Of a DNA stretch of 64,000 bases, positions 1 to 64,000 are shown piece after piece. The notes below the pieces were generated by a model. The model was not told where the DNA came from. It was given only the letters and a program-made list of their open reading frames with translations, and did not search any database. Numbering within the stretch: the stretch's first letter is position 1; the number at the start of each line of letters is the position of its first letter. The stretch covers positions 62,001 through 126,000 of the forward strand of contig JAQGEQ010000372.1 in the NCBI GenBank assembly GCA_034620365.1. The letters run 5' to 3'. The position numbers were made by a program, and so were the translations under genes. The DNA comes from Pegea sp. RAD2-039 (Eukaryota > Chordata > Thaliacea > Salpida > Salpidae).

Positions 1-410
1 TCAAATAGCTTCCAACTTTCTCTTCTCTTCAATGAGATCATCTTGCAGCTTGATGTTCTTTTTTTGTTCACCGCAACTGCTGTAACGTCACCCTCTTCTT
101 TGCGACAGACCTGATTTGCATAAAATCGAGGATAAGTGGATCCGATTGAAGCAGAACCGACATCCTTGTATCGAACGTCATCATCACATGTCATATATCC
201 CCAACAACGTGTTGCTACTAGATCAAATATGGGCGGAAAGTTGACCTATATCCGACAAATTGGCGTCATTGTCCTAATGGCCAAGATTTTTGTTAATCAG
301 GTGAGATGATAAGCGCGATGATGACGTCAGTATTACTTTGTGACATCACAGGCGAAAGGAAGTTCGACTTTTATGGGCGAAATGGTGGAAAAGTCGACTG
401 CGACTAGTCT
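1..410 (+). pseudogene. MSH2-like mismatch-repair ATPase fragment (decayed)
   Basis: Around 150-230 one frame reads LKQNRHPCIE followed by SYIPNNV, matching the conserved RHPC-IE and IPNDV motifs just before the MSH2 ATPase. A different frame then gives SNMGGKLTYIRQIGVIVLMA, the Walker A region of MutS proteins, but with Leu in place of the usual Ser after the P-loop lysine. Near 345-405 the frame KGSSTFMGEMVEKSTA matches the MSH2 segment normally reading KG-STFM-EM-E. The frame change and missing pieces make this a pseudogene. It is cut off at the left window edge and abuts a LINE remnant at 411. More N-terminal parts of the same family occur at 7.4-8.5, 23.1-24.1 and 39.4-39.9 kb. Identification comes from motif recognition only. 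Confidence 0.82.
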
Positions 411-1335
411 TCTGAAAAGTTCTTCAATGAAAGTTAAAAAGAGAGGGGTACCTAGAACAGAGCCCCAAGGAGCACCACTGGTGATTTGAATAAGAGTAGA
501 CAAGGATCTTTTAACACAAAATTGCTGGAATCTTTGTTATAAGTAATCTCTAATCCATTTTAAGATAAATATGCTGATTTTTATTTTTTATAAAGCAATA
601 ATGAACTTGTTGTGGGATACAGAATAAAATACTTTAGCAAAAAAGAGATATATGTCACAAGGAGTATTACTTTACTGGATTAGTATTAATAGACTGTAAG
701 CTCATTATGAAAAATGAGATGTTTAATCAGTGAAGATCTCCGCTTCACAAAGCTAGCTGGACATCAGATAGTAGATGGTGCTCCATCAAATGACTGCTCA
801 TATGATTCTGAATGATATGATCTTCAGTTCTGCAGACAACTGAAGTCAACGAAATTGGTTTGTAGCTAAGTGTTGTGTTTCTAGGTCTCTTTTCATGAAT
901 AGGAGTAATGATAGATTTCTCACAAACTTGGGGACTTTTCTTCCCCTCGGAGTGTTGTTAGAGAGTGGATTATGTATCAAACCTTAATCTTAAAACTTGA
1001 CAAACATTCAGAGATCGATTCTGTGTCAAATCTAGTATTAGTGTATTCAATAATTACTAGTTCTTCTTTACTCAACTTAAATGATTTCCTTATCGACCAC
1101 AATTTTTGTTCTCAGAGTTTAGTTGCTAAAATTATTCTGATTAGATACTTTAATAAGCAACTATTTAATAAATCAATATCAAATTCTGTTATCATCTTTA
1201 AATCTTTTGAGTTGTGGAATTCAAACATTCTCTTTTTCTGTTCTCTGCGGTTATACTGGATTATGTTTGCTATATCATTTGTTAATTGTAGCCATGTCTC
1301 TTTCGGCAATAAAAATAACTAAACAAATAAAATAC
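411..1335 (-). mobile_element. Non-LTR retrotransposon (LINE) reverse-transcriptase remnant, copy 1
   Basis: On the minus strand the frame contains ITSGAPWGSVLGTPLFLTFI, the conserved RT motif usually written SGVPQGSVLGPLLF. The upstream end (higher coordinates) encodes the linker before the RT fingers, seen as an open 65-codon stretch at 1112-1309. Internal RT segments are frameshifted. The copy starts abruptly at 411, so the catalytic YxDD part and everything C-terminal are missing. Plus-strand open frames here (972-1322 and 1207-1464) are shadows of this element. Related copies are at 9.1-10.5 and 26-28.2 kb. A SINE interrupts the shared sequence after 1335, and the shared sequence resumes at 1530. 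Confidence 0.85.
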
Positions 1336-1529
1336 GTCCTGCTTGATGGCGAAGCGGTTACTACACCTAGCTACAAGGAACATATAGATTGGAAGTACCG
1401 GGTTCGACCCCAGGTGGAGACATATAAAACTCCTGAGAAAAAAAAAACCATAAAAAACTCCTGAGAATGTGTGTTAGTGAGATGTGCTTTCTTTAGGCAC
1501 CCTCCTTCGCATTTATATATATAAAAAAA
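1336..1529 (+). mobile_element. tRNA-derived SINE family 1, copy 1
   Basis: The 5' end is tRNA-like. A good RNA polymerase III box A (TGGCGAAGCGG) is followed about 40 bases on by box B (GGTTCGACCCC). A tRNA-unrelated body follows, with a repeated AAAACTCCTGAGA motif, then a shared end GGCACCCTCCTTCGCATTTATATA that runs into A/T-rich sequence. Copies in reverse orientation are at 18,541-18,713 and 26,883-27,067. The insertion interrupts sequence that is continuous in the paralogues near 10,258 and 28,005, which defines both ends within a few bases. The target-site duplication is not clear because the flanks are A-rich. Confidence 0.82.
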
Positions 1530-1735
1530 AATAATCAATTATTTCTCGACCATAGTTTTAACACAATACATTCTAAATTATATAATTAAAGCTAGAAAAT
1601 CTTTAATAGTCTCCTAAAATACTTTGATAATAAAATGTGACAAAGAGTTGTGTTAAGTGATCTTCAGATAAAAAAGTTATTAACTATTGATGTTGGAAAC
1701 AAAACATTTCATTATTATTCAGTTTACTTATGTTT
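1530..1735 (-). repeat. Continuation of LINE-associated repeat beyond the SINE
   Basis: This stretch (AATCAATTATTTCTCGACC and onward) matches 10,261-10,460 and 28,012-28,220 closely. In those two places it follows the LINE remnant directly without a SINE. It carries no reading frame of note. Confidence 0.6.
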
Positions 1736-2276
1736 ACTTTTAAGTTTACAACAAACATTTGAAAAATGTATTTAATATATATAAATAAATTGTTTGTATT
1801 TAATGATTAAAGATATCACATTTTAAACATATCACTTAAAAATGTATAAGCAAACAGAACATTATAACTTAAAGTACTGTTTTAAAGTGTACAAATTTAG
1901 CTTGACCACTTTTAGACAAGAATTAATTTGAGTTTTATGTCAGGTTAACGGTTTTTTTGTTACATTCTAAAAAATGATGAGAAATTGACAAATATTTAGT
2001 TTTAGTTAACTTGAACTTGCATTTAACTAATTATTTTAATTATAGAAAATTATGTTTAACAAGGCGTTGCTATAATATCTCAATTTAAAAATTATTCAGT
2101 ACTATGCAAAGATAAAACATACTAAACAACATCTATCTTTTATTAAAATTTTGAGAATGTTTTCATTTAGAAAAACGAACTCAAAAGAACTAATCATTTC
2201 ACAAGACTTAAATATCATCCGAAAAAGATCGTCTTATTTATAATCTCAGAAGAGCAAACTTTTTTCTAATTGAGTC
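1736..2276. other. AT-rich 3' flank of the zinc-finger gene
   Basis: No gene is seen. The stretch is duplicated at about 28,221-28,758 with scattered substitutions and small indels, as part of the segmental duplication that carries the zinc-finger gene. Confidence 0.6.
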
Positions 2277-3548
2277 TTAGTTTGTTGGAAGGTTGCAAGG
2301 ATGAATATTTGGATTATTGAGATGTCGATCTCTCGTGGGCTTCCTGTTGAATGTCTCGCCACATACTGGACAGCTGTAGACAAATCCCATATGGATTGAT
2401 TTAATGTGAACCAAGGCAGAGGCTTTACAGGAGAACAGCTTCTTACAAGGGACACATTCAACTTTACCATCTTGTCTTGGAGGTCCTATGTACCTTCTAA
2501 AATCAAGAAACTGCTCAGAATCCTGCATCTTATCGAAAGTTTCCGTCATTAGGTATTGATGAAGTTGAAAGCCATGATTTGAAGTAGCAGCTAGGAACTG
2601 GTTTTGATCATGCAATTCGTCAACCATGCTTTCTAATTGATCACGACTTAAGTTTTTAAGAAACTCTTTTCTTTGACTATGAATTGGATATGGACGAAAA
2701 TGGTGTCGGTAACGGCTTGCTTGGAAAGGCTTAAAAGCTAGATTATTAGGAATTCCAGACAATTCAATTTGCCCATGACCCTGCTGAGGTGTTGAGCAGC
2801 TTGCTGAAGTTGTCGAAGACATCTGGTTGCTATGATTAATCTCAGATTGATGATGATTCGGTGTAGATGTGATATTACTGCCAGGTGTAGCAGCTACTGA
2901 TTGCAAGTTGGAATATTGATCTTGAATAGCTTTAAAAGGGTGGTTCAGTTGAGGTTGTTCTACAAAAGGTGTAGAAGTATTTTGTTGATTATTCAGAACT
3001 TGATTGTGAAGATGATTAAGTTTAGCATCTTCAACTTGGCTAACCAGTCTTGAATCTTCTCTCATGTGTTCCAACTTGTTTTTAGTTTGCTGAAACGATT
3101 GATCAATATAAGACCCCAAAATGTTCTCTTGACCGTACAAATGATTATGAGGCGAGAGTTGATTGGGGTTACTTGTTTGGAAACTTGTATAAGCTGGATA
3201 TTGGAGGCCAGCATAAGAAGCTGCATAACTACTATTTGTTGCTGGGTAAGTAGAAGAGTAACTTAGTAAACCAAATGGATTTTCAAAGCTGGTTGCAGAT
3301 ACTGAATGATACCCATTTTTTAGGCTTTCTAAAGCTTGTTGGTATCTAAGTATATCTATTATACTATTATTATCCTCAAATGACACAGGTTGATGAGTTG
3401 TAGCATCAGTTTTTGGAGGTTGATTAGAATGATTACTAGCATTTGAGGAAAACTTCCGTTGATTATTCGCCATTTCATGATTAGCGGTTTCATCTTCAGG
3501 TTCTGCCACATCTAAAGCTTGAAACTCAAACAAAAAAGAGACAGTCAA
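2277..3548 (-). CDS. C2H2 zinc-finger protein with a long Ser/Asn/Gln-rich N-terminal region, copy 1
   Basis: An open frame of about 423 codons ends in two C2H2-type fingers. The first begins CVPCKKLF and ends HIKSIH (C-x2-C-x12-H-x4-H). The second begins CPVCGETF and has a stretched H-x6-H end. The N-terminal 300 residues are low-complexity, rich in Ser, Asn, Gln, Tyr and His, typical of a disordered transcription-regulator region. Just before the fingers is a conserved Asp/Gln-rich segment including RDQLESMV. The first codon of the open frame is TTG, so the frame probably begins at a splice acceptor (CAAG before 3517, or TTTAG before 3511) with an unseen upstream exon. The paralogue at 28,759-30,000 is also open throughout, arguing for function. 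I do not recognise the specific family. Role inferred: nuclear DNA- or RNA-binding regulator. Confidence 0.78.
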   Translation of the reverse strand: MTVSFLFEFQALDVAEPEDETANHEMANNQRKFSSNASNHSNQPPKTDATTHQPVSFEDNNSIIDILRYQQALESLKNGYHSVSATSFENPFGLLSYSSTYPATNSSYAASYAGLQYPAYTSFQTSNPNQLSPHNHLYGQENILGSYIDQSFQQTKNKLEHMREDSRLVSQVEDAKLNHLHNQVLNNQQNTSTPFVEQPQLNHPFKAIQDQYSNLQSVAATPGSNITSTPNHHQSEINHSNQMSSTTSASCSTPQQGHGQIELSGIPNNLAFKPFQASRYRHHFRPYPIHSQRKEFLKNLSRDQLESMVDELHDQNQFLAATSNHGFQLHQYLMTETFDKMQDSEQFLDFRRYIGPPRQDGKVECVPCKKLFSCKASALVHIKSIHMGFVYSCPVCGETFNRKPTRDRHLNNPNIHPCNLPTN

Positions 3549-5859
3549 AAAATTATAATAACTTTGTACGGCTCTTAAAGTCTGAAAATAGAAGAACTAA
3601 ATAAGTAAAGTATTTATTATAGAAAAGTAACAGAACTTATGCTATTTAATTTATTGTAGTATAAAGATTTCGTTAAAATAATTTTTTTGTGTTTGGGTAA
3701 ACCTAGAGAAAAAAATAAACTCCTTTTTATGCTAAGCGATTGTAAGCAAATAAAACATTTAAACATTTTAAATTTTAGCAAAAATGTTTTAAAATGACTA
3801 TCTGATTTATAAAAACAAAAATAGTTAAAATAAAAGAATATTTAACATCTGACAACCTGAAATGTACTAGAGAATTATTTATATTATTGTTAAATAATTA
3901 AACTTGCACTAAAATGGCGTTTGTAACGTTTAAATTTTATATTTATTTCAACTGTTCCAAATTGGACAAATTATTTTTTAATACCATTTTGTAGGTTTAT
4001 ACTTAGTAAGAATATTTATTTTTACTAATTTTCTTCATGTGTGCGACTCATATCAATTTTGTACAACGTATATTGTCTTACAAATGATGTTTGATTATTA
4101 TTATTACATGTTGTTTTTTTTGTTATCAGAAAATGATTACTGTTATAACTATAATTCTACGTATCGTTATTATTCAGGTTTTTAATAATCAGAAAGTTGC
4201 AATAGATACCTTGTAGTAAAAATGTTCTTCTTTGAATTGTGTATTTTTTATTTACTTTATAAAAGAAACTACAAATAAACTACAGATCGCGTTTTTAAGT
4301 TATGTAGTAAACTTTTGAAAAAGTGATATTCCAAACTATTTTGTTGTACAAAATTAAGAAAATATATTGTAAAAATGAAGCATAAAATGCTTTGACCTCA
4401 TTCACAGTTTATAAAATTTCTTATTTATCTTATTCTACTATTAGTAAGCACATAAATTTTGTTTAATATATCCAAACAATATCTTGTCTAGGCAACATAA
4501 TTCAAAGATAATAATAGTACTGTTTAAGAGATATTATTATCGTGAAAAGTAAATGCTCATGAATAAGCAGCTTTCAAGTAAAGTGATGTTTTTAGTCAAG
4601 CTAGAAATATAACTTAAAAATGCAGCATTTTATATTTTGAAAAAGATTTTGCTTGATAAATAAAAAATTTGATCTCTATTGATTCACCTCCTTGCACTAT
4701 TCACAGATAATATATTTTCTTGTCTCTATTATTTTCCTTATAGAACAGCTTTAATAACACTCAGTGAAAGATTAACTTTTTCAAGAAAATAATAAATGTA
4801 TAAAACATATTTCTAACTGTATTACTACATAGCATTATTTATTAGTTGTATTGAAAAGTCCTTTATAGAGACCTATTTGATTGTTCTGATGTTGATTTTT
4901 CCTGAAGTAGAGCTCCATGAAATAGATGTCTCTAGACTATTGTTAATTTTTTTAAAGGTATAGAATGTGCATAAGGAAATGTGTCTTTTAATGTAAACAG
5001 TTGTGAAGATTCTGGTAATAACTTGATAAGAGTTGAAACTATTGAAGGAATAAAATATCATAGAATATTTCTAAAAGGTTTTAAAATGCAACCGAAAATC
5101 TCCTTTAACCAAAGATACAGTTTGAGTTTTTTTACTGGAAATATTTTTTGCTGATAAACTAGTTGAGTTACAAAAAATTTAAAAAGCTAAAAATTTTATA
5201 ACTTGAAATACAATTACTCAAAATCTACTCTATCATTAAACGCTGACTCAAAAGTAATCAGGTTTTGTTCAAAGAGTTTCAAAGTGAAATTCTAAGATTA
5301 TTTATCAGAAAAGAATTCTTTCCTTCAACGGAAAAAACTTAAAAACTTAAAAATTGTAAAAATGGTTTGGGACCTCATATGTTGCAGATTAAACATTTTT
5401 ACAAACAGTGCGTAAACTACATGTAAACCTACGGTTAATTATTTAGATACAAACTTCATTTTACTTCTTTTTTAATTATTAAACATTCAATATTTTAGTA
5501 TATAATTAATTTTAGATTTGTGCTGAAGCTTAAAAAATTCTTACCTTTTGATTAAACAGCTGATTAATAATATATTTGTAAAGAAACTTCTTGTGATAAA
5601 TAGTGGATTATATTTTATTTAAAATTATGTTTTAATCAGTTTCAAAAATTAGTAGTTATTTTAAAATTGAACTAAAGTCTTTGATATTATAATAAGCGCT
5701 TTTCCTTTCGTGACTTTTTTTATGGTGCCATATTGTCAATCAAACTTTTGTAAATATTAAACCAATATATCACAATACCTATTTGTTATGTTTTTGTTTT
5801 TTTTAGAAATTTCTCATAACTTTTGATAAAATATAGTTGAGTTCATAAAAGAATTTTTT
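3549..5859. other. Non-coding DNA, duplicated in the second half-copy
   Basis: No supported gene. From about 3,785 the sequence matches 18,375 onward. The paralogue lacks about 540 bp corresponding to 4,360-4,900 and carries a SINE at 18,541-18,713 where this copy is uninterrupted (about 3,900-3,945). Short open frames near 4,873-5,061 are not conserved between copies. Confidence 0.6.
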
Positions 5860-6540
5860 TATTCCAATGGAAACAATAGTTTCTGATTTTGGTTAATATT
5901 TTTAAAGGGCTTACATATTTTACAATAATGCTCAATAAAAAATGTATTTTTAAAAGTACTGTCTAAAGTATATGTATGTCTTAAATTAAGTTCATCGACC
6001 ACTAATAGTTTTCTTTTAAAATTTATTTAAATTTTGTCGTTTTTGAGGATAAGAAATCATTTGTAATTTGATAAATATGTTGTGTTATAAAAAAAAAACC
6101 AAGTAATTGTTATGGGTTGCTAAAACTATTAAATCTTGTGAAACTATTGCATAAACTGTTGAAGTGTAACAAAAATTCATTATATTTTTTATAGGAATAG
6201 TTATAATTAACAGTTGACACACTTAAATTTATTTAAACATTTATACTTCAATTCAGTTTTTCCAATCATTTCATGTGTATGTAATGAGTAAGCTACTTTA
6301 ACAATATCATCTAAAGTATATTCTATTAAACCATTATTATGATGTAATGAGTTGTCAATATCAAAAATATAATTTTTTTAGGAATTTTTTTTAATACCAA
6401 TTGCTTGAGAAATTTCCATGAAGCACTGCATTGACTTTCAGGTCACTTGTTGTGATTGAGTCACATTTAAAAACAAGTGAGTTTGCCTGTTCATTATTAG
6501 TTGTAATTTCAAGCACATAAATGGTATATAAATTATACAA
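5860..6540 (-). pseudogene. Decayed minus-strand coding remnant, unidentified
   Basis: Three protein-like pieces lie on the minus strand in different frames. About 6,540-6,408 contains EITTNNEQANSL and SITTSDLKV, ending in SSNWY and a stop. About 6,372-6,222 contains NSLHHNNGLIEYTLDDIVKV. About 6,010-5,860 contains LNLRHTYTLDSTFKN, then YCKICKPF and a stop. The same pieces recur at about 20.1-20.8 and 21.6-22.3 kb with mostly conservative differences. No intron with clear splice sites rejoins them, so a broken gene or transposon protein is likelier than a live one. I do not recognise the family. Confidence 0.35.
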
Positions 6541-7440
6541 CTATTAATATGTAATTTCTGTTTAATCATCAATAAATATTAACAAAACATAAAGTTCAAT
6601 GAAAAAATATTTATAATTACTTTTTGTTTCACAAAATCTCTCATAATGATTTATTGCTGTTAGATCAAAACAGCTTTTTACTCTTTAAATATTATTCTTT
6701 ATCCATAGTTGGAAAAAAGCGGTATTTTACGAAATTTCGCTTTATTTATGAAAGTTTAATAGTAAAAACAAACCTACTATCTAAAATAAGTTTACTCTTG
6801 AGTAAAAGCTAATTAGTTTAAAATCTTTAAATGATAATAAAAGAATGTGTAGTTTAATTAAAAAAAAATTTAATAAGATATTAGCGCTATATAATATTTT
6901 TATATTAAAATTTATTTATTCTAATTATGTTTATACTCAGTTTGTAGAATTTGGTTTTGTTTTAATATATTCTTTCTTCTACAACAAATTTGACAAACTT
7001 AAACTTATTAAATGCTTGTTGCTAGCATGCATTTGCTTAAGACTTTAATTATTCATCAAAACAATTTTCTCTAAAGGTTTCTTCTACAATTACATGTTTA
7101 ATACAATGATAAATTTATTCAAAAATTGCTATGTGGTTTTGTTATTTCAATCTGTGATAAACCAATACTTTTAAAAGGTTGAGGAGCATTGAGTATCAAG
7201 ATGAATAAATTTCAGAAGAAACCATGTCGTGATGTCGATAATATGATATCATGGTACTGGTTAGTTGTTTGTAAACGAGTCATTTTTACCCAAATTATTT
7301 TTCCCTTACATCACTTTCCAGCTAAAGACGTCATCAGGAACCAGTCATGTGATTAGCTGTATTCATCACTGAATTATTGGAAAACTTCCCAGGTGAGTTA
7401 ATGAAGTTTAGGATCCACATCTGATTCTTCATCCTCTTTT
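6541..7440. other. AT-rich non-coding DNA, duplicated
   Basis: No gene is supported. Open frames at 6,624-6,812 and 6,845-7,048 are AT-driven and are broken in the paralogue at about 20.8-21.2 kb. From about 7,130 the sequence matches 22,740 onward, leading into the MSH2 pseudogene. Confidence 0.55.
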
Positions 7441-8510
7441 AGGGGAGCAGACTCCTTTCTCAATGGATCAATCAACCTCTGATCGACATCAATAAGATCA
7501 ACGAGCGCTTGAATGTTGTTGACGTGTTATTGACGTCATCACAACTACGTCATAAGCTGATTGAAAGTTTCTTGAATCGGCTTCCAGAGATCAACAGGTA
7601 ATTAATCCTTTTTTTCAACTCATCTTCTCCTCATCAGGTAATTTTTTCAGATCAGCAAAGAAGTTTCAGCAGACGATCGCAAGTTTGAAAGATTGCTTCC
7701 AGATGTATCAAGTGTGACGTCATCACATACACGTGAATATGATGTCATCTGTTCTTTGCAGGCTGTTCAATTGATGTCTCAAATCTGTAAGTTTTTCGAT
7801 GAATATGCAAATGAAGTCGATGGAAAACTTTTGGATGACATCATCGACAAATTCCAATCTCCTTTACGACACCTATCGACCAATTTAGAGAAGTTTGTGG
7901 AAATGGTCGAATCACTTTCGATTTTGAGCAGGTATGACGTCATTAAAGTGTGACTTCAGCACGCTAAACGTCGATTGATTGCAGATCTAGAAGTCGCAGA
8001 AGTTTGTGGTGAAATGTGACTTTAATGAAGAGTTAGCAAAAATCTGCAAACGTATTAACAAGGTTCGAAGACAAATCGAGGAAAAGATGGAAGAAACTTT
8101 CACGATACTTTCACGAGGTGCAGCTAGGTTTGTGACTATGCTGACCCCATCAGTTAGAATTATGCATTTTGTGACGTCACAGGATCATGTGATCGAAGCT
8201 TTGGGATCAATGTGGCAAGATCAGTTGGATTTCTAAAGAAGATTATTGTTTATGCTCTTCCAAAAAACAACAATTTGGAGCATTTTGCGATGACCTTTGG
8301 CGGTGATAATGTCACCAAATCTGTCAGTTGATTTCTTATTTTTTATTTTTTATTTTTTAACTGAAAATTTGCGGAATAGTGTTAAATTGATGAAGAGAAT
8401 TATTGATGACGTTTTATTGTTCAAATGGAAGACCGTGACGTCAGAAGAGTGGAAACAAAGTTCAAGTCAGAATAATTTCATTCACTATTTAAAACTTGAC
8501 TTTGTTCAGT
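7441..8510 (+). pseudogene. MSH2-like pseudogene, lever/clamp region, copy 1
   Basis: Exon-like pieces with splice signals encode the MutS core domain. About 7,445-7,597 reads SRLLSQWINQPLIDINKINE and onward to LPEINR. About 7,651-7,702 reads SAKKFQQTIASLKDCFQMYQ, ending at a GTGTGA donor. About 7,762-7,930 reads AVQLMSQICKFFDEYANEV and continues to the end of that exon. About 7,990-8,236 includes FVVKCDFNEEL, the MSH2 segment before the clamp. One base is missing near 7,915 compared with the copy at 23.5 kb, shifting the frame, and the last piece ends in a stop after WQDQLDF. Beyond this only frame-broken relics remain. Not a working mismatch-repair gene. Confidence 0.85.
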
Positions 8511-9084
8511 AGTTTCATTTGTTGTAGTTAGTCTAGCAACAACTAAAACTATTTATCATAGTTTCAATATTCTATTTCTTCCGTGTCATCACTTTTATAA
8601 TCTTCTATGTTTTTACAATAGAAGTCAAAATCATATGATTGAAGCAAATATTAGATTTGATGGAACAGAAAGCTGAGAATAAAATCTCAACAATCTAATA
8701 AAAAGAAAAAATTAACTCCATCTATGGCAAATATATTTCAGTTCTAGATTCTAATTAAAGTAAATGTATTTTCTAAGGCTCTAGATCTAATTTATAGACT
8801 GCTTATCAAACAGAGAAATTTGTAGTACGGTTTACTAATTATTTATTAGAATTTATAAATTCGAATTGTGAAAATCAAATTGTATAAAAAAAAATTTTTT
8901 TACATCGATAAGATGATTTTGTCAGTGTTAAACTCAAACATAGCTTCGGAGGTGTTTTGTGAACATTAGAAACCAATATTATAAAATTCATTGTGTTATT
9001 AATAGAAATAAATTAATAATGGTAAACAGCATCTAAATTAAGTTAATTAATAAGTAATGGATCCTTACAATTAAATGTCATTAA
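8511..9084. other. AT-rich spacer at the end of the first block
   Basis: No gene is seen. About 8,712-9,055 matches 24,119-24,460. The segment 8,512-8,711 is missing from that copy. The duplicated block ends here and a LINE remnant begins at about 9,085. Confidence 0.55.
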
Positions 9085-10460
9085 TATAAGGTAGACAAGA
9101 TTAATTAATTTTTAAAGATTTTGAAATGATAATTGTGCCATGTAAAATCAACTGGTAAAGAAATGCAGCGGTTTATAAGCGAATTTTCTCTTGGAATAGT
9201 AAATCCATTAAAGGAATATAATCCAGTACATAGACCAGTTTTCTAAAATGCATAGTGCAATTTGAAGTTTTAAGGGATTAAAAGATAATATCTTGATGTC
9301 ATCTTTATACAAAAACACACTGACATCATCTACTGGGACTAGTCTTCTGAAAAGTTCTCCAATGAAAGTTAAAAAGAGAAGGGTACCTAGAACAGAACCC
9401 CGAGGAGCACCACTGGTGATTTGAATAAGAGTAGACAAGGATCTTTTAACACAAAATTGCTGGAATCTTTGTTATAAGTAATCTCTAATCCATTTTAAGA
9501 TAAATATGCTGATTTTTATTTTATATAAAGCAATAATGAACTTGTTGTGGGGTACAGAATAAAATACTTTAGCAAAAAAGAGATATATGTCACAAGGAGT
9601 ATTACTTTACTGGATTAGTATTAATAGACTGTAAGCTCATTATGAAAAATGAGATGTTTAATCAGTAAAGATCTCCGCTTCACAAAGCTAGCTGGACATC
9701 AGATAGTAGATGGTGCTCCATCAAATGACTGCTCATATGATTCTGAATGATATGATCTTCAGTTCTGCAGACAACTGAAGTCAACGAAATTGGTTTGTAG
9801 CTAAGTGTTGTGTTTCTAGGTCTCTTTTCATGAAAAGGAGTAATGATAGATTTCTCACAAACTTGGGGACTTTTCTTCCCCTCGGAGTGTGGTTAGAGAG
9901 TGGATTATGTATCAAACCTTAATCTTAAAACTTGACAAACATTCAGAGATCGATTCTGTGTCAAATCTAGTATTAGTGTATTCAATAGTTACTAGTTATT
10001 CTTTACTCAACTCTAACGATTTCCTTATCGACCACAATTTTTGTTCTCAGAGTTTAGTTGCTAAAATTATTCTGATTAAATACTTTAATAAGCAACTATT
10101 TAATAAATCAATATCAAATTCTGTTATCATCTTTAAATCTTTTGAGTTGTGGAATTCAAACATTCTCTTTTTCTGTTCTCTGCGGTTATACTGGATTATG
10201 TTTGCTATATCATTTGTTAATTGTAGCCATGTCTCTTTCGGCAATAAAAATAACTAAACAAATAAAAATAATCATTTATTTCTTGACCATAGTTTAACAC
10301 AATACATTGTAAAGTTTATAATTAAAGCTAGAAAATCTTTAAAAGTCACCTAAAATGTTTCGATATTAAAATGTGGCGAAGAGTTATGTTAAAAGATGTT
10401 CAGATAAAAATAATTTTTGACTATTGATGTTGGAAACAAAACATTTCATTAAAAATCATT
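9085..10460 (-). mobile_element. LINE reverse-transcriptase remnant, copy 2
   Basis: The minus-strand open stretch at 9,208-9,438 contains ITSGAPRGSVLGTLLFLTFI followed by VSVFLYKDDIKILS. The latter is the RT catalytic motif, normally YADD, here YKDD. Further up, an open 65-codon linker piece lies at 10,047-10,244. The intervening RT fingers are frame-broken. This copy has the uninterrupted junction at about 10,255-10,262 where copy 1 carries a SINE. Sequence up to about 10,460 is shared with the other two copies. The plus-strand frame 9,889-10,257 is a shadow. Confidence 0.85.
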
Positions 10461-11302
10461 TACTTATGTTTTTAATAAAAATAAGTTTTTAAGAAAGTAA
10501 GTGCAACACGTCAATAAGATAAAGGGTATTTAGTATGACATGATTGATGACTTAAAGATGAAAAATTGTAAAAGTCATAAAATTCTTATAGCCTATATGT
10601 TCAGAAAAAATAGTCACTCATAATGTTGTATCTCAAAACGTAAGGCTTTTTTAAGAATAAAATTGCTTACAGATTAAATTAAATCATTTTAAATTATAAA
10701 AGTTTTATAGTAGAGAGTTAAAATAAGTGAAAAGGTATAAGAATAAGGAATTCATAAGTGAATGTATGAGTAAAATATTTGGCTCGTTTAAATAATGCTA
10801 GCTTTATATGTCTCAAAAGGAAATTTTTGAAAAGTACTTTTTTACTAAAATTTCTTGGTTGCAAATTTTCTGGTATAAATGAATCGAACTTGGTGGGTAT
10901 TTATTAATTACATCTTAGTATATCCAGAAAATGATTTATGTTAATACAAACACTAAAAAGTGAAATTACAAAAACTTATTTTTACTTGTTATATAGGTAC
11001 TTATATAAATGTACTATTTTGGTGAAAAGATATAAATGAAACAATTTGATTAAAATAAAATTGATAAGTTTCATTAAAGTTATTAATAAAATTTTGAATA
11101 TCCTAGAAATTATTTTTACTTTTTTAATTAAAAAAAATTAAAAATTTTTTAAAACTTTGTGAATGTATATTTGCAATGTAATTAAATATATTCTTTAAAT
11201 TTGAAATTTATATTTTATTTAGTGTTAGTTTTCAGTAGAGTATGATGTTTAAAAAAGAAGAGAAAATAAACTATTTATACAACTTTAGTACGATTTGCAA
11301 AT
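10461..11302. other. AT-rich single-copy DNA
   Basis: I see no gene, RNA or repeat here beyond A/T runs. Confidence 0.5.
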
Positions 11303-11483
11303 GTCTCTATAGCTGAATGGTAAACAGCGCTGCCTTTTAAGCAAACAGGCCGGGTTCAAATCCCGGGTAGAGCAATATCAGTATTAACCCTTACCAGGTG
11401 GCAAAATTCTCCTAAAATGTTACATGCTAACGCAATTGAGCTTAAAAAAAATCACAACAAAATGTTGTTGAGTACACATTTTT
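11303..11483 (+). mobile_element. tRNA-Lys-like SINE family 2 (tRNA-like head 11,303-11,374)
   Basis: The head folds as a tRNA: D arm GCTG/CAGC, anticodon loop CTTTTAA (UUU, Lys) on a weak stem, and T arm CCGGG-TTCAAAT-CCCGG. Box A (TAGCTGAATGG) and box B (GTTCAAATC) are intact. The acceptor stem is imperfect and one base seems lost between acceptor and D arm, so a working tRNA is unlikely. About 100 bases downstream (ACCAGGTGGCAAAATTCTCC through GTACACATTTT) recur in reverse orientation at 27,068-27,165, showing that this is a dispersed tRNA-derived repeat. Only two copies are visible. Confidence 0.65.
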
Positions 11484-12326
11484 CTAAAAAAAATTTTAAC
11501 ACTTTATAAACAGATATGTTTTTGTTAATATTTTTCAGTTAAAAAAAGTCAATTTTACCGTTTACTACACCATTACAACCTTTGAAACTTAAGAAAAAAA
11601 CTTTGAAGGGTAGTACTCAGCTTTTTGTGAATAAATACTCATTAAAAAATGATTTTTATAGCTTACAAATGTTATACTTTCACAGTAAATATCAAGAACT
11701 TTTTCATCTTTAAAACAATTTTTGATTGAAGATAGTTTATTACAGTAAACACGATGAAGGGTGCCTGAAGAGAGCACCGCTTAGTAACGCACATTCTAAC
11801 AATTAAGACATATTATAAATATTTAAGTAGGAAATATAGAAAGAAAAATATCCAAAACTTTACATTTTAGTAGTCTCTAACACAGAAGAATAAAATACAT
11901 TTAATTCAAACAGTAAATAACCAACTAAAATATATGTAAAACAATATACATCATTTGTTATCAATCAAAATTACTTTAAATACGTTAATTATTTTCAAAG
12001 AAAAAAATAATATACAGTAAAAATACCAACAGCACTTTAGATTACAAGAAAAAATTAGAAAAATCATAGAAGAGATGATAGTAAGTGAACGAAAATTTGA
12101 AATCCACAATGATGTCATCAGCCTTAAGTACTTAAATCAACAATTGTAGATAGAAATATACACAGAAAGTTGGTTGCTTCATTTTAACTATAAAACAATA
12201 AAGTAAGTTTGTTGTCAAACTAATGTCGTGTAATGAATAAAAATAAAACAAGTTTTGTTAAAGGTTTTGCAAAATGAGTACACGATGTCAATTGTACCTT
12301 TTCTGAGTCTTTGTCTCTTTGTTCTT
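11484..12326. other. AT-rich DNA downstream of the ATG8-like gene
   Basis: No supported gene. A 62-codon minus-strand open frame at 11,589-11,777 has no recognisable features. Confidence 0.5.
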
Positions 12327-13172
12327 CTAGAGAACTTCTTCAAGATCCAGTGGAAACCAAACCATAGCTACAAAGAGGAAGTAGACAAAGAACAAAACAG
12401 CCAGGATCCATAGAGCCTGGCTGAACCCTATTTAAGATTATACATAGTAAAGATAAGACTAAAATATATTCAAGAACAAATAGGTTAGATATTTATTAAT
12501 TCTTACATTTAAACTGTTGCTAAAAACAAAGTTATCAAATTTTCAAACTAATTTTACTTTAGATATCAAAAAAATTGTTTTAACTTTGATTATCTTCCAG
12601 ATAATATGTCAGGTAAAGAAAACCATCCTTGTCCTTGTAGGTCTCATATACTTCGGATATTAGCTGAGACGAATTAATAACAGTCTTCCTGTTGACTTTT
12701 AAGCCAATTACAAAATTTTTGCTTATTCGTAAGTCCCGTCTATCAATAGAAGATCAGTTAAATGAAGTCTCACCTCATCATATAACTTGTTAATGTTTAT
12801 TATTAAGAAAATTCTTTATAAGGTTAAATTTTCATAGTACTGACCTAATAGACGACATAACGTCTAGTCCTGTACTATTTCCAAAAATAAGAACCTTATT
12901 ATCTATTAAATTTGACAAAAGGTCTTCCTTATAGTCCCTTTCAATAATCACCTATAGAAAGTTAATTTTATAGCATAAATGAATAAAATAATAGTTTTTT
13001 ACTTACAGGTACTTTGAGAGGATGTTGCAACCGAAGTTTCTCAGCTTTTAAGCACCTTTGCTCTAAATAAAATAAAGAAATTTTAAACTGAGTTCAAAAA
13101 GTTTAAAATTAAAATAATAAGATCCTAAATTTACTTACTAAAGGTCCAACTTTTTTTAAACGATTTGCCCAT
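12327..13172 (-). CDS. Divergent ATG8/GABARAP-like ubiquitin-fold protein, possibly with a transmembrane tail
   Basis: Exons by splice signals and phase: 13172-13139, 13062-13007, 12951-12845, 12739-12585 (stop at 12580 if unspliced), and a candidate last exon 12427-12327. The protein starts MGKSFKKSWTF, then has LKAEKLRLQHPLKVP and VIIERDY, matching the ATG8 N-terminal helices and the R-K-P-x-x-VPVI-E strand. SSIRRDL and ETYKDKDGFLYLTYY match the conserved IRKR and the DEDGFLY-x-Y end of the fold. Unspliced length is 118 residues, the usual ATG8 size. It ends EDNQS, so the C-terminal glycine needed for ATG4/ATG3 lipid conjugation is replaced by serine. A GT at 12584 (weak donor GTTAAA) joins in phase to an AG before 12427, replacing the end with a 33-residue tail containing WILAVLFFVYFLFVAMVW. 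The ubiquitin-like fold assignment is strong; the tail exon is inference. Confidence 0.8.
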
Positions 13173-16100
13173 ATTGAAATAATTAATCACTAAAATTCTG
13201 AAAAAAACTATTTGTTAAATATATTAAAGTGTTCTCTTATTTATTTTTTATTAAGACTAATAATAATATATGTTACTATCAAAACATAAAGTATTAAAAT
13301 GCCATTTTACTAAACAAAAAATGTAAAATCATAGCTAACTAAATATATTAGAAGCCGGTTAAAAAATTCATGAAAATTAAAAGTACTAAAAAATAAATTT
13401 TAATTTCTAAACGTTAATATTTTTTTTTCTACTAGCCCTATTAAGACTGCAATAAAGTGCTAAAATAAAAGAGCTATAAAAAACTAAAAATTTCAGGAAC
13501 AATTTGAAATATTTATCTGAGTTTATGCAAAAAAAAAATTTTATCAAACTTTAAGTTTCTATCAATAATTCTGTATATAACTATTTAATAACTTATAAAC
13601 TAACATAATGAAATTTGCATTGATTTTAAATTTAAAAATTACATTTGTTTTTTAAGATCATCAACAGTTTTGTTACGAGATTAGGAGTAACTAAGGTTAA
13701 ATCACCTTAACCAAAAAATTGATTCATTAAATTAGCTTATATCTTTTAGATGGGCTAAAATCAATTTCCACTATAAAGAAATTATAAATTAACCTAAAAC
13801 TACAAAAAAAGTATAATAATTATAATATTAATTAACATTGTTCTATTATTTTCACAGTTTTTTAAACTTTATATTTACTCAAACTTGTGTCAGTTTATAC
13901 AAAGAATGTCCTTCAAAAATGAACTTTCTATACGAGTTTTTATGCGTAATGTACAGTGTTACATTAAATGTTCAGTATTCACAAGCACGAAAAACTTATA
14001 CAAATAATGCTTTGTCATCACAAATGTTTAATAGAAATGTTCTTTATGTTTCTTTAGTTTAATAAAAGCAAATGAAAGCTTGAACCTTGATGAAAGGGAT
14101 GCTGCCTATGTTCGGTACAGCTTTAGCTTAAGATTTCTGCTACTTATTATACAAACTCTATTATTTAAATGTTTTCATTTAAATTATTGTAAAAACTATT
14201 TTTATTTAAATTTATTTTTGAAAAATATTTCAAAACGATTACTATTTAATGAATGGAAACTTAATTTTGTTACTGACTCTGCTTCAGTGGCACAAATTGA
14301 ATTTGGCATCCAATATTGATACTTCATCAAACATTCTACTGTGCTTTTCATAGTTGTACGCAGTTACGATTAACTTTGACTAAATCAATATAAAATATCT
14401 TTCTTCTGATGCTTTTCCATTCATTATTTTACTTAGTCATGAACATTCCTACATAGTAATTAAAAACCTTGCACTCTTGTCTCTATTTCTCGATTAATGT
14501 TTTACAATGATTTACTTTCGTTCTTAGCATCATCTTCGGACCTAAAAATAGAAGTACTTAACAAAGAAAGTTTAAGAAAAGTTAAGTTTTTTGTTTTGAT
14601 ATTTACTTTTCAAAAAGGAGAAAGTGTCATTTTTTCTTTATCAAAATAAAAGTTAAACAGGATGTCTGAAGAGAGAACCTCTCACCAAATAAGAATTAAA
14701 TCCTTGTCCATCTTTCGAATTTCATAATTATTCAAATTCAAGAAGCTCAGACGAAGTATAACTATCGCATTTATGATTAAGTTTCCTGCATACCAATCTC
14801 GTAAATGTTGCCTGAGCAGATTTGATTTTTTTTAAATCACGATACAAGTTTGAATTGATTACAGAGTAAACAAGAACCAGTTACGTTGCCAAAAATATTA
14901 TTTTTTATAATGCAGTTCAAATTATACTTACAGAAACTAAGACATCCGTTTTCTAAAACGATTTATGTTTTTGGATGTTACAGAAATAATCATGTTTAGT
15001 TTTTAACTAACTTTTACAAAGCAGTTAAGTTAGATACAAAAATGAATTCTCTATTTTAATACCTCTACTGTCAGTTAAAGATTGTAATTTAAAGGTCACT
15101 TATGGTATTTAATTCAAGCTATAATGGATAAATCTTCAGTGGAAAAAATTATTTTAAAAATTATTTATAAAATAAAAAATTTGCAAATTTTTATTCCTTT
15201 TTATCAAGTTGTTTGGCCGAAATTTAGAAGAATAGATCCTTATGAGCTTATTGCTCTCTGTCTCATGCTTAAAAATGTGTGTAAATATCTCTAAAAACGC
15301 TGCTTATGAATATAAATTTGTATAGGAAGTTTCTATATTCTGTGCATAAACAATTTTTATCAAATTAATATTTACAGAGTTATCGACAATCTAATAGATA
15401 ATAAAGATGATTAATGTATTTTGAATTTGCTTATTTATTTCAGCAGTTAACTTTTTCAACATTATTTAACAGAACTACATCTGTAAAAAGGATTAATCAG
15501 AGATTGAAGTTAGGTCGGAAGATGAAACTGAATCTGTAAATCGTGATAATGAACATCTTTCTTCAACATCATGATTAAAAAAAAATTCTTCAAAATTTGA
15601 ATAAGAAAAATGTTTTCATAAGCAGAAGAGATTACAATTAATAGAAGATGACACAGTCTTCAACAAAACATCTAAGTTTTTGGTCTGTTGAAAACTTTGA
15701 AGATAATGTTGATGTCCATAAAGCTACAAAAGAAAACTTAAGGCTTTTATATTTTAAAGCTACAATGAAATCATATGATTTGAAAGTAGTTGCGCTTAAA
15801 TGACTCAACATGTTACTGTAGACCAAACTGACAGAGAAATTGACATTCAGATCGAAATTAGGAACTTGAACAGAATGTCACAGAAGAAGTAGAACATTCT
15901 GTATTAAATATTGAAAGAAAGTAAAGAAATTTGTGTCAGCTTGTTTCAAGGTATTCATCTTTAGTAAATCAATGTAAAGACGACATGCATGATTGAGGAT
16001 TAAGTATTCTCTTTTCTAAAGTGTAATCCCATCTTCTCAACTCTTCAAGTCCTCCAAGAAAAACATCATTAGAAGATCAGATAAGTACTAAATCTCTCAA

Positions 16101-18374
16101 TATTTAATTTAATCGAAAATGATTCAACTTAAAAATTAGCTTTTTCAACAAGAAAACTTTCTTTTATCTAATAAAGTCTTAAAAAAGTTAAAGAATATTT
16201 CGAAAACAAAATAAAATCAATTCAAAGCTTGAATAAGTTTTCTATTTCAATTATATACAGAATTTCATGAAATAAAAATAAAAACTTATTTTTCTATTTT
16301 TTATAGTTTGTTTCACACAAGAACAAAATCAAACTAAATGTGTCAAGTATAAATAAAAGTAATTAAATTTATATTTTTGCTTCATTTAATAAATTTGTAA
16401 ATATTGTTTCAAAAAACAAGATAAAAACCACCAAATATTATCCTATCAGAAAACAATTCAAATTGAAAGATATAAGGATCTAAAAGAAAGTATTATATAC
16501 TTTATAAATATCATAAAATTGTCAAATTGAATAATTTATATAATTCATGAAAATATTTTGTCTATAAATTCATATTATATTTCAAAATAAATAACTTATT
16601 CTCATAAACATTTTATACTTATAAGTTAGTTGTTTATTATAGCTAATTTTTGATTTAATGCTGATTTGAAATATAAAGGTAATTTTATATAAAAATTAAT
16701 TTATTTAAAATATGATAAACTTGGAAGATAATCATCTAGAAAATTTTTTGAAATTAAAAAAAAATTACCTAAAAATTCAATCATACCAAATCTTCCATGT
16801 TCATTAACTCCTAAAAAACTGAGTTAGTTCATCTGATCTTCAACACTTAAAATAAGCATCTTTATCAATGATGCCGCCAGATGATGTCATCATAGAACAC
16901 TTCTTTAATCTCCATCCTAACAAAAATTCAGTTAATTGAAAGTTTTCTTTAAATTCAATTAAATCATAAATTGAGTTGTATTTGATATTTAAAGATTTGA
17001 AATGAATTTACAAATTTCTAAATTGAAATTTACTTAAAAAACGTAGATCATACAAATTTCAAGGATTAGAAATGATTATCAAAATATAAAACTTAAGAAT
17101 TATTTAACAAATTTTATAAGTTGAAAATAGAAATCTTATTACTAGATGGTTTAAACTCTTTATTTTTCAACCGCTAGCTAGAGCTACAGGAATTTTGTAA
17201 ACAAATATCTAATCCTAAATTGAATCTGATGATTTATTAAAATTTATTATTCTTATAATTAACACTTATAAAATATAAAATCTTAATTGAAATTCTTTGG
17301 ATTATTTGACAAAAAATTATTCCTATACAAAAGTTGTTAATAAAAATTCATGAAACATTAAATAAACAATAAAAAAATTTATAAAAAATTATAAAATAAT
17401 TTAAAATTTTAAACAATTGAAGATTAAAATAATAGTTAAATCTGAAAAAGTTGATAATCATTCAAATTTTAATAAATATATTTGTGAAAATATAACAAAA
17501 GTTTATAAATCTATAAGAAATTAATTTTTCATTATTATATAAATTTATATATAAATCTTTTAGTAAATAAGTCAAGACAAAAAATAAAAAAACTAATTTA
17601 CAAATGGGATCCAAACCTGAATCAGTAAAATGATGACAAATTAAAAGATTAAATCAAAAATTTGTGATAAAATCACAGGTGATAACTGATGATGATGTAA
17701 CAGCCAAAGGAAAATATTAAGATCTCCAATCTGTCCCATTCAATGATGCAAACATCTGCTGACGTCATCATTATTGATAATATCAAAAAAAGCCAACAAA
17801 AAAGGTTATTTATAAAATTAAAAATATCCAAAATTAGTAAATTGAAATTTATTTAACAACTAATTATGCTTTTTAAGTCTGCCACTCTCTATTATTAAGT
17901 TGAGTTTTAATAAGTGGCTTTTATGGAGACCTAAATGATCAACAATCAATATTTGTTCTTTACAAAATCTATAAAGAAATGACAGGGAATGCTATATAAT
18001 AATAATAATATAAAATAATATAATAAACAGCAGGACCATGTAACACATTTCTCATTGACAAACGCAACAAGCACAACACAAACTTTCAGTAGTAACAACA
18101 TGTAGAGGAAGATTTAATTATTCATTTAAATTTGTAATTAATAAATGAATTTTAAACAAAACCCTTGTTTAATTAAACCAACAATCTATGTACACCTAAA
18201 AAATATTATTTTGTAACTAAACATATAAAAGAATTGGGTCATCCAAATTCAATTGTAGTTTAACAAATAAATTTACTTCCAAATAAACTATTAGAATCTC
18301 AAATTATATGGAGTTACTCTTCATAAATCTTAATAATTCCTATAGAAATAGATAAAGTTTAAATTTGAATTTGT
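13173..18374. other. Long single-copy AT-rich region with no supported gene
   Basis: Open frames at 13,838-14,062 and 14,080-14,319 show no recognisable motif and look AT-driven. Around 15,480-15,900 the plus strand has short protein-like pieces in changing frames (for example SEDETESVNRDNEH and TMKSYDLKVVALK) that may be a very old pseudogene; I cannot name it. From about 16,100 to 18,370 the sequence is extremely A/T-rich, with only scattered TGATGTCATCA- and TGACGTCATCA-like words (16,876 and 17,760). Confidence 0.45.
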
Positions 18375-18540
18375 AGCAAAATGGTTTAAAATGATTATTT
18401 ATTTTATAAAAACAAAAATAACTTAAAACAAAATAATATTTAACATCTGTCAACGTGAAATGTACTTGAGAATTATTTAGATTATTACTGAATAATTAAA
18501 CTTGCACTAAAATGGCGTTTCTAATTTTTTATTTATTTAT

Positions 18541-18713
18541 TTATATATATAAATGCGAAGGAGGGTGCCTAAAGAGAGCACATCTCTCTAACACACATTC
18601 TCACGAGTTTTTTATGGTTTTTTCAGGAGTTTTATATGTCTCCACCTGGGGTCGAACCCGGTACTTCCTAGCTAGAAGGTAGGTGTAGTAACCGCTTCGC
18701 CACTTAGCAGGAC
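18541..18713 (-). mobile_element. tRNA-derived SINE family 1, copy 2
   Basis: Reverse-orientation copy. Read on the minus strand it starts GTCCTGC at 18713, has box A TGGCGAAGCGG and box B GGTTCGACCCC, and ends GCACCCTCCTTCGCATTTATATA near 18541. The anticodon-arm region differs from copy 1 (CTTC-loop-GAAG). It interrupts sequence that is continuous at about 3,900-3,945, giving another filled/empty pair. Confidence 0.82.
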
Positions 18714-20089
18714 GAATTTTAATTCTATATATATTTCAATTATTCCAAATTCGACAAATTATTTTTTAATACCACTTTTTAGGTTTATTCATAGTAAGAA
18801 TATTACTTTATACTAATCTTATTCATGTCTGCGACTTATATAAACTTTATTACAAAGTATATTGTCTTACAACTAATGTTTGATTACTATTATTACATGT
18901 TGTTTTTTTTTGTTTTCGGATATTGATTACTGTTATAACTATAATTTTACGTATCCCTTAACATCCATGTTCTTAAGACTCAGAAAGTTAGTTGGTTACC
19001 TTGTAGTAAAAATGTTTACTTTAGACTTATGTCTTATTTATTTACTTTAAAAAAGAAACTACAAATAAACTAAAGATTGCTTTTTCATGTTTTCTTCAAA
19101 ACTTTTTAGATAGTGATATTCGAAACTATTTTGTTGTATAGAATTAACAATTTTTTCTGCAGTAGAGCTCCATGAGTTATATATCTCTATTGTTAATTTT
19201 GTTTAAATGTATAGAATGTGAATTAATAAATGTGTCTCCTTATGTATACAGTTGTGAAGCTTTGGGTATTAAATTAATAAGACTTGAAACAATTGAAGGA
19301 ATAAAATATCATAGAATATTTCTAAAAGGTTTTAAAATGCAACCGAAAATCTCCTTTAACCAAAGATACAGTTTGAGTTTTTTTACTGGAAATATTTTTT
19401 GCTGATAAACTAGTTGAGTTACAAAAAATTTAAAAAGCTAAAATTTTTATAACTTGAAATACAATTACTCAAAATCTACTTTATCATTAAACGCTGACTC
19501 ATAAGTAATCAGGTTTTGTTCAAAGAGTTTCAAAGTGAATTTCTAAGATTATTTATCAGAAAAGAATTCTTTCCTTCAACGGAAAAAACTTAAAAACTTA
19601 AAAATTGTAAAAATGGTTTGGGACCTCATATGTTGCAGATTAAACATTTTTACAAATAGTGCGTAAACTACATGTAAACCTACGGTTAATTATCTAGATG
19701 CAAACTTCATTTTACTTCTTTTTTAATTATTAAACATTCAATATTTTAGTATATAATTAATTTTAGATTTGTGCTGAAGCTTAAAAAATTCTTACCTTTT
19801 GATTAAACAGCTGATTAATAATATATTTGTAAAGAAACTTCTTGTGATAAATAGTGGATTATAATTTATTTAAAATTATGTTTTAATCAGTTTCAAAAAT
19901 TAGTAGTTATTTTAAAATTGAACTAAAGACTTTGATATTATAATAAGCGCTTTTCCTTTCGTGACTTTTTTTATGGTGCCATATTGTCAATCAAACTTGT
20001 GTAAATATTAAACCAATATATCACAATACTTATTTTTTTGTTTTTTTTGAAAATTTCTAATAACTTTTGATAAAATATAGTTGAGTTCA

Positions 20090-20770
20090 TAAAATAATTA
20101 TTTTATTCCAATGGAAACAATAGTTTCTGATTTTGGTTAATATTCTTAAAGGGCTTACATATTCTACAATAATGCTCAATAAAAAATGTATTTTTAAAAG
20201 TACTGTCTAAAGTATATGTATGTCTTAAATTAAGTTCATCAACCATTAATAGTTTTCTTTTAAAATTTATTTAAATTTTGTTGTTTTTGAGGCTAAGAAA
20301 TCATTTGTAATTTGATAAATATGTTGTGTTATAAAAAAAAAACAAGTAATTGTTATTGGTTGCTAAAAATATTAAATCTTGTGAAACTATTGCATAAACT
20401 GTTGAAGTGTAACAAAAATTCATTATATTTTTTATAGGAATAGTTATAATTAAGAGTTGACACACTTAAATTTATTTAAACATTTATACTTCAATTCAGT
20501 TTTTCCAATCATTTCATGTGTAATTAATGAGTAAGTTACTTTAACAATATTATCTAAAGTATATTCTATTAAACCATTATTATGATGTAAGGAATTGTTA
20601 AAATCAACAATATAATTTTTTTAGGAATTTTCTATAATACCAATTGCTTGAGAAATTTCCATGAAGCACTGCATTGACTTTCAGGTTATCTGTTGTGATT
20701 GTGTCATATTTAAGAACAAGTGAGTTTGCCGGTTCATTAATAGTTGTAATTTCAAGCACATAAATGGTAT
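20090..20770 (-). pseudogene. Decayed minus-strand remnant, second copy
   Basis: Same protein-like pieces as 5,860-6,540, for example LNLRHTYTLDSTFKN followed by YCRICKPF. The copy is nearly identical, including the stop after the LLFPLE-like end. It lies within the first repeat of the local tandem duplication. Family not recognised. Confidence 0.33.
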
Positions 20771-21198
20771 ATAAAATATACAATTATTTTTTAATAATGT
20801 CTGTTCAATCATCAATAAATGTTACTAAAACAAGAAGTTCAATGAGAAAATATTTATGATTGCTTTTTGTTGCACAAGATCTCTCATAATGATTTATTGC
20901 TGTTAGATCAAAACAGCTTTTTACTCTTTAAATATTTTTCTTTATCCATAGCTAGAAAAAAAACGGTATTTTACGAAATTTTGCTTTATTTATGAAAGTT
21001 TAATAGTAAAAACAAACCTACTATCTAAAATAAGTTTACTCTTGATAAAAGCTAATTAGTTAAAAATCTTTAAATGATAATAAAAGAAAGTGTAGTTTAA
21101 TAAAAAAAAATTTAACAAGAGATTAGCACTATATAATATTTTTATATTAAAATTTATTTATTCTAATTATGTTTATACTCAGTTTGTAGAATTAAACC

Positions 21199-22630
21199 GC
21201 GTACACTACATGTAAACCTACGGCTAATTATTTAGATATAAACTTTTATTTTATTTCTTTTTTAATTATTAAATATTCAATATTTTAGTATATAATTAAT
21301 TTTAGATTTGTGCTGAAGCTTACAAAATTCTTAACTTTTGATTAAACAGCTGATTAATAATATATTTGTAAAGAAACTACTTGTGATAAATGGTGGATTA
21401 TATTTTACTTCAAATTATGTGTTAATCAGTTTCAAAAATTAATAGCTATTTTAAAATTTAACTAAAGTCTTTGATATTTTAATAAGCGCTTTTCTTTTCG
21501 TGACTTTTTTTATGGTGCCATATTTTCCATCAAACTTTTGTAAATATTAAGCCAATATATCACAATACTTATTTGTTTTGTTTTTTTTTGTGCAGAAATT
21601 TCTCATAACTTTTGATAAAATATAGTTGAGTTCGTAAAAGAATTATTTTATTCTTATTGATACAATAGCTTCTGATTTTGGTTATAATTCTTAAAGGGCT
21701 TACATATTTTACAATAATATTCAATAAAAATTGAATTCTTAAAAGTACAGTCTAAAATATGTGTATGTCGTAAATTAAGTTCATAAACCACTAATACATT
21801 TCTTTTCAAACTTATTTAAATTTTTGTCATTTTTGAGGATAAGAAGTCATTTGTAGTTTGATAAATATGTTGTGTTTACAAAAAAATGACCAAGTAATTG
21901 ATATTAGATGCTAAAAAATCTTAAACCTTGTGAAATTATTCTATAAACTGTTGAAGTGTAACAAAAGTTCATTATGTTTTTTATAGGAATAGTAATAATT
22001 GAAAGTTGACTTACTTAAATTTATTTTAACATTTATACTTTATTTATTTTTTTTCCAATCATTTCATGTGTAATTAATGAGTAAGCTACATAAACAATAT
22101 CATCTAAAGTATATTCTATTAAACAATTATTATGATGTAATGAGCTGTTAAAATCAACAATATAATTTTTTTTTTGAATTTTTTATAATACCAATTGCTT
22201 GAGAAATTTCCATGAAGAGCTGCATGGACTTTCAGGTCACTTGTTGTGATTGAGTCACATTTAAGAACAAGTGAGTTTGCCTGTTCATTATTAGTTGTAA
22301 TTTCAAGCACATAAATGATATATAAAATAGACAATTATTATTTAATAATGTCTGTTCAATAATCAATAAATATTACCAAAACAAAAATTTCTATGAGAAA
22401 ATAATTAAAACTACTTTTTGTTGCAAAAGATCTCTCATAATGATTTATTACTGTTAGATCAAAACAGCTTTCTCACTCATTAAATATTTTTCTTTATCCA
22501 TAGCTTGAAAATAGAGGTATTTTACGAAATTTCGCTTTATCTATGAAAGTTTAATAGTAAAAACAAACCTACTATCTAAAATAAGTTTACTCTTGATTAA
22601 AAGCTAATTAGTTTAAAATCTTTAAATGAT
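21199..22630. repeat. Internal tandem duplication, second repeat
   Basis: From GCGTACACTACATGTAAACCTACGG at 21,199 the sequence repeats 19,661 onward at an offset of about 1,538 bases. It is more diverged from 5.4-6.8 kb than the first repeat is. It contains a third copy of the minus-strand remnant (about 21,640-22,330), including LNLRHTHILDCTFKN and SITTSDLKV. Confidence 0.7.
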
Positions 22631-23062
22631 ATGTATGCATTTGTTTAAGACTTTAACTATTTATCAAAACCTTTTTCTCTATAAGTTTCTTCTACAATTA
22701 AAGCATTTATATCATTATGTTTATTACAATGATAAATTATGAAAAATTGCTATGTGGTTTTGTTATTTCAATCTGTGATAAACCAATACTTTTAAAAGGT
22801 TGAGGAGCATTGAGTATCAAGATGAATAAATTTCAGAAGAAACCATGTCGTGATGTCGATAATAGGATATCATGGTACTGGTTAGTTGTTTGTAAACAAG
22901 TCATTTTTACCCAAATTTTTTTTCCCTTTCATCACTTTCCAGCTAATGACGTCATCAGGAACCAGTCATGTGATTCGCTGTATTCATAACTGAATTATTG
23001 CAAAACTTTCGAAGTTAGTTAATGAAGTTTAAGATCCACATCTGATTCTTCATTCTCTTGTA

Positions 23063-24120
23063 GGGGAGCAGACTCCTTTCTCAATGGATCAATCAACCTC
23101 TGATCGACATCAATAAGATCAACGAGCGCTTGATTATTGTTGACGTGTTCGTGACGTCATCACATCCACGCTATAAGCTGATTGAAAGTTTCCTAAATCG
23201 GTTTCAAGACATCAACAGGTACTTAATCCTTTTTTTTTCATCTCATCTTCTCCTCATCACGTAATTATTTTAGATCAGCATTAAGTCTCAGCAGAAATTC
23301 GCGAGTTTGAAAGATTGCTTCAAGATGTATCAGGTAGGACATCTTCACCTGTGCGCGATTATGACGTCATCTGTTCTTTGCAGGTTGTTCAATTGATGCC
23401 TCAAATCTGTGAGTGTTTCGATGAATATTAAAATGTGGTCGATGAAACACTTTGAGATGTCATCATCGACAAATTCCAATCTCCTTTACGACACCTATCG
23501 ACCTATTTAGAGAAGTTTGTGGAAATGGTCGATTCAACTCTCGATTTTGAGCAGGTATGACGTCATTAAAGTGTGACGTCAGCACGCTAAACGTCGATTG
23601 ATTGCAGATCTAGAAGTCGCAGAAGTTTGTGGTGAAATGTGACTTTAATGAAGAGTTAACAAAAATCTGCAAACGTATTAACAAGGTTCGAAGACAAATC
23701 GAGGAAAAGATGGAAGAAACTTTCACGAGACTTTCACGAGGTGCAGCTAGGTTTGTGACTATGCTGACCCCATCAGTTAGAATTGTGCATGTTGTGACGT
23801 CACAGGATCATGTGATCAAATCTTTGGGATCAATTTGGCAAGATCAGTTGGATTTCTAAAGAAGATTATTGATTATACTCTTCCAAAAAACAACAATTTG
23901 GAGCATTTTGCGATGACCTTTGGCTGTGATAATGTCACCAAATCTGTCAGTTTTGGATTTCTTATTTTTCATTTTTTAACTGAAAATTTGCGGAATAGTG
24001 TTAAATTGATGAAGAGAATTATTGATGACGTTTTATTGTTCAAATGGAAGACTGTGACGTCAGAAGAGGGGAAACAAAGTTCAAGTCAGAATAATTTCAA
24101 CCACTATTTTAAAACTTGAC
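23063..24120 (+). pseudogene. MSH2-like pseudogene, copy 2
   Basis: Same layout as 7,441-8,510. This copy keeps the reading STLDFEQ before the intron at about 23,555, as in real MSH2, where copy 1 has lost a base. It is broken elsewhere: a frameshift near 23,285 in the SAKKFQQ-like piece, and stops TAA and TGA in the piece at 23,420-23,460. The next piece reads FVVKCDFNEELTKICKRINK and ends at the same WQDQLDF stop. Complementary lesions in the two copies suggest independent decay after duplication. Confidence 0.85.
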
Positions 24121-24562
24121 TCCATCTATGGCAAATATATTTCAGTTCTTGATTCTAGTTAAAGTAAATCTATTTTCTAAGGCTCTAGAACTAATTTATA
24201 GACTGGTTACCAAACAGAGAAATTTGTAGTACGGTTTACTAATTGTTTATTAGAATTTATAAATTCGAATTCTGAAAATCAAATTGTATAAAAAAAAATA
24301 TTTTTTACATCGATAAGATGATTTTGTCAGTGTTAAACTCAAACATAGCTTCGGAGGTGTTTTGTGAACATTAGAAACCAATATTATAAAATTCATTGTG
24401 TTATTATTAGAAATAAATTAATAATGGTTAACAGCATCTAAATTAAGTTAATTACAATGCAGTTTAAGAATAAATTTTTTTATTCTACTAGTTTAAACGG
24501 AACAAAATTATAAAGTTAGTAGTAAACAAAAAACAGTAAAAAGACAACTTATAAAAACGCTA
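24121..24562. other. AT-rich spacer
   Basis: To about 24,460 it matches 8,712-9,055; after that it is single-copy. No gene is seen. Confidence 0.5.
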
Positions 24563-25434
24563 CTAATCCATGACAGAATTAATAAACAAAAAATAATCAT
24601 TGGTCAGCTCATTGATGAAATCTCGAAGTGAAGCATAAGGGTCTTGAAGAGGATCAAGTAGCTGCAGAAAAGATATTCCATTAAATTGGCCAATCTGGTT
24701 ATCCTCTAATTCTTTCTTGAAGACAACTGGTATTTGACGAGCTGGAGTTCTATTTTGCTCTTTAAAATTTTTTTTTATTGGTTTTAAATATGAAGTTGAC
24801 AAAATATTACTTGGTTTCATTCTATTTCTTTTAACTTTAAGTGAAATAGAATGGTTTTCAACATGATTGCAACAATCTTGATGCAGTCTTGTTGATTGCT
24901 CGGAGATGCTGAAAAACAGATCATTTAAAAGTAATTTGAAAACTTTTTAATTTATTTTGATCACTGAAATTGGTAATTGTACAAACTTTATTTCTCTTTT
25001 TACAACTAATAAGTCAGTTATAGGGGCCCTGAAATATCTCCCACCAAGCTTTCCTTTGTGTAAGACTTTGACTTTGTAAACACTTCTAAATGTTTTTAAG
25101 TTTTCTTTCACAATGCTTTTAACAACATTATGATATACAAACCTAGAAGTGAATTGCTCATCAGCTTCATCTTTATGATACTTGTAACGATTCGATCTCT
25201 TATTAGCGGGACATTTGTGTCGTAAATCTCTTAAAGATGACAATTTTAAAACATAAAAATGATGATGATTAATTTCTTTTACCTCTTTTTGTCAGAGAAA
25301 GGAAAGAAACAGAATTTGCAATGCTCTGTCCCATCTTTGACTGAATTGAAATAGTTTGATAACATTTTTTCACTTCTTAGTTGGTTCTTTTTCATTTTTC
25401 TTTTATGCACAGAACTCCCCGTCATTTTCAACAT
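24563..25434 (-). CDS. Small protein with a BED-like zinc-binding N-terminus
   Basis: Exon 1 runs from ATG 25434 to 25283 and reads MLKMTGSSVHKRK, then NYFNSVKDGTEHCKFC. A phase-2 intron (GTAAAAG to TTTAAG) joins exon 2 at 25229 in frame, giving DLRHKCPANK. The pattern aromatic-F, C-x2-C, L-R-x-x-H-K-C resembles a BED-type finger, as in hAT transposases and domesticated relatives, but the final His/Cys spacing is not canonical. Exon 2 stays open to about 24,947 with many basic residues. A probable third exon runs from about 24,907 (acceptor TTTTTCAG) to the stop at 24,563, containing ISFLQLLDPLQDPYASLRDF. The donor for the last intron is unclear. No DDE transposase core is present. Function unknown; chromatin- or transposon-derived is a guess. 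Confidence 0.5.
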
Positions 25435-25959
25435 AACTACGAAGAATTGATATTCTCAAAAATTAATCCTACAACTAAATACAAAAATTATCAATTAGTT
25501 TATTCAGTAAGCTTTAAGATTTTCTAAAAACGATTTTTGAATAAAACAAATGAAATCTGCTCTTAAACTTGATCTTTTAAGTTATTAATGTGAACTTGCA
25601 GTTTTTTGATACAAAAATACACGATTTCGTTAAAAGTCAAACCTTTTACAGCTCTTTTCTCTACATATTTTAATCCTAGCTCTGTCTTCACTATGTATGA
25701 ATAAATTCTGAAGTTTTATCTCAAATAAAATTTGAAATAATTCTATCAAGATGGAAAAACCGTAAAAGCAATATAAAGTTATTCTTTTAATATTTAAAGT
25801 GATATAACTAATATTTTCGTAGACAAATATAACTATTTATTTTGCTAAAATAATCAATAAAATGAGTTTTTCCGTTTCTTAGTTTGAATTTACTAAAGAA
25901 ATAATTTTCCAAACAATTTTAACTGAATCAATATTATACCAGCAAAATCGTTATATCTA
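25435..25959. other. AT-rich intergenic DNA upstream of the BED-like gene
   Basis: No gene is seen. It probably contains the promoter and any 5' untranslated exon of the minus-strand gene ending at 24,563. Confidence 0.45.
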
Positions 25960-26882
25960 CATTAGGTCATAACTGCACTGGTAATTCTGACTTGACAATT
26001 TCTGATAGCAGTTGGCTCCAAGTACTTATTGTGCTGAATAAGGAAACATTTGCTTTGATTAACGTACCAGGTGATAAGGGCTTTTTAAGATCAGTTGATA
26101 TAACTTGAAGGAAGGACTAATGGAAAAGATATCATTAAACTGAAGGTCAAGTAAATTGTGGATAATTTCAAAAATAAGAATTAAGTCGTATTTAATTCGT
26201 CAAATTTCCCGAGTATCGACATCGTAGAAGCTGACACAATGTTTATAGCTATCGTATGTAATTTTAATTCTCCTTCATAACTGTCTCGCAAATGTAGCTA
26301 GAAAAGTTTCGATTTTTAATTATTTCATTCACTTGATGCATTTATACGGTACCAATGTATTCAAGAAATGGACGTACGTACACTTTGAAAAGATTGATAA
26401 AAAAGTATGGATATTTAGAATAATAAGTCTTTATAATAAGGAAGACAAAATTAATTGATTTTCACAGATTTTGAAAACATAATTATGCCATTTAAATTCA
26501 AATGGTAAAGTAATGCCAAGTACTAGAACCGAAGATTCTCGTTGAATAATAAATCTATTGATGGATTATTGGCTTAATGAATTGGCGGCTGATTTACGGA
26601 AGAAAGTTATAACTTCCAACTTTGTGGACTAGATTCTGAGCTGCCAGTTCATAAACCAGTTTTCTAAATTATGTAGTGCAGTTTGAAGTGCTGAGAGATT
26701 TCAGGATATAAGCTTGATGTCACAACCTCATTGACATCTTCGACTGATATTAGTCTTCCGATTAGTTCTTCAATAAAAGTTAAAAAGAGAAGGGTACCCA
26801 GAACAGAACTCTTAGAGAACCACTGGTGATTTGACTAGGAGTAGATAAAGATCTTTCAACATGTGTTCGTTTTTTTTGTTTT

Positions 26883-27067
26883 TTTATAGATATAAATGCG
26901 AAGGAGGGTGCCTAATGAGAACACATCTCACTAACACACATTCTCAGGAGTTTTTTATGGTTTTTCTCGGGAGTTTTATATGTGTCCTCCTGGGGTCGAA
27001 CCCGGTACTTCCTAGCTAGATGTACCTTGTAGCTAGGTGTAGTAACCGCTTCGCCACCAAGCAGGAC
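26883..27067 (-). mobile_element. tRNA-derived SINE family 1, copy 3
   Basis: Minus-strand copy starting GTCCTGC at 27067. Boxes A and B are intact and the acceptor ends GTCCT/AGGAC pair. The body and TTCGCATTTATAT end are as in copies 1 and 2. It sits directly against a truncated family 2 SINE, inside LINE copy 3. Confidence 0.82.
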
Positions 27068-27211
27068 AAAATGTGTACACAACAACATTTTGTTGTGATT
27101 TTTTTTTAAGCTCATTTGCGTTAGTATGTAACATTTTAGGAGAATTTTGCCACCTGGTAAGAGTTAATCTTATTTTTGGACTTTAATTTGAATTTTATTT
27201 TTGGGCTCTAC
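27068..27211 (-). mobile_element. tRNA-Lys-like SINE family 2, 5'-truncated copy
   Basis: Reverse complement of the 11,370-11,483 region: GGTAGAGC, then a diverged AT stretch, then ACCAGGTGGCAAAATTCTCC through GTACACATTTT. The tRNA-like head is missing except for the last bases of the acceptor stem. The paired arrangement with family 1 means the two inserted at or near the same site in the LINE. Confidence 0.6.
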
Positions 27212-28220
27212 CTGTTAAGTAACCTTCAATCCACTTTATGTTACAGCTGCTGATTTTTAATTTTTATAAAACAATAATCAGCTTGGTGTGTGGAAAAGAT
27301 ATGTTGGATAGAATTAAACACTTTAACAAAATAGAGATATATGATGTCACAAGGAGTCTTACTTTCATAATGAACTGTAAGCTCATTATAAAGAGTGAGA
27401 TGTTGATTCAGGGAAGATCTTATTTTCCCAAGACCATGTTGGACATCTGATATTAGATGGTATTCCATCAAATGACTGCTCGTATGATTGTGAATAATAT
27501 GTTCTTCAGTTCTGCTGATAACTGAAGTCAACGAAATTGGTTTGTAGCTAAGTGTTGTCTTTTCATGGACCCTTTTGAGGAATAGGAGTAATGATAGATT
27601 TCTCACAAACTTGGGGACTTTTCTTCCCCTCGGAGTGTGGTTAGAGAGTGGATTATGTATCAAACCTTAATCTTAAAACTTGACAAACATTCAGAGATCG
27701 ATTCTGTGTCAAATCTAGTATTAGTGTATTCAATAGTTACTAGTTATTCTTTACTCAACTTTAACGATTTCCTTATCGACCACAATTTTTGTTCTCAGAG
27801 TTTAGTTGCTAAAATTATTCTGTTTAAATACTTTAATAAGCAACTATTTAATAAATCAATATTAAATTCTGTTATCATCTTTAAGTCTTTTGAGTTGTGG
27901 TACTCAAACATTCTCTTTTTCTGTTCTCTGCGGTTATACTGGATTATGTTTGCTATATCATATGTTAATTGTAGCCATGTCTCTTTCGGCAATAAAAATA
28001 ACTAAACAAATAAAAATAATCAATTATTTCTCGACCATAGTTTTAACACAATACATTCTAAATTATATAATTAAAGCTAGAAAATCTTTAATAGTCTCCT
28101 AAAATACTTTGATAATAAAATGTGACTAAGAGTTGTGTTAAGTGATCTTCAGATAAAAAATTTATTAACTATTGATGTTGGAAACAAAACATTTCATTAT
28201 AAATCCGTTTACTTATGTTT

Positions 28221-28758
28221 ACATTTAAGTTTACAACAAACATTTGAAAAACGTATTTACGTTATAGAAATAAATTGTTTGTTTGTATTTAATGATTAAA
28301 CATATCACATTTTAAACATATCGCTTAAAAATGTATAACAGAACTTTATAACTTAAAGTACTGTTTTAAAATGTACAAATTTAGTTTGAACACCTCTAGA
28401 CAGAAATTAATTTGAAAATTATGTCAGATTAGGTGTTTCTTGTTACGTTCTAAAAAATGATAAGAAATTAACAAATATTTAGTTTTACTTAAATGCAAGT
28501 TAACATTAACTAAATCCTTTATTTTTAAAATATTATGTTTAACAAGACGTTGCTATAATATCTCAATTTAAAAATTATTCAATACTATGCAAAGATAAAA
28601 CATACTAAACAACATTTATCTTTTATTAAAACTTTGAGAATGTTTCCATTTAGAAAAACGAACTCAAAAGAACTAATCATTTCACAAGACTTAAATATCA
28701 CCAGAAAAAGATCGTCAAATTATAATCTCAGAAGAACAAACTTTTTTGTAATTGAGTC
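28221..28758. other. 3' flank of second zinc-finger gene
   Basis: Duplicate of 1,736-2,276 with small indels. No gene is seen. Confidence 0.55.
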
Positions 28759-30000
28759 TTAGTTTGTTAGAGGGTTGCAAGGATGAATATTTGGATTATT
28801 GAGATGTCGATCTCTCGTGAGCTTCCTGTTGAATGTCTCGCCACATACTGGACAGCTGTAGACAAATCCCATATGGATTGATTTAATGTGAACCAAGGCA
28901 CAGGCTTTACAGGAGAACAATTTCTTACAAGGGACACATTCAACTTTACCATCTTGTCTTGGAGGTCCTATGTACTTTGTAATGTCAAGAAATTGCTCAG
29001 AATCCTGCATCTTATCGAAAGCTTTGCGCATTAGGTTTTGACGAAGTTGAAAGCCATGATTTGAAGTAGCAGCTAGGAACTGGTTTCGATCATGAAGTTC
29101 TCCAACCATGCTTTCTAATTGATCACGACTTAAGTTTCTAAGAAACTCTTTTCTTGGACTATATATTGGATATGGACGAAAATGGTATCGGTTATGGCTT
29201 GCTTGGAAAGTAGCAAAAGCTAGATTATTAGGAATTTCAGACACTTCAATTTGCCTATGACTCTGCTGCGGTCTTGAGCAGCTTGCTAAAGCTGTCGAAG
29301 ACATCTGATTGCTATGATTACTCTCAGATTGATGGTTATTCAGTGTAGATGTGAAATTACTACAAGGTGTAGCAGCTACTGATTGCAAGTTGGTAAATTG
29401 ATTTTGAAGAGCTTGAAAAGGGTGGTTGAGTTTAGGTTGTTCTACAATAGGTGAACAATTATTTTGTAGGTTATTAAGAACTTGCATGTGAAGATGATTG
29501 AGTCTACCGTTTTCAACTTTGTTAGCCTGTCTTGAATTTTCTCTCATGCGTTCAAACATGTTTTGAGTTTGGTGAAACGATTGACTTCTTTGAGAGCCCA
29601 AAATGTTCTCTTGACTGTACAAATGATTATGAGGCGAGAGTTGATTGGGGTTACTGTTTTGGAAACTTGTATAAGCTGGATATTGGAGACCAGCATAAAA
29701 AGGTTGCATTGCTGCATAACTACTATTTGTTGCTGGGTAAGCAGAAGAGTAACTTAGTAAACCATTTGGATTTTCAAAGCTGGTTGCAGCTAATGAATGA
29801 CAACCATTATTTAGGCTTTCTAAAGCTTGTTGGTATCTAAGTATATCTATTATACTATTATCATTCTCAAATGACACAGGTTGATGAGTTGTAGCATCGG
29901 TTCTTGGAGGTTGATAAGAATGATTAGCGGCATTTGAGGAAAAATTCCGTTTATTATTCACAATTTCATGATTAGCGGTTTCATCTTCAGATTCTGTCAT
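28759..30000 (-). CDS. C2H2 zinc-finger protein, copy 2
   Basis: An open frame of 413 codons from ATG at 30000 is paralogous to 2,277-3,548. It has the same two terminal C2H2 fingers (CVPCKKLF to HIKSIH and CPVCGETFNRK) and the same Ser/Asn/Gln/Tyr-rich N-terminal region, with several in-frame indels and many amino-acid changes. It has an ATG where copy 1 has GTG. A T-rich stretch ending CAAG lies just upstream, so an upstream coding exon remains possible. Intactness of both copies over more than 400 codons, beside decayed LINE and MSH2 sequences of the same duplication, suggests that both are or were recently under selection. Probably a nuclear regulator; family not recognised. Confidence 0.78.
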   Translation of the reverse strand: MTESEDETANHEIVNNKRNFSSNAANHSYQPPRTDATTHQPVSFENDNSIIDILRYQQALESLNNGCHSLAATSFENPNGLLSYSSAYPATNSSYAAMQPFYAGLQYPAYTSFQNSNPNQLSPHNHLYSQENILGSQRSQSFHQTQNMFERMRENSRQANKVENGRLNHLHMQVLNNLQNNCSPIVEQPKLNHPFQALQNQFTNLQSVAATPCSNFTSTLNNHQSESNHSNQMSSTALASCSRPQQSHRQIEVSEIPNNLAFATFQASHNRYHFRPYPIYSPRKEFLRNLSRDQLESMVGELHDRNQFLAATSNHGFQLRQNLMRKAFDKMQDSEQFLDITKYIGPPRQDGKVECVPCKKLFSCKACALVHIKSIHMGFVYSCPVCGETFNRKLTRDRHLNNPNIHPCNPLTN

Positions 30001-33000
30001 ATCTAAAGCTTGAAATTCAAATAAAAAAAGACAGTCAAAAAATTAAAATAACTTTGTACGGCTCTTAAAGTCTGAAAAAAGAAGAACAAATAAGTAAAGT
30101 ATTCCTTATAAGAAATAAACAGAATTTATGCTATTTAACTTGCTGTAGTAAAAAGAGTTCGTTAAGATAATTTGTTAGTGCTTGGCTTAGCCTAGAGAAA
30201 TAAATTAACTCCTTGTTTATGCTAAGCGATTGTAAGCAAATAAAACATTTAAACATTTCAACTTTTGTTATTCAGAGATAAAACATAAATTTGAATAATG
30301 TTTAAAGTATTTAATAAATACATTTAGGTTTTAGATGTTGAAACCAGAAGAGAATGTTTTCATAGTAAGTAAAAACAACAACAAACCTAATTTAACCAAA
30401 ACGTTTCTACTGAAAGAAAAATCTGTAGTTAATGAAAAATCCAAAAAGCCATTTAAAAAATTAAATTGTATCTAAGTTATAATATAAAGTACTATTTCTT
30501 CGTATATTCAGACACAATAAACCATTTGATGACTCATTGCCTTATACGGAACTTATTACATTTTGTGCCTGATTGCCATTTAGATGGTCTTTTTACTCAA
30601 ATCAATTAAACTAATTCTGACTTTCTGAAAGCTTTTTAACCAAATGTATTGGAAGTCAGACTATTCACACTACCAACATCAATATTAAGTAAACAGATTT
30701 ATATGGTATACTTTCTCACAAACCAAGTAATTAAAAGAAAACTATAACATTTTACAACTTTGCTTTGCTTATTTCTGCCAAAATTACTAACAAATCATTT
30801 TCTACAACAAAACTACACGAATAAACTGAGCAAAGAAATTTTTGAAAACCAGGTAGAAAAAGCATATAAAGAAAGATAAAGACTTGCTACAACACTATTC
30901 AGTAAGCAAATTATTTTTTTTTTGATAAAACAATTTTGACTTCTAGCAAGTTACCTGATTTATAAAAAAGTAACAAAACCTAAAAAAAGGGTTTTCAGTA
31001 AAACGAATTATTTTAAAAGAACGTGGTTACCAATAGCTAATAGCAATTCTTAACACTGCTCAATCAGTTTTAAATCGTCAAGAAAATAATCTTTTTTTAT
31101 GTAATTGTTTTTTTTAAATAAACAATTTACGAGTGAAATGAGAAAAAGACATCTAAAAACAAAATATTGCAAATGACAAAATATGAATTTTAAATTATTA
31201 GAAGCAAGTAAAAAATAGTTGAATCTAACAAATTTGAAATTACAAGTAATTTGACGGATTCAGAATATATAAGACAAATGAAAAATAATTGAAATGAAAT
31301 GCTAAAATTTCTAAAAAGAAGTATTATCTGATAATAATTTTTGTTTAATTCCAATTCTATTAGTTATTTTTTAGATTGTAAAATCAGTACCAAGTTTTGA
31401 ATATTTTATTAAGAATTCTTCAAGACATAGTTTTCAAAAGACGATGGCATATTCAAAATTATAAGTCTTAAACAGTCTCAATTTCGACTTCTTATATAAC
31501 TTTGTTTGTGCTAAGAACATAATAAAATGTAATGACAGACTGATTTATAAAAGACTGTTTTTAAAAGTTTGCTTATATTAGAATAACATTACCACAAGAA
31601 ATAATACTTTCCAAAAGCTTTTTTCCTAAGTAAACAAACGAAAATATAAAAACTGCTTTTCAAATTTGTTTTAATTTAGGCTGAATATTAAGTGTATTAT
31701 GTTTTAGCTATTTTAGCAAATTTTAATAATTTTTCAAAAGGCAATAGCAAACTGTCAAATCTAACAAACATTGTATTGATTTTCCTGATATAGCACTAAC
31801 TATCTATTCACTTAACAAATAAATTATTTTATTTTCAATAAATCAAATTTTCATATAGTGGAATTCTCGAAAAATAGAATAAGGAATTACCAGTTAAGCT
31901 ACATAAGTTCTTAAAAAGTATAAATAAAATGAAAACAGTTACATTTCACAAAAGCAAGTTTTTTAAATTTTACAATTATTTTAAAAATATTAGTTTACGA
32001 TTTACCAGGTAACTGTGTAAAATTTTTGTTAATAGTTTTTGTGGTTTATTTTTGTATTAAAAGGTTCTTAGATGAATATTTTAAAATAGGATTTTATTTC
32101 CAATTTTTTTTTTATATTTTTGCAAAGTAAAATGTTTTATCTTATTTCAGACATTTTCAAATAAAAGCCAATCTAAAATATCAAGCTGAAAAACTGTTTA
32201 TGTGCAATTTAAAATAATCCAAATCTAAGTAAATTTTCATTTGGTGTTGTTTTATAAGTATATTATATCATATCAAAGTTATATTACTCTTTAACTTTAA
32301 TAAGCGAAAAACAATTTACGTGGTTAACAAAAAGTTCGTTCAAGTTATCATAATTATACGAATTTTTAAAAATCTAATTTACTTGTCGCTGTATGTTTTG
32401 TATTTTCAGAGACTTTATTTTAGACTTAATTATTTGAAACATAATGTTTTATTTATTATTGTATTTATTTAAAAAAATGTAAAAAAAATCTGTTTTCTAA
32501 TAGTGGCGAAGTAAACCTTATTTTAATGATTACTTGATTAAATATTACTTTAATTTAGATAATGAATAGAAAGTTGGAATTACCTATTTATGGAAAGTGT
32601 TTTATATAAATGAAAAATATTTAAGCAGTTATTGAGGTTATATTTTTATCTTATGCATACAACAAACATCTACTAAAATTTTTTGAAACTTTATTTTTCA
32701 ATTGTATTTAGTCTCAATTACTGGCAACCTTTCTTTTTCAAAACTTGTTAATTATTGTTTAGCCGGTAGAAATTTTAAATAATGCGAATAATTTAATCTT
32801 ATTTATGTTTTCCCATTGACTCATATTTTATTGATAATACTGTATGAAGATTTTGTTAAAGTAATTTGACGTAAATTTGTCGACTTTGATAGTTGTTGCA
32901 CAATTTGAAAACTCAAAGTTTTGATGCAGAATAAGTTCATTTCTTTTACTACATTCTTTTAGCTTAATAAAAAAGTAAACCGGACTCTTTAATGGAATAT

Positions 33001-33616
33001 CAAATGTTCATTCAGTTACATATTTCAAAAAAGTTTAAATTTAAAGAATGTACCATAAACTGAATATTGATTAAACTCTTAATTAAACATATGTTCAAAA
33101 ACATTTGACAAAGAAGTTTGGATTATGAATCAATCTTTATGTTAAAGTCATTCATCTGTGAAACTTTACTTAACATGAAACGTTAAACTTAACACGAAAC
33201 TCTTATGTTGTATACATCACTTAATATTAATCAACTTTGCACACTTAATGATTTTTCAATCTAACTATTTTGAAACTTAATTGTTAGTTGAGATAGCTCT
33301 TCGTCAAAAATCTTAGTTATTTTCTTTTTTCTACCTCTAATGATAATTTCTTGGGTTTACCTTTAGCTACTAATTTGAAAATATTTTAACAACAAACTAA
33401 CTTGAAGTATAACTTTTTGAAATTGTAGTTAGCAGCCTGCTGTTTACAAAAAAAAAGTAACAATTCAGAAACTTTGTAATCACGTTTTAATATTTAAATC
33501 AATTTTATAAAATTACACCAAAAAAAAAATCTTAAAATCAAAACTTGAATCTTTTGCAAACCGTCAATGAACGATTTCAAGTTTCAATATTTAAGCTTCA
33601 AGATTGTAAAAACAAT
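30001..33616. other. AT-rich DNA; end of the zinc-finger duplication and start of the right-hand unit
   Basis: To about 30,262 it matches 3,549-3,760. From 30,263 to about 32,994 it is single-copy, with no gene or repeat that I can support. From about 32,995 it matches 53,645 onward and forms the 3' flank of the receptor-ELM2-SANT gene. The plus-strand open frame 33,545-33,733 is a shadow of the SANT exon. Confidence 0.5.
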
Positions 33617-36588
33617 TTATCGATTCCTTCTGGATATCCTCACGCTAGATCTTCGACATCGGCGATTTTTCTTCCAACGATAATAAAATTGGACGACTTC
33701 TTTAACCGTTTTGTCTTTGAGCTGTATAAGTAAAGTTATAAATATATTAGATATTTATGTAATCTTAATAACAATCACAAAAAGTAATTTCTTTTGTTTC
33801 GAAAAGTATTCAAAATGGATTAAATTGTTTACAGTTGACTCAAAAAATAAAAAGGATATAGCTAATGAATTTACTAACATAGTCCTTCTGTATATTCATG
33901 AAATTCTTTTTGTGTTTACGGAAACCCCTTACAAACATTTTACGATCATTGATGGTCCAATTTTCCATAAAAGGAGTATTTTTTTGCTTGATAGAGTAAG
34001 CTTCAAAAGCCTTAAAATAAAATAACAGTTTAAGCTTTAGAATAAAATCGGAAGAATTTCAAAAGATATTTTTTTAATTGTAAGACTTTAACATTTATTG
34101 GGAATGTAAAGGAAATAAGAAATAAGTGAACTGTTAATATTTATCTGTTTTATCATTTACCTTTTTAACGTCATAATCATTTTTAGATAAGACTTCAAAT
34201 GCTTCCTCATAGAAAATTTCTGAATGATTTTTCTTACCATCACTTGCTGGATTTTGTTCAGAGCAAGTGGAAATAAAATGTTTTGCTTAAAAAAAATAGA
34301 ATATTAAAATTGTCATTGCTGGTGAACTATTGTTTCAACAAACTTAATAAAAACATATTTTAAATTTAAAAATCTTATTTATTATTTACAGGTTAATACT
34401 TTTGAGTTTTAATTTATCAACTATTACAAATGTCCATCTTTGAAAAAACCTACCATCTTCATCAGATAAACGCTTCGAGTCAAAAGTTAGCTTTGACAAC
34501 TCAACTTCTTCAAAAGTTCTGTTAATCTCTGGTAAATTGGTAATCTACAAATATACTTTAGTAATTGCTCAAATACAGTAAATTATAAATTACTTGATAT
34601 TGTTCACCAATCCTCTGCTTTACTCTATGTTTATCCCAACACTCAATCAATTCAGAAAATTCATTTCTGACTAGATAAAAAAATTGAGAATTTTTGTTGT
34701 TACTTAAATTGCAATAAGAGTACAAGCAAAATAAATGATAAGAAATATAATTTTTCTTTTTACAGTTATAAAAAGATTAGTTAGAAAAAGTAAACTAACA
34801 AAAAAGTTACGAAAGTATATAATCTTTGTTATTAGAGTTAGCTAAATAAATAGTACTACTACAAAATAAATTATACAGTATATTTTATCTAAATAATTGA
34901 TGGTATCCTTATAAAAAAACCAGTAATTGCTGAAAACAAAATTTTTAATTAACTATTAATATTGAACTCTATGGATATTTCTTAACCTTATAAAGAAAAG
35001 GAAGATAAGTGCACCTTGTTACTGGATAAAAAATAACATCAATACTTTTAATTAAAATCTTAAAGATAACAGTTTGGAGTCTCAATATATCAGTATTTAC
35101 TTTAGACTTCTCTATTTTTAAAACTTACATTCTTCATCAGAGAATGAGCTTGAGTCAACATCTACATTTGAATTTTGACAGTCGCCAGCGGTATTTTCTA
35201 CGTTTGGTGGGCTTTCAACCTATAAAATTTTTATTAGACCTGACCATTTATTGAAAATTTTTTCTTACTTGACATTGTTCATCAGTCTGTGATTCGCTTC
35301 TAGTTTCATCACAAAGATCTGGAAAATGGTCTAAATTGTCATTTGATTTTTTCTTAACTAAACAGACACTTTAGATAAAGTTAATGATTCATTGAAAAGC
35401 ATTGAATTATAAAAAAACTACATTAGTTTTTGAACAAACTAATAAATTTAGTTTTTTAGTTTAAAATCGTAATGAAGATTTTATAAAATTAAAAATAGTT
35501 CTTTAATGTTGAAAACCAATTTAGTTTGCAAGTTAAATAGCAGAATAATTTTGCTGTTTTACCAGTTTCATAGTTACATAGCTCAATCGAAATTCTTTCA
35601 AGAAATGACAAAAACACAAAAAAAAATTAAAAATTATCAAAACTATTCTGCCAAAAGTAAAATAACAAATAAGTAAAAACCAATACACATATAGATTTTA
35701 AGCACAGATGGATTTACCGTTTTGTTGACTGGAATTGGTTGGAACATTCTTTTTTTGTTGGCTCTCCTGGGTTGTTTTTCGTTTGCATTTGAGTTCGGTA
35801 GAACTATTAGATTCTGTTTTATTTTCATTGGAAGGATCAGTTGATAATTGTGTATGAATTGGTTCATCTAGCTGATTGCTTGATGAAGGATTTTCATTTG
35901 AAATTTCTTCCAGATTATTTTCCTTTTAACGTGAAAATGTTATTTAAACTTTCATGATTGCTATAACTACTTACCCTTTCATTAGTAAGTTCATAATCAC
36001 CCCACATTTCCCCCATTAAAATCTTGTTTCTAATATGTTGTGGCTTCTAAAGAAATAAAGTAGTTTTATAAAATCAACTGTAAAAAAATAACTTACAATC
36101 ACAGCTATAACATCAGGATTTCGTCCACCTGGCTTTCTACCATCTTGAATGCCTGTCAGATTTTATATAAAAAATGACAAAAGAAAAATTATTTAGTAAA
36201 CTCACCTTTCATATTCATTCCTATGTCAAGACAAGTTTTAAAGCGACAATACTGGCATTTTCCTAAATCTTTTACAGCACAATTCTTGGTATACATACAA
36301 ATGTAAGTTTTTCTGGACTTAACAGTTCGCCAGAAAAAGCATTTACATGCTTCGCAGCAAATCACTCCGTAGTGCTTGCTATTACGGACAACTTTGCTTT
36401 TCTTGACAACTTTGCGTTTCTTGACAACTTTGCGTTTAATGAGATCCAGACAGACCACACATTTTGGTTTTTCATCCTTGTTAGCTAAAAAAAAGTGGTT
36501 AATATCTAGGACAAATAATTTTTGTCCAAAACTTACTTTTGTTGACATGTTTTTTCACATAAGATTTGCGGTCAGCAGTAGACTCCAT
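33617..36588 (-). CDS. Nuclear-receptor DNA-binding domain fused to an ELM2-SANT corepressor module, copy A
   Basis: Twelve exons: 36588-36537, 36484-36206, 36152-36097, 36046-35975, 35922-35718, 35357-35269, 35219-35129, 34670-34594, 34544-34454, 34285-34161, 34010-33879, 33721-33617. Every donor/acceptor phase agrees and the sum is exactly 458 codons. Residues 26-111 are a C4 nuclear-receptor DNA-binding domain: CVVC, HYGVICCEACKCFFWRTV with P-box CEACKC, then CQYCRFKTC. The second finger has seven rather than nine residues between its middle cysteines. GRKPGGRNPDV follows, then an acidic, Ser-rich linker. Residues about 300-380 match ELM2 (RIGEQYQITNLPEI; YEEAFEVLSKNDYDV), and 397-441 match SANT (W397; LKDKTVKEVVQFYYRWKK). 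ELM2-SANT pairs in MTA, MIER, CoREST and RERE recruit HDAC1/2. No ligand-binding domain is seen. Predicted role: DNA-tethered repressor. A read-through stop near 35,700 or a further donor (GTGAGG) in the last exon could alter the ends. Confidence 0.84.
36387..36437 (-). repeat. 18-bp tandem repeat inside the first zinc finger (three units)
   Basis: The plus-strand unit is GACAACTTTGCGTTTCTT, repeated about three times. It encodes K-R-K-V-V-K-like six-residue repeats between the second and third zinc ligands. Copy B at 57,013-57,045 has one unit fewer. Confidence 0.85.
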
Positions 36589-39375
36589 AGCAATTGTTAT
36601 TAAATAAAAACCTGTTTCCACTAAAGTAAAAAGTTTAAGAAAAAACAATTAGCTTTTGACAAAATTATATTTAGATAAGTTAACTAATTAATAAAAACTG
36701 TTTCAGTTATTTTACAGATCTTCAACCTTATTTATAAAACTTAGTTTAGTTAATCATAATTCTTATTAAGTTCAAACTTTCTTTTAGTTTATGAAATAAA
36801 ATAGCTAAATATCTACCAACCCTTAAATAATTTAATTTTGCAAACTAACAAAAGCTGATTTTAAAATATTCCCTAAATAAATATTTTTCAGAATATAATT
36901 TAGCTTTAATATCGCCACTTATATAACACTGTTTCGTTTATTACAGAGGTTGTATAAATAGAATAGCAACAAAAAATATCTGTCGGTCCATCTGTTTTAT
37001 CTATTAGCAATTCTACGCTACTTTGCCTTCAATAGAAAAATATGCTATTTTCGTTATTTTACAGCATAAACAAACAAAAACCGATTTTGCATTGATAAGT
37101 AGAAAGAGAATAAAGTAAACATTCAACAGACAGGAAAGCTAAAAAAGTTATTTGTGTGAAAATACAGATGGCAAATAAATCTTTGATCATATCTTTAGTC
37201 TGGAAACTTTTAATAATATATTCAGGAAATTAAAAAAAAATTTGAAATCATTTTTACCATTTTTTTTTAATTAAAACTGGTAAAAGGTTAAATTTTCTAA
37301 TTTCTTAATTCATTATTTTTTAGGCTCTAAAATTTGTTAACCGAAAGAAAAAAAGCTTATTAGCTTTGAATATTCACATTTATTTCGTTTCTAACTATTA
37401 ATGAAATTGTAAATACTAATAGTTCAACAAAATAGAATATTTCATTAAAAAAGACGTTAAGTTTGTCATAACTTGTCTTATTATTGTTGGAAACAAGTTT
37501 TGTTTATAGGACAAGCTACAATCAAATCAATTTTTTTAACAAAATCAAAAGTTTCCTACAAAACTGAAATTTTGTTTGATTCCAACAAAGAAATATAATA
37601 ACAATTTGTATCTCTACATACAAAATACCTTTTCATGGTATAAACTAAAAACCTTTGATCTGAAATTAAATGTTAGTAAAAAAACCTGAATCAAACCAAA
37701 AAACGCTTACAGCTGAGAAATTATAAAAATATTAACTCCAATCATTAATCAAGCACTAATGATTATTCTATCTAATAAAAGTTGCTAAACTTTTGAAAAG
37801 CAACATAGCAGCTTAGATCTTACTAAGTCTAAGGATAACTTTTACCATATCAAGTATTAGGTAATGTATGTTATGGCAAGCAAAAATCAATTTCTTTTAT
37901 ATTTAATTCTGTTTGTTTAAACAAAAATTCAACCTTTGTTATTAACAACAACTTTGTTTTGCTTCGAAAAATTTTGTTTTAAAATCAAGTATTAGATAAA
38001 CAAACAGTTTATTATTGCACTGTTTAATTTCATTGGAAATTTTGCCAGTAGTTTTCATCAAAATAGATTTTACCACAATCACGACGTGGTTTTATAATTA
38101 TAATTGCATGCAAAAATAAAAGAAGCTCACTCGGTTCCTCTGTTTTATCTATTATTACTTTTACGGTACTTTAACCTCAATAATAATTACCAATATAACA
38201 ATAATTATTAAAGTAACAATGAAAATTCACAAATCTTGAAAAACAACGGATAAAAAACTGTTCAACTTTATAAGAAATTTTCCAAAAAATTAAAATGGCT
38301 GACTGGGCAAAAACTTAACTACAAACAGCTAAAATATTTCGTGAAAACCCTTTTTACTTACTTGCTATGCGATCATCAATACTTATGTCTTGTGAAAAGC
38401 TATATTGGATATTCATATTGGATATATTAAAACAGAGATAATACAAAAAAAAGGCGTTTAGAACTGACTCACTATTTTTGAGCGACACCATGAGAGACAA
38501 GAGTAAAAAGAGAATCGATAATAGAAACTACATTTGAAGCACGTCACTGATATTTCCTCCTCAAATTTTTGCAAATGAAAAAGATAATTTTCAGAAATGT
38601 ACTGAAATCTAATTGATATGTTTTTCTTTCAACATTCTAACTCCACTTCTGATTATTCAGTATAAGCACGTTTCTATGTAGGCCATTATACACAACGCTT
38701 ATGCCACATTTACAGTACCGACATATATTTGATTATTATTTAAAAAGTTTTAGATAAACCCTAAATTAGAAATCCTAATAAGTAATAACTAATTGTTATT
38801 AACTACTGACGTTTGCATTTGATTTGTCATACTATTGTCGAACCTTGGTTTAAGCAGTTTGTTATAAAACAGAAAAGACTAATAACTCCTCGATTCTAAA
38901 TTGGAATAATGAATATAAACAGGTCCAAATTTTGAGACCACGGAACTTAACAAACAACATATTTAACTAAAATAATTGGCCTTAGAAAATATTTTGTAGA
39001 AAAATTTTACTAAAACAGCAAAAACACATAGTACTTTAAAACTTAAAGTACTCTTTTAAAAGTAACAAATTTACTTTAACCACTTCTACACAAAAATTAA
39101 TTAAAAAACATAGTTTGAAAATTAAAACAAAATACTTTAAACTAACGCTCTTAAATAAAAAATTATATATTAAAACAATTTCTTTCAAATGTAGGTAGCA
39201 CAATTAAATATGAAAATAATATTTTCTGCCTGAAATATGAAATGATTAAAACTGGAAACTTCAATCATGTGATCCATCAAAACGTAACTTTATCGCTAAT
39301 TGCTTTTGAGTCATTTTAAATAAGTTAACAATTGATGAAATACAATATTCATAAAAATATATGATTCTTTTTCCT
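36589..39375. other. AT-rich intergenic DNA; right part absent from unit 2
   Basis: 36,589-37,230 is the upstream flank of the receptor gene and matches 57,196-57,839. 37,231-39,375 has no counterpart in unit 2 and no gene that I can support. Confidence 0.5.
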
Positions 39376-39888
39376 CTTATAGAGGAGCATACTTCTTGCT
39401 CGATTGATCGATCAACCTCTGATTGACATCAACTAGATCAACCAGCGCTGGAATGTTGTTGACGTGTTCGTGACGTCATCACAATTACGCCATAATCTGA
39501 TTAAAAGTTTCTAGAATCGGTTTCCTCTCATCAACAGGTAATTAATCCTTTTTTTTTCATCTCATCTTCTCCTCATGACGTAATTATTTTAGATTAGCAT
39601 TATGTTTCAGGAAAGTTCGTGAGTTTGCAAGATTGCTTCCAGATGTATCAAGTGTGACGTCCTCACATGTGCACGATTATGACGTCATCTGTTCTATGCA
39701 GGCTGTTCAATTGATGCCTCAAATCTGTGAGTGTTTCGATGAATATGCAAATAAGGTCGATGAAACACTTTGGGATGTCATCTTCGACAAATTCCAATCT
39801 CCTTTACGACACCTATCGACCTATTTAAAAGAAGTTTGCGGAAATGGTCGAATCAACTCTCGATTTTGAGTAGGTATGACGTCATTGA
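39376..39888 (+). pseudogene. MSH2-like pseudogene fragment, copy 3
   Basis: It matches 7,437-7,935 and 23,060-23,560. Contains HLLARLIDRSTSD-type out-of-frame sequence, then AVQLMPQICECFDEYANKVD and LWDVIFDKFQSPLRHLSTYL. Later a frame shift gives ESTLDFE followed by TAG. It stops abruptly where unit 1 resumes homology with unit 2 (39,930). Confidence 0.8.
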
Positions 39889-41788
39889 ATAGACTGAGTA
39901 AAAGATTGAATAAAACTGAAACTGTATTTAGGATTGTAGATAGTTGACTATTTGCAATTTAGAATAGTCTTCAGGATGAATTGCAAAGATGAAAAAAGAT
40001 TAGAAGAAAGAAGAATGGAGCTGGTATTTGTTGGCTTTACAGTTTTGTCGAACTATAATTTAGGTGGAATGTGAATACATCAGTTGATTACAATTAATTT
40101 ACAGAAATTTATTTCTGTTTATACTTATCGGATGATATTTTACAAAATTAATTTTAGCGGTGAATGCATCAATTATAGAAATGGTTTTATTGCGATTCAT
40201 GTCCCTTATTATATGACAGAAGTGTACATATTTATTAAAATAATCAACAAACTTTTTATTAAAAATGAATTTATCAGTACTAATGAGATTATGCATCAAA
40301 AATCTTCAAAAGTATTAAAAGTTTTTTAAGTTAAAATTTTGAAATATTCCTACCAGAATTTATTTAACTTACATTAAATGACGTCAATTACTATGTCATC
40401 TGATACCATCTTATTTTAACTTAGTTAAAGTTTTACAGAGATCAACAGATGTTGCTTTGTTTACATAACTTTAAGATGATCTTTAACAAAACAACTTTAA
40501 TAATATTCTTTTGAATTTTTTCTTTGCAGCTGTCAATATGTCTTAAAGTAATTGAATTCAGTTACTAATTCGGGTCTATAATTTTATTAACAATCAACAA
40601 ATATAAAGGTGTTTTATAAAATTTACTTTATTTTCATAGAACATATTGTAAAAAAAGCTTGTACATTAAATATAATCTATTTGTTATTGCAAACTGTTTT
40701 GTTTGACAACTTAGCTTGGTTAATTTTATGATTAAATGAATTAGAAAAAAAAAATATATAAACGTTTGCCTTTCAGTTAATTTAGGCTAATTGTATCTTA
40801 TTGAATTTCTTTTTACCAAATCTATAATTTCTTTATTCACTTCAAATCTGTATATTGCATAATGGTCATCGGTTTTTTATAAAATCTCAACGTGAGACAT
40901 AGCTGTAGCTATGATCACAAAATTTTGGTTGCAAAATCGAAAAAATTATAATAGCTTTACGGAAAACCTTATTAAATTTAAAGTTAACTTATTTTTGTAT
41001 CTTCTATTATCACTTCTTTATAGAGCATATGGAGTTATTTAACTGACGTTTTGTTAATCTAAAAATAGTTTGTTTTTTGTATGAAGCAAACACTTTTGCT
41101 TATCAAAATAATAAAAGGGAAACAGATGAAAAATAGAAATATACCAATGCAACTAAGAATGTCATTTATACTTACAGTGTAATATAAGTACAATAAATTT
41201 CATTATTTTTTTCTCAATAGTATTTGCATTTGACACAATTCAAAACAAATAAGTAAACTGTTTTTATCAGTTTATTATTTAACTGAATCATTGATTGAAT
41301 AATTCAAAGATCGATCAAACTTTTTTTTTATAGATAATCAAATAATTCTTATTTAAAAGAATAAAATACATTAGGTTTTGTAAAACTAAAGGATTGTTGT
41401 CCAATCAATACTTTCCATAAGTAAGTAATTGTCACTGTAGAATAAACACGTGACTAAGAGAGAAAAAAAAGAGAAAGGTTATTTTGAGAGTATAGTTTTG
41501 ATATATTTATAAGTAACTGCCGGCTTGGTTAGTTTTGTAACATATTTTTTGAGAAAGACTTAGCAATTTTTGTTATTATGGTATTTTTAAATGCTTGTAA
41601 AGTTAGTTATTTTCAAATTAAGAAGATTAGCCATTAGTAGATATAGAAGTTTTTTCTAATATTTTGTTGTTACTTCTGACTGCAAATCTAAATAGACTTG
41701 TAGTGCTTACTTCAAAGAATTATTGAGATATTATAATTATTAAGCTGAAAACTTTAATTTCTAGGAATTGTGTTTTAAAAAACTGAAA
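39889..41788. other. AT-rich upstream region of CAF1 copy A
   Basis: From about 39,930 it matches 57,840-59,709. The open frame 40,084-40,329 is interrupted by a frameshift in the other copy, so it is unlikely to be coding. Confidence 0.5.
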
Positions 41789-43071
41789 ATGAGTTTTAGC
41801 ATACCTGTCTCGCAACAGCACCATACTGTTGAGGTTTATCAAATGAATTTAAAGCAAGCATTCGCCCAGATAAAGCTTGCTTTAATGACATATAAAGTCA
41901 TCTCAATTGTAAGTTTCTAATTATTAATAACTAATTGTATCTTTAAAACTTTTAAACTTAAGGATCTCTACAATTATTTTATTTTTAGGACACGGAGTTT
42001 CCCGGCGCTATATTCAAAGAACCTAAATTCTTAGCCCCGGAAGAAAAATATCTGTACATTAAGAAAAATGTTGATGCTGTTAAGTTAATACAATTAGGAA
42101 TCACTTTAATGAACGAAAAGGGTGAATTGGCAACACCTGTATGTTGTTGGAATTTCAATTTCCGGTTCAACATCAGGTATGTAGGAAATGATTTACATAA
42201 ATTTTAATGTAAATGTTGTAGAATCAAAACCATTAAATTTCTTAATGCTTGTACAGACAAGATGCAAGCTGCCAAAAGTCCATTGAGTTTCTTCAAAAAA
42301 ATGGCGGAATTAATTTTGCTGTGCTTCCAGCTATTGGAGTGGATATAGAAGACTTTAGAAAATTTGCTGTTGAGGCAAAGCTTTTCTACAATGATTTAAA
42401 CACATTTATAGTGTTCCATGGGTATGTATATTTCAATTGATTTAATTAATTGGTTATTACTTTAATCCCATAATGTATACAAGGAAGCTAAGCTAACAAA
42501 ATAAATTTGCAAATTTTACCAGGCAATACGACATTTTTTTCCTGTTGAAAGCCATTGCAAGATCACTTCCGGCTAATAGAGAGGAGTCACAAATCCTAAT
42601 TCGTTCCATTTTTGGAAAGATACTTGATTTGAAGTACATTCTTTTACACGATGATAATGTAAGTTTCTCATGTCTGCAAAATATATCATGATTTTTAACA
42701 ATTAGTTAAAATCTTAGCGTAAAGGGTATGGACTACAAAGACTAGCTGATGAATTAAATGTTTCTCGGATTGGTAGTGCACATTCAGCTGGAAGTGATAG
42801 CAATTTGGCAGGAAGAACATTTTTTGCCGCACGTGATGTAAGTATACTTGCTTAAAAAAAAGGAATCTATATTAATCAATTTGTTGCTTATTATATAAAC
42901 TCTTTATATATTAAAATATTCTACCTGAAAAATTAAAACGTAATTTAATTTAGATTTTATTTTTGACAGATGTATCATCTGTTTGGAAACGATCAAATAC
43001 AAGCACATGAGTTGAAGATTGCTGGTTATGATTCATTTTGTTTTACAAATGGCAAACATTGTTATTATTAG
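41789..43071 (+). CDS. CCR4-NOT complex CAF1/POP2 (CNOT7/8-type) poly(A) deadenylase, copy A
   Basis: Six exons: 41789-41908, 41989-42176, 42257-42421, 42523-42658, 42718-42837, 42970-43071. Phases agree and give 276 residues, close to the usual CAF1 length of about 285. It is a DEDD-family 3'-5' exonuclease that shortens mRNA poly(A) tails as a catalytic subunit of CCR4-NOT. Motifs: [13 protein letters not shown] with Asp41 and Glu43; [37 protein letters not shown] with Asp161; [20 protein letters not shown] with His225 and Asp230. All metal-binding and catalytic residues of the family are present. Divergent positions elsewhere suggest a lineage-specific paralogue rather than the housekeeping gene. 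The near-identical copy in unit 2 is also intact. The C-terminus is short after the last motif. Confidence 0.93.
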
Positions 43072-44513
43072 TTAAACAATTTCACTTTTGTATGTATATA
43101 AATTGTTGTGCGATCTTTATTCTATAGCGTTTGATTTATCATTAAAATACTCTTAAAAGTAAAGTGTTATTACTACTATTATATAAAAATCTTATTAGAT
43201 TTATTTACTTTGAAAGTTGAAAGTATGTTTATTTTTAATAATTTACAGGAAATTAAAAAAAAATTATTAAAAAAGTAGTTTTAAGAGATTTATTATTTAT
43301 TGTTTTTAAACAATTGATTCTATATGCAAAATAATGTTATTTTCATAATTTTGAAAGCAGATATCGTTAGAGATTGCTTTGTTAAATGTCATCTGCTAGT
43401 CATAAAAGGTAAACCCTCTCTGTATATCTTTAAGACCTAATCCAATTTTCATAATAGTATAACAACTGTTTTAAATGAACAGATAACCTTTTAACGAGGA
43501 ACAATTAAGCAGAAGTTATGAATTTTCCAAAAGATTAACGTCAATTATCTTAATAAATTTTTAATTAATTTAGATATATCTCTACTGAAACGTTCTGTAC
43601 TATAATTGATAATCAATCAAATTAACTGACAGAACAATGCAATTTTAAAACCAAATGACAGAGTACACACGACTGATGGTGTACATAAGGGCAAATTTGT
43701 AATAGCATTTTTTAAATTTGTAACAAAGAAGTAGATTTTAATCTACCGGAGAACCGATGACAACTCAACATTTCATTTATACTTAGATACTACTTTAAGT
43801 TAAATGTTTGTTTTTATTTTATTTTCAATAATAATTGCATTAGGCTCATGTTAAAAGCTATTAATCTAAGTTATAAAGGGTTTTTTGATGTTAATTACTT
43901 AGTCATAGCAATGATTGAAAATTCAATAATATGAGTAATATAGTACCAACATATATTTGATTACTATTTAAGAAGTTTTAGATAAAACCTAAATTAGAAT
44001 TCCTAATAAGTAATAATTAATTCTTATTAACCACTATCGTTTGCATTTGATTTGTCATACTATTTCTGAACTTTGGTTTAAGCGGTTTTTTATAAAACAG
44101 AAAAAACTAACAGTTTCTATATTTTATTGTGGAATAACTGAAGCAAGCGGGTCCAAATTTTGAGACCAAGGAACTTAACAAACAATATATTTAACTAAAA
44201 TGATTGGCCTCAGAAAATGTTTTGTTTAAAGATTTCACTTAAAAATGCAAAAACAAACCGAACTTTATAACTTAAAGTACTGTTTTTAAGTATACAAATT
44301 TAGTTTAACCACATCTATACACAAATTATTCTGAAAGTTAAAGCAAAAAAATGTTTACAAGGCTTTATATTTCTTGTTAAGTTCTCTAAAAAAATGACAA
44401 TCTGACAAATATTCAGTGTTATTTACAGACGTAGTTTAGAATTTGTTAGAATTAATATCAAGATTCTTTAAAAAAGTTTATATTCTAGTAATTGTAAATC
44501 GATAAAAGATTAA
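43072..44513. other. AT-rich intergenic DNA between CAF1 and the acidic gene
   Basis: It matches 60,993-62,434 almost line for line. No gene is seen. Convergent genes flank it, so it should hold both 3' ends. Confidence 0.5.
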
Positions 44514-45886
44514 CTAATTATCATCAACATATTTTGTTAACTCTTTTAACCCATATTTTATCAAAATATCAATATAATTTTTCATCATATCTTCTTTTAC
44601 AAATGCTGCTGAATAATCCTTAAATTCTATCAAAGGACGCATCAGCAAATATTCATCTAGTATCCTATCACCTGGTAAGCCTTCATATTGGTCAACTCCA
44701 GTTATGTGAGTTACAAGTATCTGCAAAATTTATGGAACAGACAACTCTTCAATCATGTACAAATAAACGACTTTCTAGGGTTTAATATTCTTCACATTTA
44801 TGCGTATTGTGTCGTGATAAGTTTGAAGTTTCAAGTTATATGGCTTTTGTATGAAAAACATGATTGTTAAACATTCTACTAGAACCGAAACACAATTTTT
44901 TATCTTTCTGAGACAATTTTAGCTTAGAGTAGTTCATCCAACAGTTCTTACTACAATTAGTTTTTATGGCTTGCATGTTCTTATCAAATAATTGATTTTT
45001 ATCTTAGATAAGCTTTGCAAGTTTTTCTGCATCCCTTGATTTTCTATTTATAGTGTTTCTTTCATTGATTTTAACTTTAACATATTTTTCTCAATTGCAT
45101 TTAAATTACTTTTGTTTCCTGCAGATTTCAAATCTACATCAGAATGTTCAGAATTTTGTAGCTGTTCTCGTCTTTTTAATCGCTCACAGCGATCGAACTT
45201 TTGTTTGAATTTTTTGTGAAAATCTTGCAGAATTTTGCTTTGATCTCCCTCTAAAAAATCCATCAAATCATTTTCATCAGTAATTTCATCAATTTCGTCT
45301 CTGTCAGTATCTTCATTAAGATCAAGTGAAAAATTGCTACTGCTCTCACTACTAGTAGAATAAACTTTGTCAGCTTTTTCACACATATCATTTGCCTTTC
45401 TTTTCTTGATTGTTCTTAAAACAAACAAATTTGACTGAAATTGTGATTTACCATTTTTTGTAGAACTTTTCATTTCCTCAAAATTAAAATAATCCTTTCT
45501 GAAGCACGGACCCATGATCTTAACAAGATCGTCTTGATTCGTAAGCAATTGAAAATCTGGACTAACATAAAGAAGTTTTTGGGAATAATTAGAAAATTAA
45601 TTTTCTAAACAATATAAACCCCTAACAACTTTAGCCTTTCAAAGATAAATTAATGATATCAAATGTACTTAAATCCTCAATCTCAAAATCAATTCAACTA
45701 TTTTAACTTAAATTTATACTGTATCAGCTAATTTATTACATAATTTTACCTAAAAGTAAATAGAAGACTAAATATAATCTTACAGTAATAGATTGACTTG
45801 TCGCTTTATGTTTGTTTCTTGTAATACGTTACTTTTTACATTTTCCACTTCTTCAGGATAACAAAAGTAATTAAGAGGCTTTCTGT
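44514..45886 (-). pseudogene. Acidic, serine-rich protein gene of unknown family, copy A (probably decayed)
   Basis: Pieces on the minus strand: about 45,886-45,786 (RKPLNYFCYPEEVENVKSN), 45,578-45,048 (LLTNQDDLVKIMGPCFRKDY, a Lys/Ser stretch, an acidic run with EDTDRDEIDEITDEND, then a charged helix KKFKQKFDRCERLKRREQLQ), and 44,724-44,514 (LVTHITGVDQYEGLPGD to the end KYVDDN). Compared with the third copy at 52-53.4 kb, one base is lost near 45,068, shifting the frame before a conserved SRDAEKLAKLI piece. A TAA at about 44,730 interrupts a stretch that is open there. Short introns could explain the second but hardly the first. I do not recognise the family. Confidence 0.45.
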
Positions 45887-48424
45887 AAGATTTCCGCTTT
45901 AGTCAAGACATTTAAATTATGTAGTGTTTTTAACGCCACTGAACTAGTTATGGATTGTATGGCTACTAGAAAAATAGTGTGTTGGTTGCTAAGTTGCACA
46001 ACTGTTCAAAACTATTTTACTATTTTGGTTTTGTTAGCAGAATCAATCAAATTAATGTTTGCTCTCAAATCTATTTTAATCCAACAATCATCGTAAATAC
46101 TGTATATAAGTAAATAAGATTAAATTATGCAACACTTTTGCAATTGACTTTATTTAGAAATGAAGTTAATCGACGTTTTCAAATTTAAAGAAAGAAATAT
46201 AAGCATTGAAATATTCCTACAGATTCATTTGTTTTATAAATCTTAATCTGTTGCATGACTAGAAAGTTATATTGTGAGTTTGTAATTTTTTTAATGTTAG
46301 AACAGTTGACAAAAGTGTTCAGACGAAAAACAAATTTTTAAGTAGATGTGATTATAGCGAAAATTGATTTTATATATTTACTGATAACTCAATCAAAACA
46401 AAAACTGATGCGATAGCACCAAAGAAGTAGTTTTAATCTATGTCAATTATAAAGGCACAACGTGAATTTTAAGTACACTCATTTTCTAAAATGATTTACT
46501 TTTATTTAAAATGAAAAACTTGCCAATAATACTATCTGTATTTATATGAAATATTAGTTTTTTTAGGATGCTATAATTACAAACTTTACTATATTTACTT
46601 TCAATTCTTTTTAAACCATTCTTACGTCAAATTCAAATAAAAAGCCAATTAGGTGTGTTTATTTCTTTTAAGATCGAAAGATTTTATTAAATCATCTATT
46701 TTCATCTACAGAGTAACATTTAGATGTAACACTAACTGAACATTTAGTATTCAAAAAAACCTTTTTGCCGACATTATATGTCCCATTTTTCATATTTCTT
46801 CAAAATCCATGCTAATTATTTTTATTAAAAAACACAAACATAACATAAAAATAATTATTTCTTTACCTGCTTTCAAAGTTTATGGAAATAATAATTTTTT
46901 TATATATAGAATCCAAGGTCAAAAAAACAATTAATAATTAATCACGTTGGCGCATTTTTTTAGCGACCAAATTTTCTACCAAAATTTTGTAAACATTAAA
47001 CCAACATATCTAAACCGTTGATTTAGATGTCTTATGTTACTGCAACTTATTAATTATTTTTTTTAAGGTGTTACTTTATAAGAAGTTTAGAAATTCTTTA
47101 GTGTAAAAGTAAAATTTTCATTTAATATTTTCTTGGTGCTAGTCTTCATCTTAGTATAGTCTTCATCAGCAAAAATATATTTTTTGTTTAGGTTTTATTT
47201 ATCTATTAATAATCATGTTTTTTATAATTTTTGACCAATGTACTGTATAAATTAAGATGAGATGAATCACTTCAAATTTACCATTATCATACTTTTAAAA
47301 TTATTATAATTTAATATAGCTGAATCTTTTCACACAAATAGTATTTTAAAAAATTCCCTTTTTGGTTTAACATAAAAATTGTTATTATTAATTTTATATC
47401 AAAAGATTTGTAATTTTATCATAGCTTTCTTTGTTTGAAAACTAGATTAAATAATAGACCTGGCTATTTTTTTTAAATGTAATGATTCCAAAAACAACTT
47501 GCATCTTTTCATGTCAGTTTTTTTTTACTTCTCCTACAATCATAGCTAATTAATTTTGTTAGAAAAAAGAAATAACTAAAAAATGATTATCACTATATTA
47601 TTTTCGAATTACAGCTTTTCTTTCAACTCACATCATATAAAAATTTATTATACTAAGTCCAATGTTTGTCAAGCAATTAATTTTGAGTAATGATACTAAC
47701 CTATCATCTAATAATTATCATTGTAAATCTAGCTTTATATAGGACTGTGTTGTAAATAACAACATTGCTTAGTTAAAAGAACAACTTTCTTTATAATGTA
47801 AGGGTTTTCAAATAAAAAAATTCAATTATACATTATTTTATTTATGAACAGAATATTCTAGTAGTTTATAATAATTCAAAAGAGTTTGTTCATAATGATG
47901 AACTCTATTTAAAGCTTTGTTTGCAAGTTTGGTTGTTTGACTTTAATAGATAAGTAAAACAGTTATGATTTTTGTATCTTCAGAAAAAAACTTAATATTT
48001 TTAATATAATGTACCACTATATAAATTATAAGAAAGGAGATAAAATAATTACAGAAAATGTTATGTGATGAAGTTCATATTGTGATGGTAAGTTGTACAC
48101 GTGGTTAGACTGCAGACTCATAGTTTTAAATAAAATTCATTTATACATCAGTTTACAGTTACTGAAGGTGACGGTTATCAGCAATTATTAGACTTCTAAA
48201 ATTAATAACATTTCGGAATGATAGTCTGATTTTTTGTATTCACACAACTTGCAATTAATAAGTTTTAAAATTTTTTACATCTTTAAGAAATTGCTGCTAA
48301 TTTGTTTTATTAATTTATGTGAGACTCTCTACATCGCTTGTTTTAGATGAAGCAAGTGGATTTCTTCTTTATTGAATTTATTTTGTTTAACATCAATTTT
48401 CAAGTAATCTTAAATTTTCTTGTT
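45887..48424. other. AT-rich DNA between the units
   Basis: Unit homology ends at about 46,095 (ATACTGTATATAAG). From there to 48,424 it is single-copy A/T-rich sequence with no supported gene. Confidence 0.5.
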
Positions 48425-50870
48425 TAGGAGGAAAAACAAGTGAAGATGGAATGTATCAAATAAGGTTTGTGATTGGTTGTTTGAAAACATGCAGATATCA
48501 AGGCGTTACTAGAATCACATGGGATACACGTACATTCCATTACTGCAGCTCACGTGCCTGAGAATCCCAAGTTAAATAGGATCGCTCAAGGTGCTCATAG
48601 CAGTACTATAAGGATCAGAGATAGTCATTTGTATACAATGAAGACTGGAAGATTTTTAGCTGGAGCTGTAAGTAAAATTTGCTGCTGAAACACTACAATT
48701 TCACCAAGAATTTTATTTATGACTAAAATAGTGAAGTATAGATGTCATCTAGAACTCTTAGCTACGAAGATGCTTATCATTGGCCAAACCAAGGGTACGT
48801 TTTTATAACAACAATTTGATCAATTTGTAAATTGTATGAAAATTCACTTTTTTGTTTCAGAAAAGCTGTGAAAGATTCTGCAGAAACCGTCACAGAACAA
48901 AATTTGATTTGTGTATGAAGTTCCAATAACAGCAGCCCTTGCATAAACGCTGTTGGTGCCCCAGGAGGGACCAGTCCTCAAGTTATTGGTTTGTTGTTGT
49001 CATTTTGTTATAACCATCTTCTGATTTGAAGTCTAAGGTGTTGGGGCCTGGCTATTACCTGAGATGATGACCACTGAGTACTCTTTAAAGGACAAAATAC
49101 TGTGAAACGAGTAAATACAGGTGAACATCGACATATCTCTAACTTTCAGAATTGCAGTATGACTTGTCTATAGGTGTATTAATCTCAGCACCAGGTGGCG
49201 CTATCACATATAATCCTAATTTGACAATTCGACTCGGTGGTCAATTGATGATTGGAACAACAATGGCGTCACCAAACGATTGCGGAGAACTTGCTCTAGT
49301 TCACTCAGGTGACTAACCACTTGGCTAATGACATGTTTGAACAGTTTGTTGGTTTACGTTAAAATTTCATGAGCTGACTTGGACTTTATCCGCTGTTTAA
49401 AAGGCGCTGGTCACCACTGCAACATTTCTAAAAAGAAGTTTGAAACATATCTTCAAGTAGCTGGTCTTCTGCACGTAATATTCACGTGATGGTACCTTCT
49501 CGAGTCTAATTTCTCAGTTTTAGGTGATGGAGTACTTGGAGTATTTGAAAATTATTCGAATCGAATTCATTCAATTATTGATTATAAGATCACAACCAAG
49601 AAAAAACACTTTAATCTTACCAAGTATTTAGTTATGTCTAAAATATAGAAGTATAGATGTCATCTAGAACTCTTAGCTACGGAGATGCTTATCATTGGCC
49701 TAACCAAGGGTACGTTTTAGTAACAACAATTTGATCAATTTGTAAATTGTCTGAAAATTCACTTTTTTGTTTCAGAAAAGCTGTGAAAGACTCTGCAGAT
49801 ACCGTCACAGAAAATAAATTGATTTGTGTATGAAGTGCCAATATCAGCAGCCCTTGCGAAACCACTGTTGGTGCCCCAGGAGGGACCAGTCCTCATGTTA
49901 TTGGTTTGTTGTTGTCATTTTGTTAAAACCATCTTCTGATTTGAAGTTTAAGGTGTTGGGGCCTGGCTATCACCTGAGATGATGACCACTGAGTACTCTT
50001 TAAAGAACAAAATACTGTGAAACGAGTAAATACAGGTGAACTTCGACATATTTCCAACTTTCAAAATTGCAGTATGAATGGTTATATAGGTGTAACATTC
50101 TCAGCAACTGGTGGCGCTATCACATCTGTTCCTAATTAGACGATACAAGGTGTTCAATTGATGAATGGAACAAAGATGGCACAATGGAACAAATCTTCTT
50201 GAATTTAATTTGTCAGTTTTAGATGATGGAGTGCTAGGAGATTTTGAAAAGATATTAAAAGATTGATTCATTCAAATATCATTTCAAGATCTCAAGTAAT
50301 AATAAGACACATGGTAAGTATCAGACTGAATCGAGTACGATTTCCTTAATTGGTATTTCAGGGATCTATTTCCGTTCGTTACTCGAATGCAAGAAATCGA
50401 AAACAGTGACAGTAATCATTAAACCTACTTGGCATCCATCAAAAAATGAGTGAAGCTCCTATTGATCTCATTCAGATTTCCTATTACGATTGTTGTAGAG
50501 TCGGAAAAGGAGTTTGCCTACTCATCTAAACTCTCACTGATTTGTATATCAGACTACCTTTTTCCATTCATTTTGATGTATATTCCAATCATCGAGAAAC
50601 TCTGATTGGTGAAACAAAAAGACTTCTAGTGTTGTTACTAGCAACGAAGCTGTTCTTACCTATGTAGCGCCACTAGTGGATGACAAGCAAAAAGCTTATT
50701 TTGATTTAGATATTAATACAGATTTGTTTGTAGGATCCCAAAGAATACACGCGGAGGAATCTACTTTATCGGAACTTTTACTCTTCCAAAAGATGAAGTT
50801 AAAAAGAAAGCGGTGTGTTGAAAGAGAATTCTTCAACCTCACTTCGAATACCTCGTTCTTCTTCATATGA
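48425..50870 (+). pseudogene. Tripeptidyl-peptidase II-like pseudogene with internal duplication
   Basis: Subtilase pieces of TPP II are clear. ESHGIHVHSITAAHVPENPK (about 48,512) contains the catalytic His motif SHGTHV. LSYEDAYHWPNQ (48,756) follows, then INAVGAPGGTSPQVIG (48,937) and [20 protein letters not shown] (49,174). The Ser motif region reads [15 protein letters not shown], with Thr at the usual catalytic Ser. A TGA stop splits the piece before SSNNSSPC. The block from about 48,720 to 49,260 is repeated at about 49,635-50,180 with the same TGA, so decay began before the repeat formed. C-terminal traces include GIYLRSLLE (about 50,362) and GGIYFIGTFTLPKDEVKKKA (about 50,745-50,810). 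Frameshifts and stops throughout rule out a working peptidase. Confidence 0.85.
49635..50180 (+). repeat. Tandem repeat of the TPP II catalytic-domain exons
   Basis: Second repeat, about 915 bases from the first (48,720-49,260). It begins near TATGTCTAAAATATAGAAGTATAGATGTC and ends where AATTGATGAATGGAAC diverges into other sequence. Confidence 0.75.
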
Positions 50871-52054
50871 TCACATTTTTTCAAGTTTTTCGTAATACCT
50901 GAAACACTCACTTATTCGTGGCGGTCCCAATGTCCACTTACAGGTCAGTCCCAATGTCTTTCTGATTTTTGTTCACATTTTGATGTTTAAGGGAGGAGTA
51001 CCTATTTATATGTGTGTAGCAAGATTGTGGTCTAATTCCTTAGAATCAGAATTTTAATGGAAACTTCAGTTTACGGGTGTAGGACCAAATGCTTTAAAAT
51101 CATCAAAAGTGACTTTAAAACTTTCTATTTTCAATTTACAAATAATCCTTTTTCAGCATTCTACAGTTTGTTGCTAGTGAATCAGCTGTACCAAACCTGC
51201 TACAGATAGCAAAGAAGAGTTATTATGAAATTAGTATTATTGGTTATATTCTTCCTTTACTTGTGTAGAATAAATTATATGATCGATATTTTGTTCAATG
51301 ACTTGAGGCCTAAAAATGATTACCACCAGTAAATCTACTCATGAAATTGAATGGTTAATAGTTCAATTTCTAACTATTTTATTTATTTCCATCAAATTGA
51401 TTAAAAACTCTTTCAAAATATCATAAACAACCAAAAGAAACTCTCTGTTGGTAAAACACAAACATCTTTATTTTCAGACTTTTTGTAAAAAATAGTATTT
51501 ATTTTTTCTAATTAACAGAATCTATTTTTATCATATCACATCTCCATGGTTTGCGTGTTTACTCGTATTTAAGTTGTTTTCCACCAAAGATTGATCGTTT
51601 TCATAATTTATCTTCGACTTCAATCAAAGTTGTGTATTATAATATTGCATTATGGTGTTCGCCTTTAATACTGCATCTGATGCTTGTGGACGGATGACGT
51701 CTGAGGTTCTGCAACTACTATGATCGAGTGATTCTCAAGAAATTCTGACTCATCCACTGTAATTCTATCTATTAGCTATAAGAGCTATTGAACTTGTAGA
51801 ATTTAGAATTGTCATAGTTAATAAAATGATTCAAAGAGTTTCAACTTGTTTTTATCATAAAAATTGTTTAAAAATTTGTTGACAACCATATTCCAACTAG
51901 ACTTTTGAATTCATAGACTTTTCATTTGTATAAATTACAATTAAATCAACACTAAATATGAATATACAATTGTAATTTCAATAACTCTAAATTAGAATTA
52001 ATATCAAAGCTCTTAAAAAAAATTTCATATTCTAGTAGTGATAGAAGCGTAACT
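50871..52054. other. Intergenic DNA
   Basis: Fading TPP II-like traces to about 51,000, then no gene. From about 51,950 it begins to match unit 1 near 44,440. Confidence 0.45.
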
Positions 52055-53411
52055 AATTATCATCAACATTTTTAGTTAACTCTTGTAACCAATTTTCTTT
52101 TCAAAATATATGTTTAATCTTTCATCATATCCTCACTTACAAACGCTGCTGAATATTCCTTAAACTCTATTAAGGGACGCCTCAGCAAATATTCAACTAG
52201 TATCCTATTACCTGGCAAGCCTTCACATTGGCCAACTCCAGTTATGTGAGTTACAAGCGTCTGCAAAATTTCTGAAACAGACAACTCTTCAATCATGTAC
52301 AAACAAAAGACTTTCTTGGTTTAATACACATTTATGCATATCGTGATAAGTGTGAAGTTTAAAGTGACATGGATTTTGTATGAAAATCATGATTGTTTCT
52401 ACTAGAGCCAAAAAACAATTTTTTTATTTTTTTTAGACAATTTTAGTTTAGAGTAGTTAATCCAACAGTTCTTACTTCTATTAATGTTATGACTTCTATG
52501 TCTCTATCAAAATATTAATTTTTTATCTTAGATAAGCTTTGCAAGTATTTTTGCATCTTTTGATTTTCCATTTTTATTGTCTCTTTCATTGATTTCAACT
52601 TTAACACTTTTAATCTCAATTGAAATTAAATTACTTTTGTTTCCTGCAGATTTTATCTGCCTCAGAATGTTCAGAATATTGTAGCTGTTCTTGTTTTCTT
52701 AATCGCTCACAGCGATCAAACTTTTGCTTGAACTTTCTGTGAAAATCTTGCTGATTTTTGCTTTGATCTCCCTCTAAAAAATCTATAAAATCATTTTCAT
52801 CAGTACTTTCATCAATCTCGTTTATGTCAGTATCCTCATTAAGATCAAGTGAAAAATTGCTACAGCTCTCACTACTAATAGAGTAAATTTTGTCAGCTTT
52901 TTCACACATATCATTTGCCTTTCTTTTCTTGGTTGTTCGTAAAACAAACAAATTTGACTGAAATTGTGATTTACCATTTTTTGTAGAAATTTTCATTTCA
53001 TAACATTAAAATAATCCTTTCTGAAGCACGGACACATGATCTTAATAAAATCATCTTGATTCGTAAGCTATTGAAAATCTGGACTAGCATAAAGAAGTTT
53101 TAGGGAAAAATAAAAGAATTAAATTTCTAAACAATATAAAAGCCTTACAATTTAAGCCTTTCAGAGATAATTTAATGATATCAAATAAACTTAAATCCTC
53201 AATCTCTGAATCAATTCAACTATTTTAACTTAAAATGATACTCCATCAGCTAATTTATTATATAGTTTTACCAAAAAGTAAATAGAAGACTAAATATAAT
53301 CTTACGGTAAGAGACTGACTTGTCGCTTTATGTTTGTTTCTTGTAATACGTTGCATTTGCACTTTCCACATCTTCAGGATAACAAAAGTAATTAAAAGGC
53401 TTTCTGAACAA
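52055..53411 (-). pseudogene. Acidic, serine-rich unknown gene, third copy (unit tail)
   Basis: It matches 44,514-45,886. Here the stretch YMIEELSVSEILQTLVTHIT is open where the other copies have TAA, and the KDAKILAKLI end is in frame with the preceding IEIKSVKV. It is broken elsewhere: a two-base loss near 52,655 ends one frame at ADKICRKQK; a one-base loss near 53,360 shifts the PEDVES piece; and the C-terminus stops early at SEDMMKD. It is followed directly by unit 2. Confidence 0.5.
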
Positions 53412-54262
53412 TTTCTGCTTTAGTCAAGACATTTACAGTATGTAGTGTTTTAATGCCACTGAAGAAGTTAGGGATTGTATGGCTACTAGAAAAATAGTGT
53501 GTTGGTTGCTAAGTTGCACAACTGTTCAAAACTATTTTACTATTTTATTTTGTTAGCAAATTCGATCAAACTAATCTTTGCTCTCACATATATTTGAATC
53601 AGAGAATGATTTTAAATACTGAATATAAGGAGTTTAAAACGGAGTTTCAAATGTTTCTTCAGTTACATATTGCAAAAAAGTTTAAATTTAAAGAATGTAC
53701 CATAAACTGAATATTGATTAAACTCTTAATTAAACATATGTTCAAAAACATTTGACAAAGAAGTTTGGATTATGAATCAATCTTTATGTTAAAGTCATTC
53801 ATCTGTGACACTTTACTTAACATGAAACGTGAAACTTCACACAAAACTCATATGTTGTATGCATCACTTAATATTAATCAACTGTACACACTTAATGATT
53901 TTTAATCTAACTCTAATGAAACTTGATTGTTAGTTAAAATAGCTCTTTGTCAAAAACCTTAGTTATTTTCTTTTTTCTACCTCTAATAATAATTGCTTGG
54001 CTTTACCTTTAGCTACTAATTTGAAAATATTTTAACAACAAACTAACTTGAAGTAAAAATTTTTGAAATTGTAGTTAGCAGCCTGCTGTTTACAAAAAAA
54101 AAGTAACAATTCGGAAATTTTGTAATCACGTTTTAATATTTACATCAATTTTATAAAATTACACCAAAAAAAAAATCTTAAAATCAAAACTTTAATCTTT
54201 TGCAAACCGTCAATGAACGATTTCAAGTTTCAATATTTAAGCTTCAAGATTGTAAGAACAAT
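53412..54262. other. Junction between unit tail and unit 2
   Basis: Tail homology ends at about 53,638 and unit 2 starts at about 53,640-53,648. No gene until the last exon of the receptor gene. Confidence 0.5.
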
Positions 54263-57195
54263 TTATCGATTCCTTCTGGATATCCTCACGCTAGATCTTC
54301 GACATCGGCGATTTTTCTTCCAACGATAATAAAATTGGACGACTTCTTTAACCGTTTTGTCTTTGAGCTGTATAAGTAAAGTTATAAATATATTAGATAT
54401 TTATGTAATCTTAATAACAATCACAAAAAGTAATTTCTTTTTTTTCTAAAAGTATTCAAAATGGATTAAATTGTTTACAGTTGACTCAAAAAATAAAAAG
54501 GATATAGCTAATGAATTTACTAACATAGTCCTTCTGTATATTCATGAAATTCTTTTTGTGTTTACGGAAACCCCTTACAAACATTTTACGATCATTGATG
54601 CTCCAATTTTCCATAAAAGGAGTGTTTTTTTGCTTGATAGAATAAGTTTCAAAAGCCTTAAAATACAATCATAGTTTAAGCTTTAGAAAAAAATCGGAAG
54701 AATTTCAAAATATATTTTTTTAATTGTCAAATTGTAAGACTTTAACATTTATTGGGAATGTAAACCAAATAAAAAACAAGTGAATTGTTAATATTTATGT
54801 ATTTTATCATTTACCTTTTTAACGTTATAGTCATTTTTAGATAAGACTTCAAATGCTTCCTCATAGAAAATTTCTGAATGATTTTTCTTACCATCACTTG
54901 TTGGATTTTGTTCAGAGCAAGTGGATATAAAATTTATTGCTTAAAAAATAACAGAAAATTAAAATAGTCATTGCTGTTGAACTATTGTTTCAACAAACTT
55001 AATAAAAACATACTTTAAATTTAAAAATCTTATTTTTTAATTACAGGTTAATACTTTTGAGTTTTAATTTATTAACTATTACAAATGTCCATCTTTGAAA
55101 AAACCTACCATCTTCATCAGATAAACGCTTCGAGTCAAAAGTTAGCTTTGACAACTCAACTTCTTCAAAAGTTCTGTTAATCTCTGGTAAATTGGTAATC
55201 TACAAAAATATTTTAGTAATTGCTCAAATACAGTAAATTATGAATTACTTGATATTGTTCACCAATCCTCTGCTTTACTCTATGTTTATCCCAACACTCA
55301 ATCAATTCAGAAAATTCATTTCTGACTAGTTAAAAAAATTGAGAATTTTTTTTGTTACTTAAATTGCAATAAGAGTACAAGCAAGCTTAATGATAAGAAA
55401 TATAATTTTTCTTTTTACAGTTATAAAAAGATTAGTTAGAAAAGTAAACTAACAAAAAAGTTACGAAAGTATATAATCTTTGTTATTAGAGTTAGCTAAA
55501 TAAATAGTACTACCGCAAAATAAATTATACAGTATATTTTATCTAAATAATTGATGGTATCATTATAAAAAAACCAGTAATTGCTGAAAACAAAATTTTT
55601 AATTAACTATTAATCATGAACTCTAAGGATATTTCTTAACCTTACAAAGAAAAGTTACCGGTAAAAAATAACATCAATACTTTTAATTGAAATCTTAAAG
55701 ATAACAATTTGGAGTCTCAATATTTACTTGAGACTTTTCTATTTTTAAAACTTACATTTTTCATCAGAGAATGAGCTTGAGTCAACATCTACATTTGAAT
55801 TTTGACAGTCGCCAGCGGTATTTTCTAAGTTTGGTGGGCTTTCAACCTGAATAATTTTCATTAGACCTGACCATTTATTGAAAATTTTTTCTTACTTGAC
55901 ATTGTTCATCAGTCTGTGATTCGCTTCTAGTTTCATCGCAAAGATCTGGAAAATGGTCTAAATTGTCATTTGATTTTTTCTTAACTAAACAGACATTTTA
56001 GATAAAGTTCATGATTCAACGAAAAGCATTGAATTATAAAAAAAATACATTAGTTTTTGAACAAACTAATAAATTTAATTTTTTAGTTTATAAACGAAAT
56101 GAAGAGATTACAAAATTAAGTATAGTTCTTTAATGTTGAAAACCAATTTAGTTTGCAAGTTAAATAGCAGAATAATTTTGCTGTTTTACCAGTTTCATAG
56201 TTACATAGCTCAATCGAAATTCTTTCAAGAAATGACAAAAACACAAAAAAAATTGATAATAATCAAAACTATTCTGCCAAAAGTAAAATAACAAATAAGT
56301 AAAAACCAATACACGTATAGATTTTAAACAAAGATGGATTTACCGTTTTGTTGAGTGAAACCGGTTGGAACATTCTTTTTCTGTTGGCTCTCTTGGATTG
56401 TTTTTCGTTTGCATTTGGGTTCGGTAGAACTATTAGATTCTGTTTTATTTTCATTGGAAGGATCAGTTGATAATTGTGTATGAATTGGTTCATCTAGCTG
56501 ATTGCTTGATGAAGGATTTTCATTTGAAATTTCTTCCAGATTATTTTCCTTTTAACGTGAAAATGTTATTTAAACTTTCATGATTCTTATAACTACTTAC
56601 CCTTTCATTATTAAGTTCATCATCACCCCACATTTCCCCCATTAAAATCTTGTTTCTAATATGTTGTGGCTTCTAAAGAAATAAAGTAGTTTTAAGAAAT
56701 CAACTGTAAAAAAATAACTCACAATCACAGCTATAACATCAGGATTTCGTCCACCTGGCTTTCTACCATCTTGAATGCCTGTCAAATTTGATATAAAAAA
56801 TGACAAAAGAAAAATTATTTAGTAAACTCACCTTTCATATTCATTCCTATGTCAAGACAAGTTTTAAAGCGACAATACTGGCATTTTCCTAAATCTCTTA
56901 AAGCACAATTCTTGGTGTACATACAAATGTAAGTTTTTCTGGATTTAACGGTTCGCCAGAAAAAGCATTTACATGCTTCGCAGCAAATCACTCCGTAGTG
57001 CTTGCCTTTACGGACAACTTTGCGTTTCTTGACAACTTTGCGTTTAATGAGATCCTGACAGACCACACATTTTGGTTTTTCATCCTTGTTAGCTAAAAAA
57101 AGTGGTTAATATCTAGGACAAATAAATTTTGTCTAAAACTTACTTTTGTTGATATGTTTTTTCACATAAGATTTGCGGTCAGCAGTAGACTCCAT
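54263..57195 (-). CDS. Nuclear-receptor DNA-binding domain fused to ELM2-SANT, copy B
   Basis: The same 12-exon structure as copy A, from ATG 57195 to a stop ending at 54263. All splice sites are conserved and no frameshift is found on comparing each exon with copy A. Exon 2 (57092-56832) is exactly 18 bases shorter because the first-finger repeat has two units instead of three, giving 451 residues. The zinc ligands, P-box CEACKC, ELM2 motif (IGEQYQITNLPEI) and SANT motif (W at the start of MENWSINDRKMF; KTVKEVVQFYYRWKK) are all kept. Most coding differences are single substitutions, such as AFET for AFEA, whereas introns show more indels. That pattern supports function of the whole 12-exon frame. 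Predicted nuclear repressor; DNA target unknown. Confidence 0.84.
57013..57045 (-). repeat. 18-bp tandem repeat inside the first zinc finger (two units)
   Basis: Same unit as 36,387-36,437 with one repeat fewer; the reading frame is kept. Confidence 0.85.
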
Positions 57196-59709
57196 AACAA
57201 TTGTTATTAAATAAAAACCTGCTTCCATTAAAGTAAAAAGTTTAAGAAAAAACAATCAGCTTTTGACGAAATCATATTTATATAAGTTAACTAATTAGAG
57301 AAAACTGTTTCAGTTATTTTACAGATCTTCAACCTTATTCATGAAACTTAATTTAGTTAATCATTATTCTTATTAATTTTAAACTTTCTTTTAGTCTTCA
57401 AAATAAAATAGCTAAATATCTACCAACCCTTAAATAATTCAATTTTGCAAACTAAAAAAAGCTCATTTTAAAATATTCCCTAAATAAATATTTTTTAGAA
57501 TATAATTTAGCTTTAATAACGCCACTTATATAACACTGTTTCGTTTATTACAGAGGTTGTATAAATAGAATAGCAACAAAAAATATCTGTCAGTCCATCT
57601 GTTTTATCTATTAGCAATTCTACGCTACTTTACCGTCAATAGAAAAATATGCTATTCTTGTTATTTTACAGCATAAACAAGCTAAAACCGATTTTGCATT
57701 GATAAGTAGAAAGAGAATAAAGTAAACATTCAACAGACAGGAAAGCTAAAAAAGTTATTTGTGTGAAAATACAGATGGCAAATAAATCTTTGATCATATC
57801 TTTAGTCTGGAAACTTCTAATATTATATTCAGGAAATTATATAGGATTGTAGATAGATGACTATTTGCAATTTAGAATAGTCTTCAGGATGAATTGCAAA
57901 GATTAAAAAAGATTAGAAGAATGAAGAATGGAGCTGGTATTTGTTGGATTTACAGTTTTGTCGAACTATAATTTAGGTGGAATGTGAATACATCAGTTGA
58001 TTACAATTAATTTACAGAAATTGATTTCTGTATATACTTATCGGATGATATTTTACAAAGGTAATTTTAGCGGTGAATGCATCAATTATAGAAATGGTTT
58101 TATAGAGATTCACGTCCCATATTATAAGACAGAAGTGTACATATTTATTAAAATATCAACGAACTTTCTATAAAAAAAGAATTTATCAGTACTAATGAGA
58201 TTATGCATCAAAAATCTTCAAAAGTATTAAAAGTTTTTAAACGTTAAAATTTTGAAATATTCCTACCAGAATTTTTTTAACTTACAATATATGACGTCAA
58301 CTACTATGTCATCTGATACCTTCTAATTTTATCTTTGTTAAAGTTTTACAGAGATCAACAGATGTTGATTTGTTTACATAACTTTAAGATGATCTTTAAC
58401 AAAACAACTTTAATAATATTCTTTTGAATTTTTTCTTTGCAGCTGTCAATATGTCTCAAAGTAATTGAATTCAGTTACTAATTCGGGTCTATAATTTTAT
58501 TAACAATCAACAAATATAAAGGTGTTTTATAAAATTTACTTTATTTTCATAGAACTTATTGTAAGAATAGCTTGTAAATTAAATATAATCTATTTGTTAT
58601 TGCAAACTGTTTTGTTTGACAACTTAGCTTGGTTAATTTTATGATTAAATGAATTAGAAAAAAAAAATATATAAACGTTTGCCTTTCAGTTAATTTAGGC
58701 TAATTGTATCTTATTGAATTTCCGTTTACCAAATCTATAATTTCTTTATTCACTTCAAATCTGTATTTTGCATAATGGTCATCAGTTTTTTATAAAATCT
58801 CAACGTGAGACATAGCTGTAGCTATTATCACAAAATTTTGGTTGCAAAATCGAAAAAATTATAATAGCCTTATAGAAAACCTTATTAAATTTAAAACTAA
58901 CTTATTTTTGTATTTTCTAATATCATTTGTTTAAGAAGCATACGAAGTTATTTAACTGACGTTTTGTTAATCTAAAAATAGTTTGTTTTTTGTATGAAGC
59001 AAACACTTTTGCTTATCAAAACAATAAAAGGGAAACAGATGAAAAATAGAAATATACCAATGCAACTAAGAAAGTCATTTATACTTACAGTGTAATATAA
59101 GTACAATAAATTTCATTATTATATTTCTCATTAATATTTGCATTTCACACAATTCAAAACAAATAAGTAAACTGTTTTTATCAGTTAATTATTTAACTGA
59201 ATCAATGATTGAATAATTAATAATTCAAAGATTGATCAAACTTTTTTTTATAGATAATCAAATATTTCTTATTTAAAAGAATAAAATACATTAGGTTTTG
59301 TAAAATTAAAGGATTGTTGTCCAATCAATACTTTCCATAAGTAAGTAACTGTCACTGTAGAATAAACACGTGACTAAGAGAGAAAAAAAAGAGAAAGGTT
59401 CTTTTGAGAGTATAGTTTTGATATATTTATAAGTAAATGCCGGTTTAGTTAGTTTTGTAACATATTTTTTGAGAAAAACTTAGCAATTTTTGTTATTATG
59501 GTATTTTTATATGCTTGTATAGTTAGTTATTTTCAAATTAAGAAGATTAGCCATTAGTAGATATAGAAGCTTTTTTCTAATATTTTGTTGTTACTTCTGA
59601 CTGTAAATCTGAATAGACTTGTAGAGCTTACTTCAAAGAATTATTGAGATATTATAATTATTAAGCTGAAAACTTTAATTTCTAGAAATTGTGTTTTAAA
59701 AATCTGAAA
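57196..59709. other. AT-rich intergenic DNA, unit 2
   Basis: Upstream flank of both the minus-strand receptor gene and the plus-strand CAF1 gene, which diverge from here. The deletion/insertion junction relative to unit 1 is at about 57,839. No other gene is seen. Confidence 0.5.
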
Positions 59710-60992
59710 ATGAGTTTTAGCATACCTGTCTCGCAACAGCACCATACTGTTGAGGTTTATCAAATGAACTTAAAGCAAGCATTCGCCCAGATAAAGCTTG
59801 CTTTAATGACATATAAAGTCATCTCAATTGTAAGTTTCTAATTATTAATAACTAATTGTAACTTTAAAACTTTTAAACTTAAGGATCTCTACAATTATTT
59901 TATTTTTAGGACACGGAGTTTCCCGGCGCTATATTCAAAGAACCTAAATTCTTAGCCCCGGAAGAAAAATATCTGTACATTAAGAAAAATGTTGATGCTG
60001 TTAAGTTAATACAATTAGGAATCACTTTAATGAACGAAAAGGGTGAATTGGCAACACCTGTATGTTGTTGGAATTTTAATTTCCGGTTCAACATCAGGTA
60101 TGTAGGAAATGATTTACATAAATTTTAATGTAAATGTTGTAGAATCAAAACCATTAAATTTCTTAATGCTTGTACAGACAAGATGCAAGCTGCCAAAAGT
60201 CCATAGAGTTTCTTCAAAAAAATGGCGGAATTAATTTTGCTGTGCTTCCAGCTATTGGAGTAGATATTGAAGACTTTAGAAAATATGCTGTTGAGGCAAA
60301 GCTTTTCTACAATGATTTAAACACATTTATAGTGTTCCATGGGTATGTATATTTCAATTGATTTAATTAATTGGTTATTACTTTAATCCCATAATATATA
60401 CAAGGAAGCTAAGCTAACAAAATAAATTTGCAAATTTTACCAGGCAATACGACATTTTTTTCCTGTTGAAAGCCATTGCAAGATCACTTCCGGCCAGTAG
60501 AGAAGAGTCACAAATCCTAATTCGTTCTATTTTTGGAAAGATAATTGATTTGAAGTACATGCTTTTACATGATGATAATGTAAGTTTCTCATGTCTGCAA
60601 AATATATCATGATTTTTAACAATTAGTTAAAATTTTAGCGTAAAGGGTATGGATTACAAAGACTAGCTGATGAATTAAATGTCTCTCGGATTGGTACTGC
60701 ACATTCAGCTGGAAGTGATAGCAATTTGGCAGGAAGAACATTTTTTGCTGCACGTGATGTAAGCATACTTGCATAAATATAAGGAATCTATGTAAATCAG
60801 TTTGATGCTTACTATATAAACTCTTTATATATTGAAATATTTTACCTGAAAAATTAAAACGTAATTTAATTTAGATTTTATTTTTGACAGATGTATCATC
60901 TCTTTGGAAACGATCAAATACAAGCACACGAGTTGAAGATTGCTGGTTATGATTCATTTTGTTTTACAAATGGCAAACATTGTTATTATTAG
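59710..60992 (+). CDS. CCR4-NOT complex CAF1/POP2-type poly(A) deadenylase, copy B
   Basis: Same six-exon structure and the same total length (1,283 bases genomic, 276 residues) as 41,789-43,071. Only a handful of amino-acid changes are visible, for example Phe to Tyr in [10 protein letters not shown], Leu to Ile in KIIDLKYM, and Ser to Thr in [11 protein letters not shown]. All five DEDD catalytic residues are retained (DTE; YDIFF; HSAGSD). Splice sites are intact. A very recent duplicate; both copies are expected to encode active deadenylases if expressed. Confidence 0.93.
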
Positions 60993-62434
60993 TTAAACAA
61001 TTTTACTTTTGTATGTAAATAAATTGTTGTGTGATCTTTATTTTATAGCGTTTGATTTAGCATTAAAATACTCTTAAAAGTAAAGTGTTATTACTACTAT
61101 TATTTAAAAATCTTATAGGATTTATTTACTTTGAAAGTTGAAAGTATGTTTACTTTTAATAATTTACAGGAAATTAAAAAAAAATTATTAAACAAGTGGA
61201 TTTTAGAGATTTATTATTTAGTGTTTTTAAACAATTGATTCTATATGCAAAATAATGTTATTTTCATAATTTTGAAAGCAGATATCGTTAGAGATTGCTT
61301 TGTTAAATGTCATCTGATAGTCATAAAAGGTAAACCCTCTCTGTATATCTTTAAGACCTAATCCAATTTTCATAATAGTATAACAACTGTTTTAAATGAA
61401 CAGATAACCTTTTAACGAGGAACAATTAAGTAGAAGTTATGAATTTTCCAAAAGATTAATGTCAATTATCTTAATAAATTTTTAATCAATTTAGATATAT
61501 CTCTACTGAAAAGTTCTGTACTATAATTGATAATCAATCAAATTAACTGACAGAACAACGCAATTTTAAAAGCAAATGACAGAGTACACACGACTGATGG
61601 TGTACATAAGGGCAAATTTGTAACAGCATTTTTTAAATTTGTAACAAAGAAGTAGATTTTAATCTACCGGAGAACCGATGATAACTCAACATTTCATTTA
61701 TACTTAGATACTACTTTAAGTTAAATGTTTGTTTTTATTTTATATTCAATAATAATTGCATTAGGCTCATGTTAAAAGCTATTAATCTAAGTTATAAAGG
61801 GTTTTTTGATGTTAATTACTTAGTCATAGCAATGATTGAAAATTCAATAATATGAGTAATATAGTACCAACATATATTTGATTGCTATTTAAAAAGTTTT
61901 TGATAAAACCTAACTTAGAATTCCTAATAAGTAATAATTAATTGTTATTAACCACTATCGTTTGCATTTGATTTGTCATACTATTTCTGAACTTTGGTTT
62001 ACGCGGTTTTTTATAAAACAGAAAAAACTAACAGTTTCTATATTTTATTTTGGAATAACTGAAGCAAACGGGTCCAAATTTTGAGACCAAGGAACTTAAC
62101 AAACAACATATTTAACTAAAATAATTGGTCTCAGAAAATGTTTTGTTTAAAGATTTCACTTAATAATGCAAAAACAAACCGAACCTTATAACTTAAAGTA
62201 CTGTTTTTAAGTATACAAATTTAGTTTAACCACATCTATACACGAATTAATCTGAAAGTTAAAGCAAAAAAACGTTTACAAGGCTTTATGTTTCTTGTTA
62301 AGTTCTCTAAAAAAATGACAATCTGACAAATATTCAGTATTATTTACAGACGTAGTTTAGAATTTGTTAGAATTAATATCAAGATTCTTTAAAAAAGTTT
62401 ATATTCTAGTAATTGTAAATCGATAAAAGATTAA
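60993..62434. other. AT-rich intergenic DNA, unit 2
   Basis: Counterpart of 43,072-44,513; no gene is seen. Confidence 0.5.
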
Positions 62435-63807
62435 CTAATTATCATCAACATATTTTGTTAACTCTTTTAACCAATATTTTATCAAAATATCAATATAATT
62501 TTTCATCATATCTTCTTTTACAAATACTGCTGAATAATCCTTAAATTCTATCAAAGGACGCATCAGCAAATATTCATCTAGTATCCTATCACCTGGTAAG
62601 CCTTCATATTGGTCAACTCCAGTTATGTGAGTTACAAGTATCTGCAAAATTTATGGAACAGACAACTCTTCAATCATGTACAAGTAAACGACTTTCTAGG
62701 GTTTAATATTCTTCACATTTATGCGTATTGTGTCGTGATAAGTGTGAAGTTTCAAGTTATATGGCTTTTGTATGAAAAACATGATTGTTAAACATTCTAC
62801 TAGAACCGAAACACAATTTTTTATCTTTCTGGGACAATTTTAGTTTAGAGTAGTTCATCCAACAGTTCTTACTATAATTAGTTTTTATGGCTTGTATGTT
62901 TGTATCAAATAATTGATTTTTATCTTAGATAAGCTTTGCAAGTTTTTCTGCATCCCTTGATTTTCTATTTATAGTGTTTCTTTCATTGATTTTAACTTTA
63001 ACATATTTTTCTCAATTGCATTTAAATTACTTTTGTTTCCTGCAGATTTCAAATCTACATCAGAATATTCAGAATTTTGTAGCTGTTCTTGTCTTCTTAA
63101 TCGCTCACAGTGATTGAACTTTTGTTTGAATTTTTTGTGAAAATCTTGCAGAATTTTGCTTTGATCTCCCTCTAAAAAATCCATCAAATCATTTTCATCA
63201 GTAATTTCATCAATTTTGTCTATGTCAGTATCCTCATTAAGATCAAGTGAAAAATTGCTACTGCTCTCACTACTAGTAGAATAAACTTTGTCAGCTTTTT
63301 CACACATATCATTTGCCTTTCTTTTCTTGATTGTTCTTAAAACAAACAAATTTGACTGAAATTGTGATTTACCATTTTTTGTAGAACTTTTCATTTCCTC
63401 AAAATTAAAATAATCCTTTCTGAAGCACGGACCCATGATCTTAACAAGATCGTCTTGATTCGTAAGCAATTGAAAATCTGGACTAACATAAAGAAGTTTT
63501 TGGGAATAATTAGAAAATTAAATTTCTAAACAATATAAACCCCTAACAACTTTAGCCTTTCAAAGATAAATTAATGATATCAAATGTACTTAAATCCTCA
63601 ATCTCAAAATCAATTCAACTATTTTAACTTAAATTTATACTGGATCAGCTAATTTATTACATAATTTTACCTAAAAGTAAATAGAAGACTAAATATAATC
63701 TTACAGTAATAGATTGACTTGTCGCTTTATGTTTGTTTCTTGTAATACGTTACTTTTCACACTTTCCACTTCTTCAGGATAACAAAAGTAATTAAGAGGC
63801 TTTCTGT
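62435..63807 (-). pseudogene. Acidic, serine-rich unknown gene, copy C (probably decayed)
   Basis: Near-identical to 44,514-45,886. It shares the one-base loss before the SRDAEKLAKLI-type piece and the TAA upstream of LVTHITG, so these lesions (or intron boundaries) predate the unit 1/unit 2 split. Open pieces: 63,469-62,969 and 62,647-62,435. Confidence 0.45.
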
Positions 63808-64000
63808 AAGATTTCTGCTTTAGTCAAGACATTTAAATTATGTAGTGTTTTTAACGCCACTGAAGTAGTTAGGGATTGTATGGCTACTAGAAAAATAGTG
63901 TGTTGGTTGCTAAGTTGCACAACTGTTCAAAACTATTTTACCATTTTAGTTTTGTTAGCAGAATCGATCAAACTAATCTTTGCTCTCACATATATTTGAA

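Follow-up and report, generated by a model that had tools for sequence, protein, structure and literature searches.

Organisation of the gene and its full-length copies

The window analysed here is a stretch of 64,000 nucleotides (bases 62001-126000 of contig C65) from a genome of 105.7 Mb in 387 contigs, with a G+C content of 23-33% per 4-kb stretch; for monogonont rotifer genomes, 25-31% G+C is reported (PMC11954553, excerpt). Nematode SL1 has no exact match in this genome, and TTAGGG runs occur on three contigs, on one of them at its very first bases, which makes a nematode origin unlikely. On its minus strand, from 36588 to 33617, lies a gene, hereafter copy A, whose 12 exons join in frame into a 1374-nt coding sequence for 457 amino acids and a stop. 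All 11 introns are GT-AG and the phases are consistent throughout, so the 12 phase-consistent minus-strand exons proposed in a first-pass annotation were borne out, coordinates included.

Exon 1 (36537-36588) carries the start codon, MESTADRKSYVKKHVNK, and is found in all four full-length copies, while exon 2 (36206-36484) encodes a C4 receptor DNA-binding domain with 8/8 zinc cysteines. Exon 3 (36097-36152, 56 nt) adds a C-terminal extension, GIQDGRKPGGRN, which resembles NR6A1 and NR5A2, and exon 4 (35975-36046) encodes KPQHIRNKILMGEMW, which can be aligned by eye with EPPELIEEILTGKFW of an NR6A-type gene on contig C42. A linker follows in exon 5 (35718-35922; low-complexity), exon 6 (35269-35357) and exon 7 (35129-35219; acidic). 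The ELM2-like part begins in exon 8 (34594-34670) with RIGEQYQ, in the phases of the equivalent exon of an ELM2-SANT gene on contig C58, and continues through exon 9 (34454-34544), which at 91 nt is as long as its C58 counterpart, and exon 10 (34161-34285), the second half of ELM2 (EEAFEVLSKNDYDVKK). The first part of SANT is in exon 11 (33879-34010; 132 nt, as on C58), and exon 12 (33617-33721) encodes its last part (FYYRWKK), a basic tail and the stop.

When the reading of exon 5 is extended into intron 5 a stop is soon reached (near 35,700), which would suit an arrangement of two adjacent genes, i.e., a short receptor consisting of the DNA-binding domain only and ending in intron 5, and an ELM2-SANT gene with its own start. 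We consider this arrangement improbable. Between residues 143 and 394, copy A lacks any Met in frame, which makes the separate ELM2 start raised in the first-pass annotation unlikely, as an ELM2 protein made on its own would have to begin in an exon not yet seen; the phases also stay consistent over 11 introns in each of the four full-length copies.

A protein search of the genome, in which the best 93 of 144 candidates were scored so that all copy counts are lower bounds, found at least four full-length copies, i.e., copies A and B in the window, copy C on contig C65 (at about 129.6-126.7 kb) and copy D on contig C106 (at about 356.8-359.7 kb). Copy B (54263-57195, minus strand) has the 12 exons of copy A and encodes 451 amino acids. 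Its exons 1 to 6 lie at 57195-57144, 57092-56832, 56778-56723, 56672-56601, 56548-56344 and 55984-55896, and exons 7 to 12 at 55846-55756, 55325-55249, 55199-55109, 54939-54815, 54656-54525 and 54367-54263. The 12 exons, 11 GT-AG introns and open frame are kept in all four copies, and the sole difference in coding length among them is an 18-nt in-frame difference in the loop of the first zinc finger.

Identity of the receptor and ELM2-SANT halves

The C4 receptor DNA-binding domain annotated at the protein start was upheld by a zf-C4 (PF00105) match at residues 53-108 of copy A (52.9 bits against a cut-off of 21.1; E 5.2e-14). Among solved structures this part is closest to NR6A1 (5krb, E 4.4e-17), followed by NR5A2. 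The eight zinc cysteines are found by pattern in all four full-length copies, and the P-box reads CEACKC. The canonical second finger has the spacing X5, X9, X2, and this is seen in the C42 NR6A-type gene; in the fused protein it is X5, X7, X2, leaving seven residues between Cys2 and Cys3 and not nine. The first finger is also unlike the canonical C-X2-C-X13-C-X2-C (PMC10497141, excerpt), with 31 residues between Cys2 and Cys3 in copy A and 25 in copies B, C and D, the loop of copy A being 18 nt longer. A short basic repeat, KRKVVKK, lies in this loop (exon 2, 36206-36484).

The absence of a ligand-binding domain, also annotated at first pass, held up, as Hormone_recep (PF00104) found no match in the fused protein at E<=1. 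Nuclear receptors with a DNA-binding domain alone are known (PMC10497141, excerpt). The first-pass annotation had named Tailless as an example of the orphan receptors that recruit Atrophin-type corepressors; in a comparison from which Tailless was absent, the receptor part looks NR6A-like by best match and by intron phases. A tree of DNA-binding domains was unresolved, with long branches meeting, and gave a p-AU of 0.205 for a single clade with the NR6-like rows.

Residues 222-457 of copy A matched solved ELM2-SANT chains, with RCOR3 at E 6.8e-16 and further matches to RCOR1, MTA1, RERE, MTA3, MIDEAS, NCoR1 and NCoR2. A three-row profile which includes the C58 gene matched RCOR3 over positions 15-169 of 178 (whole-chain E 4.5e-13), as well as RERE, MTA1 and NCoR2. 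The Pfam check suggested at first pass thus gave a mixed outcome: zf-C4 exceeded its cut-off, but ELM2 (PF01448) was unmatched in the copy A protein even at E<=10, and the SANT region reached only 19.9 bits with Myb_DNA-binding, below the cut-off of 24.4. The genome search with Pfam ELM2 was equally silent, which does not imply absence, the domain being split by exons, and NCBIfam had no match for the fused protein. Because the RCOR3 match spans both ELM2 and SANT, the annotated identity of the protein end is right: judged by homology to solved chains and by the related gene on C58, the module is ELM2-SANT, with a divergent ELM2 half below Pfam detection.

Through the profile, KKNF of copy A falls on GKDF of MTA1, with its second Lys in line, and FYYRWK falls on YYYMWK, where the Tyr and the Lys line up. 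At the positions that we take to form the SANT pocket of MTA1, the residues appear to be kept in the fused protein. The inositol-phosphate pocket of MTA1 uses two Lys and two Tyr (PMC4244562, excerpt). With Pfam ELM2 silent and SANT below its cut-off, HDAC binding by the fused protein is not assured.

Constraint among full-length and truncated copies

Copies A to D all arose recently as paralogues within a single genome, their coding sequences diverging by 0.7-2.5%, and because of this youth the evidence from intact frames is modest but clear. No stop-making change was seen, whereas the spectrum of substitutions in introns and flanks predicts 6.84. There was one coding indel against 7.9 expected from introns, and no frameshifting indel against 7.0. 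Codons with a single change comprised 26 replacement and 15 silent changes (one-sided p=0.032; 6 complex codons set aside), although no region was significant alone (DNA-binding p=0.17, linker 0.36, ELM2-SANT 0.08). That the family might be recently duplicated pseudogenes without a product is very unlikely: the youth of the full-length copies and the seven truncated copies described below, five of them decaying, are in its favour, and it is contradicted by the missing stops and frameshifts in four copies and by replacement changes that are depressed over the whole gene.

Variability among the four copies is unevenly spread. In introns 89 of 1568 columns vary, compared with 26/369 in exons 1-3, which encode the DNA-binding part (p=0.33), 16/457 in exons 4-7 (p=0.07) and 11/530 in exons 8-12, which encode ELM2-SANT (p=0.00037). 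The DNA-binding exons alone thus showed no slow-down relative to introns among these young copies, and the ELM2-SANT end is clearly constrained. Pairwise dN/dS was 0.40-0.67 for the whole gene, 0.32-0.73 for the DNA-binding part and 0.35-1.20 for the linker (1.07-1.20 in two of six pairs); for ELM2-SANT it was 0.24-0.36 in five of the six pairs, the B-C pair having no change there. These values bear on the idea that the fused protein is made but has lost HDAC binding, acting as a passive, dominant-negative blocker of NR6A sites. The silence of Pfam ELM2 and a DNA-binding half as variable as introns would fit such a blocker, but its ELM2-SANT part should not then be the least variable of all, nor should the SANT pocket residues appear kept, and we regard it as unlikely.

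At least seven truncated copies were found, five on contig C43 and the others at about 142 kb on C65 (C65:142k) and 392 kb on C106 (C106:392k). The five C43 copies start within exon 2 and differ from copy A by 0.136-0.157 in exons and 0.146-0.158 in introns. In the alignments all five have lost a splice site and carry a gap that shifts the frame, and four of them have stops in scorable exons; the C43 truncated copies are decaying.

The C65:142k and C106:392k pieces start in intron 7, are 98.2% alike and hold ELM2-SANT only, with splice sites and frame kept to the SANT end. Their exons are less diverged than their introns (0.068 and 0.074 vs 0.114 and 0.113), which would favour two adjacent genes over a fusion. 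Against this, the C65:142k piece, on which the test was run with the C106 piece left out, had dN/dS of 1.50, 1.19 and 1.07 against copies A, B and D (exons 8-12 to the SANT end), or 0.84, 0.66 and 0.62 without exon 8, none of them significantly below 1. It is ambiguous whether either piece makes a protein of ELM2-SANT alone. Overall, all four full-length copies are intact, and of the seven truncated ones five show decay and two are ambiguous; this favours, without proving, a single working unit.

The window also holds a duplicated gene (locus L031; 2277-3596 and 28759-30042, minus strand) with C-terminal C2H2-like fingers below Pfam cut-offs. A fingerless copy of it lies at C65:142k directly upstream of the truncated ELM2-SANT piece, and the two may be joined by splicing. 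An overlap of the ends of C106 and C65 as one tandem array was unsupported, as homology stops at C65:149142 and contig C260 matches the whole query.

Unfused relatives, proposed origin and related loci

For both halves the genome also holds a relative that is not fused. On C58 (698740-699913) lies an ELM2-SANT gene of 193 residues from its first ATG, with 41% identity to copy A. Its entry phases, 1,0,1,0,0 with the first counted from the acceptor that immediately precedes the ATG, are those of copy A exons 8-12. The exon lengths are 122/91/113/132/126 on C58 and 77/91/125/132/105 in copy A, two of them (91 and 132) being identical. A zf-C4 profile search of the genome found no match on C58. 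The ATG right behind its first acceptor is a further point for two adjacent genes, as it supplies a model for an ELM2-SANT gene with its own start.

The gene on C42 (about 329.7 kb) has an NR6A-type DNA-binding domain, which scored 139 bits with NR6A1 and 96 with the next best (query joined by eye). Among the matches listed, it is the best match of the copy A DNA-binding domain outside its own family, at 53% identity. The domain is entered in phase 1; next come an exon of 56 nt, AIREDGMPGGRN, and a phase-0 exon holding the EPPELIEEILTGKFW aligned above; the copy A equivalents are exon 2 (phase 1), exon 3 (56 nt) and exon 4 (phase 0). A ligand-binding domain was apparent by eye in the C42 gene, but Pfam did not detect one in the segments submitted.

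An unfused relative of each half with the same intron phases argues for exon joining and not for an annotation error, and we infer that the halves came together by way of intron sequence. Because the two families are each widespread as separate genes, we take the direction to be fusion and not fission. The gene is thus very probably a genuine fusion at the level of exons, in which no ligand-binding domain can be detected. The first-pass claim that DNA-binding and corepressor parts share one gene is supported by the in-frame model and four intact copies, although the corepressor half is divergent.

The explanation that we judge probable overall is a young, multi-copy fusion family which arose by exon shuffling and whose product would be a ligand-independent, HDAC-docking repressor. 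The DNA-binding exons of an NR6A-type orphan receptor, i.e., the domain, its C-terminal extension and the next short exon, would have been joined to a small ELM2-SANT gene like that on C58, the ELM2-SANT exons coming to occupy the usual place of the ligand-binding domain. NR6A and NR5A sites are of the AGGTCA type with a 5' extension, or DR0. The predicted product probably binds similar sites, its preference perhaps shifted by the P-box CEACKC. Its ELM2-SANT part would dock HDAC1/2 directly, with inositol phosphate in the SANT pocket. Nuclear receptors normally silence through a separate corepressor that can be displaced by ligand; here, neither a ligand nor a corepressor recruited as a separate protein would be needed to repress nearby genes. 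A hard-wired, ligand-independent, HDAC-recruiting repressor is the most likely function. CoREST-like, other ELM2-SANT-like and NCoR-like genes were identified by eye in the same genome (L052, L054 and L057), so the fused protein would supplement separate corepressors and not replace them.

If expressed, the gene would be a natural experiment on a receptor with built-in repression from which ligand control has been removed. With both unfused relatives in one genome, the birth of a fusion transcription factor can be traced by exon. More tentatively, and with less confidence than doubt, NR6A-derived receptors in this lineage may have repeatedly swapped the ligand-binding domain for repression modules, namely ELM2-SANT in the fused family and CtBP-like motifs of the PLDLR/PFNLS type in other multi-copy receptors, where a ligand-binding domain likewise went undetected, ELM2-SANT exons lying also beside the zinc-finger gene copy at C65:142k. 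If true, a receptor family would have been rewired by exon shuffling from ligand sensing to fixed repression.

Known systems share parts of this architecture. NR6A1 (GCNF) provides the best solved match to the DNA-binding domain, the extension ends in GGRN as in NR6A1, and the NR6A-type gene on C42 shares its phases and 56-nt exon with the fusion; however, the fused protein has no detected ligand-binding domain, a CEACKC P-box, a larger finger-1 loop and an added ELM2-SANT. It resembles CoREST/RCOR, MTA, RERE/Atrophin and MIDEAS by ELM2-SANT homology (MIER was outside the comparison), but unlike them it has a divergent first half of ELM2, and we know of no ELM2-SANT corepressor with a nuclear-receptor DNA-binding domain. 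Knirps and ODR-7 are receptors that, like the fused protein, have a DNA-binding domain and lack a ligand-binding domain; to our knowledge neither has an ELM2-SANT module. TRERF1 and ZNF541 have C2H2 fingers, which are not of the receptor type, and differ in origin. These two proteins of the MiDAC family are ELM2-SANT proteins found with HDAC1/2 (PMC4344507, excerpt). The combination of zinc fingers and ELM2-SANT is therefore already known, which narrows the first-pass claim that no protein of this architecture had been described: the titles and abstract openings searched described no fusion of a nuclear receptor with ELM2 and SANT, and the pairing with a nuclear-receptor DNA-binding domain is new to us. 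In Drosophila, Tailless and Atrophin are a nuclear receptor and an ELM2-SANT corepressor that act together (PMC5409829, excerpt), but as two separate proteins and not as one polypeptide.

Other receptor loci were also observed. Multi-copy single-exon frames of 480-641 amino acids (L038, L039, L040 and L048 on C183, C48, C212 and C341) have a C-terminal receptor DNA-binding domain and N-terminal repeats. In L038, zf-C4 (E 5.6e-18) was the sole Pfam family matched at E<=0.01, and the PLDLR and PFNLS stretches of this locus look to us like CtBP-binding motifs. At L041, and on C138, C150, C288, C291, C294 and C326, a receptor DNA-binding domain recurs every 4.15-4.17 kb, two to three per contig, with single near-identical matches on several further contigs, and makes up a large receptor array. 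NR6A-like DNA-binding domains at L046 and L050 (C79 and C148) have a nearby downstream frame with QPLDLRR, and the C42 NR6A-type locus contains QPMDLRK; no motif of this type was seen in the fused protein.

Within the window, related minus-strand frames of 182, 124 and 182 amino acids lie at 45048-45596, 52631-53005 and 62969-63517, the first two lying between the two full-length copies and the third past copy B; a scan of one of these frames had no Pfam match at E<=1. Near-identical 135-amino-acid frames lie on the plus strand at 915-1322, 9850-10257 and 27598-28005. The last of these runs into the end of a frame on the minus strand (27241-27666), which gave a weak match to reverse transcriptase (E 0.048), and the 135-amino-acid frames are therefore perhaps retroelement remnants.
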